From Patiriisocius marinus (GTDB taxonomy: Bacteria; Bacteroidota; Bacteroidia; Flavobacteriales; Flavobacteriaceae): 64,000 nt of DNA. The stretch lies in assembly GCF_008974325.1 (NCBI RefSeq), contig NZ_BKCG01000008.1:1-64000 (forward strand), given 5' to 3'. The notes under the pieces were generated by a model, which saw nothing but the letters and a program-made list of their open reading frames with translations, was not told where the DNA came from and did not search any database. Shown one piece after another: positions 1 to 64,000 of this stretch (within the stretch, counting starts at the first letter, position 1; every line of letters begins with the position of its first letter). The position numbers were made by a program, and so were the translations under genes.

Positions 1-131
1 GGTAACAATGTGTATAATTCATTGCTAGTTATAGCCTACTTACGAAAGTCCTCGCGGACTTTCTATCTGTGATTTATTTGCTAACTTTAATGCTTAAACA
101 CGCAACGAAATCATACACAAGACCGTTGCCA
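1..131 (+). repeat. attC-like cassette repeat 1
   Basis: Imperfect palindrome of about 130 bp. The outer arms TGTATAATTCATTGC and GCAACGAAATCATACA pair with a few mismatches or bulges. A perfect central hairpin GAAAGTCC-tcgc-GGACTTTC lies at 44-63. The right end is GTTGCCAGTA (125-134). Related copies follow at 1240, 5743, 7519, 9009 and 11179 in the same orientation. The architecture is that of an integron attC site, but the ends are not the canonical GTTRRRY. The left boundary may lie outside the window. Confidence 0.6.
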
Positions 132-187
132 GTAAATTAAACTGTAACAATTTGAAAAAATATAATCTTTAAATGAAAACAAAGTAA

Positions 188-1231
188 ATGAAAAAAACTA
201 TTTTCCTTATTCTACTTTTAGCTTCATTAAAAAGTATCGGACAAAATTCGGAATTAAACATTACAATTGACGAAAGGATAGAGACCATCTATTCAATAGC
301 ATTTTTAGATAATTACTTTCTAGTCAGTAATCACGATAATCTTTACAAGTCAAAGTTAAAAAATAATTTTAAAGCTCTGAAAAACCATAAGGCAGTTGCT
401 TTGTTTGATACATTATCTAAAAAACACGGTTTTAATTTTAATAACGTGACAGATTGGGTTCTACAGTTCGGGGAATTTCCTGAATTGAATAAAGTAAGAG
501 AAGTCATAAATCCTGAATCTTTTGATGAAAGCAAAGGGGATTATCTAATTAAAAAATTTAAAAAAGAATTTATTTCCTTTAATCAAGATTCTTTATTTCA
601 AGCCTATTTAATCGAAGTAAAAGAATTGAATGAGAAAGTAATTAATCAAGTTAAACAATCTAAATCTATTCAACATCTTCCAGCTTATTTAGAAAAATAT
701 TACGGAAGTGAATTGGGTTCCTATAATTTAATTCTCTCACCATTAGTTCATTCAGGAGGTTTTAATTCAAAATTCATAGCAGATGGGGAAAAAGAAGTTT
801 ATGCTATAATTGGACCAAATGGAGAAATTGAACATATCCCATATTTTGAAAAAGAATATCTTGAAATGGATATGATTTTACACGAATTTGGTCATTCCTT
901 CGTAAATCCTTTAACAGAAAAATTTCAAAATGAAATAGAAACTATTAAAGAAAAATATTACACTGAAAGTTTAAAAAAAGATGGAAAAAGCCAAGCTTAT
1001 AGCGAATGGAAATATGTTTTTAACGAACTTATAATAAGAGCTATAACAATAAGAATAGCAAATAAAAATTTTGGAACAGAAAAAGCTAAAGAACTTTTAG
1101 ACTACGAAAAATCTATTGGATTTTCATTAGTAGATAATATTGTAGAAATTTTAAAAGAATATGAAAATAACAGAGAAAAATATTCAAAATTTAATGAGTT
1201 TTATCCAATTTTAATTGAACGAATGAAATAA
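188..1231 (+). CDS. Exported DUF4932 family protein, putative metallopeptidase-like
   Basis: A 347-residue protein with an N-terminal signal peptide (KK followed by a hydrophobic stretch, residues 3-18), so probably periplasmic or outer-surface. The C-terminal half resembles DUF4932. It carries HEFGH at residues 232-236, a HExxH-type zinc motif, followed by SFVNP and by further conserved acidic residues. Activity is inferred from this motif only. The gene stands alone between two attC-like repeats, as the only gene of its cassette. A second member of the family lies at 7654-8997, in which the first His of the motif is lost. No operon partner is visible. Confidence 0.75.
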   Translation: MKKTIFLILLLASLKSIGQNSELNITIDERIETIYSIAFLDNYFLVSNHDNLYKSKLKNNFKALKNHKAVALFDTLSKKHGFNFNNVTDWVLQFGEFPELNKVREVINPESFDESKGDYLIKKFKKEFISFNQDSLFQAYLIEVKELNEKVINQVKQSKSIQHLPAYLEKYYGSELGSYNLILSPLVHSGGFNSKFIADGEKEVYAIIGPNGEIEHIPYFEKEYLEMDMILHEFGHSFVNPLTEKFQNEIETIKEKYYTESLKKDGKSQAYSEWKYVFNELIIRAITIRIANKNFGTEKAKELLDYEKSIGFSLVDNIVEILKEYENNREKYSKFNEFYPILIERMK

Positions 1232-1239
1232 AAAACTAC

Positions 1240-1373
1240 TGGCAACACCGTTTATCATTAATGGCTAGGTTCACGTCTACTTGGAAAATTCCTTCGGAAT
1301 TTTCTCGGGCTCGTAATTGTTTACTAAATTAGTTGCTTAACCACGCAACTAACCATACACAACAACGTTGGCA
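1240..1373 (+). repeat. attC-like cassette repeat 2
   Basis: Same family as repeat 1. The central hairpin is GAAAATTCC-ttc-GGAATTTTC at 1284-1304. The left end TACTGGCAAC (1237-1246) is the exact reverse complement of the right end of repeat 1 (125-134). Its own right end GTTGGCAATA (1367-1376) is the exact reverse complement of TATTGCCAAC at 4434-4443. Confidence 0.65.
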
Positions 1374-1380
1374 ATAATTT

Positions 1381-2517
1381 CTATTTCAATAAAAATTCTC
1401 CCGTAAAATGTTGCTGTATCATTTCTGGTAATGTGTGAAAACCTACAGCTTGAACATCCCTAAACAGTCGTTCCAATTCAAATATTCTGTAATAACTTTG
1501 TCCTCCTACTGTTTCCATGGCTTTACTGACCGTTTCCTTGCATGCATTAGCAACCAAGGTCTTTCTAGTCAATATTTCAACACCTATTCTTTCGTCGGCT
1601 TCAAAATCCAAATTATTGGCTATTTCAATCATATCTTTATGAAGTACTTGGGCCAATGTAAGGCTGTTGTAAATTTCTCCTAGCAAGAAAGTAGTATGAA
1701 GTGGCCTACTCTGTTTTGCTTTTAATTTTTCTAAAGTAATCTTCATCGCTTTTTCTGCAATTCCTAAATATGGTGCCATGACTAAGGGTAATGCCACTGT
1801 TAAAACAACATTCCAAAACAGAGGAAATTCCCCTTTTGCCCTTTTCATAACAATGGAATCTTCTGGAATAAACACATTATTAAGCGTCACGGTCTGCGAA
1901 CCTGTTCCGCGCATTCCCAAAGTATGCCAATCATCTAATAGTTGTATCCCATCAGATTTCATAGATACTGTAAAATGGAATACTTGCCATCCGTCTTCTG
2001 GGTCATTAAATGGTATGCTGGTCACCAAGAGATCACCAATTGCAGATTGACTTGCAAATTGTTTTTTTGCTGAAACCAAATAACCATTGTCAGTTTTTTT
2101 CATGGTTCCATTAGAATCTAGCCAGTCACGTGCGCCTGTACTGACCAACACCAAGTTTTCATCAACTACTTTCCTTAAAAATTCTTCGCCTGTGCCTTGG
2201 TGTTTATATTTCCAGATATTTGCCGCAAGAAGGTGTTGATGCATAGACAATGCCAATGACGTAGAAGGGCAATACTGCGCTATTTTAACCAATATAGCGC
2301 ACATATCTGTAAAGGAAACTTCGGCACCTCCCAATGCTTTTGGTATCATGGCTGTTAAATATCCATGCTTTTTCAATAATTTATAATTATCGGCTACAAA
2401 GGTATCGGCCTTATCGTGGTCAATTCCATTTAAAGCTAATTGGTACCCAAGCTCGTCTAAAATGTTTAACCAGTGCTTTGAAGGAGTTTTAGTTACCTTG
2501 TTTTTGTGAATATGCAT
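1381..2517 (-). CDS. Acyl-CoA dehydrogenase-like flavoprotein
   Basis: A 378-residue protein with the acyl-CoA dehydrogenase fold order: helical N-terminal domain (about 1-115), beta middle domain containing the GMRGTGSQTV segment (near 215-225), and a helical C-terminal domain. FAD binding is expected from the family. The classical C-terminal YEGT motif with the catalytic base is not present; the end reads RDVQAVGFHTLPEMIQQHFT. This is more like the DszC/flavin-monooxygenase branch of the superfamily, so oxygenase-type chemistry is as likely as dehydrogenation. It follows the AraC regulator gene by 30 bp on the same strand, which suggests co-transcription. Substrate unknown. Confidence 0.8.
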   Translation of the reverse strand: MHIHKNKVTKTPSKHWLNILDELGYQLALNGIDHDKADTFVADNYKLLKKHGYLTAMIPKALGGAEVSFTDMCAILVKIAQYCPSTSLALSMHQHLLAANIWKYKHQGTGEEFLRKVVDENLVLVSTGARDWLDSNGTMKKTDNGYLVSAKKQFASQSAIGDLLVTSIPFNDPEDGWQVFHFTVSMKSDGIQLLDDWHTLGMRGTGSQTVTLNNVFIPEDSIVMKRAKGEFPLFWNVVLTVALPLVMAPYLGIAEKAMKITLEKLKAKQSRPLHTTFLLGEIYNSLTLAQVLHKDMIEIANNLDFEADERIGVEILTRKTLVANACKETVSKAMETVGGQSYYRIFELERLFRDVQAVGFHTLPEMIQQHFTGEFLLK

Positions 2518-2547
2518 AATACGATTAATTTTTTTCTATGATATCGC

Positions 2548-3414
2548 TTAAACAGACAGTTGTGCTTTTTGATATTTTAAAGGAGTAATTCCATTCTCGG
2601 TCTTGAATACTCTTGCAAAATGGGCAGGACTTTCAAAACCACTATCAAAAGCCACTTCATATACTTTTTGATTGGTATTCTCCAATAATCGTTTCGCATG
2701 AAGAAGCCTTTTTTTAGTAAGCCATTTTCCTGGTGATGTTCCATAAGCACTATAAAAGTCGCGATTAAAAGTACTTAAACTTCTGTGCGATAGTCTTGCA
2801 AATTCTTCTAATGATAAATTATAAACAAAATTCGACTCCATTATGTTTTTAACAGATGGTTTAACTTCTTGGGCAATCTGTTTAAAATAGCTACCGATTT
2901 CAGGGTTATAAGGCAGTGATAAAATATTGACCAACAACTCCTGAAATTTAATTTCCATTAAATATTTTGAAGGCTGTTCTTGATTAAAAAAATAATCTAA
3001 CATTGAAGTAAAATAAGTACTTAACGTTCTATCCATTTTCAGCGGTATTGCACTATCACTTTGAAGACTACTTTTATGACTGGCACCTATTTCAGGTTTT
3101 TGTGACATAAATTCCTTGACATAACAATCGGGAATAAAGATTACTATAGCGCAAAAATCTGAGTCAAAATACTTCTCAATTATATTTGCCCCTTTTTTCA
3201 CAAAAAGCACCTCATTAGCATGAACCATATAACTATGTTCCAGCGTTCGCCATTTCTTTTTACCCTCTAGTACATAAATAAAATAATTAAGATGGTTCCA
3301 AGTAGTGAATATGGATTTTTCCTCCGTACATCTATACTCCGAAAACATAAGTGACGACACTTCAATTTTCTTGAACGTAGGCGTATTTTTTGCTATGTCG
3401 TAACCGTTACCCAT
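2548..3414 (-). CDS. AraC family transcriptional regulator
   Basis: A 288-residue protein. The N-terminal half is a cupin-like sensor region of the ExsA type (SxxLxVLEG-like stretch YFIYVLEGKKKW). The C-terminal 100 residues hold two helix-turn-helix motifs, including LEEFARLSHRSLSTFNRDF and the AraC signature around EVAFDSGFESPAHFARVFK followed by GITPLKYQK. It sits upstream of and in line with the flavoprotein gene, which is its most likely target. Ligand unknown. Confidence 0.88.
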   Translation of the reverse strand: MGNGYDIAKNTPTFKKIEVSSLMFSEYRCTEEKSIFTTWNHLNYFIYVLEGKKKWRTLEHSYMVHANEVLFVKKGANIIEKYFDSDFCAIVIFIPDCYVKEFMSQKPEIGASHKSSLQSDSAIPLKMDRTLSTYFTSMLDYFFNQEQPSKYLMEIKFQELLVNILSLPYNPEIGSYFKQIAQEVKPSVKNIMESNFVYNLSLEEFARLSHRSLSTFNRDFYSAYGTSPGKWLTKKRLLHAKRLLENTNQKVYEVAFDSGFESPAHFARVFKTENGITPLKYQKAQLSV

Positions 3415-3528
3415 AATTTTTAAGTCAATTTTTATCTTATAAAATACACTTTTTTTAAGAAATTAACTCATTAAAAATATCTTAGACTATATTAAACTGT
3501 TATTTAACTAGATATATATATCAACATT

Positions 3529-4224
3529 CTAATCGATTTTTGCAGGTTTTAAAATAAGATCATTGTCAGATGCCAATTTGGCAAATTCCTCTGCACTTAA
3601 GGTATTAGATGGTTCCATTCCTGGTTCTACTCCTACTTTTTTGAAAAAATCCAACAAACCATGCTTAGCATTTGGAACAGTAGCAAAAACCAGTTTTAAA
3701 GGTTCATTACCAGTATTTTGGAAAGAGTGCCATTCTCCAGGTGCCGTATACCATACATAACCTTCTTTAACAATTGTTTCTTTACGGTCATTGTTCTCAT
3801 AATTTATAACGATACCAGTTCCTGAAATAAAATAAGCAATCTCTTCCGTCTTATTATGCTTGTGCTCTGGTAAGGCTCCACCTACACCTAACTCGTATTT
3901 TGAAAAACCTGAAGAGGCATCAGGGTGACTTTCAGGATCCATATAAATTTGAAGTAATCCTCCAGACCCAAGCTTGTCTTTGCTCTCTGGAAATATCCAC
4001 AATTGTTGAGCATCTTCTGGCTTTACTATTCTTTTACTAGTGTGTGAATGCGTGGAATTATCGTGAATATGAGATTCTTCTTTTTCGTTAAGAGAATGAG
4101 CTGTTAATGAGTCATCTTTTTTATCAGATTTATTCACATTTTCACCACAGCCTTGAACAATGATGAATAACGTGGTTATGACTGCTAATTTCATTACTTT
4201 AATGTTCTTTTTGTTTTTAAGCAT
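3529..4224 (-). CDS. Cupin-domain lipoprotein
   Basis: A 231-residue protein with a basic N-terminus, hydrophobic segment and lipobox VQGC (Cys about residue 26), so probably a membrane-anchored periplasmic lipoprotein. After a His/Ser-rich linker comes a single cupin barrel. Motif 1 is PEHKHNKTEEIAYFISGTG (the His-x-His, Glu and Gly metal-site pattern) and motif 2 is PGEWHSFQN. A metal-bound sensor or small-molecule enzyme is possible, but the substrate cannot be read. An internal ATG at 4194 is an alternative start. It is on the same strand as the AraC and flavoprotein genes, 114 bp upstream of the AraC gene. Confidence 0.8.
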   Translation of the reverse strand: MLKNKKNIKVMKLAVITTLFIIVQGCGENVNKSDKKDDSLTAHSLNEKEESHIHDNSTHSHTSKRIVKPEDAQQLWIFPESKDKLGSGGLLQIYMDPESHPDASSGFSKYELGVGGALPEHKHNKTEEIAYFISGTGIVINYENNDRKETIVKEGYVWYTAPGEWHSFQNTGNEPLKLVFATVPNAKHGLLDFFKKVGVEPGMEPSNTLSAEEFAKLASDNDLILKPAKID

Positions 4225-4329
4225 GGTTGAAATATTTTTGATTATTATTAACTTACTATTGTATGAATCAAAACTAGAGAAAATATAAGTATTTTAACTG
4301 ACTAAGGCTTCCAATAAATTGACTGAACA

Positions 4330-4351
4330 TGTCAAAATAGTAATTTTGACA
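4330..4351. promoter_or_regulatory. Inverted repeat upstream of the cupin gene
   Basis: TGTCAAAAT-agta-ATTTTGACA is a perfect 9-bp palindrome with a 4-bp spacer, 106 bp upstream of the cupin start. It is not followed by a T-run, so an operator is more likely than a terminator. The cognate regulator is unknown. Confidence 0.35.
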
Positions 4352-4436
4352 CGATAATATTTATTTAATAACTTGCTAAATAACCGTTACGACTGAAGAA
4401 AACTACACGCTAGTCAGGTTTTAAAACAAAAACTAT

Positions 4437-4447
4437 TGCCAACAAAG
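4437..4447 (+). repeat. Left fragment of attC-like repeat 3, cut by the IS
   Basis: The TATTGCCAAC segment (4434-4443) matches the complement of the right end of repeat 2, as expected for a repeat left end. Joining 4447 to 5743 gives AACAAAG+CATATAATTAATGGC, the same length and register as the left end of repeat 2 (AACACCGTTTATCATTAATGGC, 20-odd bp from 1244). The IS110 element therefore appears to have inserted here. Confidence 0.5.
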
Positions 4448-4558
4448 AACTGAGGTAAAAAACAACTCTTTTCTTCATTAAATTTTGACATTATAATGCC
4501 ATACTCAGAGATTCGCTTTTGTGATTCTTTGAGTTTTTTTTATGCTATTTTTTTCTAC

Positions 4559-5050
4559 TTATTTAGGTAAGATAGAAACGTATGTTTCGTCGTAAGGTCT
4601 TCCCGATTTTGCTATAGCAAAACATTGTTTAATTAACTTATTTACAACTGCAATTAAGGCTAACTTTTTGCTTTTTCCTTTGTTTACTATTCGCTCATAA
4701 AGTTCTCTGCAAGCTTTGTTGTGTTTGCAAGCATTAAAGGAACACAAGAACAACAGATTACGCAGTTTCCTATTTCCAACCTTACTTATTCGTTCCCTGC
4801 CTCTAACACTGCTTCCAGACTCCCTTATCGTTGGTGTAATACCTACATAACTGCACAACTGAGAAGCGGTTTCAAACTTTGAAAAACCATCGGTTACAAT
4901 TATTAAAAACAAAGCGGTCTTTTGGCCTATGCCTGGTATACTAGTTAATAAAGTTAGTTGTTGCTGCTGATCCTCTTTAACTAATGAAAGAATCTTTGCT
5001 TCAATAGCTTTTATCTCAATATCATAGTGTTTCTTCTTAAAGCTCGATAA
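4559..5050 (-). pseudogene. IS110 transposase, C-terminal part (Transposase_20)
   Basis: The frame is open from about 5050 with no stop, though the first ATG is at 4912. It reads SFKKKHYDIEIKAIEAKI, then a helix-hairpin-helix-like TSIPGIGQKTA, then the Transposase_20 domain with YVGITPTIRESGSSVRG (the Ser region thought to be catalytic) and VGNRKLRNLLF. It continues the N-terminal fragment in another frame, so a 1-bp indel near 5045 has split the gene. It is unlikely to give an active enzyme unless recoded. Confidence 0.8.
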
Positions 5051-5520
5051 GTAAACTTAGAAGGTATGCCTAGAACCTCTTCTCCGTGCATCTTATTCTT
5101 TGTGGCTGTACGGTGCTTTATAAAATTATCTAATACTCTAAATAATTGTAAACATTCACTCTGTATATCTGTTAGCGCAGTATATAAAGGGACTTCATTA
5201 AGTACCCCATATTCACAAATCATCTTTGCATCACTTTTATCTGTCTTTACTTTTGCTAGTTTCATCTGTATAAAACGCTTTACAGATAAAGGATTTACTA
5301 CAGAGACGACTGTTCCATTCTTGTAAAGAAACTGTGCAAGTCGATAATGATAATATCCTGTAGCTTCCATTACAACTAAAGATGCTTTAGGCAAATCTTT
5401 TAGAAATTTCGTAAACCCAGACGCATCATTTTTGTACTGATTATGGCCAGAAGTACTACCGTGAACATCAAAGACATCTTTGCTAATGTCAACTCCAAAA
5501 GTTTCTTTATATTTATTCAT
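5011..5520 (-). pseudogene. IS110 transposase, N-terminal part (DEDD domain)
   Basis: 169 codons. It carries the RuvC-like DEDD residues in GVDISKD, VMEATGYYH and KTDKSDAKMI, as in DEDD_Tnp_IS110. Homology ends at about GIPSKFTY, after which the frame runs into TMILR and a stop at 5011, while the correct continuation is found in the next frame. The truncated product would lack the C-terminal catalytic Ser domain. Confidence 0.85.
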
Positions 5521-5742
5521 ATAAATTGATTTATGAAAGAACTAGCTACTAGTAGTACATCGACTTGAAAACGAGATCTAAAGTCTCACAGAACTGATCG
5601 TAATTAAAGTAGTAAAAGAGAGCGGATTATCAATGTTGTCGAAGTCTAAGCTTCACCGTATATAGTAACCTTAATGCGCTCTTTTGTTCTTTCTGATTAA
5701 TAATTAAAACTACCTATTTTAATAGAAATCAAACTTAATAAG
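5521..5742 (-). ncRNA. Candidate bridge-RNA region of the IS110 element
   Basis: The non-coding left end, about 220 nt upstream of the transposase start, is where IS110 elements encode their bridge RNA. On the minus strand it contains an imperfect long stem AAAAGAGCG / CGCTCTCTTTT enclosing a loop of about 45 nt, and a second small stem GAGA/TCTC. Loop sequences that base-pair with target and donor were not resolved by eye. Confidence 0.35.
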
Positions 5743-5862
5743 CATATAATTAATGGCTAGTTCGAGCTTACTTACGAAAATCCTCGCGGATTTTCTATTC
5801 AGTATGTATTTGCTAAATTAGTTGCTGAAACACGCAACTAACCATACACAAAAACGTTTTAC
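5743..5862 (+). repeat. attC-like cassette repeat 3, right part
   Basis: Close copy of repeat 2 from CATATAATTAATGGCTAG to GTTTTAC (5856-5862). The central hairpin GAAAATCC-tcgc-GGATTTTC is at 5776-5795. The segment CACGCAACTAACCATACACA is shared with repeat 2. Its left arm is separated by the IS110 element. Confidence 0.6.
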
Positions 5863-5879
5863 ACCATTACAACACAACA

Positions 5880-6449
5880 ATGGAAAATCTAATTAATTAC
5901 ATACAATCAAAGATTGTTTTAACTCAAAACGAAATTGATTTAATTAAAAAATATTTCGTTTCTGAACAAATTCCAGCTCAAACTAATCTTTTAGAAGCAG
6001 GAAAAGTTGAGCGACATATTTATTTTTTAGATACTGGAATTGTAAAAGGATATCAAAATATTGACGGAAAGATTGTTGTACAACATCTTGTAGCTGAGCA
6101 AGATTTTTTCACATCGTTAGATAGCTTTATGACCGAAACCCCATCCGTTGATTATTATGAAACTATCATTGATTGTAATCTAATAAAAATATCAAAACCT
6201 GATTTTGACATATTACAAAAGGAAACAAAATTTTGGGCAATATTTGTCAAAGAAGTAACAAACGAACATTTAAGTTGCAAATTAGAACGTGTTAAAGATT
6301 TTCAAATTTTAACTGCAAAAGAACGTTATCTCAAATTTGTGAATCAGTATCCAAAATTAGCGTTAAATGTATCTATTGACAATATCGCTTCATTTTTAGG
6401 AATGGAGCCTCAATCTCTAAGTCGTATTAGAAAACAAATCGCTTTCTAA
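5880..6449 (+). CDS. Crp/Fnr family transcriptional regulator
   Basis: A 189-residue protein with an N-terminal cyclic-nucleotide-binding-like beta barrel (about 20-120) and a C-terminal winged helix with recognition helix around NIASFLGMEPQSLSRIRKQI. No FeS Cys cluster is visible, so it is not a classical Fnr; effector unknown. It is the first gene of its cassette, 18 bp after the attC-like repeat, and precedes the epimerase gene by about 60 bp. Local regulation of that gene is a reasonable inference. Confidence 0.88.
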   Translation: MENLINYIQSKIVLTQNEIDLIKKYFVSEQIPAQTNLLEAGKVERHIYFLDTGIVKGYQNIDGKIVVQHLVAEQDFFTSLDSFMTETPSVDYYETIIDCNLIKISKPDFDILQKETKFWAIFVKEVTNEHLSCKLERVKDFQILTAKERYLKFVNQYPKLALNVSIDNIASFLGMEPQSLSRIRKQIAF

Positions 6450-6510
6450 CAAATGTTATTTCTTAGCTCTTAAAAGCTATCGAAATTTGCTCAAACAAAA
6501 TTTAAGAATT

Positions 6511-7536
6511 ATGAGCAATGAAATTTCATTAGTAACAGGAGGAAACGGACATTTAGGAAACAACCTAATTAGACTGTTACTTTCCGAAAAACAAAAAGTA
6601 AGAACAACTGTAAGGGACATAAATAACACTGAGCCTTTTAAAGCACTAGAATGTGAAGTTGTTCAAGCTGATATTACCAACAGAGAATCTCTAAAAAAAG
6701 CTTTTCAAGGAGTCACAAACTTATATGCAGTAGCTGCTAATTTTAGTATGTGGGCTAAAAACCCTAAAACTGAAATTTATGACAATAATATGCAAGGAAC
6801 ACAAAATGTGTTTGACATAGCTAAAGAATGTGGCATCAAAAATATTGTTTATGTAAGTTCTGTAGCTAGTTTAGATTTCACGAAATTACCAGCTAATGTG
6901 GACAATGGATATAACAAGGACAGACGGAACTGGTATTATAATTCCAAAAATGATTCAGATATGCTAGCATTAGCATTAGGAAAAAAATATAATATTAGAA
7001 CTGTTCTAGTTTTACCTTCTGCTATGATTGGTGATAAAGCCTATAAATTAAGTTATTCGAACAACCTTGTATTACAAGTTTTAAATGGAGAAATACCTGT
7101 AGACACCAACGTAACTTTAAATTGGGTAGACGTAAAAGATGTAGCTTCAGGAATGTATAATGCAATGACTAAAGGAAGAAATGGTGAAAGGTATATTTTA
7201 TCTAACGAGCAACATACTACGCTACAAGAAACGGTAAAAATAGCATCAGAATTATATCCTGAACTAAAATTAAAAACACCTAAAAAAGTACCAAAATGTT
7301 TACTGTACTCTGTTGCTAGTTTAATGGAATTTAGCAGTAAATTAACAGGAAAAGAACCTCTATTACAGAGGCATTACTTAGATATGTTTTATGGTTTAAA
7401 ACAAGATTATGATATTAGTAAATCAAGACAGGAATTAGGTTATAATCCTAAACCGTCAAAAAAAGCTTTGGAAGATGCCTTGAAATATTTGAAAACCGAT
7501 TGGAAAATAGAAAACAGAATACAACAAAATATATAA
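6511..7536 (+). CDS. NAD(P)-dependent epimerase/dehydratase (extended SDR)
   Basis: A 341-residue protein with Rossmann glycine motif GGNGHLGNNL near residue 11, the VYVSSVAS strand carrying the catalytic Ser, and YYNSK as the catalytic YxxxK. This is the layout of extended short-chain dehydrogenases such as dihydroflavonol-4-reductase-like proteins. The ATG at 6511 is preferred over an in-frame TTG at 6487 because homology begins at SLVTGGNG. Substrate unknown. The stop codon lies inside the following cassette repeat. Confidence 0.85.
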   Translation: MSNEISLVTGGNGHLGNNLIRLLLSEKQKVRTTVRDINNTEPFKALECEVVQADITNRESLKKAFQGVTNLYAVAANFSMWAKNPKTEIYDNNMQGTQNVFDIAKECGIKNIVYVSSVASLDFTKLPANVDNGYNKDRRNWYYNSKNDSDMLALALGKKYNIRTVLVLPSAMIGDKAYKLSYSNNLVLQVLNGEIPVDTNVTLNWVDVKDVASGMYNAMTKGRNGERYILSNEQHTTLQETVKIASELYPELKLKTPKKVPKCLLYSVASLMEFSSKLTGKEPLLQRHYLDMFYGLKQDYDISKSRQELGYNPKPSKKALEDALKYLKTDWKIENRIQQNI

Positions 7537-7637
7537 TCCATTGCTAATTCTATCCTACTTATGAATATTCTATTCGGTTTTTATTTACTAACTTCAGTGC
7601 TTAAATACGCCAGTAATTACACATAAAATTGTCGGCA
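7519..7637 (+). repeat. attC-like cassette repeat 4
   Basis: A diverged copy: AACAAAATATATAATCCATTGCT at the left, CTACTTATG and CTAACTTCAGTGCTTAAATA in the middle, and ending GTCGGCAATC (7631-7640). It overlaps the end of the epimerase gene. The central hairpin is degraded. Confidence 0.45.
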
Positions 7638-7653
7638 ATCATTAAAAAGAAAA

Positions 7654-8997
7654 ATGAATAGATACATAATTTTAGCAATATTGCTGATTAACTTTTCTTG
7701 CTCATCTCAAATTCCTATTGTGGAGGCAACATCAGATTTAGTTGATATTAGAGATGGAGAAAACTTAAAAAAAGGTGGTTGGTCTTTAGCACCAGATGTA
7801 AAGCCAGACATTTATAAAACTGATGTAATTACTTCAAAAAATGTAACATTTTACACAAACTTAGATTCTATAACGTTTACAGTTGAGCCTAAAAAAAAGT
7901 ATGATTTTATAATTTTACTGAATAAAAAAGATACGTGTTGGACTCAAATAAATACAGTACCTCATTTTGACTTTGATGATAAATATATTGAGAAAAATAG
8001 TGGAAAATATAGTTTTGAAATTCCGGAAGTTCAAGAATTAGTTCATCTTATTTTTGCCTTAACACCTACTGGAATAGATGATAAAAACATGGTAAATCAT
8101 CGAACAAAATATTACGAAGAAATTATTGAAGAATTTTCAAAATATAAAGATGCCCCTATTGTACTTAAATTAGATTCTTTACTAAAACAAGGGTATTATT
8201 CAAGATTAAAAATGGATGCTTGTGGATTTTATTTTAATGGAAATAAAATAGAAAAAGATTCAATCTACGAAAGATTGAGTTGGAATGGTGCAAACCAAAT
8301 TGAACCGTTTATTTCTGAAATAGAAAAATTCGCTACTAAAATAGCATTTAGAAAATTCTACAAAAAGAACAAAAAATACTATAATGACCTTACGACTAAA
8401 ATCGAAAAGCAAATGCCTATTAAAAAGCAATGGGATTGGCTGGAAAAGCAATTTGATTTTAATTACGATAATTATAGAATTACATTTTCTCCATTAGTAG
8501 AAGGTGGTCATTCAACTAATAACTTTATTCAGAACAATTTTAAACAAACCGTAATGTTCATTTGTGGTCCTACACAAAGCACAAAATATGACGAAGAAAT
8601 TATTGAAGGATTAATGACAAGAGTTGTCTTTACAGAAATCGACCATAATTATGTAAATCCCATTTCCGACGAATATCAGAATGAAATAAATAATTCTTTA
8701 AATGAACTTTCTAAATGGGCTACGGAGAATGCTTTAAGCAATTATGGAAATTCATATTCGGTCTTTAACGAATATATGACTTGGTCTGTATTTACATTAT
8801 ATGCTTTTGATAATTATAAATCAGAAAACTTTGAATTTATTAATAATCAAATAGAGTTACAAATGACAGAAAGGAGAGGATTTAAAAAGTTCAAAGAATT
8901 TAATCAAAAATTGATTAAACTTTATAAAGGTAAATCAGCAAATGAAAAAATTAAGGATTTATATCCCAAAATTATTTTTTGGTGTAAAGAACAGTAA
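7654..8997 (+). CDS. DUF4932-related lipoprotein with degenerate zinc motif
   Basis: A 447-residue protein whose signal peptide ends in lipobox NFSC (Cys16). An N-terminal domain of about 140 residues is absent from the relative at 188-1231. The C-terminal half aligns with that protein around LSPLV/FSPLV and HSFVNP/HNYVNP. Here the HExxH motif reads TEIDH (327-331), so the first zinc ligand is missing while Glu328 and His331 remain. It may bind metal differently or act only as a binding protein. It sits alone between two attC-like repeats. Confidence 0.7.
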   Translation: MNRYIILAILLINFSCSSQIPIVEATSDLVDIRDGENLKKGGWSLAPDVKPDIYKTDVITSKNVTFYTNLDSITFTVEPKKKYDFIILLNKKDTCWTQINTVPHFDFDDKYIEKNSGKYSFEIPEVQELVHLIFALTPTGIDDKNMVNHRTKYYEEIIEEFSKYKDAPIVLKLDSLLKQGYYSRLKMDACGFYFNGNKIEKDSIYERLSWNGANQIEPFISEIEKFATKIAFRKFYKKNKKYYNDLTTKIEKQMPIKKQWDWLEKQFDFNYDNYRITFSPLVEGGHSTNNFIQNNFKQTVMFICGPTQSTKYDEEIIEGLMTRVVFTEIDHNYVNPISDEYQNEINNSLNELSKWATENALSNYGNSYSVFNEYMTWSVFTLYAFDNYKSENFEFINNQIELQMTERRGFKKFKEFNQKLIKLYKGKSANEKIKDLYPKIIFWCKEQ

Positions 8998-9008
8998 AGT
9001 AATATTTT

Positions 9009-9132
9009 CAATAACCTATATCATTTAGTGCTAGTTCTCACCTACTTTCAAAACCCTCTCAGAATTTCTATTCAGTTTATATTTGCTAACTTCAGTGCTT
9101 TAAACCAGCAATTAATCACACACACGTTGGGC
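9009..9132 (+). repeat. attC-like cassette repeat 5
   Basis: Left arm AACCTATATCATTTAGTGCT, then CACCTACTTTC and TTTGCTAACTTCAGTGCTT, ending ACGTTGGGC. The last seven bases GTTGGGC (9126-9132) match the canonical integron core GTTRRRY. The complement GCCCAAC recurs as GACCAAC at 11179-11185, where the next repeat starts. Confidence 0.55.
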
Positions 9133-9154
9133 GCAATGTAAAAATCCACTGTAT

Positions 9155-9733
9155 ATGACAGAATTACTAACACGAAATATATTAAATCATATTTCGCTTT
9201 CCAAAAAAGAGCTAGATAACTTTTGCGACTTATTCAACCATAAAAAAGTTCTAAAAAAAAGCTTTCTTCTGCATGAAGGAGAAATTTGCAAGTTTGAAGG
9301 TTTTGTGACTAAAGGGCTTTTTAGAGTCTTTCATGTTGATCAAAATGGCTTTGAACAAGTACTTTATTTTGCACAAGAAAATTGGTGGATTACTGATATT
9401 GATAGTTTTACCAATAAGCAACCATCACAACTATACATACAAGCATTAGAGGATAGTGAAGTATTATTAATTTCAAAAAAGGACAAAGAGTTTGCTTATA
9501 TTAATATTCCAAAAATAGAAAAACTGTTTAGAGTAATGACTCAAAAAACGCATATCGCATTACAACGAAGAATGATAGATAATTTGAGTAAAACTGCAGA
9601 CCAGCGTTATATAGACTTTATTAAAAAATACCCCAACCTCTTTCAAAGGTTAACCAATTTACAGATTGCCGCTTATTTAGGCATAAGCCATGAGTTTTTG
9701 AGTAAAATTAGACGAAAAATAGCTAGTAAATAA
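9155..9733 (+). CDS. Crp/Fnr family transcriptional regulator
   Basis: A 192-residue protein with an N-terminal cNMP-binding-like barrel (FLLHEGEICKFEGFVTKGLF) and a C-terminal winged helix with LTNLQIAAYLGISHEFLSKI. It belongs to the same general family as the protein at 5880-6449 but is clearly diverged from it. No Cys cluster is seen. It is followed 17 bp later by a perfect palindrome and the promoter of the MBL-fold gene, which suggests that gene is its target. Confidence 0.88.
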   Translation: MTELLTRNILNHISLSKKELDNFCDLFNHKKVLKKSFLLHEGEICKFEGFVTKGLFRVFHVDQNGFEQVLYFAQENWWITDIDSFTNKQPSQLYIQALEDSEVLLISKKDKEFAYINIPKIEKLFRVMTQKTHIALQRRMIDNLSKTADQRYIDFIKKYPNLFQRLTNLQIAAYLGISHEFLSKIRRKIASK

Positions 9734-9750
9734 TCGTTGAGAATTCATTT

Positions 9751-9766
9751 ATTGAACTTGTTCAAT
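9751..9766. promoter_or_regulatory. Candidate operator of the MBL-fold gene
   Basis: ATTGAAC-tt-GTTCAAT is a perfect 7-bp palindrome just after the Crp/Fnr gene and immediately upstream of the putative -33 TTTTG. Its dyad symmetry suits a Crp/Fnr dimer. Confidence 0.45.
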
Positions 9767-9767
9767 G

Positions 9768-9796
9768 TTTTGAGGTAGGTAACCGTTGCATCTTTG
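9768..9796 (+). promoter_or_regulatory. Promoter of the MBL-fold/NTF2-like genes
   Basis: TTTTG (9768-9772) and CATCTTTG (9789-9796, one mismatch to TAnnTTTG) are separated by 16 bp. The start codon at 9822 follows at a sensible distance. Confidence 0.4.
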
Positions 9797-9821
9797 TACC
9801 ATCATTAAAAACAAGACAAAA

Positions 9822-10712
9822 ATGAAATCAATTATTTCAACCCTATTTTTAACAATTTTAATTTTATTCAAAATGAACGCACAAGAACAACCTTTTAAAA
9901 CAATAGAAACAAGCAAATTTAAGCTTCAAGTTTTTAACGCATCAGAAAATAGTTTTGGAGTGGCATCAGTAATTATCTCAGGTGAAAATGATGCCGTATT
10001 AATAGATGCACAATTTACATTGGCAGAGGCAGAAAAAGTTGCTCAAGAAATTAAAAACTCAGGAAAAACCTTAACTACAATTTATATTTCTCACGGCGAC
10101 CCTGATTTTTATTTCGGATTAGAAGTATTCAAAAAATATTTTCCAGAGGTAACAGCTTATGCAACACCCGCAACAGTAGAACATATTAAAGTAACAGCTC
10201 AAAAGAAATTGGAAGTTTGGGGCGAAAGATTAGGCGATAAAATTACGTCCAACGTTATTTTACCTCAAATTTTAAAAGGAAATTCTATTGAATTAGAAGG
10301 CGAAAAATTAGAAATTATTGGATTAGAAGATTTCCAAAAAAGAACCTTTGTATGGATTCCTTCAATTAAAACTGCTTTAGGTGGCATCAATGTTTTTGGC
10401 ACAACATTTAATGTATGGATGGCAGATGCACAAACAAAAGAAGCACGTAACAACTGGATTTCAATATTAAATATCATCAGTGAATTAAAACCTGAAATAG
10501 TAATTCCTGCACACGCAAATACAAATTCAGATTTCACAATAGATGCTGTAAACCATACGAATAATTACATTCAATTTTATGAAGAAGCTTTAAAAAGTAG
10601 TAAAACTTCTGAAGCATTAATAGCAACTATAAAATCAAAATATCCAAATTTAACTTTTGAAACAGCTTTAATGTTAGGTGCAAAAGTGAACACAGGAGAA
10701 ATGAAATGGTAA
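9822..10712 (+). CDS. MBL-fold metallo-hydrolase-like exported protein
   Basis: A 296-residue protein with a signal peptide cleaved near Ala20 and an MBL-fold core. The expected HxHxDH metal motif reads SHGDPDFYFG, keeping His91 and Asp95 but with Asp93 and Phe96 replacing two His ligands. A later VIPAHAN (His231) is retained. The family otherwise includes hydrolases of thioesters and lactams, but the altered ligands leave metal content and activity open. The ATG at 9822 is preferred over an upstream TTG at 9786, which would start inside the promoter. Its stop overlaps the next gene by 7 bp. Confidence 0.8.
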   Translation: MKSIISTLFLTILILFKMNAQEQPFKTIETSKFKLQVFNASENSFGVASVIISGENDAVLIDAQFTLAEAEKVAQEIKNSGKTLTTIYISHGDPDFYFGLEVFKKYFPEVTAYATPATVEHIKVTAQKKLEVWGERLGDKITSNVILPQILKGNSIELEGEKLEIIGLEDFQKRTFVWIPSIKTALGGINVFGTTFNVWMADAQTKEARNNWISILNIISELKPEIVIPAHANTNSDFTIDAVNHTNNYIQFYEEALKSSKTSEALIATIKSKYPNLTFETALMLGAKVNTGEMKW

Positions 10713-11170
10713 GAACTATAATGATCATCAACTTGACAATGCTTTTAGTATTGTCAAGTTGTTCATATAAACAAAAAGCTATGACAAATTTAGAGATAAT
10801 AAAAAGCACATATGAAGGCAAAAATTCAGAAGAAAACGGTGAAAATTTAGCAAAATATGTTGCCGAAAATATCTGTTGGACAGAAGCCAAAGGCTTTCCT
10901 TATGCAGGAACTTATATTGGTTTAGAAAGTGTTACCGAAAATGTTTTTAATCGCTTGGGCAGCGAGTGGATTGATTATAAATTTTCACCCGAAGATTATG
11001 TTGCAAATGAAGATAAAGTAGTTGCTTATGGCACATATTCGGGCACCTATAAAAAAACGAAAAAGTATTTTGAAGCAAGGGTTGCCCATATATGGAAACT
11101 AAACAATGGCAAGATTATCAGTTTTGAGCAATTTGTAGACAGTAAATTGGTAGACGAAGCAATACATTAA
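10706..11170 (+). CDS. NTF2-like (SnoaL-type) lipoprotein
   Basis: A 154-residue protein with lipobox LSSC (Cys19), then an alpha+beta cone domain of the NTF2/SnoaL type (Trp-containing first strand ICWTEAKGFPYAGTY, and VAHIWKLNNGKIISFEQFVD). Such domains bind small hydrophobic ligands or catalyse isomerisation; no specific substrate can be named. The start overlaps the end of the MBL-fold gene, indicating translational coupling. Confidence 0.75.
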   Translation: MVRTIMIINLTMLLVLSSCSYKQKAMTNLEIIKSTYEGKNSEENGENLAKYVAENICWTEAKGFPYAGTYIGLESVTENVFNRLGSEWIDYKFSPEDYVANEDKVVAYGTYSGTYKKTKKYFEARVAHIWKLNNGKIISFEQFVDSKLVDEAIH

Positions 11171-11178
11171 AAAACTAT

Positions 11179-11320
11179 GACCAACAACGTAAAAAATAAT
11201 TACGGCTTAGTGCTAAAATAAAAGTAGTTGCATATTTGCTATTTCCGAATTTCCTACTGAAATTGCTTGAATATAAACACGCACTAGTCTCATACCAAAC
11301 CATTCTACATAATTTGATCA
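11179..11320 (+). repeat. attC-like cassette repeat 6
   Basis: Starts GACCAACAACG, keeps CGGCTTAGTGCT, TTGCATATTTGCTA, and AAACACGCACTAGTCTCATAC near the right end. More diverged than repeats 1-3; the right boundary is unclear. Confidence 0.4.
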
Positions 11321-11325
11321 AAACG

Positions 11326-11835
11326 ATGAAATATAGTTTACCAATACTATTGATATTAAATTTTAGCTCTTTATTTTCTCAATCAAAAGAGAATACATTA
11401 GCACTGAATGATACGTGGTTTGGCGGAGAATCTGAAAGTAACGGAAAACCTGTAATCATTAGAGGTCGAGACCATTTAAAAAACTTTATCGATTCAAAAG
11501 AATATAATGAATATATAGAACTCGTTTGGAAAATGGAAAGGGAGACTGAAAGCGGAATTCCAACACCAGATGAAAATTTCTTTATGGGTAAAGTGGAAGA
11601 CGCTTTAATTAACGATTTGGAAACCGACTTACAGTCTGTTCTCGCAATTGTCCATACAAATGATAATATTCGCTCGTGGATCTTCTATACCAAATCTGTA
11701 CCTGAATTTCTTATAAGGATTAATAAAACACTATCGGCTTTTGAAAAACTGCCAATTGAAATAACGAACGACGAAGACGTAAATTGGGAATTATATACTG
11801 GAATTTTAAAAGGGTACCATCTTGAACCAAAATAA
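11326..11835 (+). CDS. Exported protein of unknown function
   Basis: A 169-residue protein with a signal peptide ending near LFSQ. The rest is a soluble mixed alpha/beta sequence with no motif I recognise; it has a charged patch WKMERETESG and an acidic C-terminal half. The ATG at 11326 is chosen because it gives the signal peptide; an upstream in-frame extension would run into the cassette repeat. Single-gene cassette. Confidence 0.6.
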   Translation: MKYSLPILLILNFSSLFSQSKENTLALNDTWFGGESESNGKPVIIRGRDHLKNFIDSKEYNEYIELVWKMERETESGIPTPDENFFMGKVEDALINDLETDLQSVLAIVHTNDNIRSWIFYTKSVPEFLIRINKTLSAFEKLPIEITNDEDVNWELYTGILKGYHLEPK

Positions 11836-12095
11836 AATTTCTAATTAGCAAAAAAACTATCTAGTACTCAACCTAAAGTCCGTTGCAAGTTTACTACGGC
11901 TTCTTCTCCCTTGGGGAATCCTCACTCAAAACACATTTTATATCCACATTAAAGCAGATATTGATTATTACAATTAGTTAATGGAATGTGTAAAACGAAA
12001 GCTTCAAATGATCAAGATAATTTCATTTTAGGATTCAATTAAACTCATCCTTTTATTCATAAATTTGATTTAAGAACTTAATTACATCCATTTAA

Positions 12096-12782
12096 ATGAT
12101 CGATTTAGAACATCAATTAAAAAATCCCGTTTGGCATTCCTTAAAAGAGACTCATAAAGACTTTTCTATAGCACTTGATGGAGTACAGTTTTATAATCCA
12201 GAGATTTGCACTTTTGGGGCTTTTTTCGACGATTCAAAAACAGCCGTTGCTGCAAATGCGTATGTAAAAAATACAGATAATTTCTTCTTCGTTTCAGAAA
12301 ATCAAACACCTATAATAGATGATAGTAAGGTAGTTTTAGAAAAAAAAGTTGATGGTTGCCAGATGGTTTTAAATAAACTACCTGAAGTTCAAATAACTGA
12401 AAATATCGTGTTATTAGACAAGTCGTACATAGATGAAATTTATAAATTGGTTTGGCTAGTTATGCCTGGTTATTATAAAAAGAGAACTTTTGAAATGGGA
12501 AAATATTTTGGTATTTTTAAGAATGACACATTAGTTTCAATTGCAGGACAACGTATGCAAACTGACCTATTTATTGAAATTAGTGCAGTGGTTACCCATC
12601 CAGATTATACCAGAAAAGGATTGGCAAAACAATTAATCGCTCACAATACAAATGAAATTTTAAAAGAAAACAAAAAACCTATTTTGCATACTAATAAAGG
12701 AAACTTAGCAATTTCACTTTATGAAAAATTAGGATTCGAATTAACCAGAGATATGAACTGGTGGTTTTACCGAAAAAAATAG
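12096..12782 (+). CDS. GNAT family N-acetyltransferase
   Basis: A 228-residue protein. The C-terminal half has the GNAT motif A region ISAVVTHPDYTRKGLAKQLI (R/Q-x-x-G-x-A acetyl-CoA pyrophosphate loop) and motif B LAISLYEKLGF. The N-terminal half is less conserved, as in FR47-like members. Acetyl group transfer from acetyl-CoA is expected, acceptor unknown. A TAAATTTG box at 12060-12067 may be its promoter. Confidence 0.85.
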   Translation: MIDLEHQLKNPVWHSLKETHKDFSIALDGVQFYNPEICTFGAFFDDSKTAVAANAYVKNTDNFFFVSENQTPIIDDSKVVLEKKVDGCQMVLNKLPEVQITENIVLLDKSYIDEIYKLVWLVMPGYYKKRTFEMGKYFGIFKNDTLVSIAGQRMQTDLFIEISAVVTHPDYTRKGLAKQLIAHNTNEILKENKKPILHTNKGNLAISLYEKLGFELTRDMNWWFYRKK

Positions 12783-12794
12783 AATTGATAATTA

Positions 12795-12920
12795 AGTTTC
12801 GTTACACCATAGTTGATAAATTACCACTAGTCCCCTCCTATTTACAAACGTTCTCACGCGCTTTATTGTTTCGTGTTACACATTGTTAACTTAAATAGTT
12901 AACTAAGCAGTTGCGCTATT
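12795..12920 (+). repeat. Degenerate attC-like repeat
   Basis: Weak similarity in order to repeats 1-5: a GTTACACCATAGTTGATAAA-like left arm, ACTAGTCCCCTCCTATTTAC, then GTTAACTTAAATAGTTAACT and GCAGTTGCGC. It may mark the end of the cassette array. Confidence 0.25.
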
Positions 12921-12983
12921 AAAAATATCTTTTCTACATATTACCACACAAATCTAAAACCAACAGCTCGTGTTTATTTAAGA

Positions 12984-12997
12984 CTGATATAAATCAG
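12984..12997. promoter_or_regulatory. Crp/Fnr-type site before the thioredoxin operon
   Basis: CTGATATAAATCAG contains TGAT-N4-ATCA, eight of ten positions of the FNR consensus. Its centre is about 42 bp upstream of the start point expected from the -7 box at 13020. Confidence 0.45.
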
Positions 12998-13019
12998 ATT
13001 TTCACATAAGTATCCATCA

Positions 13020-13027
13020 TATATTTG
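13020..13027 (+). promoter_or_regulatory. -7 box TATATTTG of the thioredoxin/OsmC/permease operon
   Basis: Exact match to the Bacteroidota TAnnTTTG box. No good -33 TTTG is present, which fits activator dependence. Confidence 0.5.
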
Positions 13028-13047
13028 TTATAAGAAATATGAATATT

Positions 13048-13284
13048 ATGAGTAAATCAATTAAAATTTTAGGAACAGGATGTTCTAAATGTCAATCTAT
13101 GACTGGCGTGGTTAAAGAGGTTATTTCAGAAAATAACATTGATGCTACTATTGAAAAGATAGAAGATGTAATGGAAATTATGAAATACAATGTAATGGCA
13201 ACACCAGCGCTTGTAATTGATGATGTTATTACTATTAAAGGCAGAATACCTTCAAAAGAAGAAGTATTAGCGCTTTTAAATTAA
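13048..13284 (+). CDS. Small thioredoxin-like protein (TM0996/MTH895 type)
   Basis: A 78-residue single thioredoxin fold with redox motif CSKC (Cys12, Cys15) and cis-Pro in MATPALVIDD. This is the short redox-active family often encoded beside membrane permeases of the ArsP/DUF318 type. The ATG at 13048 is chosen over one three codons upstream because the expected transcript start is close. First gene of a three-gene operon. Confidence 0.85.
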   Translation: MSKSIKILGTGCSKCQSMTGVVKEVISENNIDATIEKIEDVMEIMKYNVMATPALVIDDVITIKGRIPSKEEVLALLN

Positions 13285-13298
13285 TAAAAAGCGCTACT

Positions 13299-13706
13299 AT
13301 GGAATATCATATCAAAGCGTCATCCGTATCAAATCAGGATGCTGTTGTTACTATAAAAAAGTCGGCTATCGATTTTGGCACAACTAAAAAAACTGCTGAA
13401 GTTTTACCAAATCCAGCTGAGTTATTTTTGGGTTCGTTTGCGTCGTGCATATTAAAAAATGTAGAACGCTTTTCTGGTATGATGAAATTTAGCTACAAAA
13501 AAGCCACTATTGAAGTTGATGCAACACGTCTTGAAAATCCACCAAGAATGGAAAATATTACTTACAATTTAAAAATACACAGCAACGATAATAAGCTCAA
13601 TACTGTGTTATTAAAAAAGAATATTGAAAAGTTTGGGACTATCTATAATACTGTAAAATTGTCTTGTGCAATTTCAGGTACCATTAGTACAGTTGGAGAT
13701 GTTTGA
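13299..13706 (+). CDS. OsmC family protein
   Basis: A 135-residue protein of the OsmC/Ohr fold with the two conserved cysteines in FASCILKNVERF and KLSCAISG. Members reduce organic hydroperoxides or handle reactive sulfur. It lies 14 bp after the thioredoxin gene, and its last codons overlap the permease gene by 8 bp, so the three are probably translated together. Thioredoxin would be a plausible reductant. Confidence 0.85.
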   Translation: MEYHIKASSVSNQDAVVTIKKSAIDFGTTKKTAEVLPNPAELFLGSFASCILKNVERFSGMMKFSYKKATIEVDATRLENPPRMENITYNLKIHSNDNKLNTVLLKKNIEKFGTIYNTVKLSCAISGTISTVGDV

Positions 13707-14676
13707 TTGGATTCAAAATATAGCAGATTGGTTTGTTTATGAGGTTCTAAATTTAGACAGAGGACAACACTTAGCTGAGGCTTTAAATTTCTTTATTTAC
13801 GATAGCACCAAGATTCTAATTTTACTTTTTGTTGTTATTTTTTTTATGGGAATTGTCAACAGTTACTTTCCCATAGATAAGGTTAAAAACTATCTATCTA
13901 GAAAAAAATTATACGGGCTAGAATATTTGGTAGCAAGTCTTTTTGGTGTTGTTACACCCTTCTGTTCTTGTTCTTCAGTTCCATTATTTATAGGTTTTGT
14001 AAGAGGTGGAATTCCATTAGGTGTGACTTTTTCTTTTTTGATTACTTCGCCATTAGTTAATGAAGTTGCCATAGGGTTATTCGTTGGTTTATTCGGTATA
14101 AAAACAACCATCATTTATGTAATTAGTGGTGTGTTATTAGGAACCGTTTCTGGAGCAATTCTTCAGAAATTAAAATTAGAATCCTTTTTAACGCCTTGGG
14201 TAAAAGAAGTATTAGCAAACGCTCAAAGAGATCAAGATATATTTCAAGAAGAAAAACAACCCTTTAAGCAACGTTTGCCAATAATATGGGCAGAGGTAAT
14301 TAAAATTCTAAAAGGTATTATCCCTTACGTATTAGTTGGAATTGCCATTGGAGGTTTAATGCACGGTTATATTCCAGAGGGTTTTTTTGAAAAGTATATG
14401 GCAAAAGACAATCTTTTTGCTGTGCCTATTGCAACAATATTGGCAATACCAATGTATTCTAATGCTTCAGGAATACTTCCTGTGGTTCAAGTTCTCGTTG
14501 CAAAAGGAATTCCGTTAGGAACTGCCATTGCATTTATGATGGGAGTTGTTGGCTTATCATTACCTGAAGCTATGCTCTTAAAAAAAGTAATGACTTTAAA
14601 ACTTATTGCAATTTTCTTTGGAGTAGTAACACTTTGCATTATTATTTCAGGATACTTATTTAATAGTATTTTATAA
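13699..14676 (+). CDS. Permease of the DUF318/ArsP type
   Basis: A 325-residue polytopic membrane protein with about eight transmembrane helices, a hallmark TPFCSCSSVPLFIGF cysteine cluster near residue 90, and the conserved PMYSNASGILPV segment. The family exports arsenicals or other thiol-reactive metals; the substrate here is not determined. The start ATG overlaps the OsmC stop. Together with the upstream thioredoxin, this suggests a redox-linked efflux module. Confidence 0.82.
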   Translation: MFDWIQNIADWFVYEVLNLDRGQHLAEALNFFIYDSTKILILLFVVIFFMGIVNSYFPIDKVKNYLSRKKLYGLEYLVASLFGVVTPFCSCSSVPLFIGFVRGGIPLGVTFSFLITSPLVNEVAIGLFVGLFGIKTTIIYVISGVLLGTVSGAILQKLKLESFLTPWVKEVLANAQRDQDIFQEEKQPFKQRLPIIWAEVIKILKGIIPYVLVGIAIGGLMHGYIPEGFFEKYMAKDNLFAVPIATILAIPMYSNASGILPVVQVLVAKGIPLGTAIAFMMGVVGLSLPEAMLLKKVMTLKLIAIFFGVVTLCIIISGYLFNSIL

Positions 14677-14863
14677 TTCAGTGACTTAAAGCTTTATTTT
14701 AAGAGGCTTAATTTTTTAAATAGTATAAAACAAAGCGAGGTAATACTCCTCCACTCCTACTTTAGATAAAATTTATTTCTAAATTTTCAATTGTTTACTT
14801 TTAACAAATATTGCTATTATAAAACATAAATATTGCTACATTGTTTGCAATAACATCTTACCT

Positions 14864-16069
14864 ATGAAAAGACACTTTTTACTTTTACTTATACTTGTTG
14901 GTTTAGCATCTTGTAAAAATGAAAACACGATTGCTGAATTAGGAAAAACTGTTCCAAACCAAACGTTCAGCACTATTCTTAATAGCAATCAAAAAGAAAT
15001 TTCATTAAGCGATTTAAAAGGAAAGCCTATCATTTTAGAATTTTGGGCAACTTGGTGCGGCCCTTGTATTCCCGCTATGAAAAAGCTAGATAGCCTGCAA
15101 ACTATATTTGGTGACCAAATTGAAATCATTACAATTTCAGCAGAAAAACCTGAAAGACTTCAAAAATTTATTGAGAGTTCAAAAACATCGCTTCGTATTG
15201 TTTCAGATACTACACATTTAAAAAAAATCAAATATCAAGTTATACCGCATACAATAGTTATTGATAAAAATGGAATTGTGAGAGCGATTACAAATCCCGA
15301 AAACGTTACTGAGTCGGTTATTCAAAACCTTATTTCTAATGATGAAATAGACTTAGCATTTAAAGATGATTTTTACGTTGACCCTACATTAGAAGTTAAA
15401 ACTATTAAAGCCGTTTCAAATTCAGATTACAGAATTGAGCTTAAAAGTTACGACCAATCAAAAAGAGGTGGGTCTAGAATTTTAAAAGATCCAGAAGGTG
15501 CTGTCAATGGAATCGAAATGTGGAACAATACATTACCAAGGCTTTACCAGACATTATTTGACGTGGTATCATACCACAGAGTTGTGTATAATGATGGCTT
15601 AAGTGATGAAGATTTTCCTTATGACAATGAAAATAGATACAATATGATTGTTGAGGTTTCAGACACTTATCAAAATGAATGGAAAAAAATAGGAATTGAT
15701 TTTTTAAATGAAAATTTCGATGTTAATGCAAAAATGGGGGTTGACACCTTAAACTGTTTTGTATTAAGAAATATAGATAATACGATTGAAGAATCTATTT
15801 CAGAGGAAACAGAATATATGTTTATGGGTTCAATTCTTAAAACTAAAAAAATAAAAATGTCACAACTTGCTGAGTATTTAGAAAACTTCACAAGTCTTCC
15901 TGTACTTGATGTCACTGAATTAAACGGAGCATATGACATTGACCTAGAATGGCAGGAAGTGGATGCTAAAACATTACATTCCGAATTGAAAAAATACGGT
16001 TTGATACTTGAAAAATCAGATAAAAAACTTCCTGTAGAAGTTATGGAGATTTATAAGAGAAAATCTTAA
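14864..16069 (+). CDS. TlpA-like lipoprotein with C-terminal DUF3738-like domain
   Basis: A 401-residue protein with lipobox LASC (Cys17) and a periplasmic thioredoxin-like domain (about 28-155) with WATWCGPC and cis-Pro in QVIPHTIVID. A second region of about 230 residues ends in LPVLDVTELNGAYDIDLEW, resembling the DUF3738 terminal motif (PVxDxTxLxGxYDxxLxW). Disulfide exchange is expected from the first domain; the role of the second is unknown. Confidence 0.75.
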   Translation: MKRHFLLLLILVGLASCKNENTIAELGKTVPNQTFSTILNSNQKEISLSDLKGKPIILEFWATWCGPCIPAMKKLDSLQTIFGDQIEIITISAEKPERLQKFIESSKTSLRIVSDTTHLKKIKYQVIPHTIVIDKNGIVRAITNPENVTESVIQNLISNDEIDLAFKDDFYVDPTLEVKTIKAVSNSDYRIELKSYDQSKRGGSRILKDPEGAVNGIEMWNNTLPRLYQTLFDVVSYHRVVYNDGLSDEDFPYDNENRYNMIVEVSDTYQNEWKKIGIDFLNENFDVNAKMGVDTLNCFVLRNIDNTIEESISEETEYMFMGSILKTKKIKMSQLAEYLENFTSLPVLDVTELNGAYDIDLEWQEVDAKTLHSELKKYGLILEKSDKKLPVEVMEIYKRKS

Positions 16070-16090
16070 TATTTCAGAAAATATCTTTTT

Positions 16091-16435
16091 ATGAAAAATC
16101 ACTATTTATTCTCCTATGGAACACTTCAATTAGAAAAAGTTCAATTAGAAAGTTATGGGAGAATTTTAAAAGGCGCTAAAGATGTACTCGAAAATTACAG
16201 AATAGAACAACTTGAAATAACTGATAAAACTGTATTAGCTAAAAGTCTACAACAATTCCACCCTATTGCTATTCCTTCTAAAAATAGAGAAGACCATATT
16301 GAAGGTGTTATTTTTGAAATTACGGAAGAAGAACTCCTTGAAACAGATACCTATGAAGTTTCAGATTATAAACGGGTTTTGGAAACTTTTAAATCTGGAA
16401 AAAAAGCTTGGGTGTATATCTCTAACATTAATTAG
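16091..16435 (+). CDS. Gamma-glutamylcyclotransferase (AIG2-like) family protein
   Basis: A 114-residue protein with the YGTLQ nucleotide/ligand loop near the N-terminus and EGVIFEI in the middle; the late Tyr/Glu region ELLETDTYEVSDYKRV carries the typical acidic residue. It may cleave gamma-glutamyl amines or peptides. Encoded 52 bp before the AAA ATPase gene, possibly co-transcribed. Confidence 0.75.
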   Translation: MKNHYLFSYGTLQLEKVQLESYGRILKGAKDVLENYRIEQLEITDKTVLAKSLQQFHPIAIPSKNREDHIEGVIFEITEEELLETDTYEVSDYKRVLETFKSGKKAWVYISNIN

Positions 16436-16487
16436 TAAGAAAAATTAAATAGGATAACTAACTTCGAATCCTAAAAAAAGTATCGCA

Positions 16488-17228
16488 ATGGCTATATCTG
16501 ATCTCATCATAAATTCAAATAATGACACTGTTATTGAACTACATAACATTCATTTAAGTAATGCCAATAAAGATTTAATAGATCAATTACTAAAAGAGTT
16601 TAAGTACATTGATAAACTTAACCAATACAGTTTACCGGTAGATAATAAGCTGTTACTTTTTGGTCATACAGGTTGCGGCAAAACTACCACTGCTAAAGCA
16701 ATTGCAGCGGCTTTAAACAAAAAAATTTTTACGCTAAATTTAGGAGAAATAGTTTCCTCTCGTCTTGGTGAAACTGCTAAAAATATGACCGCGATTTTTA
16801 AAAAAGCATCTTATGAAAAGGCAGTGCTTTTTTTAGATGAATTTGATTATGTAGGTAAAATACGTGATTACGATGATAAGGATTCAGGTGAAATGAAACG
16901 CTTAGTAAATACTGTAATTCAGCTAATTGATCATCTACCAAATGACACCTTATTAATTGCAGCAACCAATCATTCTAGTATTATTGATACTGCTTTATTA
17001 AGGCGTTTTCAATTAAAACTGAAATTTGAAGCACCTAATACTAGCGAATTAGACAATTATTATAACGCTTTATTAAAGCCTTTTCCAGAAGAATTCAGAA
17101 ATATTGAACGTCGTTATGCTATTTCCTATGCTGAAGCCAAAGATATTGCGCTAAGAGCTGTGAAGAATAAAGTAATCGAACTTGAAGAGGCTAAAGAAAT
17201 GAATGAAATTGAAATTACAAGTAACTAG
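16488..17228 (+). CDS. Small AAA-family ATPase
   Basis: A 246-residue single AAA module. Walker A GHTGCGKTT (59-67), Walker B VLFLDEFD (about 113-120), sensor 1 LLIAATNHSS, and an Arg-finger-like TALLRRFQ. It lacks any extra domain, so substrates would be recognised by partners or the short N-terminus. Probably oligomeric. Function not recognisable. Confidence 0.82.
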   Translation: MAISDLIINSNNDTVIELHNIHLSNANKDLIDQLLKEFKYIDKLNQYSLPVDNKLLLFGHTGCGKTTTAKAIAAALNKKIFTLNLGEIVSSRLGETAKNMTAIFKKASYEKAVLFLDEFDYVGKIRDYDDKDSGEMKRLVNTVIQLIDHLPNDTLLIAATNHSSIIDTALLRRFQLKLKFEAPNTSELDNYYNALLKPFPEEFRNIERRYAISYAEAKDIALRAVKNKVIELEEAKEMNEIEITSN

Positions 17229-17240
17229 TCATTTCAATAT

Positions 17241-17855
17241 TTATGAGTGTGAAACAGATTTTTCTTCAAAATATGGGTTAGTATAACCATCTGTAATAAT
17301 TCCTTTTAAATTATACACTATTAAGTATTTAAATATGTCTTCTTTAGAATAGATGTCAAATAAATCGTTCCCTTTAAAAACAATATTATCCATCCTAAAA
17401 AAGTAGATTTTCACTAATAATTCTAAATTGATATTTTTTTTAACACTCCCGTTTTCTTGAGCTTGTCTTAATAACCGAAAAACTACATTACTAGAGAAGT
17501 CTTCAATAAAATCATAAAATTTCGCGCTTGCTTTGGGATAGTACTTCTCTAATCCAAATAGAAAAGAAGGTTTGAAATATTTTAAATATCCAAACCCCTT
17601 TTCATAAATTAATATAACACTTAAAACTGGATCGTTACTATTTTCTGAAATGATAGTATTGATATCTTTCTTGAAATCTCCTAATATGCATTCAAGACTA
17701 GCAGTAACTAAATCGTGTTTGTTTTTATAAAACGTATAAATCGTTTTTTTTGAAATACCAAGCTCATTAGCTAATTCGTCTAACGTCACATGCTTACTAC
17801 CTATTTCAGTAAACATTTCAATAGAACATTTTAATAATTCTGCTTTAGTAATCAT
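17241..17855 (-). CDS. TetR/AcrR family regulator at the end of the efflux operon
   Basis: A 204-residue protein with N-terminal HTH VTLDELANELGISKKTIYTF and an all-helical ligand-binding C-terminal region. It lies 71 bp after the outer membrane factor gene on the same strand, so it is likely the last gene of the RND operon. Ligand-responsive repression of efflux is inferred from position. Confidence 0.85.
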   Translation of the reverse strand: MITKAELLKCSIEMFTEIGSKHVTLDELANELGISKKTIYTFYKNKHDLVTASLECILGDFKKDINTIISENSNDPVLSVILIYEKGFGYLKYFKPSFLFGLEKYYPKASAKFYDFIEDFSSNVVFRLLRQAQENGSVKKNINLELLVKIYFFRMDNIVFKGNDLFDIYSKEDIFKYLIVYNLKGIITDGYTNPYFEEKSVSHS

Positions 17856-17926
17856 CTATATTTGTAGTATTTGCTATTTATTTTTTTGAATTTCAAGAAA
17901 ATGAATAACAGCTAATTTTATTCAAA

Positions 17927-19351
17927 TTATTTCCAACCACCACCAAGTGCTTCGTATAAATCAACAACTGAAACTAATTGTTGAAGTTTGCTATCAATAA
18001 TATTAAGCTCTGCGCTTAAGGCACTTTGTCTTGCGGTAAGTAAATCTAAGTAGTTAGCATAACCACTTTTTAAAAGCTCTTCAGAATTACTTTCAGCAGT
18101 TCGTAATGCTTCTACTTCGTTTTTTCTGAATTCAAATTTCTTCACTTCAGATTCATAAGTAAACAATGCGTTAGAAACTTCACTTCCTGCTACTAATAAT
18201 ATTTTCTTAAATTGAAGTAATGCTTGTTCTTGGTTTGCAAGTGCAACTTCTTTTTCAGTTTTAAGTTTACGCTGGTTTAATAACGGTTGAGTTAGACCAC
18301 CCACAACTGTAGCAAATAATGAATTTACATTAAACAATTTATCTAATTCTAAACTTTGAAATCCTCCAGATGCTGTTAATGTTAAAGAAGGGTAGAAATT
18401 ACTTCTGGCTACATTAGTTAACTCAAATGATTGTATTAAACCGTATTCAGCTGACATAACATCTGGTCTATTGCTTAATAATGTTGCAGGTACACCTAAT
18501 TTTAAATCTTGATCTAATTTTTGAATATCGAGAGAACTTCTTTCAAAATGCTGAGGTGATTTACCTAGTAAAATGCTTAACAAGTTTTCAGTTTTGAAAA
18601 TTTCAGTTTTAATATCTACTTGTAATGCTTTTGCACTATTGTACTGAGCGATATTTTGATCTACTGCTACTTGAGTAACTTGTCCTGCTTCTTTTAAGGC
18701 TTTAATAGTAGTCACACTACTGTCTCTTGTCGCTATGGTTTGCTCAGTTACTTTTAATTGTGCATCTAATGCTAATAAATTATAGTAGGTGTTAGCAATA
18801 CTTGATATTAACTGCGTTTTGACCAATTGATGTCCAGCTACACTTTGTAAATATGCTGCTTGAGTTGCTCTTTTAGTGCTTCTTATTTTTCCCCAAAGAT
18901 CTGCTTCCCAAGAAAGGTTAGCAGTTACATCAAATTGATCAGTTGTTGTATTGGTTAAAAATGATCCAAACTGACTGTTTTTTGATAATTCTTGGTGTGT
19001 ATAATTAGGACCTACATGTAACGTTGGTAAATAACCTGCTTTTCCTTGTTTTGCGTAAGCTTCCGCTGCTATCATTTGCTGAATTGCAATACGCACATCC
19101 ATATTATTCTGCAGTCCTTCTTCTATATATTTTTGAAGGTACTGATCTGTAAATAATTTTTTCCAGGATACATCGGCAAATGATAAACTATCTGCAGGCA
19201 GATTTTCAGTTCTATATAATGCTTCAGTTTCTGTAGTAAGTTCTGGTCTTGTATATTCCTTTGCAACAAAACAACTTTGTAGTGTTACAGCAACTAGTAA
19301 TAACAAGATTCCTTTGCTAAAATTGCTATGTATTTTAATTGATTTCATCAT
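17927..19351 (-). CDS. Outer membrane efflux factor (OprM/NodT type) lipoprotein
   Basis: A 474-residue protein with lipobox LQSC (Cys27) followed by two tandem OEP repeats, including WEADLWGKIRSTKRA and LSNRPDVMSAEYGLI, both conserved in OprM-like channels. It would form the trimeric outer membrane exit duct for the pump encoded just upstream. It follows the pump gene by 2 bp. Confidence 0.93.
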   Translation of the reverse strand: MMKSIKIHSNFSKGILLLLVAVTLQSCFVAKEYTRPELTTETEALYRTENLPADSLSFADVSWKKLFTDQYLQKYIEEGLQNNMDVRIAIQQMIAAEAYAKQGKAGYLPTLHVGPNYTHQELSKNSQFGSFLTNTTTDQFDVTANLSWEADLWGKIRSTKRATQAAYLQSVAGHQLVKTQLISSIANTYYNLLALDAQLKVTEQTIATRDSSVTTIKALKEAGQVTQVAVDQNIAQYNSAKALQVDIKTEIFKTENLLSILLGKSPQHFERSSLDIQKLDQDLKLGVPATLLSNRPDVMSAEYGLIQSFELTNVARSNFYPSLTLTASGGFQSLELDKLFNVNSLFATVVGGLTQPLLNQRKLKTEKEVALANQEQALLQFKKILLVAGSEVSNALFTYESEVKKFEFRKNEVEALRTAESNSEELLKSGYANYLDLLTARQSALSAELNIIDSKLQQLVSVVDLYEALGGGWK

Positions 19352-19353
19352 TC

Positions 19354-22300
19354 TTATTCTTCAATTGTTTGTACTGCTGGTGTACTAGAAACTTTTTCTT
19401 GTAACCATTGAAATAATATAAATAGAACAGGAATTACAAAAACTCCTAAAATTGTTCCTATAAGCATTCCTCCTACGGCACCTGTACCAATAGAATTGTT
19501 ACCTTCAGATCCTACTCCTTTTGCTAATACTAAAGGCATTAGACCTAAAATAAAGGCAAATGATGTCATTAAAATAGGGCGTAAACGTGATTTAGCTCCA
19601 TCGATAGCTGCGTCTACAATACCCTCTCCTTTTTTACGCCTTGCTAGTGCGAACTCCACAATAAGTATGGCGTTTTTGGCCAATAGTCCTATAAGCATTA
19701 TCAAAGCAATCTGGAAGTAAATGTTATTTTCAAGTCCGAATAACTTTGTACTAATATAGGCTCCAAATACCCCAAATGGCAGCGATAATATTACCGCAAA
19801 TGGAAGCAAGTAACTTTCGTACTGCGCACTTAACAAGAAATACACAAACAAAATACTTAGTCCAAAAATGAAGGTTGTTTGATTACCTGCACTTACCTCT
19901 TCTCTTGTTAAACCTGAATAAGCAATAGTGTAATTACTAGGTAATTTTGCTGCTTCTTCTTCTATAACTCTAATAGCATCACCTGTACTAAAGCCGTCAT
20001 TAGTCGCTCCAGTAATTGCTGTAGAGTTAAAAAGATTGAAACGTGTTACAGATTGTGGACCATATACTCGTTCTAGTTTCACGAACTGTGTTATTGGTGT
20101 CATCTCACCTGTATCAGTTCTCACATACATACTATTCAAATCTTCTACATCTGCTCTATCATCTGGTAATGCTTGAATATATACTCTAAACTGCTTTCCA
20201 TATTTAGAAAAATCTGATGCATAAACTCCACCTATATATCCTTGTAAAGTTGAGAATATACTATTAATAGGCACCCCTTTTTCTTTTGCTAAAGGCACAT
20301 TAATATTTAGTTCAAATTGAGGATATTCTGTACTAAATGATGATTGCGCGTATTTAACTTCTGGATGAGACATTAATGCCATTGCAAACTCTTTATTTGC
20401 TTGATCTAAATCTTTAAATTCTCCACCAAATTTGTCTAATAAATTAACCTCAAAACCAGATGAGTTACCAAAACCACGAATACTTGGAGGTGAGAAGAAA
20501 ATAATCTTAGCACCAGGAATTGATGCTGCGATTCCAAATAATTTTCCGGTTATAGCATTTGCTGAAAGTGAAGGATCTTCACGTTCTCCCCAATCTTCTA
20601 GTTTTATAATACCAAAACCATAGTTACTCCCTGCTCCACTAATTAAACTACTACCTTTAATAAAGTTTACAGCAACAATACCTTCTAAACCATTTACCTT
20701 TTCATATAATTCTCTTGAAACAGCATCAGTTCTATCTAATGATGATCCTGCAGGTAATTCAATATTTGCGAAAATAATTCCTCTATCTTCATTTGGCACA
20801 AAACCTGTAGGCGTTGTTTTAGAAGCATAAAATATACCTACAACAGCTAATGCTAATAATAATACAGGTACCCATTTTCTTTTATATAAAAACTGAAGTG
20901 ATCTACCGTATCTATTTATAGTTGCGTTAAAACCACGATTAAATAGGGTATAAAAACGTTTTAAAGGGCCTTTACTTTTTAATTCTTCATCTTCGTTATG
21001 CGATTTTAAAAACAATGCACATAAGGCAGGGCTCAATGTTAATGCGTTTACTGCGGAAATTAGAATGGCGATAATAAGTGTTACTCCAAATTGCTCATAA
21101 AATACTCCCGTAGGACCTGTTACAAATGTTACTGGAATAAATACTGCTGCCATTACTAATGTAATAGATATAATTGCTCCAGAAATTTCATTCATTGCCG
21201 TAAGTGTCGCTTTTTTAGGATTTTTCTCTCCTTCATCCATTTTAGCGTGGACTGCTTCCACAACTACAATGGCATCATCCACTACAATACCAATTGCGAG
21301 TACTAATGCAAATAATGTTAATAGGTTAATTGAATAACCAAATACATTCAAGAAAAAGAAAGTTCCAATAATTGAAACCGGAACTGCAATTGCAGGAATT
21401 AATGTCGATCTAAAATCTTGTAAGAATATAAATACAACTAAGAAAACTAGTAAAAAAGCTTCTAATAAGGTACTTATTACCTTTTCAATAGAGGCATTTA
21501 AAAATAAACTTGTATCATAAGGAACAAAAACATCTAGTCCTTCAGGTAAATCTTTTTTAACTGATTCAAGAGTAACCTTAATGTTTTCTATAATTTCTCG
21601 AGCATTTGATCCTTTTGTTTGGAAAATACCCATAAAAACTGCGGGATTTCCTTTACTCATTGCGTTTGCAGCATATGATTGAGCATCTAGCTCAATAGTA
21701 GCCACATCATTTAAACGAAGAAACTCTCCATTCCCTAATGCCTTAATTACAATATCTCCGTATTGTTTAACTTCTTTAAAACGACCACTATAAGTAAGTG
21801 TATAAGTAAACGCTTCCCCATTATTTTGACCTAAAGATCCTGCTGCTGCTTCTAAATTTTGTTCTTGTAGCGCTGCAGTTATATCTGACGGTATTAAATT
21901 GTATGCAGCAAGTTTTTCTGGTTTTAACCAAACACGCATTGCATAATCTTGTTGAGAAAAAACGCTCACATCTCCCACACCGCTAATACGTTGCATAGCA
22001 GGAATTACATTTATTTTTAAATAATTCTGAATAAAAGTGGCATCATAATTATCACTTTCAGAATACATAGAGATAAACATTAAAGCACTTGTTTCCTGCT
22101 TTTGTGTTGTTACTCCTGTTTGAATTACCTCTTGAGGTAGTAATGGTGTTGCTCTAGAAACTCGGTTTTGAACGTTCACGGCTGCAATATCTGCATCCAT
22201 TTCTTGATTAAAATAAACCGTAATTTCTGCGGTACCTGTATTAGATGCTGTTGAAGTAATATAGGTCATCCCTTCTACTCCATTTATTTGCTCCTCAATA

Positions 22301-22491
22301 GGCACAATAACGCTTTCTAATACAGTCTCTGCATTTGCTCCTGGATATGAAGCCACCACTTTAATTGTAGGTGGAGCAATATCTGGATACTCTTCTATAG
22401 GTAAGCTTGAAATGCTTATAATACCAAGTACGACTATGATAATAGAGATTACCGTCGAAAGTACTGGTCTTTCAATGAATGTTTTTAACAT
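19354..22491 (-). CDS. RND efflux pump, HAE1 family (AcrB/MexB-like)
   Basis: A 1045-residue inner membrane proton antiporter of full family length with twelve predicted transmembrane helices. The proton-relay pair is in GIVVDDAIVVVE and the partner Lys in LLAKNAILIVEFA. N-terminal MLKTFIERPVLSTVISIIIV is typical. It works with the adaptor and outer membrane factor encoded on either side; substrates are probably hydrophobic drugs or bile-like compounds. Confidence 0.95.
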   Translation of the reverse strand: MLKTFIERPVLSTVISIIIVVLGIISISSLPIEEYPDIAPPTIKVVASYPGANAETVLESVIVPIEEQINGVEGMTYITSTASNTGTAEITVYFNQEMDADIAAVNVQNRVSRATPLLPQEVIQTGVTTQKQETSALMFISMYSESDNYDATFIQNYLKINVIPAMQRISGVGDVSVFSQQDYAMRVWLKPEKLAAYNLIPSDITAALQEQNLEAAAGSLGQNNGEAFTYTLTYSGRFKEVKQYGDIVIKALGNGEFLRLNDVATIELDAQSYAANAMSKGNPAVFMGIFQTKGSNAREIIENIKVTLESVKKDLPEGLDVFVPYDTSLFLNASIEKVISTLLEAFLLVFLVVFIFLQDFRSTLIPAIAVPVSIIGTFFFLNVFGYSINLLTLFALVLAIGIVVDDAIVVVEAVHAKMDEGEKNPKKATLTAMNEISGAIISITLVMAAVFIPVTFVTGPTGVFYEQFGVTLIIAILISAVNALTLSPALCALFLKSHNEDEELKSKGPLKRFYTLFNRGFNATINRYGRSLQFLYKRKWVPVLLLALAVVGIFYASKTTPTGFVPNEDRGIIFANIELPAGSSLDRTDAVSRELYEKVNGLEGIVAVNFIKGSSLISGAGSNYGFGIIKLEDWGEREDPSLSANAITGKLFGIAASIPGAKIIFFSPPSIRGFGNSSGFEVNLLDKFGGEFKDLDQANKEFAMALMSHPEVKYAQSSFSTEYPQFELNINVPLAKEKGVPINSIFSTLQGYIGGVYASDFSKYGKQFRVYIQALPDDRADVEDLNSMYVRTDTGEMTPITQFVKLERVYGPQSVTRFNLFNSTAITGATNDGFSTGDAIRVIEEEAAKLPSNYTIAYSGLTREEVSAGNQTTFIFGLSILFVYFLLSAQYESYLLPFAVILSLPFGVFGAYISTKLFGLENNIYFQIALIMLIGLLAKNAILIVEFALARRKKGEGIVDAAIDGAKSRLRPILMTSFAFILGLMPLVLAKGVGSEGNNSIGTGAVGGMLIGTILGVFVIPVLFILFQWLQEKVSSTPAVQTIEE

Positions 22492-22512
22492 GATATGTGT
22501 GTTGGTTTTATT

Positions 22513-23643
22513 CTAGTTTCTAAATAAAGTAGGTATTGGCTTAATTGCCTCTTCAAAAGAAGTCTCTTGTGGAGTAATTTCCATACCAGTTCGAAGTTTT
22601 CCAACCCCCGAAATAACAATTCTATCTTTAATATCAATTCCAGATGCTAAAACGTATAAATTATCTACCGAAGCTTTTACTTTTACTAATGAAGTTGCAA
22701 CTTTATTACCTTCACCTAATTTAAAAGTCATAATATTTCCTTGTTGTTCATATGTAGCAGTTTGAGGGATTACAATAGCATTTTCATAAATTGTTGGAAT
22801 CTGAATTTTCCCACTATTCCCGTTAGTAACAAGTTGATTAGGGTTATCGAAAATTGCTCTAAAACTCACGGTTCCTGTGCTTTGGTTTATTTGACCAGAA
22901 CTAGTTTGTATTTTTCCTTTTTGCTCATAAACACTTCCGTTTGCTAGTATTAAATCAACTTCAGGAAAATTTGCTAACTTTTCTTCTAGGTTCTTCCCTT
23001 CGGCATTTTGAAGAAAATCTAAATATTGAGTTTCATTTAAACTGAAAAAAGCATAAACCATACTAATATCGCTAACCGTTGTTAATGATTTCGTATCATT
23101 AGGGCTTACTAATGCACCTTCTCTAAAATTAATAGCACCTACATAACCATCTACAGGACTTTTAATAGTACCATAACTTATGTTTGCTGAAATACCACTA
23201 TAATTAGCTTTTGCTTGAGCTAAATTAGCCTTAGCAGTTTCTAATTGTACCGAACTAATAATGTTTTTCTCCACAAGTGGAATTAACTTATCGACTTCAA
23301 CTTGAGCTACATTAATTCGAGCTTTTGCTGCACTTGCATCTTGATTTAAAGATTGCGTTTCAATTTTAAAAAGCACTTGACCTTTTCTAACTTTTTGACC
23401 TTCATCTACAAATACTTTTTGTATATAACCTGAAGCTTTTGCTCGAACATCACTGTTTACAACACCTTCAATATTTGTAGGGTACTCTTTGTAACCAGTA
23501 ACCGTTTTTTGTTGTAATTGAGCTACAGGAAATGCTGGTGGTGGTGCACTTACAGCTGCTGTGTTCTCTTTCTCATCCCCACAGCTAATAGCTGCTAAAA
23601 ATAATAGAGGGGCTATTATATTATATAATTTAGTATTTCTCAT
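22513..23643 (-). CDS. RND efflux periplasmic adaptor lipoprotein
   Basis: A 376-residue protein with lipobox AISC (Cys22), a biotinyl-lipoyl-like half (VRAKASGYIQKVFVDEGQKV), a helical hairpin (about 115-150) and beta-barrel domain typical of AcrA/MexA. It bridges pump and outer membrane factor. Follows the GbsR/MarR gene by 13 bp. Confidence 0.94.
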   Translation of the reverse strand: MRNTKLYNIIAPLLFLAAISCGDEKENTAAVSAPPPAFPVAQLQQKTVTGYKEYPTNIEGVVNSDVRAKASGYIQKVFVDEGQKVRKGQVLFKIETQSLNQDASAAKARINVAQVEVDKLIPLVEKNIISSVQLETAKANLAQAKANYSGISANISYGTIKSPVDGYVGAINFREGALVSPNDTKSLTTVSDISMVYAFFSLNETQYLDFLQNAEGKNLEEKLANFPEVDLILANGSVYEQKGKIQTSSGQINQSTGTVSFRAIFDNPNQLVTNGNSGKIQIPTIYENAIVIPQTATYEQQGNIMTFKLGEGNKVATSLVKVKASVDNLYVLASGIDIKDRIVISGVGKLRTGMEITPQETSFEEAIKPIPTLFRN

Positions 23644-23656
23644 TTTCTAGCTTAAT

Positions 23657-24160
23657 TTAAATATTGAATGTATTATCAGTGATTTTCTTTCTTAGTTTAG
23701 CAATGGAAGAACTAGCTTCATCTATAAATTTCATATAATCTGTATGAAAAGATAAATCGAATTTCTCCTCCTCATTTTCTATTTTTAAGTCGTTAATTGA
23801 TTCTTTATATTCCTTAATTTCTAAATGTATGGCACGCTCTTCTTTCCAATGCTTTACCATTTTATCAATATGCTGAATTATAATATCTTTCTTTATTACA
23901 AAGTACTTTTTACGATCTCCAGTTTTAGTGAAGTAGTGAATTTTATTCAAATCCTGTAAATGATTTAAATGTGTCGAAATAGTACTTTTACTTGCACAAA
24001 GATTAGTTACCAAATCTTCAAATGTGGTACCTTTTTTACCCGTAAGAATTATATAAGATAAAATGCGTGCAGCAACTGGTGCCAAGTTTTCCCTAGCCTC
24101 CAAATGGACTCCAAGTTTTTCAACTAAGGACATTTTATCATCACAAACAGTATCTTTCAT
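23657..24160 (-). CDS. GbsR/MarR-type regulator of the efflux operon
   Basis: A 167-residue protein with winged-helix DNA-binding region FEDLVTNLCASKSTISTHLNHL and a C-terminal helical dimerisation part. First gene of the operon (regulator, adaptor, pump, outer membrane factor, TetR). A long palindrome lies 69 bp upstream of its start at the promoter, so autorepression is likely. Confidence 0.85.
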   Translation of the reverse strand: MKDTVCDDKMSLVEKLGVHLEARENLAPVAARILSYIILTGKKGTTFEDLVTNLCASKSTISTHLNHLQDLNKIHYFTKTGDRKKYFVIKKDIIIQHIDKMVKHWKEERAIHLEIKEYKESINDLKIENEEEKFDLSFHTDYMKFIDEASSSIAKLRKKITDNTFNI

Positions 24161-24218
24161 TTTAAATATTTAATTAATATGAACTTTAATTAAATAGAGT
24201 TCACAATATTTTATACTG

Positions 24219-24226
24219 CAAATATA
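24219..24226 (-). promoter_or_regulatory. -7 box of the RND efflux operon
   Basis: TATATTTG on the minus strand, an exact TAnnTTTG match, adjacent to the palindrome at 24229-24254 and 58 bp before the regulator start. Confidence 0.55.
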
Positions 24227-24228
24227 TT

Positions 24229-24254
24229 ATTAGTTCGGAAGCAACCGAACTAAT
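24229..24254. promoter_or_regulatory. Operator palindrome of the efflux operon
   Basis: ATTAGTTCGG-aagcaa-CCGAACTAAT, a perfect 10-bp inverted repeat, covers the region where the -33 element must lie. Binding here would block RNA polymerase. The encoded GbsR/MarR protein is the natural candidate. Confidence 0.65.
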
Positions 24255-24472
24255 CGAAGTTAAAGTTTGTTAAAAGTTTTTAGGGAATTGTTAAAAAAAT
24301 TGCAAATCAAAGCCAACACATTGTTAAACAACGCTTTAAATGACATTCAGAAAATATAAGAATCACAAAATTTTTATAAGAAATACTCGAGGCCTGGTAA
24401 ATTATTAAATTAATTATTAGAAAAGTCTGTAACATTTCTTATTAAATACTATCTCTAAGAAAACAATATATA

Positions 24473-25738
24473 ATGCAAAAAATACTAGTTGCCCTACTTT
24501 TAAGTGTGCTATTTCAATCCTGTTCAAAATCAAAAAGGGAATATTTAATGAAAAACCGATTTGATTTAAATACTAGTACTCTAGTGTTCCCAGAAAACGA
24601 TTTCAATATCATTGGCTTTGGAGCCTATCACGGAAGCGTAAAAACAGAAGAAGCTGAACTCGCTTTAATTACTGCGCTAACAAAAAATAATGCGATTGAT
24701 TACTACTTACCAGAAACCGATTTTAGTATCGCTCATTATTTCAATCAGTTTTTAAAAACTGGGGATACTATTTTACTAAAAGATTTAGTTACCGTCGCTG
24801 GAACTCGCGTTGAACAAGAAAGAACTATAGAGATATATGAAAAATGGAAAAAATTAAAAGAAGTTAATGACAAACTAGCTATAGAAAATAAGTTAGAGGT
24901 TATTGGAATTGATATACAAGTAAATTACAAATATGTTTCTAGACATATACTAGAACTAGTTAACGCTCCAGAAAACACATTAAAACCACTCGAAGAAATT
25001 CGTCAAATGGTAAAAATAGACACTACGAGTTATGCTTTTGGAGACTTAAGTTATGCGCATAATATTTTAAAATCGTTTGTAAATCATGTAGAAACAAATA
25101 CTGAAATTTATAAAAATTATGTTGAAAATATTCCAGCCTTTAATCACATAATATCCAACTTGAAAATTTCATTTGAATACTCTAAGCAATACAGAGATAG
25201 AGATCGAGTGATGTACGATAATTACCTGGCATTAGATAAAATATATCATTTTAAAGAAAAACCGCAGTTTTTGAGAATGGGGTTTTCACATATTGAAAAA
25301 TCGAGAGAAGGCATAAATGGCTATCCTCATTTTTTTGCAAGACTTATTGAAAATGAATTCTACAAAAATGAAAAAGTATTATCCATAATTGGCTATTTTA
25401 TGGATAGCGAAGTGGTTTGGGACGAACTTTACGATGAGCAAGGAAATTACACGGGTTATACTATAGAAGGCGGTTTTGGAATTGGTGATTATGAAAAAGA
25501 ATATTTTAGAGGAATTCAAAATTTAAAAGATGCCAAAATATCTGATAAAACTCTATTTCGGTTAAATAATAAAAACTCACCTTACTCCATAAACGAACCC
25601 GACTTAATAGAAGTTATTATGCAGGACAATCCATCTAATAGCGAAGCTGTAAAGGGGATGTCAACATTACAATTTATCGACTATGCTCTATTAATTTCTG
25701 ACTCGAAGGCAAGTACTCCTATTTTTGAAATGGACTAG
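24473..25738 (+). CDS. Erythromycin-esterase-like lipoprotein
   Basis: A 421-residue protein with lipobox FQSC (Cys18). The features FGAYHGS with a His near residue 52, the acidic LPETDFSIAHYFNQFLKTGD segment, and later RDRVMYDNYLAL with a GFSHIEKS His match the order of conserved segments in the erythromycin esterase (EreA) superfamily. Identity to true macrolide esterases looks low, so the substrate is open. It may be unrelated to the neighbouring efflux operon. Confidence 0.55.
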   Translation: MQKILVALLLSVLFQSCSKSKREYLMKNRFDLNTSTLVFPENDFNIIGFGAYHGSVKTEEAELALITALTKNNAIDYYLPETDFSIAHYFNQFLKTGDTILLKDLVTVAGTRVEQERTIEIYEKWKKLKEVNDKLAIENKLEVIGIDIQVNYKYVSRHILELVNAPENTLKPLEEIRQMVKIDTTSYAFGDLSYAHNILKSFVNHVETNTEIYKNYVENIPAFNHIISNLKISFEYSKQYRDRDRVMYDNYLALDKIYHFKEKPQFLRMGFSHIEKSREGINGYPHFFARLIENEFYKNEKVLSIIGYFMDSEVVWDELYDEQGNYTGYTIEGGFGIGDYEKEYFRGIQNLKDAKISDKTLFRLNNKNSPYSINEPDLIEVIMQDNPSNSEAVKGMSTLQFIDYALLISDSKASTPIFEMD

Positions 25739-25953
25739 TTTCATAATTATTTGCATAATTTTAACCTGAGTGACGCATATAAATTGATTATCCTTACCTA
25801 GTTTTGTTTACACACTTATTAGTCTGAAGTAGATTTAACCTACAGATTAATTAATATCCACTACATCTTTTAAAACAACTAAACGAGTTTTCAAACTTTT
25901 GATTTGTGTTATTTGTTTAAAAGAAACATTAATAAATTATAAATAATAAAATT

Positions 25954-26214
25954 ATGAGCTTACTATCAGACAATGTAATTCCTGGAAATCACGGAAAAGA
26001 TTTTGAAACAAATGCAACAGAACATGCTGATTTACTAAAGATTAAAGACGCTATGGCTTCAGTTTCTGGAGTCAAAAATGTAACTTTAGATGAGAATGTT
26101 TTTCCTAAGAAATTTTCAATACATACTGAATCAGTAGTTTCAGTAAAAGATATTGAAGATGCTGTAGCGAAAACAGGCTTTCACGCTATTCCAAAATCTT
26201 TATTTGAATTATAA
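25954..26214 (+). CDS. HMA-like domain protein without CxxC
   Basis: An 86-residue protein with a beta-alpha-beta-beta-alpha-beta pattern of the heavy-metal-associated type (IKDAMASVSGVKNVTLDEN, then VSVKDIEDAVAKTGFHAI). The metal-binding CxxC is absent and no Cys is present, so copper binding is not expected. Encoded 5 bp before an APC permease, possibly a partner or regulator of it. Confidence 0.6.
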   Translation: MSLLSDNVIPGNHGKDFETNATEHADLLKIKDAMASVSGVKNVTLDENVFPKKFSIHTESVVSVKDIEDAVAKTGFHAIPKSLFEL

Positions 26215-26219
26215 GAAAT

Positions 26220-27503
26220 ATGAAAGAACAAATAAGTCTTAAAGATGCTATTTCAATAGGAATTGGCGGAATGGTTGGCGGAGGTATTTTCGCTGTTTTA
26301 GGACTTGCAGTTTCTTTAGCTAAAGGTGGTACTCCCCTTGCATTTCTTTTTGCCGGTATTATAGCATTACTAACAGCATATTCATATGCAAAACTTTCAA
26401 AAAAGTTTCCTGAAAATGGGGGTACTGTAAAGTTTGTACATCAACAATACGGGAGTGGAGTTTTTGCAGGAGGAATAAACAATCTACTTTGGATAAGCTA
26501 CATTGTTATGTTAGCACTGTATGCTTCAGCTTTTGGCTCCTATGGTGCTGAACTATTCTCAATTACAGGAACAAAAGAGATTGATATTAGAATATTTCAG
26601 TCCTCTATTATATTGATAGCTTTGTCTATAAATTACCTGAGTGTTAAACTCGTGGGAGAAATAGAATCCATAGCAGTAGTTGTAAAACTCCTTATTTTAA
26701 TCGCTTTTATTGTAGTAGGTTTTTATGGCTTTTCAATTCATCCAGAAAATATAGAACAATTATCACCTCAACATTGGGAAAGTCCAATTTTATTGCTCTC
26801 CGGAGGTATGGTAATATTTGTTGCTTATGAGGGTTTTGAATTAATTGCAAATTCAATAGCCGACCTAAAAGACAAAGAGAAAAATACAGAAAAAGCTTAT
26901 TTTGGTGCTGTTGGTTTTGTAGTAGTACTTTACATTCTTATTTCAATAGTTACAGTTGGAGCTTTACCTTTTGACGAAATTGCTTCAGCTAAAGATTATG
27001 TTTTAGCAAAAGCAGCTGAGCCTACTCTGGGACAATTAGGTTTTACAATCATTACTATTACCGCTTTAATTTCAACATTTTCTGCTATCAACGCAACAGT
27101 TTTGGGAAGTGGACGAGTTAATTATGTCATTGCTAAAGATAATGAACTTCCTAAATATTTTAGTCATATTTTTTGGGGCAAACCTATTGGATTTTTAGTA
27201 ACCGCCATTTTATCTATTGCATTAGTAAATCTTTTTAATTTGCAAAGTATTTCAACAGCTGGAAGTGCCGGATTCCTTCTAGTATTTGCAATTGTTAACT
27301 ATATAGGCTATAAAAAACATAAAGTTCTTGAGTCAAATAAATGGATACATTTATTAGCAACAATATTATGTTCTTTAGCATTTCTAACTCTAGTAATACA
27401 GCAGTATTCAGAAAATAGAATTGGAGTTATCACTGCTTTAGGAATAATCGTTTTCAGTTTTATACTTGAATTCATATATAAAGCAACGCTCTCTAAAAAA
27501 TAA
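26220..27503 (+). CDS. APC-family amino acid permease
   Basis: A 427-residue membrane protein with about twelve transmembrane helices. The first reads SIGIGGMVGGGIFAVLGLAV, the conserved substrate-binding unwound helix of APC transporters (GxG-x-GIF), and a later FVAYEGFELIANS matches helix 6. Amino acid or amine substrate, identity unknown. Transcribed with the HMA-like gene; ends at a strong bidirectional terminator. Confidence 0.88.
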   Translation: MKEQISLKDAISIGIGGMVGGGIFAVLGLAVSLAKGGTPLAFLFAGIIALLTAYSYAKLSKKFPENGGTVKFVHQQYGSGVFAGGINNLLWISYIVMLALYASAFGSYGAELFSITGTKEIDIRIFQSSIILIALSINYLSVKLVGEIESIAVVVKLLILIAFIVVGFYGFSIHPENIEQLSPQHWESPILLLSGGMVIFVAYEGFELIANSIADLKDKEKNTEKAYFGAVGFVVVLYILISIVTVGALPFDEIASAKDYVLAKAAEPTLGQLGFTIITITALISTFSAINATVLGSGRVNYVIAKDNELPKYFSHIFWGKPIGFLVTAILSIALVNLFNLQSISTAGSAGFLLVFAIVNYIGYKKHKVLESNKWIHLLATILCSLAFLTLVIQQYSENRIGVITALGIIVFSFILEFIYKATLSKK

Positions 27504-27563
27504 ATTAAATAGATTAAGACTATTAATTACTACTTCTTATTTATATAAAATAATTGATATAAA

Positions 27564-27592
27564 AAAAGCCTCAAGAAAATCTTGAGGCTTTT
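27564..27592. terminator. Bidirectional intrinsic terminator
   Basis: AAAAGCCTCAAG-aaaat-CTTGAGGCTTTT, a perfect 12-bp stem between converging genes, with A/T tracts on both sides. Confidence 0.9.
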
Positions 27593-27612
27593 GTTAAAAT
27601 AAATTTTAGATG

Positions 27613-28869
27613 TTATTCCATCGCATCTAACTTAGCTTTAAAATCATTGTACTTTGCAGTCATTGATAGTTGGCTATAGATATTCATTAATGTTCTAACT
27701 AATTCTTTATTATCTTTTCTAGAATTGTAAGCTGATTCTAAATAAGGTAAAGCTTCAGTATACAAACTTTGTCTTTTCACACTTAAAGCATCGTATTTTT
27801 TCTCGTCTGCTTTACTCATTCCAAGAGCATTCATTTCATCTACAATACCTTTTTCTTGTCCTAAAATTAAAGAAGCAAGGTTTATTTGAGCTGAAGAATA
27901 ATCGGGTTTTAAACGAATAGCATCTTTATAATAAGTCATCGCTTTAGCAGTTTCTCCATTTGAAGTTGCTGCAACACCTAAGTTGAAATGTAATTCAGGA
28001 TTTTCAGGATCTGACGAAAGAATTTCTTGCATTAATTCATTATAACGCTTTAAATCTCCCATACGGTAAACCATATCAGCCTCAGTACGCACTAAAGACA
28101 TATCATTTGGGTTTGCTGCACGAGCATCAGCCATCAATTTAATTGCTTTATCATTTTTACCTTGACTTGAGTAAATCAAAACTAAAGAACGTAACATATC
28201 TCCTTTTGCAGATTCTGTATAGCGCTCACTTGGCTTAGTGTATTTACCTGAAATCATTTCAGAGTTACGATCTGCTTCAGAAGCAAAAGGTACTGTTACG
28301 TTGTCTTCAATACGTAATGCAGTGTATTCCTTTTTAATACCAGTGTATCCCATATCAAGCAACATTTCATAGTACTCAACACTTTTATCGTAATTTTTAG
28401 CATTAAGCATATTCCCAGCTGCATAATACAAATCTGAAGTATCTCTTTTTACTTCAAATGCTTTGTATAATTTTTCAGCCGCTAATTCTGGATTTGTTTT
28501 TTGATCACCTACTGCACTATTTACTAATGCTACACGAGTGTTATCAATACCATTGTCAATATTTACTTTATTCTTATTATCAACATCTAACTCACGAGCC
28601 ATCATAAAAGCTTCAGCAGCTTCTTTCATTCTATTATAGTTAGACTTCCCAGCATCGGCCAGGTAAATTTCACCTTTTGATGCATAAAAATCAACTTTTA
28701 AATCATCATCTGCAGATCCCATCAATTTTTCAGCAGCATCAATTTGAATTAATGCTTCAGCAACGTCTTTCTTAGCGAATGCTTTCTGTGCTTTTTTAAG
28801 TTCTTTTTTTTGTCCAAAAGATGCGGCTGCAATTAACAACGCTCCCGCAAGTATGAATTGTTTTTTCAT
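27613..28869 (-). CDS. Exported TPR protein
   Basis: A 418-residue protein with a signal peptide (cleavage near FGQ) and several tetratricopeptide repeats; examples are around NPELHFNLGVAATSNGETAK and the next AMTYYKDAIRLKPDYSSAQI. Such proteins are periplasmic scaffolds in Bacteroidota. It lies 56 bp after gyrA on the same strand and probably shares its transcript; no specific role is recognised. Confidence 0.85.
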   Translation of the reverse strand: MKKQFILAGALLIAAASFGQKKELKKAQKAFAKKDVAEALIQIDAAEKLMGSADDDLKVDFYASKGEIYLADAGKSNYNRMKEAAEAFMMARELDVDNKNKVNIDNGIDNTRVALVNSAVGDQKTNPELAAEKLYKAFEVKRDTSDLYYAAGNMLNAKNYDKSVEYYEMLLDMGYTGIKKEYTALRIEDNVTVPFASEADRNSEMISGKYTKPSERYTESAKGDMLRSLVLIYSSQGKNDKAIKLMADARAANPNDMSLVRTEADMVYRMGDLKRYNELMQEILSSDPENPELHFNLGVAATSNGETAKAMTYYKDAIRLKPDYSSAQINLASLILGQEKGIVDEMNALGMSKADEKKYDALSVKRQSLYTEALPYLESAYNSRKDNKELVRTLMNIYSQLSMTAKYNDFKAKLDAME

Positions 28870-28925
28870 TTAAATTGAATTTAGTTCAAATTCTAAATTA
28901 GAATTTGTTTTGTTTTTTTATATAA

Positions 28926-31463
28926 TTATTCTTCTTCACTATTTGCAAGAGGCGTGCCATTTTCAGACTCGCTTATGTCAACAGGTACAATTGGGTTACC
29001 TTCTTCATCAAGTTCTACATCATCATCCTCTTTCATTACCTTAGCTACCGCAGCTATTGAATCATCTTCTCTTACTTTAATGAGACGCACCCCTTGCGTT
29101 GCACGACCCATAACTCTTAAAGAGTCTACAGCCATACGTATTGCAATACCAGATTTATTGATTATCATTAAATCATCGCTATCAACAACATTTTTAATTG
29201 CAACTAACTTACCTGTTTTTTCGGTTACACTAATTGTTTTAACCCCTTTACCTCCACGGTTAGTGATTCTATAGTCTTCAATACTTGATCTTTTACCATA
29301 TCCGTTTTCTGAAACTACTAATATTTCAGACTCCTTATCGTTAATAGCAATCATTCCAACAACTTCATCATTTTCATCTGCTAAGCGAATTCCTCGAACT
29401 CCTGAAGCATTACGCCCCATTGGTCTAGTTTTCTCTTCTTCAAATCTAATTGCTTTACCACTTTTAACAGCTAACATTACTTGGCTATCACCACGAGTTA
29501 ATTTTGCTTCTAATAAAACATCATCGTCCTTAATAGTAATGGCGTTAATTCCATTAGTACGTGGGCGAGAGTATTGTTCAAGTGGCGTTTTCTTTACTTG
29601 TCCTTTTTTGGTAGCCATAATTACATAACGACTATTTACATACTCTTCATCCTTAAGATCATTAGTGCAAATAAATGCCATTACTTTATCATCCTGCTCT
29701 ATGTTGATTAAGTTTTGGATGGCTCTACCTTTAGATGTTTTACTTCCTTCAGGAATTTCAAATACACGCATCCAGAAACATTTTCCTTTTTGAGTGAAGA
29801 ATAACATGTACTGGTGGTTGGTACCTACAAATAAATGTTCTAAGAAATCTTCATTACGTGTAGTCGAAGCTTTTTGACCAACTCCTCCTCTATTTTGAGT
29901 TTTGTATTCTGATAGTGAAGTACGCTTAATATAACCCGCGTGTGAAATAGTTAATACTACTTGTTCATCAGGTATAAGGTCTGTAATACTTACATCTCCA
30001 CCGGCGTATTCAATTATTGAACGACGCTCATCACCATATTTAGATTGAATTTCAGCAAGTTCTTCTTTAATGATAGACATTCTACGCTCTTTATTTGCTA
30101 AAATATCTTCATAATCAGCTATCGTTTTCATTAACTCGTCATATTCACTACGAAGCTTATCTTGCTCCAGACCTGTTAATTGACGGAGCCTCATTTCAAC
30201 AATTGCTTTTGCTTGAATCTCACTAAGCTTAAATGTTTCCATTAAAGTAGCACGAGCTTCATCTGCATTTGCTGATGCACGTATTAATCTAATTACCTCA
30301 TCAATATTATCTGATGCGATAATTAACCCTTCTAAAATATGTGCACGTTCATTTGCCTTTTTAAGTAAGTATTCAGTTCTACGAACAACTACTTCGTGAC
30401 GGTGTTCAACAAAATAATGAATCAAATCTTTAAGATTCAACATTTGTGGACGTCCTTTTACTAGGGCAATGTTATTTACACTAAAACTAGTTTGTAGTGC
30501 TGTATATTTATATAAAGTATTTAAAACAATATTAGGTATTGCATCACGCTTTAATATGTAAACGATACGCATTCCGTTACGGTCACTTTCGTCACGAATG
30601 TTTGCGATACCTTCAATTTTTTTATCATTAACCATATCAGCGGTTTTCTTAATCATATCCGCCTTATTTACTTGATATGGTATTTCAGAAACAATGATAC
30701 ACTCTCTACCAGCAACTTCTTCAAATCTTGTTTTAGCACGCATTACAATACGACCACGTCCTGTATGAAAAGCATCTTTAACACCATCATATCCATAGAT
30801 AGTTCCACCTGTTGGGAAATCTGGGGCCTTAACGTGCTCCATTAAACCATCAACATCAATATCTGGATTATCTATATATGCCTGGATTCCATTTACTACT
30901 TCTGTTAAGTTATGAGGTGGCATATTAGTCGCCATACCCACTGCAATACCAGAAGCACCATTAATAAGTAATCCAGGTATTCTTGTTGGAAGCACTGTTG
31001 GTTCTTTCAACGTATCATCAAAGTTTAATTGATGATCTACAGTATCTTTATCTATATCTGCCAACATGTCTTCACTTATACGTTGCATTCTAGCTTCCGT
31101 ATAACGCATTGCGGCAGGACTATCTCCATCTACAGACCCAAAGTTACCTTGTCCGTCTACAAGCATATAACGTAAACTCCATTCTTGAGCCATACGCACC
31201 ATTGCATCGTATACAGAGGTATCACCGTGTGGGTGATACTTACCTAAAACTTCTCCAACAATTCTAGCAGATTTTTTATGTGCTCCTGTAGCTCGAATTC
31301 CTAGTTCATGCATTCCAAAAAGTACACGTCTATGAACAGGTTTCATACCATCACGAACATCAGGTAATGCACGGGAAACAATAACAGACATCGAATAATC
31401 GATGTAAGCCGATTTCATTTCATCTTCAATGTTGATAGGGATCACTTTTTCGCCTTCAGCCAT
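28926..31463 (-). CDS. gyrA: DNA gyrase subunit A
   Basis: An 845-residue protein. The breakage-reunion domain has the catalytic Tyr121 in [10 protein letters not shown]. In the quinolone region [13 protein letters not shown], Thr82 occupies the position of E. coli Ser83 and Asp86 that of Asp87. The C-terminal beta-pinwheel includes a GyrA-box-like QNRGGVGQK and ends in an acidic tail. With GyrB it introduces negative supercoils. Divergent from clpC. Confidence 0.97.
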
Positions 31464-31722
31464 AGTATTTTTGTCTTAATTTAAGTTATTTTACTAAACA
31501 AGCAAGATACAGTATTTCGTACTTTTTTATAACCTCAACCAAGGGGGTTATTCACGATTTTATTAACAAATTTTTAGCGTCCAACAGTTAATAACTATAA
31601 GGGTTAAGGCTTTTTTATTTGCCTGTTTTTTTGTCATTTTACCTACTATCACTTCAAATAGGAATAGTTTTTGTCCTTATTGCAGTATAATTGTGTAATT
31701 TTAGAAGAAAGACATTGAGCGT

Positions 31723-34278
31723 ATGGATGATAATTTTTCCCCAAGAGTTAAGGACGTTATAGCCTTCAGTAAAGAAGAAGCATTACGCTTAGGCCACGAT
31801 TTCATTGGCACTGAGCACCTAATGCTTGGACTTTTAAGAGACGGCAACGGAAAAGCGGTAACTATTTTAAATGCCCTCGAAATTGATTTAAATCACCTTC
31901 GACGTAAAGTTGAAATATTAAGCCCCGCTAATCCAGGCACTGGACTTATTGGCAACGATAAAAAGAATTTACATCTCACTAGACAAGCAGAGCGTGCCTT
32001 AAAGACAACATTTCTTGAAGCTAAATTGTTTCAAAGTTCGTCTATAAATACTGCACACCTACTGTTGTGTATTTTGAGAAACGAAAACGACCCTACTACA
32101 AAACTTTTAAACAAAATGAAAGTTGACTATGATGGCGTCAAAGAACAATTTAAACTTATGTTAGCAAACGACGACGATTTTATAGACACACCAAGAGCTG
32201 AATCATTCCCAAATGAAGATAATGACGCTGGTGCTGAAGACAGTAATAAAGAAAACCTTTTTGGTGGTGCTGCCGCTAAGGGAAACAAAAAGTCTAAAAC
32301 ACCAGTTTTAGATAACTTTGGTAGAGATCTTACGGCTATGGCCGAAAATGGAAAACTAGACCCTGTAGTTGGTCGTGAAGCCGAAATACAAAGGGTTTCA
32401 CAAGTGTTAAGTAGAAGAAAGAAAAACAATCCTCTTCTAATTGGTGAACCTGGAGTTGGTAAATCTGCCATCGCAGAAGGTTTAGCACTTCGTATAATTC
32501 AACGTAAAGTATCACGAATTTTATATGATAAACGTGTAGTTACTTTAGACCTTGCTAGTTTAGTAGCAGGTACTAAATACCGTGGACAGTTTGAAGAGCG
32601 AATGAAAGCCGTTATGAACGAGCTTGAAAAGAATGATGATATCATTTTATTCATCGATGAAATTCACACTATCGTTGGTGCTGGTGGAGCAACAGGTTCG
32701 CTTGACGCATCTAATATGTTTAAACCCGCATTAGCTAGAGGTGAAATTCAATGTATTGGTGCTACTACTCTAGATGAGTACAGACAGTATATAGAAAAAG
32801 ATGGAGCACTAGAAAGAAGATTTCAAAAAGTACTTGTTGAGCCAACATCTGTTGAAGAAACAGTAGAGATTCTGCAAAACATTAAAGAAAAATATGAAGC
32901 GCATCATAATGTGACTTATACTGATGCTGCACTAGAGGCTTGTGTCAAATTGACAAACCGCTATATGACAGAAAGATTTTTGCCAGACAAAGCTATTGAT
33001 GCTTTAGATGAGGCTGGATCTCGTGTTCATATTACCAATATAAATGTTCCTAAACGAATTCTTGAAATTGAACAAAAATTAGAAGAAGTTCGAGATCTTA
33101 AAAATTCTGTTGTTAAAAAACAGAAATATGAAGAAGCAGCTAAGTTACGTGATGATGAAAAAAATCTTGAAAAAGAATTAGCTATTGCTCAAGAAAACTG
33201 GGAAAACGACGCTAAGTTACATCGCGAAACTGTAGGCGAAGAAGAAGTTGCTGAAGTTGTGTCAATGATGACAGGAGTACCTGTAAATAGAATAGCACAA
33301 ACTGAAAGTAACAAGTTAGCAGAACTACCTCAACTCATCAAAGGAAAAGTTATTGGACAAGATGAAGCTGTTTCTAAAGTTGTTAAAGCAATACAAAGAA
33401 ACAGAGCTGGTTTAAAAGATCCTAATAAGCCAATTGGTTCATTTATTTTCTTAGGCCAAACCGGTGTAGGTAAAACTCAATTAGCGAAAGTTCTTGCGCA
33501 AGAGCTATTTGACTCTGATAGCGCACTTGTACGTATTGATATGAGTGAGTATATGGAAAAATTTGCAATTTCAAGACTTGTAGGTGCACCTCCAGGATAT
33601 GTAGGTTATGAAGAGGGAGGTCAATTGACAGAGAAAATTAGACGCAAACCTTACGCAGTTGTATTACTTGATGAAATTGAAAAAGCGCATCCAGATGTTT
33701 TTAATATGCTTTTACAAGTATTAGACGATGGTCACTTAACGGACAGTTTAGGTAGAAAAATTGATTTCAGAAATACAATTATCATAATGACCTCTAATAT
33801 TGGGGCTCGTAAGTTAAAAGACTTTGGACAAGGTGTTGGTTTTGGTACCGCAGCTCAAACTAGCCAAGCAGATGCGAATGCAAAAGGAATTATAGAAAAT
33901 GCATTAAAAAAAGCATTTGCTCCTGAATTCTTAAATCGTGTAGATGATGTTATGGTGTTTAATGCACTAGAGCGTGAGGACATTCATAAAATTATTGATA
34001 TTGAATTAGAAAAACTTTTTGCAAGAATTACAGATTTAGGCTACACATTAATCCTAACTGAAAAAGCAAAAGATTATATCGCAAATAAAGGTTTTGACAA
34101 AGATTACGGCGCAAGACCATTAAAACGCGCAATTCAAAAGTACATTGAAGATGCTCTTGCCGAAGAGATTATTAATAGCAATCTAAAAGAGGGTGACACC
34201 ATCACAATGGATCTTGACGAAGAAACAAATGAATTAACTATTAAAATCAAAAAACAAAAAAAGACCACCGAATCTTAG
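31723..34278 (+). CDS. clpC: ATP-dependent Clp protease ATP-binding subunit ClpC
   Basis: An 851-residue AAA+ unfoldase with an N-terminal Clp_N repeat pair (about 1-150), first AAA domain with Walker A GEPGVGKS near residue 241, a UVR-like middle region (KQKYEEAAKLRDDEKNLEKE), second AAA domain with GQTGVGKT near 581, and a C-terminal D2-small domain. It feeds substrates to ClpP for degradation. Ends at a strong terminator. Confidence 0.95.
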   Translation: MDDNFSPRVKDVIAFSKEEALRLGHDFIGTEHLMLGLLRDGNGKAVTILNALEIDLNHLRRKVEILSPANPGTGLIGNDKKNLHLTRQAERALKTTFLEAKLFQSSSINTAHLLLCILRNENDPTTKLLNKMKVDYDGVKEQFKLMLANDDDFIDTPRAESFPNEDNDAGAEDSNKENLFGGAAAKGNKKSKTPVLDNFGRDLTAMAENGKLDPVVGREAEIQRVSQVLSRRKKNNPLLIGEPGVGKSAIAEGLALRIIQRKVSRILYDKRVVTLDLASLVAGTKYRGQFEERMKAVMNELEKNDDIILFIDEIHTIVGAGGATGSLDASNMFKPALARGEIQCIGATTLDEYRQYIEKDGALERRFQKVLVEPTSVEETVEILQNIKEKYEAHHNVTYTDAALEACVKLTNRYMTERFLPDKAIDALDEAGSRVHITNINVPKRILEIEQKLEEVRDLKNSVVKKQKYEEAAKLRDDEKNLEKELAIAQENWENDAKLHRETVGEEEVAEVVSMMTGVPVNRIAQTESNKLAELPQLIKGKVIGQDEAVSKVVKAIQRNRAGLKDPNKPIGSFIFLGQTGVGKTQLAKVLAQELFDSDSALVRIDMSEYMEKFAISRLVGAPPGYVGYEEGGQLTEKIRRKPYAVVLLDEIEKAHPDVFNMLLQVLDDGHLTDSLGRKIDFRNTIIIMTSNIGARKLKDFGQGVGFGTAAQTSQADANAKGIIENALKKAFAPEFLNRVDDVMVFNALEREDIHKIIDIELEKLFARITDLGYTLILTEKAKDYIANKGFDKDYGARPLKRAIQKYIEDALAEEIINSNLKEGDTITMDLDEETNELTIKIKKQKKTTES

Positions 34279-34301
34279 TTTCTTGTAATTAATTACATTC
34301 A

Positions 34302-34338
34302 AGCGGCCAATTATTATTATATAATTGGTCGCTTTTTT
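34302..34338 (+). terminator. Intrinsic terminator after clpC
   Basis: AGCGGCCAATTAT-tattat-ATAATTGGTCGCT followed by TTTTTT; 13-bp stem with one G-T pair. Confidence 0.88.
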
Positions 34339-34522
34339 CTTACACCTACATTCCGAAAACACCCACTATTAACTATTTCAGTAGTTAATTATTTTAAGTA
34401 TAGTTAGCAACAATGAAATTAAATGACTTCTTTTGCATTTGTTTTATTAATCCCCTCATTACTAATACTTAAAAGCTTTATAAGTATTTATTATCAATTA
34501 TTTAGGATTAATCAATGAACTT

Positions 34523-34885
34523 ATGAGAGATAAGCTAACATTTGAATTTGGAGAAGTTTCAATTTTTGAAAACTATATTATTGTTGTAATGAATGAGGGT
34601 ATTATTGTAGAACCAAAATACAATGACGATCTAATAGAAATGAGAGATACTTATTTTTATGACAGACCTTTTGGATATATTTCTCACAGAAAAAATTCTT
34701 ATTCAGTAGATCCTAAAATATACTTTGAAACATCTAAAATTTTCAACTTAGTAGCTTTCGCTATTGTTTCAGTAAATGAAATAAATATAGATAACTCGAA
34801 TTTAGAACAGAAATTTTTAAAGCAACCCATTAAAAAATTCACTTCACTACCCGAAGCCGTAGAATGGATTGAAAGTTTAGTTTAA
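34523..34885 (+). CDS. Small STAS/SpoIIAA-like conserved protein
   Basis: A 120-residue cytoplasmic protein. It shares the core PFGYISxRxxxYxVxP with the protein at 50938-51369, and both end in an alpha helix with E-W (AVEWIESL vs ALEWIST). Alternating strands and helices resemble the SpoIIAA-like/STAS fold, but function is unknown. It converges with the sorting-domain protein, overlapping it by 4 bp. Confidence 0.65.
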   Translation: MRDKLTFEFGEVSIFENYIIVVMNEGIIVEPKYNDDLIEMRDTYFYDRPFGYISHRKNSYSVDPKIYFETSKIFNLVAFAIVSVNEINIDNSNLEQKFLKQPIKKFTSLPEAVEWIESLV

Positions 34886-35772
34886 TCAACTATAACTTGT
34901 TTACTTGACAAGAGGCCATTAACTGAAGTAAATACCAAAATATATACTCCATTACTTAATGGATTTCGTTTTATTTGAAGGGATTCTAATTGCTCCTCAT
35001 TGTGTATATTTTCAACTAATTTTCCATCCAAACTATAAACTTCAACGGAAACAACTTCTTGAGTATTTAATATTTTAAGTTTACTATCTGTGCTAACTAC
35101 AACAATGGCAGATTTTGATTTGTTATCGGGTATATCTAAAATAACTTGTTCACAAACATCAACACGCTCAAAATTTGAATAAAATGAATTTCCATCTCTA
35201 AAACTACAACTCAACTCCCCTACATCATCAAAATCAGGTTCTCCTCCTGGCGCATTAATTATAGATAAAGACCCAACTCCTTCAATCCATACCGCATTAG
35301 TCGAACTTATTGTATTACCTGGAGAAGGTGAAAAAGTATAGTGCTTATAATTAGACCCGTCTACCAATGGAAGGGACTCAATAGAACTTAACGTAAACAT
35401 CCCCCCATTTTCTGGAAATGGTGTGAATGGATTTTTCATTAAAATTTCATCACCAATTTCTAGTGAAAAATCATACAATAAATGTTCTCGCTTTACGCCA
35501 TTAACTATTGTTAAAAGAAAGACTTGTTTTTCTGAAATATCTTCCCTCAATAAAAATGTACGTGAAATATAATGATACCCATCAAGTATTTTATAGCTTT
35601 TATTATCTACTAAAGTATCACCATCAGTATAATAAACATCTTTCGTACAGTCACCTAAAAAACAGGTTGAAAATTGCCATTCGTTTACATCCGCAAGTAG
35701 CGGCGTGTAATCTTGTGCACTCAAATGAGAGCATAAAATAATACTAATCACAAATACAATTTTCTTTATCAT
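34882..35772 (-). CDS. Secreted protein with type IX sorting domain
   Basis: A 296-residue protein with an N-terminal signal peptide (cleavage near HLSAQ). The last 75 residues have the T9SS type A sorting signature: VEVYSLDGKLVENI, then NPLSNGVYILVF, ending SSKQVIVD. It is therefore expected to cross the outer membrane and be surface-anchored or released. The body has no domain I can name. It sits directly after hutH on the same strand with no gap, perhaps co-transcribed by chance. Confidence 0.82.
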   Translation of the reverse strand: MIKKIVFVISIILCSHLSAQDYTPLLADVNEWQFSTCFLGDCTKDVYYTDGDTLVDNKSYKILDGYHYISRTFLLREDISEKQVFLLTIVNGVKREHLLYDFSLEIGDEILMKNPFTPFPENGGMFTLSSIESLPLVDGSNYKHYTFSPSPGNTISSTNAVWIEGVGSLSIINAPGGEPDFDDVGELSCSFRDGNSFYSNFERVDVCEQVILDIPDNKSKSAIVVVSTDSKLKILNTQEVVSVEVYSLDGKLVENIHNEEQLESLQIKRNPLSNGVYILVFTSVNGLLSSKQVIVD

Positions 35773-37284
35773 CTATTTATAAAGTAAGTCTCCATCTATC
35801 TGAAACGTTTGCAAAAATGCCACAGCTGCATGAATATCATTCGCCATTAAGCGATCATCTTCTACAAATGGAACCACATCTCTAAAATGAGCAACAAACG
35901 ATTCAATAAATGGTGATGATTTTTTAGGTTCTCTAAATGTAAGCGCTTGCGAAGCATTAAACAACTCTATCGCTAAAATAGTTTCAATATTGTCTATGAT
36001 TTTTAAGCATTTAGTAGCTGCATTAGCACCCATACTTACATGATCTTCTTGCCCATTAGATGAAACAATTGAATCAACTGATGCTGGACTTGCATACTGC
36101 TTATTTTGACTAACAATACTAGCAGCAGTATATTGCGGAATCATAAACCCACTATTTAAACCTGGATTGTTTACTAAAAATGCTGGCAAACCTCTTAACC
36201 CAGAAACCATTTGATAAGTTCTTCTTTCTGAAATATTCCCTAATTCACACATCGCAATACCTAAATAATCAAGTCCTAGCGCAAGTGCTTGACCATGAAA
36301 ATTTCCGCCAGAAATAATTTTATCTTCTTCTATGAAAATATTTGGGTTATCTGTCACACTATTTATTTCTGTTTTAAATGTTTTATGCACAAAAACAATT
36401 GTATCCTTTGTTGCTCCGTGAACTTGCGGAATACATCTAAAAGAATAAGGATCTTGAACATTTTTCTTCTCAGAAGCACCTAATTCGCTTCCTTCTAGAA
36501 GTTCAAGAATTCTTTCGGCTGTTTTTACTTGACCTCTATGTGGACGTACTAAATGAATTAATGAATCATAAGGGCTCATATTGCAATCAAAAGCATCAAT
36601 TGATACAGATCCAATAACATCGGCTAAGTATGATAGTTTATGCGCTTTTAATAAACAATACACTCCATAAGCACTCATAAACTGAGTTCCATTAAGCAAT
36701 GCTAATCCTTCTTTAGCTTGTAGTACAATTGGCTCCCAATTATGACGCGTTAAAATTTCGGCTGAAGTCACTATCTTATCATCAATCCACACATCTCCCA
36801 TTCCTAATAATGGAAGTGACATATGTGCTAAAGGCGCTAAATCACCAGATGCGCCAAGACTTCCTTGCGTATACACAACTGGAATAATATTGTTATTATA
36901 AAAAGCAATTAAACGCTCAACAGTAACTAATTGTACCCCACTGTATCCATAACTTAAGGATTGGATTTTTAGTAGTAACATCAACTTTACTATTTGTTGA
37001 GGTACATAATCTCCTGTTCCACAAGCGTGAGACTTTACAAGGTTTTCCTGAAGTTTAGATAAATTTTCATTTGAAATTTTCACATTACAAAGTGATCCAA
37101 AACCTGTGTTAATTCCATAAATGGGAGTATCGTTATTCTTTATTTTTTCTGAAAGAAATGTGAATGATTTATTGATGTTAGCTATAGCTTCTTCGGAAAG
37201 GGCTAATTTTTTATCGTCATTAATAATTGATTCAATTATTGATAAATCTAAAAGGGCTGAACTGATGTAATGTGTATCTTGCAT
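35773..37284 (-). CDS. hutH: Histidine ammonia-lyase
   Basis: A 503-residue aromatic amino acid lyase with the MIO-forming Ala-Ser-Gly in GASGDLAPLAHM, and NGTQFMSAYG, close to the family's usual length of 500-510. It eliminates ammonia from histidine to give urocanate. The other hut genes are not nearby. The ATG at 37284 is preferred over a TTG at 37308, since a -7 box lies at 37306-37313. Confidence 0.92.
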   Translation of the reverse strand: MQDTHYISSALLDLSIIESIINDDKKLALSEEAIANINKSFTFLSEKIKNNDTPIYGINTGFGSLCNVKISNENLSKLQENLVKSHACGTGDYVPQQIVKLMLLLKIQSLSYGYSGVQLVTVERLIAFYNNNIIPVVYTQGSLGASGDLAPLAHMSLPLLGMGDVWIDDKIVTSAEILTRHNWEPIVLQAKEGLALLNGTQFMSAYGVYCLLKAHKLSYLADVIGSVSIDAFDCNMSPYDSLIHLVRPHRGQVKTAERILELLEGSELGASEKKNVQDPYSFRCIPQVHGATKDTIVFVHKTFKTEINSVTDNPNIFIEEDKIISGGNFHGQALALGLDYLGIAMCELGNISERRTYQMVSGLRGLPAFLVNNPGLNSGFMIPQYTAASIVSQNKQYASPASVDSIVSSNGQEDHVSMGANAATKCLKIIDNIETILAIELFNASQALTFREPKKSSPFIESFVAHFRDVVPFVEDDRLMANDIHAAVAFLQTFQIDGDLLYK

Positions 37285-37305
37285 TAAATGGGTAGCTTGT
37301 TTACA

Positions 37306-37313
37306 CAAAAATA
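37306..37313 (-). promoter_or_regulatory. Putative -7 box of hutH
   Basis: TATTTTTG on the minus strand matches TAnnTTTG; with a start point about five bases downstream it leaves a leader of roughly 15 nt before the ATG at 37284. No clear -33 element is visible. Confidence 0.4.
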
Positions 37314-37419
37314 CAATTTCTGTTAAGGTTTTACTAAACTAAATGAAGATAAGTATTATGCCCTAAATTTGTAAAAAATTGTCAATCTTTAAGGTTGAAA
37401 ATAACACACTTATAAGAAT

Positions 37420-38448
37420 ATGAAAAAATTATTGATGCTTGGAGCTATTGCCATTTTAGCAAGTTGTAAAGAAGAAGCTCCTAAAGACTATGTAACATTC
37501 TCTGGTAAAATTGAGAATAACGATGTTGAAATGATTTCAATAAATAGTCGAGATTTTAGAAAAGAAATAGCTGTTAATGCAGATGGTACATTTAGTGATA
37601 CTTTAAAAGTTAAAACTGGTGTTTACTATTTTGATAATGGTAGCGAGAGTACGCAACTGTTTCTAAAAAATGGCTATGATATAAATATGACTGTTGATTC
37701 TAAGGAGTTTGACGAAACTGTAAAGTACGCTGGTGAAGGAGCCGAAAATAGCACATATCTGTCAGAGAAAATGTTATTTGAAGAAAAAATTTATGATCAA
37801 AATTTCGATGCTTTAGGGATGAAAGAACTTGATGCTAAAATTGTAGAAATGTCTACTAGCATAAACGAGTTTATTGATTCTAAAAAAGGTATTGACACCA
37901 TACTTACTAATCAAAATAAGCTAGAAGTAAGTATGATGATGGAGTCGTTTAAAAACTATTATGGCGAAATGATCTCTTTACGTATAGATATGCCTAAAGG
38001 TTCTCCTTCACCTGTTTTTGAAGATTTTGAAAATATTGATGGTAGTAAAACCTCACTTGCAGATTTAAAAGGTAAAAATGTCTACATCGATGTTTGGGCA
38101 ACTTGGTGTGCTCCTTGTAAAGCCGAAATTCCAGCATTAAAGCAATTAGAAAAAGATTACCACGGAAAAAATATTGCATTTGTAAGTATGTCAATTGATG
38201 ATGACAGATCTCACGGTGGATCTTGGGAACAAGCTAAAACTGACTGGAAGACTATGGTTAAAGATATGGACCTTGGTGGTATTCAAATCTATGCCCCAAA
38301 TGGATGGCAGACAAAGTTTATTAGAGATTACCGTGTAAATGGTATTCCTAGATTTATACTTTTAGACAAAGAAGGAAACATCGTTGATGCAAGTGCTCCA
38401 CGCCCTAGTGAAGATACTTTAAGAACTTTATTAGATGGTTTAATCTAA
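37420..38448 (+). CDS. TlpA-type disulfide reductase lipoprotein
   Basis: A 342-residue protein with lipobox LASC (Cys16), an N-terminal DUF4369-like beta-rich domain (about 25-120), a helical linker, and a C-terminal thioredoxin fold with WATWCAPC and cis-Pro in NGIPRFILLD. This is the common periplasmic thiol:disulfide reductase layout in Bacteroidota. A TAAATTTG box at 37364-37371 may be its promoter. Ends at a terminator. Confidence 0.9.
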   Translation: MKKLLMLGAIAILASCKEEAPKDYVTFSGKIENNDVEMISINSRDFRKEIAVNADGTFSDTLKVKTGVYYFDNGSESTQLFLKNGYDINMTVDSKEFDETVKYAGEGAENSTYLSEKMLFEEKIYDQNFDALGMKELDAKIVEMSTSINEFIDSKKGIDTILTNQNKLEVSMMMESFKNYYGEMISLRIDMPKGSPSPVFEDFENIDGSKTSLADLKGKNVYIDVWATWCAPCKAEIPALKQLEKDYHGKNIAFVSMSIDDDRSHGGSWEQAKTDWKTMVKDMDLGGIQIYAPNGWQTKFIRDYRVNGIPRFILLDKEGNIVDASAPRPSEDTLRTLLDGLI

Positions 38449-38474
38449 AAAAATTAAGTACTATTTTATACTTA

Positions 38475-38506
38475 AAAAGCTCCTTTTCAATAGAAAAGGA
38501 GCTTTT
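38475..38506. terminator. Intrinsic terminator after the TlpA gene and nnr
   Basis: AAAAGCTCCTTTTC-aata-GAAAAGGAGCTTTT, a perfect 14-bp stem between converging genes. Confidence 0.9.
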
Positions 38507-38533
38507 GAAATTTAATTAAGACGTACATATATA

Positions 38534-40072
38534 TTAATCAGCTGGTGCTTGTTGCTGTTCATCTTGCCTAAACAACTCTATAAAAGCATCTCCTAAAGCT
38601 TCAGTAATATCACTTGCTATCATTGCTTCAAAACCTATTAGTTGCGAAGCTATATTTCCTGCACTTCCGTGAAGATAAACTCCAAATACTGATGACATCA
38701 AAGGATCATATCCTTGAGCTACAAGTCCTGTTATCACTCCGCTTAATACATCTCCACTTCCTGCAGTTGCCATTCCTGGATTTCCGGTTGTGTTGATATA
38801 CATTTCTCCTTCCGAAATTATGATCGTGTTAGCTCCTTTAATTATTACAATTACATTGTATTTTTTAGAAAAGGCTTTTGTTTTTTCAATTTTATCGTAA
38901 TCATCAGACCACTCTCCTATTAATCGTTCTAACTCTCCTGAATGAGGCGTTAAAATTGCATTTTGTGGAATCAATTTTAAGAGCGTTTTAGTTGACGAAA
39001 TACAGTTAAGTGCATCTGCATCTAATAATATAGGACAGGTAACTTTTTTAAGCAAGCCCCTTAATGCAGCAACAGATTCTTTTCCTGTTCCCATTCCCAT
39101 ACCTACTGCTATAGCATCAGGCATAAAATCAAATTCAATTTTACTTAAAACCTTTGGATTTACATCAGTTTGCACTAGTGCCTCTGGTACAGAAATCTGC
39201 ATAATATTATATCCACATTCTGGAATAAAAGCTGTTACCTTTCCAGCTCCTATACGTAATGTTGACTTCGTACTTAAAACAGCAGCACCCATACTTCCAT
39301 AACTTCCGGCAGCAACTAATGCGTGACCAAAATTACCTTTATGCGCATATTTATTTCGTTGCTTATAAAAACGTTGTGCTTGTGGTTTAGCTATAAGTTG
39401 TGCAACAGGTTTAGTCGTTTGCATATACTCCTCATCAAGTCCAATATTTAAAATCTCGTAAAACGTTACATAAGGTCCACTTTCAGGCAGAAAGAAAGAT
39501 AATTTAGGTGCTTGAAACGTAAGTGTATGATTAGGCTTAATAATTGCTTCGTGATCTGTAATTGCTTGCTCTGCATATAAACCACTAGGTATATCTATTG
39601 ACAACTTGTATGCAGGTGTTGTATTTATATGCTGGATTAATTGTTTTACCCATCCTTCTGGTGGACGATTTAGACCAATCCCAAAAAGTGCATCAATTAT
39701 AATATCCTCCCTAGCTATTGCAGGAAAATCTTCTACGCAAGTCATGAGCAAAGGCCAATTTTTAGTCACATCCTTATAACGAGAATAATTAGTCAAAAAA
39801 CTTGGCGAACGTTTATCTGTATAATTAGCGATATAGCACTTTACTAAATAGCCATTTTCAACAAGAAGTCTTCCTAGCGCTAGACCATCTCCACCATTAT
39901 TACCTATTCCACAAAAAATATGAATTGGTACTTGCGCACCTTGTAAGCGCTGGTGCAACCAACCGTAAATTTGTGTAGCAGCACGCTCCATTAAATCTAC
40001 AGAAGTAATCCCTTGTTTTTCTGTTGTTATTTTATCTGCTTCGTAAAACTGTTTACTGGAAAATATTTTCAT
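38534..40072 (-). CDS. nnr: Bifunctional NAD(P)H-hydrate epimerase/dehydratase
   Basis: A 512-residue fusion. The N-terminal YjeF_N epimerase part has FCGIGNNGGDGLALGRLL; the C-terminal ADP-dependent dehydratase part (ribokinase-like) has AVGMGMGTGKES and NPGMATAGSGDVLSG, the nucleotide-binding loop. It repairs hydrated NAD(P)H. The fused form is the usual one in bacteria. Monocistronic by appearance. Confidence 0.93.
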   Translation of the reverse strand: MKIFSSKQFYEADKITTEKQGITSVDLMERAATQIYGWLHQRLQGAQVPIHIFCGIGNNGGDGLALGRLLVENGYLVKCYIANYTDKRSPSFLTNYSRYKDVTKNWPLLMTCVEDFPAIAREDIIIDALFGIGLNRPPEGWVKQLIQHINTTPAYKLSIDIPSGLYAEQAITDHEAIIKPNHTLTFQAPKLSFFLPESGPYVTFYEILNIGLDEEYMQTTKPVAQLIAKPQAQRFYKQRNKYAHKGNFGHALVAAGSYGSMGAAVLSTKSTLRIGAGKVTAFIPECGYNIMQISVPEALVQTDVNPKVLSKIEFDFMPDAIAVGMGMGTGKESVAALRGLLKKVTCPILLDADALNCISSTKTLLKLIPQNAILTPHSGELERLIGEWSDDYDKIEKTKAFSKKYNVIVIIKGANTIIISEGEMYINTTGNPGMATAGSGDVLSGVITGLVAQGYDPLMSSVFGVYLHGSAGNIASQLIGFEAMIASDITEALGDAFIELFRQDEQQQAPAD

Positions 40073-40223
40073 AGAGTTCTGGCTTTCGCCGAAATATTAT
40101 AAACTTAAAATTTAATTCTTTTATTAGTTATTGAAGGCTAAATACTTATTTTAACTCGCCTTCTTTTAATAGAATGACAAGGTAAAAATAACTTGTTGCT
40201 CTAAAAACAAATTTGTTTAAAAA

Positions 40224-40256
40224 TTTGGTCAAGCAACCATCAAGACGTTACATTTG
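40224..40256 (+). promoter_or_regulatory. Promoter of gcvT
   Basis: TTTG (40224-40227) and TACATTTG (40249-40256) with 21 bp between, an exact match to the Bacteroidota -33/-7 consensus. It implies a leader of about 105 nt. Confidence 0.65.
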
Positions 40257-40280
40257 TGGAACAATAAATAAACACTACGC

Positions 40281-40326
40281 ATAGGGTTTAATGCTTTAAA
40301 ATTTCGGCAAAAGCCAACTACCCTAT
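40281..40326 (+). other. Structured leader of gcvT
   Basis: Inside the 5' leader, ATAGGGT (40281-40287) pairs perfectly with ACCCTAT (40320-40326), and the enclosed loop holds a GGC-aaaa-GCC hairpin. A regulatory RNA element is possible; I do not recognise it as a known riboswitch. Confidence 0.35.
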
Positions 40327-40365
40327 TTGTAAATTATATATAGAATTTTAAAAGATTAATACAAG

Positions 40366-41451
40366 ATGAAAAACACAGCTTTAACTACAATACACGAAGC
40401 GTTAGGAGCAAAAATGGTTCCTTTTGCAGGTTATAATATGCCCGTTTCATACGAAGGCGTAAATGCAGAACACGAAACTGTACGTGAAAGCGTAGGTGTT
40501 TTTGATGTAAGCCATATGGGTGAGTTTTTAGTACTTGGCCCTAATGCTTTAGATTTAATTCAGCGTGTTTGTAGTAATGATGCATCTAAACTTAAAGACG
40601 GACAAGCACAATATAGTTGTTTGCCTAATGAAGATGGTGGTGTTGTTGATGATTTAATTGTTTACCGTCTTGAAGCAGAAAAATGGTTATTAGTTGTAAA
40701 CGCATCAAATATTGATAAGGATTGGGCTTGGATTAATAAGCATAACACAATGGGTGCTGAGCTTAAAAACATAAGCGAAGGCTACTCTTTACTAGCTATA
40801 CAAGGGCCTAAAGCTATCGATGCTATGCAGTCTCTCACCAGTGAAGACCTAAGTGCAATAAAATTTTACACTTTTAAAGTAAGTGACTTTGCAGGTATTG
40901 AAAATGTAATTATTAGTGCTACAGGTTACACGGGTAGTGGTGGATTTGAAATTTACTGCAAAAATGAAGAGGTAGCCCAAGTTTGGACTAAGGTTATGGA
41001 AGCTGGAGCAGATTTTGGTATTAAGCCAATAGGTCTTGCAGCTCGTGATACACTTAGATTGGAAATGGGATATTGTCTTTACGGAAATGATATAGATGAT
41101 ACCACTTCTCCTCTTGAAGCTGGTTTAGGTTGGATTACTAAATTCACTAAAGATTTTGTAAACAGTGAAGCTCTTAAAAAACAGAAAGAACGTGGCGTTG
41201 AAAAAACATTAGTTGCTTTTGAACTAAACGAACGTGGAATTCCAAGACAAGGATACGATATAGTTGATGGAAGCGGTAAAAAGATAGGTGTCGTAACTAG
41301 TGGTACAATGTCTCCTTCAATGGGTACAGGAATAGGACTTGGCTATGTGCCAGTTGTATTTAAAGACGTAGGAAGTGCTATAAATATCCAAATAAGAAAA
41401 AATGCAATTCCTGCAACTGTTGTAAAATTACCTTTTTACAAAAAGAAATAA
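40366..41451 (+). CDS. gcvT: Aminomethyltransferase, glycine cleavage system T protein
   Basis: A 361-residue protein of normal family length with [24 protein letters not shown] and the tetrahydrofolate-binding region around [18 protein letters not shown]. It transfers the methylene group from lipoate-bound aminomethyl to THF, releasing ammonia. The gcvH and gcvP partners are not in the window. First of a same-strand run gcvT-glsA-SDR-phhB-yebC. Confidence 0.96.
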
Positions 41452-41490
41452 GCGTACTCTAAAATATAGCGCTTGCAAATTGAAGGATTT

Positions 41491-42402
41491 ATGAAGTACG
41501 AGCAAATTTTAAAAACTATTTATAAAGAAGTCACTTCACTAGAAAACACTGGTGAAGTAGCTTCTTACATTCCAGAACTTGCGAAAGTAAGTAAAGATCA
41601 TTTTGGGATGTACTTAAACCGAATTGACGGCAATAACTACGCTGAAGGCGATACAGATACAAAATTTTCAATCCAAAGTATTTCTAAAGTATTTTCACTT
41701 ACAGTGGCATTTGCCAATCAAGGTGATGCATTGTGGAACCGTGTTGATGTAGAACCATCCGGAAATCCTTTCAACTATTTATCACTATTAGAACGCGAAA
41801 AAGGTATACCACGTAACCCACTAATAAATAGTGGCGCTATTGTAGTAGCAGATTGCCTAGTAAGTACTCTTAAAAATCCTAAAAAAGATTTTCTGCAATT
41901 TGTAAGAGATCTCGCTGATGATCAAACCATCAATTTTAATGAAGAAGTTGCTGCTTCAGAAAAAGCTACAGGTTTTAAAAACTATGCTATTGCAAATCTT
42001 TTAAAATCGTATAACAATCTTGCAAATCCTGTTGAAGAAGTACTCGATTTTTATTTTCATCAATGTTCTATAGAGATGAATTGTAAACAATTATCGAACG
42101 CTTTTGTTCCTTATGCAAACAAAGGAAAGAGCTTACTTAATGATGCTTGTGTTTCTGCTAAGCAAGCTAAACGTATCAATGCAATTATGCTTACCTGCGG
42201 GTTTTATGACGAGGCTGGTGAATTTGCTTTTGAAGTAGGACTACCTGGAAAATCTGGTGTTGGCGGAGGTATCGTTGCTTTATTACCAAACGAATTTGTA
42301 ATAACAACTTGGTCTCCTGCACTAAATGAAAAAGGAAACTCCTATTACGGAATGCAGGCTTTAGAAAAATTTACAACGCAGACTAATTCGTCTATTTTTT
42401 AG
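41491..42402 (+). CDS. glsA: Glutaminase A
   Basis: A 303-residue serine-dependent beta-lactamase-like glutaminase. The Ser-x-x-Lys motif is in SIQSISKVFSL, with NPLINSGAIVV and GLPGKSGVGGGI as further family blocks. It hydrolyses glutamine to glutamate and ammonia. The ATG at 41491 is preferred to an upstream TTG at 41473. It follows gcvT by 39 bp. Confidence 0.94.
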   Translation: MKYEQILKTIYKEVTSLENTGEVASYIPELAKVSKDHFGMYLNRIDGNNYAEGDTDTKFSIQSISKVFSLTVAFANQGDALWNRVDVEPSGNPFNYLSLLEREKGIPRNPLINSGAIVVADCLVSTLKNPKKDFLQFVRDLADDQTINFNEEVAASEKATGFKNYAIANLLKSYNNLANPVEEVLDFYFHQCSIEMNCKQLSNAFVPYANKGKSLLNDACVSAKQAKRINAIMLTCGFYDEAGEFAFEVGLPGKSGVGGGIVALLPNEFVITTWSPALNEKGNSYYGMQALEKFTTQTNSSIF

Positions 42403-42413
42403 TTGTAGTTTAT

Positions 42414-43268
42414 ATGAATACCCAAAAACACACCATACTTATTCTAGGCGCAAGCGGCTTTATAGGCAATGCAATCTATAAAGAGGTCTGCTCCTACTTT
42501 GAAACACATGGAACCTACTATTTGCAAAAAGAACAGTTTATAGAAAATCAAGTATTTCATTATTACGATACTGCAAAAGGTGGCATAGCCGAAATATTAA
42601 AAGCGGTAAACCCATCTGTAATAATATCATCTCATAAAGGCGATCAAAGAAGCACATTTCAAGAACATAAAGTAATTTGCGAATACATCAAAGCACATCA
42701 TAACTCACGATTACTTTTTATTAGTACAGCACAAGTTTTTGATGGAATGTTTGAATACCCTTCGTATGAAAATGACACTCCTAAATCTGCTACCGCACTT
42801 GGAGTTTTTAAAATTAAAATGGAACGGTTATTATTAACCGAAATTCCAGCACAACTAGCCATTATTAGATTACCGTTAGTCTTAGGAAACACATCTCCTA
42901 TAATAACACTTTTAAGAAAATCGGCAGAGTTTGCAACTAGCTTTGAAGTTTATCCTAATAAAATAATTAGTGTAAATACTATCAATAAAATTACGCAACA
43001 AATACATTATATCATTAATAAAAATCTTGATGGAATTTTCCATTTAGCAAGTGAAGATGTAATACACCATCACGATTTAATGATGGAAATATGCAATCGT
43101 TATAATGGCAAATTTCCTATCTTTAAAAATGCCTATTCTAGGAATGATGATTCATACAATGCCATACTTCCTAAATTTAATAAACTACCTGAACCCTATA
43201 CTATTACTGTAGCGCAAGTAGTTGATAATTGCATACTAGAAGATATAATTACACTTCGAAATAACTAG
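42414..43268 (+). CDS. SDR-type sugar-nucleotide reductase-like protein (RmlD-like)
   Basis: A 284-residue protein with N-terminal Rossmann motif ILGASGFIGNAIY and RmlD-like FISTAQVFDGMFEYPSYE. The catalytic Tyr-x-x-x-Lys is not clear; the equivalent stretch reads LGVFKIKMERLLL with Phe in place of Tyr. It may have lost dehydrogenase activity or use another residue. Encoded 11 bp after glsA. Substrate unknown. Confidence 0.72.
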   Translation: MNTQKHTILILGASGFIGNAIYKEVCSYFETHGTYYLQKEQFIENQVFHYYDTAKGGIAEILKAVNPSVIISSHKGDQRSTFQEHKVICEYIKAHHNSRLLFISTAQVFDGMFEYPSYENDTPKSATALGVFKIKMERLLLTEIPAQLAIIRLPLVLGNTSPIITLLRKSAEFATSFEVYPNKIISVNTINKITQQIHYIINKNLDGIFHLASEDVIHHHDLMMEICNRYNGKFPIFKNAYSRNDDSYNAILPKFNKLPEPYTITVAQVVDNCILEDIITLRNN

Positions 43269-43294
43269 AAACTAACATATTTAAATACTATACT

Positions 43295-43576
43295 ATGAGC
43301 AAATTAACAGATGAGCAGATAAATAAGCGTATTGCAACAATGGACGGTTGGGAATATACAGATGGAGCATTATATACAATTTTTGAGTTTGAAAACTTTA
43401 AAGAATGTTTCTCTGCAATGACACGTATTGCATTTGAATGTGAACGCCTAAACCACCATCCCGAATGGAGTAACGTTTATAATAGTCTTGAAATTTTCTT
43501 ACTTACACATGACGCTGATGGAGTAACTGAAAAGGATTTTGAATTAGCTGAAATTATTGACGAGTTAATAGGCTAA
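43295..43576 (+). CDS. phhB: 4a-hydroxytetrahydrobiopterin dehydratase
   Basis: A 93-residue PCD/DCoH protein with the active-site block HHPEWSNVYNSLEIFL and THDADGVTEKDFELA. It regenerates the pterin cofactor of aromatic amino acid hydroxylases. No hydroxylase gene is next to it. Confidence 0.93.
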   Translation: MSKLTDEQINKRIATMDGWEYTDGALYTIFEFENFKECFSAMTRIAFECERLNHHPEWSNVYNSLEIFLLTHDADGVTEKDFELAEIIDELIG

Positions 43577-43661
43577 TTACTATTTAACCCGAAAGCGCAT
43601 TTCGGTAAAAAAATATATTGTTTAAATAGAAATTTAGCAAGACATTTTTCTTTTTTTAGAA

Positions 43662-43694
43662 TTTGGAAAATCTGTTTTGGAATTTCTATATTTG
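43662..43694 (+). promoter_or_regulatory. Promoter of yebC
   Basis: TTTG (43662-43665) and TATATTTG (43687-43694) spaced by 21 bp, a full Bacteroidota promoter match. Confidence 0.65.
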
Positions 43695-43749
43695 AACTAT
43701 TAATAAATACTTGAAATCCTTATCGATTTCAAACACTAAGAAACTAATT

Positions 43750-44496
43750 ATGGGAAGAGCTTTTGAGTTTAGAAAAGCACGTAAAATGAAACGCTGGTCA
43801 GCAATGAGTAAAGCGTTTACACGTATAGGGAAAGATATTGTAATGGCTGTTAAAGAAGGCGGTCCAGATCCAGATTCTAATTCGCGATTGCGTGCCGTTA
43901 TTCAAAATGCGAAGTCTGTAAATATGCCTAAAGACAACGTTGAACGCGCCATAAAAAGAGCGAGTGACAAAAGTCAAGGTGATTATAAAGAAGTTATTTT
44001 TGAAGGGTATGCACAACACGGTATTGCAGTTTTAATTGAAACTGCAACTGATAATAATACAAGAACTGTAGCTAATGTTCGTGCAGCATTCAATAAAACA
44101 GATGGAAGTTTGGGTACTTCAGGCTCAGTTGTTTTTATGTTTGACCACACTTGTAACTTTAAAGTTAAAGGTGAAGGTTTAAATCTAGAAGATTTAGAGC
44201 TAGAGCTTATTGACGAAGGAGTTGAGGAAATTTTCGAAGATACTGAGGAAAATGCAGATGGTGAAGAAGAAACTAGCGTGATGATTTATGCTCCTTTTGA
44301 AAGCTTCGGAAATATTCAGGCGTATTTAGAGGCTAATAATATTGAAATCTTGTCTTCAGGTTTTGAACGTATTCCACAGGTTACTAAAAAACTTACCGCT
44401 GAACAAACAGCTGACGTTGAAAAACTTTTAGAAAAATTAGAGGAAGATGATGATGTACAAAACGTATATCATACAATGGAAGAAAGTGCTGAGTAA
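43750..44496 (+). CDS. YebC/PmpR family protein
   Basis: A 248-residue protein with the family N-terminus MGRAFEFRKARKMKRW and DNVERAIKRAS. The family is annotated as DNA-binding regulators, with more recent work giving some members a role in ribosome function at polyproline sequences. The ATG at 43750 is chosen because it gives the conserved start. Has its own promoter and ends at a strong terminator. Confidence 0.93.
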   Translation: MGRAFEFRKARKMKRWSAMSKAFTRIGKDIVMAVKEGGPDPDSNSRLRAVIQNAKSVNMPKDNVERAIKRASDKSQGDYKEVIFEGYAQHGIAVLIETATDNNTRTVANVRAAFNKTDGSLGTSGSVVFMFDHTCNFKVKGEGLNLEDLELELIDEGVEEIFEDTEENADGEEETSVMIYAPFESFGNIQAYLEANNIEILSSGFERIPQVTKKLTAEQTADVEKLLEKLEEDDDVQNVYHTMEESAE

Positions 44497-44544
44497 TATG
44501 CTTAGTTATTCTTCTTAGAAATTTTAGGTAACCTCATTGATCAA

Positions 44545-44580
44545 AAAACTCCCAATTCATAAATATGAATTGGGAGTTTT
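44545..44580. terminator. Intrinsic terminator after yebC
   Basis: AAAACTCCCAATTCAT-aaat-ATGAATTGGGAGTTTT, a perfect 16-bp stem between converging genes. Confidence 0.92.
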
Positions 44581-44613
44581 ATATTTAGATCAATTTTATA
44601 GATCAACTTAAAT

Positions 44614-45636
44614 TTAATCTTGAGAAAATATTACTGAAGATGCTCCATCTAATAAATAGTTAAAATTAGGCGCAATGTTACCTCCTGCTATTGGATTTGT
44701 AAATGCTAATACTCGTCCTCCTGAATTTGCTCTCTCTGCAATATAAACAGTATTAGAATCTGAATCAAAATCAACGCTTACAGGATTTCCTAAAAATGTT
44801 GAAGAACCTGCTACACGTATTTGATTACCAGCAACCGATAATGTTCCACCATCCTCTACAGCGCTAAATTTTGCTTGAAAATCTGATATAAAATGAAAAC
44901 CTCCATCGCTATCACTTTGTGCATCACCAATATCAGTTAAAATCATTGTTCCTCCATCTTGTCCTAAACCGTGTGTTCTTACAATTCCTTCAATAGCTAT
45001 TCGTTTAGATGGTAAAGCCGTTCCTGAAGTTGTAAAGTTATTTTCAAAATCTGAAAACAATGCTACCTCATTTGTTTTATCAACTACTGCGTATAAATTT
45101 CCACCTACAAATTCAATACCCCATACAGCAAAATCTGTAGTGATAACGTTTCTTAAAGTATACGTATTATCGTTCCTTACAAAAACCCATAATCGATTAT
45201 CTACTGTAGAATCATCTCCATCAACATCCATATTATCTGAAACAACATATAGGTTTCCATTAACAGCTATATCTCTAGGACTCCCTAAAATTGTTGGTCC
45301 TCCTGCTTCAATTTCTAATGCATCACCGTCATCAGTTCCGTCTAATTCATCGTAAGTATTAATGTTTTTATTACTTCTACTTACTTGTGTAATTTCGTCC
45401 TCATCACTATCAACAAAAAGACCTTCACCATCTGTACTTGCTGCTATTGTAAGTAGTGTTCTAACTTCTACATCACCGTCATCTTCTATTTGATACGCTG
45501 TAATATTTCCACTTGTATTACTTGATGCATAAAGATTAACTCTCAAGTCGTCTCCAGTTATGTCATCATCATCTCCGCAAGAAATAAATGTTAGTGAAGC
45601 GATTGCTGAAATTGTTAAAAATTTTAATGTTTTCAT
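44614..45636 (-). CDS. Lipoprotein, probable beta-propeller
   Basis: A 340-residue protein with lipobox FISC (about Cys18) followed by GDDDD. The rest is Gly/Asp-rich with repeated strand patterns such as GNLYVVSDNMD, GNLYAVVDKTN and NTVYIAERANSGGRVLAF, which suggests an NHL-like beta-propeller. The ATG at 45636 gives the signal peptide; the longer upstream frame has none. Role unknown. Confidence 0.7.
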   Translation of the reverse strand: MKTLKFLTISAIASLTFISCGDDDDITGDDLRVNLYASSNTSGNITAYQIEDDGDVEVRTLLTIAASTDGEGLFVDSDEDEITQVSRSNKNINTYDELDGTDDGDALEIEAGGPTILGSPRDIAVNGNLYVVSDNMDVDGDDSTVDNRLWVFVRNDNTYTLRNVITTDFAVWGIEFVGGNLYAVVDKTNEVALFSDFENNFTTSGTALPSKRIAIEGIVRTHGLGQDGGTMILTDIGDAQSDSDGGFHFISDFQAKFSAVEDGGTLSVAGNQIRVAGSSTFLGNPVSVDFDSDSNTVYIAERANSGGRVLAFTNPIAGGNIAPNFNYLLDGASSVIFSQD

Positions 45637-45860
45637 ATGATTTGTTTTTATGTTTATGACATAGATAACTACATCAATGAAACAGAAAAAACCTGCTTGC
45701 AATCATTAACTAAGATTTAACTAAATGCAACTGAAATTCAGACAGTTAACTCATTCCAAGAAAAGTTGAGTTAACAAGAAATTTGTATAATAGAATGTTA
45801 AGCTCAACATCTTAATTCTACAAAAGAAAAACATAAGATTTTAGTAATTGCGTAATGTTA

Positions 45861-46397
45861 TTATGTCCACTCTGGAATTTTACCTACTACACCTACATAA
45901 AATTTACGCAACTCCTTCTCGTCTTTTTCTAAATCACCTGTAGGATAAAAGGCATCACCTATACTCAAGGTTTTTTTTGGATAATCAAAACTAATTGGAA
46001 TGATAGGAACACCAGCTTTCATAGCAATATAGTAGTAACCAGTTTTCCAAGATTCTACTTTTTTTCGAGTTCCCTCAGGAGCAAGTGCCATTCTAAATTC
46101 TTTTTTACTATTTATTACATTAGCAATAGCTTCCACTTTATTTTCGGCTTTACCTCTATTTAAAGGGGCTCCACCCATCCATCTAAAATACCAACCAAAA
46201 GGCCATTTAAATAATTCCTTTTTTCCAACAAAGTTGATTTCAACATTTAAAATTCGGCGAGCTAATATGGATAAAATAAAATCAAAATAGCTAGTATGCG
46301 GGGCACAAATAAGCACCGCCTTTTTAATTGATCGATCAAAGTCACCATCAATTGTCCAACCTAAAACTTTATGATAAAAAAAACTTGTTATTCCCAT
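45861..46397 (-). CDS. PlsC-like acyltransferase
   Basis: A 178-residue short lysophospholipid acyltransferase domain: catalytic HxxxxD in CAPHTSYFDFIL, the FVGKKELFKWPF block, and the EGTR motif in LAPEGTRKKVE. It may acylate lysophosphatidate or an aminolipid precursor. It follows kdsB on the same strand, an envelope-related pairing. Confidence 0.85.
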   Translation of the reverse strand: MGITSFFYHKVLGWTIDGDFDRSIKKAVLICAPHTSYFDFILSILARRILNVEINFVGKKELFKWPFGWYFRWMGGAPLNRGKAENKVEAIANVINSKKEFRMALAPEGTRKKVESWKTGYYYIAMKAGVPIIPISFDYPKKTLSIGDAFYPTGDLEKDEKELRKFYVGVVGKIPEWT

Positions 46398-46466
46398 GTA
46401 CTGTACTAACTTTTATGTGTTCACTTTTATTTATAAAACAATGTAAAACTACCTGTTTAGTCCGTT

Positions 46467-47210
46467 TTAATTTGCAGTTTTATTACTTAAAAGTCTTTCA
46501 GCTTTTTCTAAATCTTCTGGAGTGTCAATTTCTACTCCTAGAATTGTAGTTTCGGCCATTTTAATATTTTTTCCGTATTCTAAATATCGAATACATTCAA
46601 TTTTTTCGGCAGCCTCTAGGGTTCCCATTGGTAATTTATAGAAATCTAAAATTGCTTGTTTTCTAAATGCGTATATACCTTTATGCTTGTAATAGGGCAC
46701 CTCCACTTGTTTATCTCTTTGATAAGGAATAGGAGATCTTGAAAAATACTGTGCAAAATTATTTTTATCTACAATTACTTTAACGGTATTTGGGTCATTT
46801 ATTTCATCCCAATCATTAATTCTCACCATTAAAGATGCGAGGTCAATTTTATCTGCATCTTCACCTTTAAAAACTTCTAAAACCTGCTCCAGAACTTCTC
46901 TATTTGTAAAAGGTTCATCACCCTGAACATTAACAACAATATCAATATCCATATTCTCCACGGCTTCAGCAATACGATCGCTTCCACATTCGTGTTCTTT
47001 TTTACTCATAATAGCTTTACCACCCTGAGCAGTAATTACATTATAGATGATATCACTATCAGTAACTACATATACTTCATCAAATAAATTAGTAGCAACA
47101 GTAGCCTCATAGGTTCTAACAATTACTGGGGTTCCGCCTAGCTCTTTCATTAGCTTTCCTGGAAATCTTGATGCAGCATAACGCGCGGGTATCATAGCAA
47201 TTATCTTCAC
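46467..47210 (-). CDS. kdsB: 3-deoxy-manno-octulosonate cytidylyltransferase
   Basis: A 247-residue protein with nucleotidyltransferase N-terminus [28 protein letters not shown] and the [10 protein letters not shown] block. It activates Kdo as CMP-Kdo for lipopolysaccharide inner core assembly. Full family length. Confidence 0.95.
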
Positions 47211-47286
47211 TTTTTTTTGTTTTTAGAATATTTCGGAATTAAACAATCATAAGTTATGCCGAAATTTTAATTCATTAATATTTTGG

Positions 47287-48711
47287 CTATGCCTCAAAAA
47301 AATCTTCTTTGAAACCTATTAAATACAATCTTTTTTGTGCTCTTGTGATTGCTGTATAGAGCCATCTCAAATAGTCTTTATCTATTCCATTTGGTAAATA
47401 AGGTTGCTCTACAAAAACGTTCTCCCATTGTCCACCTTGGCTTTTATGGCAGGTGATAGCGTAAGAAAACTTAATTTGCAATGCATTAAAATATCGATTC
47501 TTTTTAACCGCTTGAAACTTTTTATATTTTGAAGTTTCGTGTTGATAATCTTCCATAACGGCTTGATACAATTTATTGGAATCTTCATAAGTTAACGATG
47601 GTGACTCAGATGACAATGTGTCTAACAGCAGTACTGTTTCAAATGCTTTCATTCTTGGATAATCTGCCATTTGCACTTTAACTTCAGCAAATCTAAAACC
47701 ATATAATTCTACAATTCTAAATAGCTCGAGTACTTCAATAATATCCCCATTTGCAATAAAACCAGCATCACTTTCTGCTGAGACCCAAAAATAATTGTTT
47801 TTAACCACCATTAAGCGGTCACCAGGAGAAAGTTCTTCCTCTTGGTATAAAATTCTACTTCTAATATTTTGATTATATAGGTTTGCTCTTTTATTTGAAC
47901 GTACTATAAATACTGTATCGTCCTGTTTATCATCATTATAATTTTCCTCTAGTGCATCCATAATTTCCATTCCGTCTGATGGACGAATTACATCTGGAAA
48001 AGTGATTCCACTAAATTTAAACCTATCGTATATTCCTTCGTTTAATACTTCACGAAGTCTAGTTGCATTAGTTAAAATTCCACTATCCTGTTGTTGCCTT
48101 ACAACTTCGTCTAATTCTAATTCAATACATTCTTTATCAAATTTCATTTCTAAAATTCGTGCATCGAGCGCAGGACTAACGTCTAGTTTAATTGGTGGTA
48201 ACTGTGCTGTATCTCCTATAAATAGAATTTTACAGTTATGACCACTATATACATATTGGATAAGGTCATCTAATAAAGAGCCATTTTCGAATAATTTAGC
48301 ATCTTGATTAACATCAGGAATCATTGAAGCTTCATCAACTATAAATAAGGTATTACGATGTTTATTTGTTTGAAGTGTAAAGCTAACTCCACCACCTTTT
48401 TTAGCTTTTGGGAAATATATTTTTTTATGAATAGTAAAAGCTTCTTTATTTGCATAATTACTAATTACTTTAGCTGCTCTTCCCGTAGGTGCCATTAACA
48501 CTGGGCTCATTTGAGCTTTCCATAGATTTTTAACAATTGTACCTGTAATTGTAGTTTTTCCTGTTCCAGCATATCCTTTGAGAAGAAATAGCTCATTTTT
48601 TTCCTTACTTAATAAAAATTTTGACAGTAATTGAAGCGCAATATCTTGTTTAAGTGTTGCATTATGAGGGAAATCGCTTTTTAAAACGCTGTAAAATTGT
48701 TTTATATCCAT
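47287..48711 (-). CDS. RecD2-like ATP-dependent DNA helicase
   Basis: A 474-residue superfamily 1 helicase of the RecD type: Walker A GYAGTGKTTITGT, Walker B TLFIVDEASMI, GDTAQLPPI, and C-terminal UvrD-like TCHKSQGGQWENVFVEQ. It lacks the long N-terminal region of full RecD2, as in other Bacteroidota homologues. Probably DNA repair. Divergent from the gene at 48836. Confidence 0.86.
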   Translation of the reverse strand: MDIKQFYSVLKSDFPHNATLKQDIALQLLSKFLLSKEKNELFLLKGYAGTGKTTITGTIVKNLWKAQMSPVLMAPTGRAAKVISNYANKEAFTIHKKIYFPKAKKGGGVSFTLQTNKHRNTLFIVDEASMIPDVNQDAKLFENGSLLDDLIQYVYSGHNCKILFIGDTAQLPPIKLDVSPALDARILEMKFDKECIELELDEVVRQQQDSGILTNATRLREVLNEGIYDRFKFSGITFPDVIRPSDGMEIMDALEENYNDDKQDDTVFIVRSNKRANLYNQNIRSRILYQEEELSPGDRLMVVKNNYFWVSAESDAGFIANGDIIEVLELFRIVELYGFRFAEVKVQMADYPRMKAFETVLLLDTLSSESPSLTYEDSNKLYQAVMEDYQHETSKYKKFQAVKKNRYFNALQIKFSYAITCHKSQGGQWENVFVEQPYLPNGIDKDYLRWLYTAITRAQKRLYLIGFKEDFFEA

Positions 48712-48786
48712 TTACACTACTTAAATTTATGGGTTAAAGATGCCATGATTTTTTTACAATATACTTTTACGAACAAAAAAAAATTG

Positions 48787-48794
48787 TAGATTTG
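48787..48794 (+). promoter_or_regulatory. -7 box TAGATTTG before the gene at 48836
   Basis: Exact TAnnTTTG match, 42 bp before the start codon. No clear -33. Confidence 0.4.
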
Positions 48795-48835
48795 CGAGAG
48801 ACCATTATAAACTAAAAACTTAAACTTTCAAGATA

Positions 48836-49510
48836 ATGAAACTAATTATTCAGCTCGTATTATGGGTATTAATCGCATTTTTAGCTTGGCAACTTTATAG
48901 TTCCATTATTGGACCGGTAAAGTTTAACGAGAAACGTGATGCTCGTTATGCAAAAGTAATCGATAATTTGAAAGATATTCGCTCTGCCGAATTAGCTTTT
49001 AAAGAAATTAACGGAAAATTCACAGGAAGTTTTGACAGTTTAATTCGTTTTATTGATACTGCTCAATTTGCAAGAGTACAACGTAGAGATACATTCTACG
49101 CAGATGAGAAGAAAAACAGAGCTTTTGGACTTGATGCTAAAACTGGTGGGTATATTTTAGAGGAAACTTTAATTGACACGTTAGGTTTTACTCCTATTAA
49201 AGATTCACTTTACGGTGGAACTGATCGTTACAAAAGAATGATGAAAATTCCAGTTGAAGGAGTTGATGCTGAATTCGAATTGAAAGCTGGTGTTGTAATC
49301 AAAAATGATGATCCTTACTCAGCATTCGAAGCAAAGGTTGCTAAAGATGTAATTCTTGGTGACTTAGATAAAGACTTACTTTCTCAAGAGAAGATGGTTG
49401 TCTCTGTTGAGGGAGTTAACGGAAAATATATTAAAGTAGGATCGTTAGAAACTGTAGACACTTCAGGTAACTGGCCTAAAATTTATGACGCACCTAAGCA
49501 AGACAAATAG
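48836..49510 (+). CDS. Conserved membrane-anchored protein of unknown function
   Basis: A 224-residue protein with one N-terminal transmembrane helix (about 4-24) and a soluble remainder that starts with a charged helix KFNEKRDARYAKVIDNLKDI, reminiscent of a pilin-like arrangement. No motif allows a function call. Its last codons overlap the DUF3822 gene by 26 bp, so the two and rsmD form a tight operon. Confidence 0.7.
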   Translation: MKLIIQLVLWVLIAFLAWQLYSSIIGPVKFNEKRDARYAKVIDNLKDIRSAELAFKEINGKFTGSFDSLIRFIDTAQFARVQRRDTFYADEKKNRAFGLDAKTGGYILEETLIDTLGFTPIKDSLYGGTDRYKRMMKIPVEGVDAEFELKAGVVIKNDDPYSAFEAKVAKDVILGDLDKDLLSQEKMVVSVEGVNGKYIKVGSLETVDTSGNWPKIYDAPKQDK

Positions 49511-50303
49511 TCAACAACATATCATTAAAAGTCTGTCCGTTCAAATTTCTTTGATCGGACATTCTTTTTTAGTGAAAGATGTTAGTTTAAACACCGTGCT
49601 TTTTTCGCATACCGCTACTTTTAGTAACGCCACATCACCTGATGAAGCTCTTATAGCACTAACAACAACCATTGCCAAATTTCCTGAATTACAAGGCTCT
49701 TTTGATTCGGTAACTGTTGTACATCAAAACGATTTAATTACCGTTGTACCTCAAGCACTTTTTGATGAAAATGAAGCTGCTAATTATTTAAAATTTAATA
49801 CTAAAATACTCCCCACAGATTTCATAGCATTTGATGTTATCACAAATCAAGAAATTGTTGTTGTTTATGTTCCTTACATCAATATCAATAATTACATATT
49901 TGACACTTATGGGTCATTTAAATATTACCACTCCTCTACTATAGCTATCGAAGATTCCATAAAATCATCTAGCTTTAAGAAAGAAACTACTGTATTTATT
50001 GATGTTGCTAAAGACATTTTTTTCTGCACAGTAATATTTAAAGGTAAGCTTCAATTACACAATGTGTACTCTTACAAAACAAGTGAAGATTTTATATATT
50101 ATATTTTATTCTGTTTTGAACAGTTACAATTAGACCCTAATGAAACACCAATAGTACTTAGTGGAGCTATCTCAAAAGAAGTTGATTTGTTTACAATACT
50201 TTTTAAGTACATTAGACACATTACCTTTGCAGAGCTTTCTATGTTGAATACCATTTCAAATAAAGCTTATACTTACTACTTATTATCTAAAGCAACCAAA
50301 TGA
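49485..50303 (+). CDS. DUF3822 family protein
   Basis: A 272-residue Bacteroidota protein with an actin-like (ASKHA) strand pattern, e.g. TVFIDVAKDIFFCTVIFKGK. Function unknown; usually encoded next to rsmD, as here, where the stop overlaps the rsmD start in ATGA. Confidence 0.75.
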   Translation: MTHLSKTNSQQHIIKSLSVQISLIGHSFLVKDVSLNTVLFSHTATFSNATSPDEALIALTTTIAKFPELQGSFDSVTVVHQNDLITVVPQALFDENEAANYLKFNTKILPTDFIAFDVITNQEIVVVYVPYININNYIFDTYGSFKYYHSSTIAIEDSIKSSSFKKETTVFIDVAKDIFFCTVIFKGKLQLHNVYSYKTSEDFIYYILFCFEQLQLDPNETPIVLSGAISKEVDLFTILFKYIRHITFAELSMLNTISNKAYTYYLLSKATK

Positions 50304-50836
50304 GAATTATATCAGGAACGTATAAAGGCAAAAGATTAACAGCACCAAAATCACTACCTGTTAGACCAACAACAGATTTTGCCAAAGAGGCATTATTTAA
50401 TATATTAAATAATAATATCCATTTTAGCGAATCGTCACTGTTAGACTTGTTTTCGGGTACGGGAAACATTAGTTATGAGTTTGGATCTAGAGGTTGTCCT
50501 CAAATTACAGCGGTAGACAGTCATTATGGCTGTATTAAATACATTTCGCAAATTTCCGAAGAATTAAACTTTAATATTCAAACTGTAAAAGCAGATTGTT
50601 TTAAATATTTAAAAACTAGCCGCGGTGCTAGCTTCGATATTATTTTTGCAGATCCTCCATATAATTTTACCGTAGAGCAATTAGAAGAATTAGTGACTTC
50701 AAGTATTGAAAATGGTTTTCTAAAAACTGATGGTCAAGTTATAATAGAACATACAAAACATTTAAACCTATCTAGTATTAAAGGCTTTACAGAAGCTAGA
50801 AGGTATGGTGGTTCAGTTTTTAGCTTTTTTAGTTAA
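50300..50836 (+). CDS. rsmD: 16S rRNA (guanine966-N2)-methyltransferase RsmD
   Basis: A 178-residue SAM-dependent methyltransferase with N-terminal RIISGTYKGKRL, SAM loop DLFSGTGNISYEFGSRG and catalytic DPPY in IIFADPPYNF. It methylates 16S rRNA in the small-subunit head. Translationally coupled to the DUF3822 gene. Confidence 0.93.
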   Translation: MRIISGTYKGKRLTAPKSLPVRPTTDFAKEALFNILNNNIHFSESSLLDLFSGTGNISYEFGSRGCPQITAVDSHYGCIKYISQISEELNFNIQTVKADCFKYLKTSRGASFDIIFADPPYNFTVEQLEELVTSSIENGFLKTDGQVIIEHTKHLNLSSIKGFTEARRYGGSVFSFFS

Positions 50837-50937
50837 ATAATTCATTATTTTGTTTAAATTTACGTAGGAAAGACTCAACGTCGCTACTTGTAAGCTAAAG
50901 ATTTATCTTTCTTACTTAAATTTTCAACCTATTACCA

Positions 50938-51369
50938 ATGAGATCCCCCCTATTAGAGACTATTAATTTAGACTTTGTCAAACTTGAAATTTATGATGAA
51001 TATATTGTGACAACCGTTCACGAAGGGGTACTTTTTGATCACAAAAAACTAGACGAAGTACATAAAGTATTTGACAAGTATTTTAAACATAAACCTTTCG
51101 GTTATATTTCAAATAGAGTATTTGATTACACAGTAAATCCTACTAGTTTTATATATTCATTACAATATGAAAACTTAGTCGGTACCGCTATAGTTTGTTA
51201 TAATGATAAATCATACAGAAACGCCCAATTTGAAAGTACGTTGCATAACTGTTTAATTGAAATTTTTCACATCGAGTCTAAAGCCTTAGAGTGGATTTCG
51301 ACTCAATTAGAGTCTTTTAAAAAAAAGCAGGCCTATAAGCCGGGTTCTGTTCAATCTAAGTTATCCTAG
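50938..51369 (+). CDS. STAS/SpoIIAA-like conserved protein overlapping rnpB
   Basis: A 143-residue paralogue of the protein at 34523-34885 (shared PFGYISNRVFDYTVNP block and terminal ALEWIS helix). Its last 14 or so codons (QAYKPGSVQSKLS) lie antisense over the 3' end of rnpB, while the paralogue stops before this tail. The preceding Lys codons correspond to the rnpB terminator T-run. Function unknown. Confidence 0.68.
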   Translation: MRSPLLETINLDFVKLEIYDEYIVTTVHEGVLFDHKKLDEVHKVFDKYFKHKPFGYISNRVFDYTVNPTSFIYSLQYENLVGTAIVCYNDKSYRNAQFESTLHNCLIEIFHIESKALEWISTQLESFKKKQAYKPGSVQSKLS

Positions 51370-51640
51370 AAATTCCTTACCATTTATCTAGATAGTACGT
51401 TACCGCACTATTCAATCTGCCTACCCTCCAACACGGGCGGGAACCCTTAGCGCTGGTTTACGTGGCATTTCACCGCATAGAGTTTACCTGGTTTCACTAC
51501 AGCATTACCTGTACATACTTTCTGTTGCACTTGTCCTATCTTAAAACAAGTTTAAGACGACGGCCGTTAGCCGCTATGCTTCCCTATGGTGCCCGGACTT
51601 TCCTCCCCCAATTAAAATTGGCGACGGTAAGGCGGCCTGC
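51327..51640 (-). ncRNA. rnpB: RNase P RNA (bacterial type A)
   Basis: On the minus strand, the conserved GGAGGAAAGTCCGGGC block near the 5' end and ACAGAACCCGGCTTATAGGC near the 3' end are diagnostic. The ends pair as stem P1 (GCAGGCC with GGCCTGC). A T-run follows the 3' end as terminator. A TACATTTG -7 box lies just upstream at 51646-51653. Catalytic RNA that matures tRNA 5' ends. The total length of about 315 nt is compact. Confidence 0.93.
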
Positions 51641-51645
51641 TGCGG

Positions 51646-51653
51646 CAAATGTA
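51646..51653 (-). promoter_or_regulatory. -7 box of rnpB
   Basis: TACATTTG on the minus strand, exact TAnnTTTG match, placing the start about five bases further at the P1 stem. Confidence 0.6.
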
Positions 51654-51719
51654 CCTTTAATGTTAATAAATAGCGATAAATACGAAGCCGAAATTTTAAT
51701 AATTAATACCCCACATTAG

Positions 51720-51727
51720 TATATTTG
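51720..51727 (+). promoter_or_regulatory. -7 box of dnaX
   Basis: TATATTTG, exact match, 23 bp before the dnaX start codon; no clear -33. Confidence 0.45.
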
Positions 51728-51750
51728 CTGTAACAGCTATTATTCAATTT

Positions 51751-52827
51751 ATGGAACCTTTTATAGTATCAGCCAGAAAGTACAGACCCCTCGTTTTTAA
51801 GGACGTAGTGGGACAACAGGCTATAACTAATACTTTAGAAAACGCCATAGAAAGTAATCATTTAGCGCAAGCATTATTGTTTACAGGGCCAAGAGGTGTG
51901 GGTAAAACAACCTGTGCTCGAATTTTAGCAAAGAAAATAAATCAGGATGGTACAGATCAAACTGATGAAGATTTTGCATTTAATATTTTTGAATTAGATG
52001 CTGCTTCTAATAACTCTGTAGATGATATTAGAAATCTGACTGACCAAGTTAGAATTCCACCACAAGTAGGAAAATACAAAGTATATATTATTGATGAGGT
52101 ACACATGTTGTCATCATCAGCATTTAATGCATTTCTAAAAACTCTAGAAGAACCACCTAAACACGCCATATTTATACTTGCAACAACTGAGAAACATAAG
52201 ATTATACCAACTATACTTTCTCGTTGTCAAATATTCGATTTTAAACGAATTACAGTAAAAGACATTAAAGAACATCTTCACGATGTTGCAAAACAAGAAG
52301 GTATTGAAGCTGAAGATGACGCATTACACGTTATCGCTCAAAAAGCAGATGGTGCATTAAGAGATGCACTTTCAATATTTGACCGTGTGGTTAGTTTTTC
52401 AGGTAAAAACCTTACCCGAAAAGCAGTTACAGAAAACCTGAACGTATTAGATTACACTTACTACTTTGCGATAACCGATTTATTTCTTGCAAATGATATC
52501 CCTAAAATACTATTAGCTTATGACACCATTTTATCTAAGGGGTTTGATGGGCACCATTTTGTTATGGGTCTAGCATCACACTTTAGAGATATAATGGTTT
52601 GTCAAAACCAAGTTACCATTCAACTACTTGAAGTAGGTGAACAAGTTAAGGCAATGTACTTTGAACAATCGCAAAAATGTGACCGAGACTTTTTATTGGA
52701 AGGTATTGAACTAGCTAACAATTGTGACTTAAAGTACAAAACATCACAAAACCAACGCTTACTCGTAGAGTTATGCTTAATGCAATTAGCTTCGCTTACT
52801 GCTAAAAAAAAAACTCCAGTAGCATAG
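51751..52827 (+). CDS. dnaX: DNA polymerase III subunit gamma (dnaX, zero-frame product)
   Basis: A 358-residue clamp-loader ATPase: Walker A GPRGVGKTT (46-54), Walker B YIIDEVHML, sensor 1 FILATTEKHKI, and SRC motif in LSRCQIFDF. The Cys4 zinc module found in other DnaX proteins is absent, as I recall for flavobacterial forms. The frame ends AKKKTPVA just after a run of ten A (52804-52813). The tau-specific part continues in the -1 frame up to 53543, so full-length tau needs frameshifting or slippage. Confidence 0.92.
   Translation: MEPFIVSARKYRPLVFKDVVGQQAITNTLENAIESNHLAQALLFTGPRGVGKTTCARILAKKINQDGTDQTDEDFAFNIFELDAASNNSVDDIRNLTDQVRIPPQVGKYKVYIIDEVHMLSSSAFNAFLKTLEEPPKHAIFILATTEKHKIIPTILSRCQIFDFKRITVKDIKEHLHDVAKQEGIEAEDDALHVIAQKADGALRDALSIFDRVVSFSGKNLTRKAVTENLNVLDYTYYFAITDLFLANDIPKILLAYDTILSKGFDGHHFVMGLASHFRDIMVCQNQVTIQLLEVGEQVKAMYFEQSQKCDRDFLLEGIELANNCDLKYKTSQNQRLLVELCLMQLASLTAKKKTPVA
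52804..52813 (+). other. Ten-A slippery run in dnaX
   Basis: GCT AAA AAA AAA ACT in the zero frame; moving to the -1 frame here opens 244 codons. A small GGAG-aca-CTCC hairpin follows about 10 bp after the run. The arrangement resembles slippage sites known in Thermus and E. coli dnaX, but a sequencing error in the homopolymer is possible. Confidence 0.6.
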
Positions 52828-53543
52828 GAGACACTCCATTTATACTTCCACCATCACATTTTAATGACGTTACTCCTATTTCTCCTCCTGAAATATTAGA
52901 TATCGAAAAGAGTGAACAACCATCAGGTTACACTAGTGCAATTAACAAAGAAAGTACTGAACCAAACACTCATGTAATAGCTAAAACCGAAGTAACCGAT
53001 AAACAAACTACAACAAAAACTGAAAGTCCTGCTGAAGTCTCTCAACAAAAAAAGGCTCCAGAAATAAATATACCTAGACGGGAAAGACAAGTATCTGCGC
53101 TATCATTAAAAAGTATTGTTGCTAAAAAGAAACTCAAACTAGAGCAAGAAGCAAACGAACCAGACGTTGAAAATTTACCTACTAATCCATTTACAGAAGC
53201 CGAAATGCTTGAAGGATGGAAAGAATTTACCGAAATAGTAGCAAAAGAAGGAAAACATATTCTTCACTCTCATTTAAGGATGGGCACTCCAAAATTAGAA
53301 GGAAACTTAATTCATTTAGTTTTTCCTAACGAGACTATTAAAATAGAAATGGAACGCGAAAAGTATGAGTTACTTCAGTTTTTGCGTAAAAAACTTCAAA
53401 ATTATGATGTAGATCTCTCTATCGAAGTAGATGAAAAAGAGATGAAACGTTATGCTTATACCACTAAAGAAAAATACGAAAAATTAGTAGCGATAAACCC
53501 GCTACTTGAAGAACTTCGAAAAACATTCGACTTAGATATTTAA
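52812..53543 (+). CDS. dnaX: DNA polymerase III tau-specific C-terminal region (dnaX, -1 frame)
   Basis: Open -1 frame from the A-run to a stop at 53543. It starts NSSSIGDTPFILPPSHF, which fits flavobacterial DnaX directly after the ATPase part, then has a Thr/Glu-rich linker, LSLKSIVAKKKLKLEQ, and the tau C-terminal domain from about 53190 (LEGWKEFTEIVAKEGK, ending ELRKTFDLDI). This part would bind the polymerase alpha subunit. It has no start codon of its own near its beginning; the first ATG is at 53205. Confidence 0.8.
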   Translation, partial: NSSSIGDTPFILPPSHFNDVTPISPPEILDIEKSEQPSGYTSAINKESTEPNTHVIAKTEVTDKQTTTKTESPAEVSQQKKAPEINIPRRERQVSALSLKSIVAKKKLKLEQEANEPDVENLPTNPFTEAEMLEGWKEFTEIVAKEGKHILHSHLRMGTPKLEGNLIHLVFPNETIKIEMEREKYELLQFLRKKLQNYDVDLSIEVDEKEMKRYAYTTKEKYEKLVAINPLLEELRKTFDLDI

Positions 53544-53544
53544 A

Positions 53545-54159
53545 ATGAAAGCACAAGACGACACTTCAGTAATAAAAATGTTAGGATTAAAATTACCTAC
53601 AGATCCACGTTGGGTAAATATTGTCGAAAAAAATATTGAAGAAATCCTTACAGATCACGCTTACTGTGAGCAGAAAGCAACTTCAACAGCTATTTCACTT
53701 ATAGTTTCATTTCCGGAATATTCTGACTTAGTTCAAGAAATGGTGAAACTTGTAAAAGAAGAAATAAGCCATTTCAAGCTAGTACACGATAAAATTTTAG
53801 AACGTGGTTGGACAATGGGGCGCGATCGTAAAGATGAATATGTGCTTGCCTTATTGAAATTCTTCCCAAAAGGTGGAAGTCGAACTACTCAGCTAGTACA
53901 TCGCTTATTATTAGCCGCACTCATTGAAGCTAGAAGCTGTGAACGTTTCAGATTACTGAGCGAACAACTTGAAGATCAAGAACTAGCAACTTTTTATCGT
54001 AATTTGATGATTAGTGAAGCAGGACATTATACAATGTTTTTAGGATTTGCAAGACAATACGGTGACCGCCAAGAAGTGGATCAAAAATGGCAACAATTAT
54101 TAGAATTTGAAGCCGAAGTAATGTCTAATTTAAGTACTGGCGGCAGTATTCACGGATAA
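53545..54159 (+). CDS. miaE: tRNA-(ms2io6A)-hydroxylase MiaE
   Basis: A 204-residue ferritin-like diiron enzyme with the ligand pattern EEISHFKLVHDK (ExxH) and SEAGHYTMF (ExxH). It hydroxylates the isopentenyl group at position 37 of tRNAs. Begins 1 bp after the dnaX stop. Confidence 0.9.
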   Translation: MKAQDDTSVIKMLGLKLPTDPRWVNIVEKNIEEILTDHAYCEQKATSTAISLIVSFPEYSDLVQEMVKLVKEEISHFKLVHDKILERGWTMGRDRKDEYVLALLKFFPKGGSRTTQLVHRLLLAALIEARSCERFRLLSEQLEDQELATFYRNLMISEAGHYTMFLGFARQYGDRQEVDQKWQQLLEFEAEVMSNLSTGGSIHG

Positions 54160-54180
54160 AACAAGCGCTACCTTTCGTAC

Positions 54181-55092
54181 TTATTTCACTAACAAATCTC
54201 TTGCTTTTTGTTCATTGTAAAGGCTTTTTACAATACCATCTGCTAAACCAATTTTTGGTACATAAATGTTTTTAGCTTTTGACCATTTCATTGCAGATAA
54301 ATATATTCTTGTTGCCGGCACAATCACATCTGCCCTATCAGGGTTCATTTGCATTTCAAAAATACGCTCGTGATATGTCAATGATTTAACCTCTTCATAG
54401 AAATTAGCTAGAAAAAAATAACTTAAAGGCTTCCCAACCTTTTTCTCACTAAATCGATATATACTATTTATATTTCCACCAGAACCAATTACTTCAATTT
54501 TGTCGTAATCCTTAGTGTTTTCAACTATCCAAGACTTAACATCGTTCCAGATAGACTCTTTAACCATATCATTGATTATACGAACAGTTCCTAATTTAAA
54601 AGAACGTGAAGTTATAGTATTACCATTTGCAAATACCGTAAACTCTGTACTTCCACCACCTACATCAACATAAAGAAATACTTTGTTATCTTGTATTAAA
54701 TGGTTCAAATCTGTAGTAGCTATAATTGCAGCTTCATCATTTCCATCTATAATTTGGATATCAATACCAGTAGCATCAAAAAGCTTTTTTGCAACTTGAA
54801 TTCCGTTTTCAGCTTCACGCATTGCGCTTGTAGCACAAGCACGGTATTTTTTTATTTTATGATTTTTCATTATGAGGCTATATGCTTTCATAGCATCTTT
54901 CATACGCTCATAATTAACATCTGAAATTTTACCTTCAAGGAAAACATCTGCCCCTAATCGAATAGGCAATCTCACTAAAGATGTTTTTTTAAATTGCGGC
55001 GCATATCCTTCCTTCTCAATAACCGTAGCTATTAATAATCTAATGGCATTTGATCCTATGTCAATTGCCGCATATTTATTGATTTTTAACAC
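54181..55092 (-). CDS. Ppx/GppA phosphatase family protein
   Basis: A 303-residue ASKHA-fold exopolyphosphatase-like protein: YAAIDIGSNAIRLLIA phosphate-1 loop and YVDVGGGSTEFTVF phosphate-2 loop. Shorter than E. coli Ppx because it lacks the C-terminal HD-like domain. It is adjacent to ppk1 (1 bp gap), which supports polyphosphate or pppGpp hydrolysis. Confidence 0.9.
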   Translation of the reverse strand: MLKINKYAAIDIGSNAIRLLIATVIEKEGYAPQFKKTSLVRLPIRLGADVFLEGKISDVNYERMKDAMKAYSLIMKNHKIKKYRACATSAMREAENGIQVAKKLFDATGIDIQIIDGNDEAAIIATTDLNHLIQDNKVFLYVDVGGGSTEFTVFANGNTITSRSFKLGTVRIINDMVKESIWNDVKSWIVENTKDYDKIEVIGSGGNINSIYRFSEKKVGKPLSYFFLANFYEEVKSLTYHERIFEMQMNPDRADVIVPATRIYLSAMKWSKAKNIYVPKIGLADGIVKSLYNEQKARDLLVK

Positions 55093-55093
55093 G

Positions 55094-57172
55094 TTAAGCT
55101 TCTAATTTATTTTTATAATATTCATATGTAGCAAACTGCGAGCGTACCTTAATATTATCGTTTTTACGGTACGCGTTATCTTGCTTATCATTAATCATTC
55201 TTGCTTTAACATTATCACTCCAGCATATATTAAATGTATCATTTATTTCTTGTTTAATTTCATCATCATAAATAGGACAAGAAATCTCAACTCTATTATC
55301 TAGGTTCCTTCCCATAAAATCTGCGGAAGAAATATACATTTTTTGATTGCCATCGTTCTCAAAAATATACAAACGAGGATGCTCTAAAAATTTGTCTACA
55401 ATGCTAATAACTTCAATATTTTCACTCATTCCTTTTACACCAGGAATTAAACAACAAATTCCTCTAATAATCAACTGTACTTTCACTCCCGCTCTACTAG
55501 CAGCATATAACCTATCAATCATTTTATAATCTGACAAACTATTTAACTTAAGTCTAATACCACTTTTTTTACCCTTAATATTATTTAATATTTCGGTTTC
55601 AATTAAACTATAGATGGCATTTCTAGTATAATGTGGTGATACAATTAAATGATTGTACTTTTTCACCTTATAATTTACTTCAAAAAAGTCGAAAACTTTG
55701 TTTAGTTCTTTTACAATTTTTTGGTTTGCTGTAAACAAAGTATAATCTGTATAAATACGAGCAGTAGATTCATTAAAGTTTCCTGTGCTAATAAAAGCAT
55801 ATCTACGCACTTTGTCTTTCTCTTGTCTTTCAACTACACAAGCCTTACAATGTACTTTTAAGCCAGTAACCCCAAAAATCAACTTAACACCTTCACTCTG
55901 CATTTGTTCAGCATAATAGATATTTGCTTGCTCATCAAAACGTGCTTGTAATTCAATTTGAACTGTTACTTCTTTTCCATTTTTAGCTGCATTTATAAGC
56001 GAGCTAGCAATGTGTGAAACTTCAGCAAGCCTATAAATTGTAATCTTAATAGTAGTAACTGTTGGGTCTAATGCAGCTTCCCTTAAAAACTTAACAACAT
56101 ACGAAAACGATTGATAAGGAGCATAAAGCAAATAATCTTTAGATGAAATTTTATCTAATAGACTACCTTGCAAGTTTAAACCAGGAATAGGTAAAGGCGC
56201 AATTTTTTCATACTGCAAATCTTTTCTACCTAAACTAGGGAATCCCATATAGTCTCGTCTATTATGATATCTTCCTCCAGGAATAATACTATCGGTAGCG
56301 TCAATACCCATTTTTTGCATCAAAAATTGAAGGGTTTCTTTATCAATTTTTTTATCATAAACAAAACGAACAGGATCTCCTGTACTTCTGTTTTTTACAC
56401 TTTTTGAAATTTTATCAATGAAACTTTTACTTAAATCACTTTCAATATCTAATTCAGCATCACGTGTTATTTTAATCATGTGTGCCGAAATACTATCGTA
56501 TTTAAAAATATTGAAAATATAATGAAGACAATAACGAATTAAATCATCTAAAATAATAAGGAACTGTTTATCACCTTCAGGATTAAGTACCACAAAACGC
56601 TCTACATTTTTTGGTATCTCAATAAGTGCATAGTTATTTTTAGTGTTAAAAATAGTGTCATCTTTAGACATGACCATTTTGACTGCTAAATAGGCTGCAC
56701 TGTCTTTTAAGGAAGGAAATTTCTCTAATTCACCAATCATAATTGTGACTAACGCCGGACTTACTTTAGAAACAAAGTAATCCATTATAAATGGCTTCTG
56801 ACTTTCAGTAACTTCAGTTTCATCAATAATGAAAATATTTTCTTTTCGTAATTCCTTTCTAATATCATCAAGGATACGTAAACTTGTTTTTTGATGTTTA
56901 ATTACCGTTTGGGTAATCATTTCAAGTAGTTCAGCTGCACTTTTACCACCTAAAAAACTACGCCCACCCTTTCCTGCATCAGCAATACGTTTAATAGTAG
57001 CGTAACGTACTTTAAAAAACTCGTCAAGATTATTTGAAAAAATCCCAATAAAACGAAGTCGCTCAATTAATGGTGTACTTATATCTTCAGCCTCCTGAAG
57101 AACCCTTCCATTAAATTGTAACCAACTTAACTCTCTATTAAAATATGTGTTTTCTGTATTAGATGGCGTCAT
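55094..57172 (-). CDS. ppk1: Polyphosphate kinase 1
   Basis: A 692-residue enzyme of usual PPK1 length with N-terminal FNRELSWLQFNGRVLQEAE, the phospholipase-D-like core with phospho-His motif VHCKACVV, FISTGNFNESTARIYTD, and a second His region FLEHPRLYIFEN. It synthesises polyphosphate from ATP. Forms a cluster with the Ppx-like gene and a SixA-like phosphatase. Confidence 0.96.
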   Translation of the reverse strand: MTPSNTENTYFNRELSWLQFNGRVLQEAEDISTPLIERLRFIGIFSNNLDEFFKVRYATIKRIADAGKGGRSFLGGKSAAELLEMITQTVIKHQKTSLRILDDIRKELRKENIFIIDETEVTESQKPFIMDYFVSKVSPALVTIMIGELEKFPSLKDSAAYLAVKMVMSKDDTIFNTKNNYALIEIPKNVERFVVLNPEGDKQFLIILDDLIRYCLHYIFNIFKYDSISAHMIKITRDAELDIESDLSKSFIDKISKSVKNRSTGDPVRFVYDKKIDKETLQFLMQKMGIDATDSIIPGGRYHNRRDYMGFPSLGRKDLQYEKIAPLPIPGLNLQGSLLDKISSKDYLLYAPYQSFSYVVKFLREAALDPTVTTIKITIYRLAEVSHIASSLINAAKNGKEVTVQIELQARFDEQANIYYAEQMQSEGVKLIFGVTGLKVHCKACVVERQEKDKVRRYAFISTGNFNESTARIYTDYTLFTANQKIVKELNKVFDFFEVNYKVKKYNHLIVSPHYTRNAIYSLIETEILNNIKGKKSGIRLKLNSLSDYKMIDRLYAASRAGVKVQLIIRGICCLIPGVKGMSENIEVISIVDKFLEHPRLYIFENDGNQKMYISSADFMGRNLDNRVEISCPIYDDEIKQEINDTFNICWSDNVKARMINDKQDNAYRKNDNIKVRSQFATYEYYKNKLEA

Positions 57173-57176
57173 TGAA

Positions 57177-57662
57177 TTATTTTAAATTTCTTGGGAAAAT
57201 TGTTTTAATTGTTTTCCCTACTGTAATATTTTGCCAAGAGTCTGAATCAAATTCTATAGCAACAAAGCCGCTAGTAGGTACATTTTCAATGTACTCATTC
57301 CCTAGCATATTTACTATTGATGTAAAGGCATGATTGTGCCCAAATATCATCACACGATTATAGGAATCATCTAATTCTTTAATCAAACTCATTACTTGTT
57401 GACCGCTAAAGTCATACAATGAATGGTCTAGTTTAAAATTTTCATCAGCTACCTTAAAAGCATTTACAAAATATGCAGCGGTAGTTTTTGCTCTCACTGC
57501 ATCACTACTTATACAAAACTGAGGTGGCTTCATTTCAGTAGCAGCTTTGTCAGATACTAAAGAGGCATCACTTCTACCTCTACTTTTTAATGGGCGTTGA
57601 TGATCATCAACATCGTGCTTCCACGATGATTTTGCATGACGAGCAAAGTATAATGTTTTCAT
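57177..57662 (-). CDS. Histidine phosphatase family protein (SixA-like)
   Basis: A 161-residue protein with the RHG-type motif ARHAKSSW near the N-terminus, and a second active-site His in GHNHAFTSI. SixA proteins dephosphorylate phospho-His. Located 4 bp upstream of ppk1 in the same operon. Confidence 0.88.
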   Translation of the reverse strand: MKTLYFARHAKSSWKHDVDDHQRPLKSRGRSDASLVSDKAATEMKPPQFCISSDAVRAKTTAAYFVNAFKVADENFKLDHSLYDFSGQQVMSLIKELDDSYNRVMIFGHNHAFTSIVNMLGNEYIENVPTSGFVAIEFDSDSWQNITVGKTIKTIFPRNLK

Positions 57663-57675
57663 TGGTTACAAAGTA

Positions 57676-58320
57676 TTAAGGTTGTAATCGTTTTACTTCC
57701 CAGGAATTATCAATTTTTAAATAATACATTCTATCGTGTAATCTACTATGTCTACCTTGCCAAAATTCAAAAGCTTCGGGTTTAACAATAAAACCACCCC
57801 AATTATCTGGCTTAGGCACTTCTTTGCTTTCGTATTCCTTTTGTAATGCAGCTAATCGATTCTCAATAGTCTCTCTATCTTTAACCTCTTGCGATTGGTT
57901 TGAAACCAATGCTCCTAGCTGACTATCTTTAGGTCTTTGCTTAAAGTAATTTAAAGATTTTTCTTCGGAAATTTTAATTGCTTTTCCTTCTATAATAACT
58001 TGTTGCTCTAACGAAGGCCAAAAAAATGACAAACTCACATTTGAGTTATGCTCAATTGCTTGCCCTTTTTTACTTCCATAATTAGTATAGAAAATGAAAC
58101 CTTCCTTAGTGACTTCTTTAAGCAACACTATTCTTCCTCTAGGCATTCCTTTATCGTTAACAGTGCTCAAAGTCATTGCATTTACTTCATCAACTGTTTT
58201 AGATATTTCAGCTTGATGAAACCAATCACGAAATTGTTCCATTGGGTTTGCCAGAACATCACTCTTGTCTAATGTCCCTTTTTGGTATGATTTACGATAA
58301 TTATGAAGATCTCTATTCAT
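57676..58320 (-). CDS. pdxH: Pyridoxamine 5'-phosphate oxidase
   Basis: A 214-residue FMN enzyme: RGRIVLLKEVTKEGFIFYTN (FMN-binding), FFWPSLEQQVIIEGKA, and C-terminal FWQGRHSRLHDRMYY (PLP site). It makes pyridoxal phosphate. Full length; 13 bp from the SixA-like gene, so possibly the start of that operon. Confidence 0.95.
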   Translation of the reverse strand: MNRDLHNYRKSYQKGTLDKSDVLANPMEQFRDWFHQAEISKTVDEVNAMTLSTVNDKGMPRGRIVLLKEVTKEGFIFYTNYGSKKGQAIEHNSNVSLSFFWPSLEQQVIIEGKAIKISEEKSLNYFKQRPKDSQLGALVSNQSQEVKDRETIENRLAALQKEYESKEVPKPDNWGGFIVKPEAFEFWQGRHSRLHDRMYYLKIDNSWEVKRLQP

Positions 58321-58430
58321 TTGTTGAGGCTTTATTGCAAGGTACGAAGAATGGAGAATTTCTGAAATATGCTAAAATTAATTTTCGGTTAATATTTCAG
58401 AATAATTATAACTTTAAAATGATGTTGAAT

Positions 58431-59339
58431 TTAATTAATATCAATCACTTTACCGTCTTGAGCAAGAGTTACATTTTCAAAATACTGGTTAGCTTCTTCT
58501 TTAAACAAATTATAATTTCCGTATCGCCCAGAATAATGACCTAAAATTAATTGACCAACCTTTGCTGCAACAGCAATTTGTGCTGCCTCTTGTGCTGTAC
58601 TGTGTTTCGTTTTTACAGCTAATGCTTGGTCTTTCTGTAAAAATGTAGATTCATGATACAAAGCCGTAACATTTGTAATTTGAGTAATTATACGAGGGTA
58701 ATAAGCTGTATCGCTACAATATGCGTAGCTTTTTGCAGGATCAGGATCAAGTGTTATCAAACTGTTTAGTACTAATCCACCGTCCTTTGTTGGGGCATCA
58801 GCTCCTTTTTTAATTTTATTATAATAGCTCATCTCAACATTAAGTGACCTTGCTTTTTCTACATCGAGTTTGCGCTCGCCTAATTTCTCTTGAAATAGAA
58901 AACCGTTAGTATAAATTCGATGATCTAAAGGTATTGTTGTAACTGAAACCTTATCATCTTCAAACAATAGTTGTGGCTCTTTACTTTCTAACTCGTGGAA
59001 AAAGAGCTTATAGTTAGTGTAACTTTTTCCTAATTTAAGCTGAAGCAAAACGGCATCTTTAATACCTTTTGGACCGTAAATATGTAAATCTGCTTCTCTA
59101 CCTAGAAGCCGAAATGTTGAAATAAGACCTACAAGTCCAAAAAAATGATCTCCGTGTAGATGTGATATAAAAATATGTTTAACTCGTGAAAACTTAACTT
59201 TAAATCGTCGAAGTTGCACTTGCGTACCTTCAGCGCAATCAATAAGAAATAGATGCCCTTTTACTTCTAAAATTTGTGATGTTGGGTTTGCATCCCATCG
59301 AGGAGTAGCAGAATGACAGCCCAGTATAGTTAGTTTCAT
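58431..59339 (-). CDS. rnz: Ribonuclease Z
   Basis: A 302-residue metallo-beta-lactamase with intact HxHxDH in SHLHGDHFFGL and further ligands in YCSDTAYYP and GHYSGRYG. It cuts the 3' trailer of tRNA precursors. Follows the small STAS-like gene by 14 bp, in a pyrR-pyrB-small protein-rnz run. Confidence 0.94.
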   Translation of the reverse strand: MKLTILGCHSATPRWDANPTSQILEVKGHLFLIDCAEGTQVQLRRFKVKFSRVKHIFISHLHGDHFFGLVGLISTFRLLGREADLHIYGPKGIKDAVLLQLKLGKSYTNYKLFFHELESKEPQLLFEDDKVSVTTIPLDHRIYTNGFLFQEKLGERKLDVEKARSLNVEMSYYNKIKKGADAPTKDGGLVLNSLITLDPDPAKSYAYCSDTAYYPRIITQITNVTALYHESTFLQKDQALAVKTKHSTAQEAAQIAVAAKVGQLILGHYSGRYGNYNLFKEEANQYFENVTLAQDGKVIDIN

Positions 59340-59353
59340 TTAAATGTGCATAA

Positions 59354-59689
59354 TCAAAAGCCTAAATCTCTTTCTATTTCTTCCATTTCAATAATATCTT
59401 CAGCTTCCTGTAAAGTAGGAACCACAATAATTTCAATAGGAACTGTATCTGGGTTTATAGCATTATTTACAATTACAAAGGATTTTTTTTCTTTGCGATG
59501 CTCTGTTGACACTTTCATATAGGTCAATAAATCTTCTAAACTAAATTGGTCGTATTTAAGTAAATCTACAACTACATTAACTTTAGCATAGTGTTTTGGG
59601 ATTTGATATTCTAGAAACTTTGAAAAATCTTTTACATCATCGTGCTCATCAGTTAACACGGTGAATTTAGGAGCTACTTTAATTTTCAT
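59354..59689 (-). CDS. Small STAS-like protein between pyrB and rnz
   Basis: A 111-residue protein with alternating strands and helices (VNVVVDLLKYDQFSLEDLLT, then SFVIVNNAINPDTVPIEIIVV), resembling an anti-sigma-factor-antagonist fold. No function recognised. The ATG at 59689 overlaps the pyrB stop by 11 bp, so it is translationally coupled to pyrB; an upstream TTG is less likely. Confidence 0.65.
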   Translation of the reverse strand: MKIKVAPKFTVLTDEHDDVKDFSKFLEYQIPKHYAKVNVVVDLLKYDQFSLEDLLTYMKVSTEHRKEKKSFVIVNNAINPDTVPIEIIVVPTLQEAEDIIEMEEIERDLGF

Positions 59690-60617
59690 TTCTCTGAATT
59701 TTTGATGCAAGTAAATAAAGTACAGCCATTCTAACCGCTACACCGTTTTCTACTTGATTTAAAATAATAGATTGCTTACTATCTGCAACGTCACTAGTAA
59801 TCTCAACTCCCCTATTAATAGGACCTGGGTGCATTACAACAATCTCTTTATTTAAATTATCTAAAATCTTTTTATTTAAACCAAATTGCTGTGTGTATTC
59901 TCTAGTCGATGGAAAATAACTAATATCCATACGTTCATTTTGTACACGTAGCATATTAGCTACATCACACCAATTTAATGCTTTTTCAAGATGCGGCTCA
60001 TAAGTCACACCTAGTGATTCTATATGTTTTGGAATTAATGTTTTAGGGCCACACACTTTTACGGTTGCTCCTAATTTCTGGAGAGCAAAAATATTAGACA
60101 AGGCTACTCTTGAGTGTAAAATATCACCAACAATGACAACTTTTTTACCTGCTACGTCACCCAACTTTTCTCTTATTGAATAGCTATCGAGTAATGCTTG
60201 TGTTGGGTGTTCGTGAGCACCATCACCAGCATTTACAATACTAGCTCCTATGTGTTTAGAAAGATAGATTCCTGCACCTGGATTTGGATGACGCATGACT
60301 ACCATATCTACTTTCATAGACAATATATTGTTTACTGTATCAACCAAGGTTTCCCCTTTTTTAACAGAAGACGAAGCTGCTGAAAAATTAACTGTATCTG
60401 CAGACAAGCGCTTTTCGGCTAACTCAAAAGAAAGTCTAGTTCGAGTACTATTTTCAAAAAATAGATTGGCTATAGTGATATCACGAAGCGAAGGCACTTT
60501 TTTAATAGGGCGATTAATAACCTCCTTAAATTGATCTGCCGTCTCAAAAATGAGTTGAATATCAGCTTCTGTGATATATTTGATTCCTAATAAATGATTG
60601 ACACTTAGTTCGCTCAT
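59679..60617 (-). CDS. pyrB: Aspartate carbamoyltransferase catalytic subunit
   Basis: A 312-residue enzyme with carbamoyl phosphate site FENSTRTRLSFELAEKRL, MRHPNPGAG and HPTQALLDSYSI. It catalyses the committed step of pyrimidine synthesis. No pyrI regulatory subunit is adjacent. Preceded by pyrR with a 3-bp gap. Confidence 0.97.
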   Translation of the reverse strand: MSELSVNHLLGIKYITEADIQLIFETADQFKEVINRPIKKVPSLRDITIANLFFENSTRTRLSFELAEKRLSADTVNFSAASSSVKKGETLVDTVNNILSMKVDMVVMRHPNPGAGIYLSKHIGASIVNAGDGAHEHPTQALLDSYSIREKLGDVAGKKVVIVGDILHSRVALSNIFALQKLGATVKVCGPKTLIPKHIESLGVTYEPHLEKALNWCDVANMLRVQNERMDISYFPSTREYTQQFGLNKKILDNLNKEIVVMHPGPINRGVEITSDVADSKQSIILNQVENGVAVRMAVLYLLASKIQRNEN

Positions 60618-60620
60618 ATC

Positions 60621-61160
60621 CTAACTTTTAACTAAATAAACTGCATCCTCTCCTTCGTTTTCCTTCCAGCACACTTTTACTTTTTCATCACCAATGGCAT
60701 CAACTTGCCTTCCACGATAGTCCGGCTGTATAGGTAAATGCCTACTAAATCGTCTATCAATCAATGTAAGCAACTCTATTTCTAAAGGTCTCCCAAATGA
60801 TTGTATTGCCGTTAAAGCACTCCTAATACTTCTTCCTGTATATAAAACGTCATCTATAAAAACAACATTTTTATTTTCCACAACAAAGTCAATTGTTGTT
60901 TGATTTGCTTGAAAGGGCTTGTCGCTGCGTCTAAAATCGTCACGATAGAAAGTAATATCTAATTGTCCCAAGAGAATATTCTTGATTTTATATTCACTTT
61001 CTAAAAGTTCTTTTAATCTTTTTGCTAGAAAAATACCTCGAGGTTGAATCCCAATAAGTACTGTATTTGAAAAAGTATCGTGTTTTTCTATTAATTGACA
61101 AGCCAAACGATGCAATGCGATGTGTATCTCAGTTGCGTTTAATAGTGTTTTTTGGCTCAT
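60621..61160 (-). CDS. pyrR: Bifunctional PyrR regulator/uracil phosphoribosyltransferase
   Basis: A 179-residue PRPP-binding type I PRTase with the PRPP loop VVFIDDVLYTGRSIRSAL and VLIGIQPRGIFLAKRL. In Gram-positives it binds pyr mRNA leaders to attenuate transcription; in Bacteroidota its regulatory role is less certain. Start at 61160 (MSQKTLLN) is preferred over 61178. Confidence 0.93.
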   Translation of the reverse strand: MSQKTLLNATEIHIALHRLACQLIEKHDTFSNTVLIGIQPRGIFLAKRLKELLESEYKIKNILLGQLDITFYRDDFRRSDKPFQANQTTIDFVVENKNVVFIDDVLYTGRSIRSALTAIQSFGRPLEIELLTLIDRRFSRHLPIQPDYRGRQVDAIGDEKVKVCWKENEGEDAVYLVKS

Positions 61161-61320
61161 AGAAGTGTTCTGAAACATATTCAGGATACAAAGTTACACT
61201 TTTTTTAATTGCGAGTTATTTAGTGTACTTCGGAAATTTTAATTTGTTTAAAAATAGTGCTTAATATTTAATTTAAAAATTTTAAAAATTCAATTATTGA
61301 CAGACTATCATTAAAAACAA

Positions 61321-61352
61321 AAAAACCGTTTTGATTTCTCAAAACGGTTTTT
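61321..61352 (-). terminator. Intrinsic terminator after the prohibitin-like gene
   Basis: AAAAACCGTTTTGA-tttc-TCAAAACGGTTTTT, a perfect 14-bp stem 20 bp after the stop of the minus-strand gene at 61373, followed by a T-rich tract on that strand. Confidence 0.88.
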
Positions 61353-61372
61353 AAAAATATACTATTTCGGAA

Positions 61373-62188
61373 CTAGTTGTTCCCTAAAATTATAGGTAAA
61401 CCGCCTTCACCACCACCTATCACAATTACTTTTGTATTAGGAGATTCACTTAATTTTAATGTAGCATCAACACCTTTATCTTGTAGAATTTTATCTGTCA
61501 AAGAAGCACTTAGAATTTTGTTTGCATCTGCTTTACCTTGCGCTTCAATAATTACTTTTTCTGCTTCTTTTGCAGCTGTAACTAATCTAAACTCATATTC
61601 TAGAGATTCTTGCTCTTGCTTTAATTTACGTTCAATTGCATCCTTAATGGTATTAGGAAGCGTTACATCTCTAACTAATACTTCATTTAGTTGTACGTAT
61701 TGCTTAGCAAGAATAGTCTTCGTTTCAGCGTAAATTTCATCTTGAATTGCATCACGCTTGCTACTGTACAATTGCTCTGGTGTATAACGACCAACAACAC
61801 TTCTTGCAGCAGATCTAATTGCCGGCTGGATAACTCGACCTAAATAGTTCTCTCCTAAGTTTTGGTGTAGTCTTCCTAATTCAGAATAAACTGGTTGGTA
61901 CCAAGCTGAAGCATCAATTTGAATTTCCAAACCATTTGAAGAAAGTACTTTCATTTTTTCGAAAAGCTCTTGTTGCCTTACTTCATAAATAATAACTTTA
62001 TTCCAAGGTGCGATTAAATGAAACCCCTCACCTAAGGGTGGCTCATCAATTACAACCCCTTTATCAAATACTTTATAAAGCACTCCAGCTTCTCCAGAAC
62101 CAATAGTTACAGCAGATTTTGCTAAAATGATAATTAATATAACCGCAAGAACGATTACTGGTATTCCAATTTTTGGTAATTTTTCCAT
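61373..62188 (-). CDS. Prohibitin/SPFH-domain protein
   Basis: A 271-residue membrane-anchored protein: one N-terminal transmembrane helix (about 9-29) and a band-7/SPFH domain (VTIGSGEAGVLYKVFDKGVV, RSVVGRYTPEQLYSSKRDAI), followed by a coiled-coil rich in Glu/Ala. Probably a multimeric membrane-microdomain scaffold or protease modulator. Precedes pyrR but is separated by a terminator. Confidence 0.88.
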   Translation of the reverse strand: MEKLPKIGIPVIVLAVILIIILAKSAVTIGSGEAGVLYKVFDKGVVIDEPPLGEGFHLIAPWNKVIIYEVRQQELFEKMKVLSSNGLEIQIDASAWYQPVYSELGRLHQNLGENYLGRVIQPAIRSAARSVVGRYTPEQLYSSKRDAIQDEIYAETKTILAKQYVQLNEVLVRDVTLPNTIKDAIERKLKQEQESLEYEFRLVTAAKEAEKVIIEAQGKADANKILSASLTDKILQDKGVDATLKLSESPNTKVIVIGGGEGGLPIILGNN

Positions 62189-62195
62189 GATATGT

Positions 62196-64000
62196 TTATA
62201 TAAGTCCGTTAAATTTTCTGATAAACCACTCGATTGAAAGTAGTAAAATAATCAATCCTAATAAGTATTTCCAATCGATTAAAGGTACTACTTTTTCTTC
62301 ACTCTTTTGCACTGCTACATAGGCATCGCTTTCCACTAAACTATTAATCAACTCATCAATTTGAGTTGGAAAATAAGCTACTCCACTTGATTTTTCTGCG
62401 ACTCTATTTAATTTTGAAATGTTAGCATTTAAAAACTGTTGCTCCACATTAAATTCTAAAATAGTGAAACTCCCACTTCTTGCTATCTCCTCGTCTTTTA
62501 CAGAAACAGTATACGAGTATGTTCCTGCATCTAAATTACTTAAATCAACTTGGTAATAATTATTACGTAATAATAACGGAAACACCAATCGTTCTTTTGT
62601 TTGATTATTAACAACCGAAATTGAAACCGAAGCGCTATTATCAAAAACAAAATTTTTATCAAAATACTGAGCAGAAATTTTAAGTGGTCTATTATTATAA
62701 TAAAAAGTTTCGCTACTAACCTCTAGCCTACTTCTACGTTTATTTGAAGCAAGGTACTGCACCATCTTAGCTATAAATTGATCAAAATCTTCAAAGCTTT
62801 TATCATTTAAGTAAGATTGAGCTCTCCATTTCCATAATCCTTCTGCATCCCATATTGCGTGACGTGAAGTCCCTTGTTCCATAGTCACTAACATTGGGCT
62901 ATCACTTGCTATACCATCTATTGTTTGATCTAAAATAATTTCGTGAGGCACTGCAATAGACAATTCACCAAAATATGTGGTTAGTGGCGGCAACTCACTA
63001 AAACCTATATCATCTATCGAAAATGTTCCGTAATTAAGGTTTAAACTTGCACTAACATCTTCGTTTTGATTTACAACGTCTTTTGAAAATCTAGATTGAA
63101 TACTATTCAGAAATACCCAATCGGTTTGAGTACCTGTAATCACAAAAGAGTTTTTATTCAACTTTTCAAGTTCTTGAAAAACTGAAGAAAATTTTCTTAT
63201 TGGTTGATATAAAATCACCAATTGATAATCGTTAACTACTGATGCTGCTTCTTCAGGTTTTAAATATGTTACAGTTCGTTGCTCATTAGTTGCAATTGAC
63301 TTTTTTAGCATTCCCAAATCTGGATGAAGTACATCACTTACAATTAACACATTAGTAGCCTGATCAATTACTTCAACCCCAAATCGCTTATTATTATTCA
63401 CTGTATTTTTCTCATCACTCAAAGGCTTTACAGTTGCAGTATAGCGTTGCAATCCTACAGCAGTAGCGGGTACTATAGTTGAAACAGTTTTAGTATTATC
63501 TTGGTTTGTAAATGATAGAATTTCCCTGTAAACAACTCTGTTACCTTGGCTTATAACAAATTGTGAATTTACACTACCAGTTCCACTGTAAACTATTATA
63601 GCTTCAACGGGAAATTGATTTTTTAGAAAAGCATATCTATTAGTATTTAGCTGTTCAATTTTTAAATCGGTATACTTTGTAGAGTCTCCTAATATCACAG
63701 GATAAATAGGATGACTTAACAATGTGCTCGAAAATTCATAATCTGAACCAATAGTTTGATTCCCATCAGTTAACATCACTACAGGAGATTTTAGATTACT
63801 ATAAAGTTCTTTTATAGATTTAAAAGCAGCAGCAATATTAGAATTAGACTCGGTATTTGTTAAGGTATCTAGTGTTGAGAAACCATTTCCAAAAGAGTAA
63901 TATGAAATATCAAATTTCTCATTTAAAGCCTCATTAGATTTTATTTTATCAATCGCTAACGATAAAGCATCTTTTTGATTCAATTCCTTTATAGAAGTTG
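62196..64000 (-). CDS. VWA-type membrane protein, 5' end outside the window
   Basis: 601 codons are visible, and the frame remains open past the window end, so the start lies outside. The N-terminal part seen (ALSLAIDKI, SFGNGFS, and MLTDGNQTIG with the MIDAS-like DGNxT) fits a von Willebrand factor A domain. The middle holds beta-rich Ig-like regions, and a C-terminal transmembrane helix (LLGLIILLLSIEWFI) ends in a short basic tail. Such BatA-like or DUF4159-type proteins are common in Bacteroidota; the exact family is unknown. The stop is 7 bp before the prohibitin start. Confidence 0.72.
   Translation of the reverse strand, partial: TSIKELNQKDALSLAIDKIKSNEALNEKFDISYYSFGNGFSTLDTLTNTESNSNIAAAFKSIKELYSNLKSPVVMLTDGNQTIGSDYEFSSTLLSHPIYPVILGDSTKYTDLKIEQLNTNRYAFLKNQFPVEAIIVYSGTGSVNSQFVISQGNRVVYREILSFTNQDNTKTVSTIVPATAVGLQRYTATVKPLSDEKNTVNNNKRFGVEVIDQATNVLIVSDVLHPDLGMLKKSIATNEQRTVTYLKPEEAASVVNDYQLVILYQPIRKFSSVFQELEKLNKNSFVITGTQTDWVFLNSIQSRFSKDVVNQNEDVSASLNLNYGTFSIDDIGFSELPPLTTYFGELSIAVPHEIILDQTIDGIASDSPMLVTMEQGTSRHAIWDAEGLWKWRAQSYLNDKSFEDFDQFIAKMVQYLASNKRRSRLEVSSETFYYNNRPLKISAQYFDKNFVFDNSASVSISVVNNQTKERLVFPLLLRNNYYQVDLSNLDAGTYSYTVSVKDEEIARSGSFTILEFNVEQQFLNANISKLNRVAEKSSGVAYFPTQIDELINSLVESDAYVAVQKSEEKVVPLIDWKYLLGLIILLLSIEWFIRKFNGLI

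Follow-up and report, generated by a model that had tools for sequence, protein, structure and literature searches.

Probable transcript slippage at a conserved run of ten adenines in dnaX of Patiriisocius marinus and related Flavobacteriaceae

Introduction

In both E. coli and Thermus, the zero frame of dnaX encodes tau and gamma results from a shift, which in Thermus takes the form of transcript slippage at nine A's (PMC5009743, available part of the article). The same article gives a length of 9-10 bp for the RNA-DNA hybrid and describes the importance of gamma as disputed. Antonov et al. (2013; PMC3711429) assigned two-ORF dnaX genes to a new type of gene structure, with 17 examples in 12 genera; nine of these genes contain ten A's. 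As far as the accessible portion of that article goes, gamma is encoded there in the zero frame and tau is reached by a -1 change, for which slippage was proposed; shorter runs were listed for Chlorobium and Chloroherpeton species.

The gene studied here lies in a window of 64,000 nucleotides (positions 1 to 64,000 of contig 8, NZ_BKCG01000008.1, forward strand) of the marine bacterium Patiriisocius marinus, whose genome (GCF_008974325.1) comprises 3.56 Mb. Its dnaX has the same junction as the two-ORF genes, with gamma in the zero frame, tau in the -1 frame and a poly-A run, and there is no essential difference from the genes of Antonov et al. as their accessible text describes them. Since two-ORF dnaX genes with ten A's were published in 2013 (PMC3711429, same portion), P. 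marinus adds a member, not a type. A preliminary description of the locus had likened it to Thermus and E. coli. The likeness holds insofar as tau depends on a change of frame at A10, but it does not extend to the zero-frame product, which is gamma here and, by the excerpted account, tau there. With a probability of roughly 0.7, we consider P. marinus dnaX to be a programmed two-product gene that is expressed via slippage of RNA polymerase at A10.

Materials and methods

The dnaX loci originated from three sources, namely 39 genomes including P. marinus itself (30 loci and 8 further regions), the best 80 of 585 matches in a similarity scan, and an evenly drawn sample of 296 genomes from the phylum (30 loci and 60 further regions). 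The latter 60 regions comprised all 37 class members with a match, five additional members of the order and 18 loci outside the class, which were hand-picked among the matches listed and 17 of which were analysed. Subtraction of six duplicates from 208 junctions gave 202 distinct dnaX junctions; as the loci are related, counts of loci are not independent. Loci whose DnaX match fell short of codon 330 (L002-L004 and L202 among them) were left out of the counts. The closest loci among the matches listed belonged to Aequorivita, Ulvibacter and other Flavobacteriaceae.

Results

The start codon of P. marinus dnaX is the ATG at 51751. According to ORF reading and domain matches, the zero frame (51751-52827, + strand) encodes gamma, a protein of 358 amino acids with the AAA+ ATPase and lid parts. 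The proposed slippage site, identified by its sequence and conservation, is a run of exactly ten A's (52804-52813, + strand), which is flanked by T on the 5' side and C on the 3' side and covers codons 352-354 plus one base. Past the run, the zero frame is closed after four whole codons by TAG (52825-52827, + strand) and the +1 frame after two codons. The tau-specific part follows in the -1 frame (52815-53543, + strand); it has 242 codons and a terminal TAA (53541-53543) and includes the ILPPSHF linker motif and the C-terminal domain. By arithmetic, one extra base at the run gives a tau of 597 amino acids. The lengths of 358 residues for gamma and about 600 for tau in the preliminary description are thus correct, whereas its statement that the ATPase part ends eight codons after the run holds only when the count begins at the first A.

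NCBIfam model PRK14971 (DnaX) matched the zero-frame part at model positions 1-367 of 614 (8.4e-191, 636 bits) and the -1-frame part at positions 402-613 (E 3.8e-24, 85 bits). Because the two halves match this model at successive positions they represent one DnaX, and the earlier view of a family-like tau part in the -1 frame was borne out, even though each half alone remains below the whole-protein cut-off of 685 bits. The N-terminal DnaX model TIGR02397 was passed with 386 bits (cut-off 250). On the C-terminal part of tau, Pfam yielded PF11490 alone, at 20.8 bits and under its cut-off of 26.3. As to the neighbourhood, RNase P RNA (RF00010, 191 bits) is encoded just upstream of dnaX on the - strand (51320-51643), its end being overlapped by a 143-aa ORF at 50938-51369, and a MiaE-like gene (53545-54159; NF047790, 102 bits, below the cut-off of 320) begins one base past the tau stop.

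A locus of this layout might be a decaying dnaX, or it might be a split gene in which a separate start gives rise to a tau C-terminal protein beside gamma. A frame of 112 amino acids does begin with an ATG at 53205, and 5 of 37 gamma-default family loci possess a possible tau-frame start codon before the run. In P. marinus, however, the tau frame is closed by a TAA at 52803-52805, which extends into the run, and no ATG, GTG or TTG follows before 53205. The 130 codons between the run and this ATG are thus open but devoid of start codons, which rules out separate initiation for the linker. Furthermore, comparison of the last 125 codons of the -1 part with seven relatives gave pN values of 0.24-0.27, well under the pS values of 0.69-0.87, and judged by these values the tau-specific part is constrained as a protein. 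As this part evolves as a protein and lacks a start codon before 53205, tau can only be reached by changing frame at the run. The genome, which is rated 100% complete, gave no second full-length dnaX match. A split or decaying gene is therefore highly improbable.

At the dnaX junction, at least nine A's were present in 185 of the 202 distinct loci, compared to 4 of 2076 control windows of equal size from the same genes. Hence, the A10 of P. marinus is no sequencing accident. The commonest run length was A10 (146 of 202 junctions). Runs of at least nine A's occurred in all 126 loci nearest to P. marinus dnaX (at least 74% identity, long N-terminal part), in 37 of the 42 order and class loci and in 7 of the 17 analysed loci outside the class that had been hand-picked among the matches listed. 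The five order and class loci without the run (L159, L163, L174, L182 and L187; A3-A7) all have tau in the zero frame. At ten conserved Lys columns AAG was used by 10-44% of the loci, the run is nevertheless pure A. The preliminary description had made its reading depend on the homopolymer not being missing in relatives, and the run is indeed kept.

The window itself contains a single A10, while 9.0 were expected from dinucleotide shuffles, and the genome harbors 26 exact A10 runs. Seventeen of these lie in no ORF of at least 60 codons; dnaX is among the remaining nine, several of which are situated at ORF edges. Two copies of a 182-aa ORF in the genome (L227 and L228, 542 of 549 bases alike) contain an internal A10 run each (position 1502-1511). 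Their interpretation as an insertion sequence was dropped; Pfam assigns L227 no family. Two other loci deviate at the junction. The dnaX of L038, whose 0.3 Mb genome belongs to the same order, has no A run and stops at the gamma part, and no tau part was found downstream within the fetched stretch. The dnaX gene of Flavobacterium davisii (L113) has A9 at the junction, beyond which no frame is open for 100 codons.

The default frame varies among the relatives. Tau was located in the zero frame in 118 of the 185 loci with nine or more A's, whereas gamma was the zero-frame product and tau required a -1 change in 59, and a +1 change was needed in three (L088, L149 and L103, the A11 of which could be a homopolymer error), leaving five unassigned; among the loci with shorter runs tau was in the zero frame in 15 and two were unassigned. 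A recount gave the same figures. L040 was counted as tau-zero-frame by its open length although its C-terminal match sits in another frame; this gene also carries further breaks in its assembly. The unassigned loci were L010, L029, L050, L101 and L210 (contig ends), L038 and L113. Tau was thus outside the zero frame in 62 of the 180 classified loci with long runs. In a FastTree phylogeny of 135 loci, 17 changes of the default frame were counted, and the starred branches imply a minimum of 12 for the tau-zero-frame group. Since shuffled frame labels gave a mean of 38 changes, the labels cluster on the tree and the layout is usually inherited.

Homopolymers are error-prone, and with a true run of eleven A's the P. 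marinus gene would be single-frame. Such a sequencing or assembly error conflicts not only with the prevalence of A10 but also with the recurrence of the split layout, as 27 of the 30 rows of the Flavobacterium-like clade are gamma-default. Moreover, the nearest locus on the tree, L005 from the same genus, is tau-default and has an identical A10, while P. marinus dnaX is without seven bases just 5' of the run that are present in L005 and its kin. The frame difference between the two genes consists of this absence adjoining the run, and not of the run length; we give an error very little credence. The dependence on a -1 shift at A10 that had been stated beforehand is accordingly valid for the DNA of P. 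marinus but not for the family, L005 having tau in the zero frame. Judged from the sequences, the family conserves the run and a stop in each non-tau frame, whereas the direction of the shift varies.

On the other hand, the mRNA may be faithful and tau may be yielded by -1 programmed ribosomal frameshifting or by sliding of the ribosome on A_AAA_AAA. Each of the 185 runs with at least nine A's contains this heptamer in the zero frame. P. marinus dnaX lacks the E. coli-type slip site A_AAA_AAG (the run reads AAA AAA AAA ACT), yet A_AAA_AAA is there, and UUU was the only tRNA-Lys, like in E. coli, among the typed tRNAs of the genome, of which a first look had scored 150 of 313 candidates; this favours ribosomal shifting. 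For one reversed-type Chlorobium dnaX, stimulators resembling those of E. coli are mentioned (PMC5009743, available part). In P. marinus, a 96-base stretch folds at z -2.17 versus shuffles; one of its stems encloses the run and the second, a long-range stem, begins 11 bases past it. Despite this value a downstream stimulatory structure was not used for interpretation, since folding in the 124 family loci did not exceed that of controls (mean z -0.20 and -0.42 against -0.01, -0.55 and -0.19 in controls; 10 and 15 loci below -2 against 4, 12 and 8). AGGA or AGGAG was found 6-20 bases upstream of the run in none of these 124 loci. The GGAG within the last eight bases before the run in 93 of the 124 loci was discarded as a Shine-Dalgarno-like stimulator, because it is the 3' arm of the hairpin described below and too near. 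A Shine-Dalgarno sequence within the last eight bases is too close to stimulate a -1 shift.

Among the 180 classified loci with long runs, 172 have stops in both non-tau frames no more than ten codons away and 142 no more than five, compared to 29.9% and 11.2%, respectively, at 3944 control positions. An I[IV]P motif 3' of the run was present in 94 of 122 loci searched (P. marinus has ILP and is outside this set), and its first Ile is encoded by ATA in 93 of them and in 59 of the 60 tau-zero-frame genes with the motif. In their N-terminal part, these genes use ATA for only 21.6% of Ile codons, with a maximum of 0.48 at conserved Ile columns. ATA followed by ATT creates a TAA in a neighbouring frame, which in tau-zero-frame genes is reached only after a +1 change. 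The conservation of this stop fits slippage in two directions, as a -1 ribosomal shift never visits the +1 frame. Sliding ribosomes could, and sliding on A runs, reported in the available part of PMC4363877, could explain the stops in two frames as well.

Upstream of the run, at the stretch corresponding to 52771-52803 (+ strand) in P. marinus, much of the family is predicted to form an RNA hairpin. Unlike downstream stretches and controls, the 60 bases 5' of the run folded better than shuffles in 124 family loci (mean z -1.87, 61 below -2), and in 128 family loci the best hairpin closing on the base before the run had a mean energy of -6.0 kcal/mol. At the other positions tested this measure was -1.8 kcal/mol or weaker, save at base -2 (-4.5) and base -3 (-3.0). 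Compared to synonymous shuffles with the protein fixed (60 each), the hairpin was supported at p<=0.05 in 90 of the 128 loci. In an alignment of 77 distinct family windows, an 8-bp helix was paired in 74.2% of the cells versus 37-55% for slid versions, and its covariation was 0.258 versus 0.072-0.170. The case for the hairpin rests on these measures of upstream fold, closing-position energy, synonymous shuffles and helix pairing or covariation. Pairs with two-sided changes in the 77 windows showed no excess (4 versus a shuffled mean of 5.1), further pair types no clear excess (20 versus 17.8), and in one slid version 41 cells were changed on both sides compared to 33 in the true helix. RNAalifold detected no pair in the 77 windows and nothing in two tree-derived subsets, a 48-row clade and the 18-row clade of P. 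marinus. It found the hairpin in one of three subsets, the gamma-default Flavobacterium-like loci (-8.0), a set of 25 loci with 13 distinct windows that had been selected on frame class, identity and run length.

Beyond the family, the hairpin was unsupported (p<=0.05 in 4 of 57 loci, and in 1 of 17 loci without the run). Within the genus of P. marinus, two of ten loci tested reached p<=0.05 (L005 and L007). In P. marinus dnaX a hairpin abutting the run was not supported (-2.8 kcal/mol, p 0.40 versus synonymous shuffles), and the seven bases absent there carry the 3' arm of the hairpin in relatives. The hairpin is probably a feature of the family that was lost in P. marinus.

Discussion

Most likely, it is a family-wide habit that a short and a long DnaX protein are both made by slippage during transcription. 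RNA polymerase, presumably the slipping agent, would slip on ten template T's and generate an mRNA pool with nine, ten, eleven or more A's. In P. marinus, ordinary translation of mRNA with ten A's would yield gamma (358 amino acids) and mRNA with eleven A's full-length tau (597 amino acids), while mRNA with nine or twelve A's would give a short protein resembling gamma. It is assumed that both gamma and tau exist as proteins and that gamma has a use.

We favour slippage in both directions, which agrees more closely with the repeated frame changes and the paired stops than a -1 ribosomal shift does. Most loci retain ten A's where seven would suffice for the ribosomal heptamer, the three loci that require +1 could not be served by a -1 ribosomal shift, and stops guard both non-tau frames. 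In addition, the hairpin, where present, sits at the position where the nascent RNA leaves the 9-10 bp hybrid filled by the run. On the other hand, it is a point against slippage that the hairpin, which would indicate RNA polymerase, is unsupported in P. marinus dnaX itself. Altogether, ribosomal frameshifting or sliding on a faithful mRNA is considered unlikely.

A wider reading, to which we give a little less than even odds, joins these observations. The dnaX cassette of the Flavobacteriaceae would consist of an 8-bp RNA hairpin and A10, i.e. the geometry of an intrinsic terminator with A in place of U, on which RNA polymerase may slip so freely that the frame of the DNA becomes irrelevant. 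The gene could then move among tau-, gamma- and +1-default layouts and keep both products. The A run would be older than this cassette, as it extends across Bacteroidia and some sister classes, and in P. marinus the loss of seven bases would have removed the 3' arm and flipped the frame at once. In the open-licence literature, mostly titles and the beginnings of abstracts, neither a family-wide survey of dnaX slippage in Bacteroidota nor a hairpin before this run was recognised; the hairpin that adjoins the run in many Flavobacteriaceae is possibly new.

Read plainly, such dnaX genes appear truncated or frameshifted, but their state is probably the normal one. As a natural experiment, the repeated frame changes suggest that the genomic frame past an efficient slippage site is nearly neutral. 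Retention of the run also bears on the dispute about gamma, since a useless gamma would predict that the run is frequently lost.

Among the known systems, dnaX of Thermus thermophilus (A9) shares with P. marinus the long A run, the stops in both frames and, presumably, the two products (PMC5009743 and PMC1088944, available parts). Both sequence marks of the Thermus type, a run of at least nine A's and near stops in the two non-tau frames, are found in P. marinus. The genes differ in that T. thermophilus has tau in the zero frame and slippage was measured there, whereas in P. marinus it is deduced from the sequence. E. coli dnaX, which depends on a -1 ribosomal frameshift, resembles the family genes by giving two products at an A-rich site. 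It differs by A_AAA_AAG with an upstream Shine-Dalgarno sequence and a downstream stem-loop, neither of these two stimulators being evident in the 124 family loci, and by gamma being the shifted product. The hairpin-stimulated slippage of the Roseiflexus IS630 element has a hairpin directly 5' of the run, as in much of the family though not in P. marinus. As described in the available part of PMC5009743, the run of this element is U5C5 and slippage drops one base, whereas the run of the family is A10, a length reported to slip unaided. Hairpin-stimulated slippage, described in that account for the Roseiflexus insertion sequence, could thus be studied in a cellular gene by means of the dnaX hairpin of this family.
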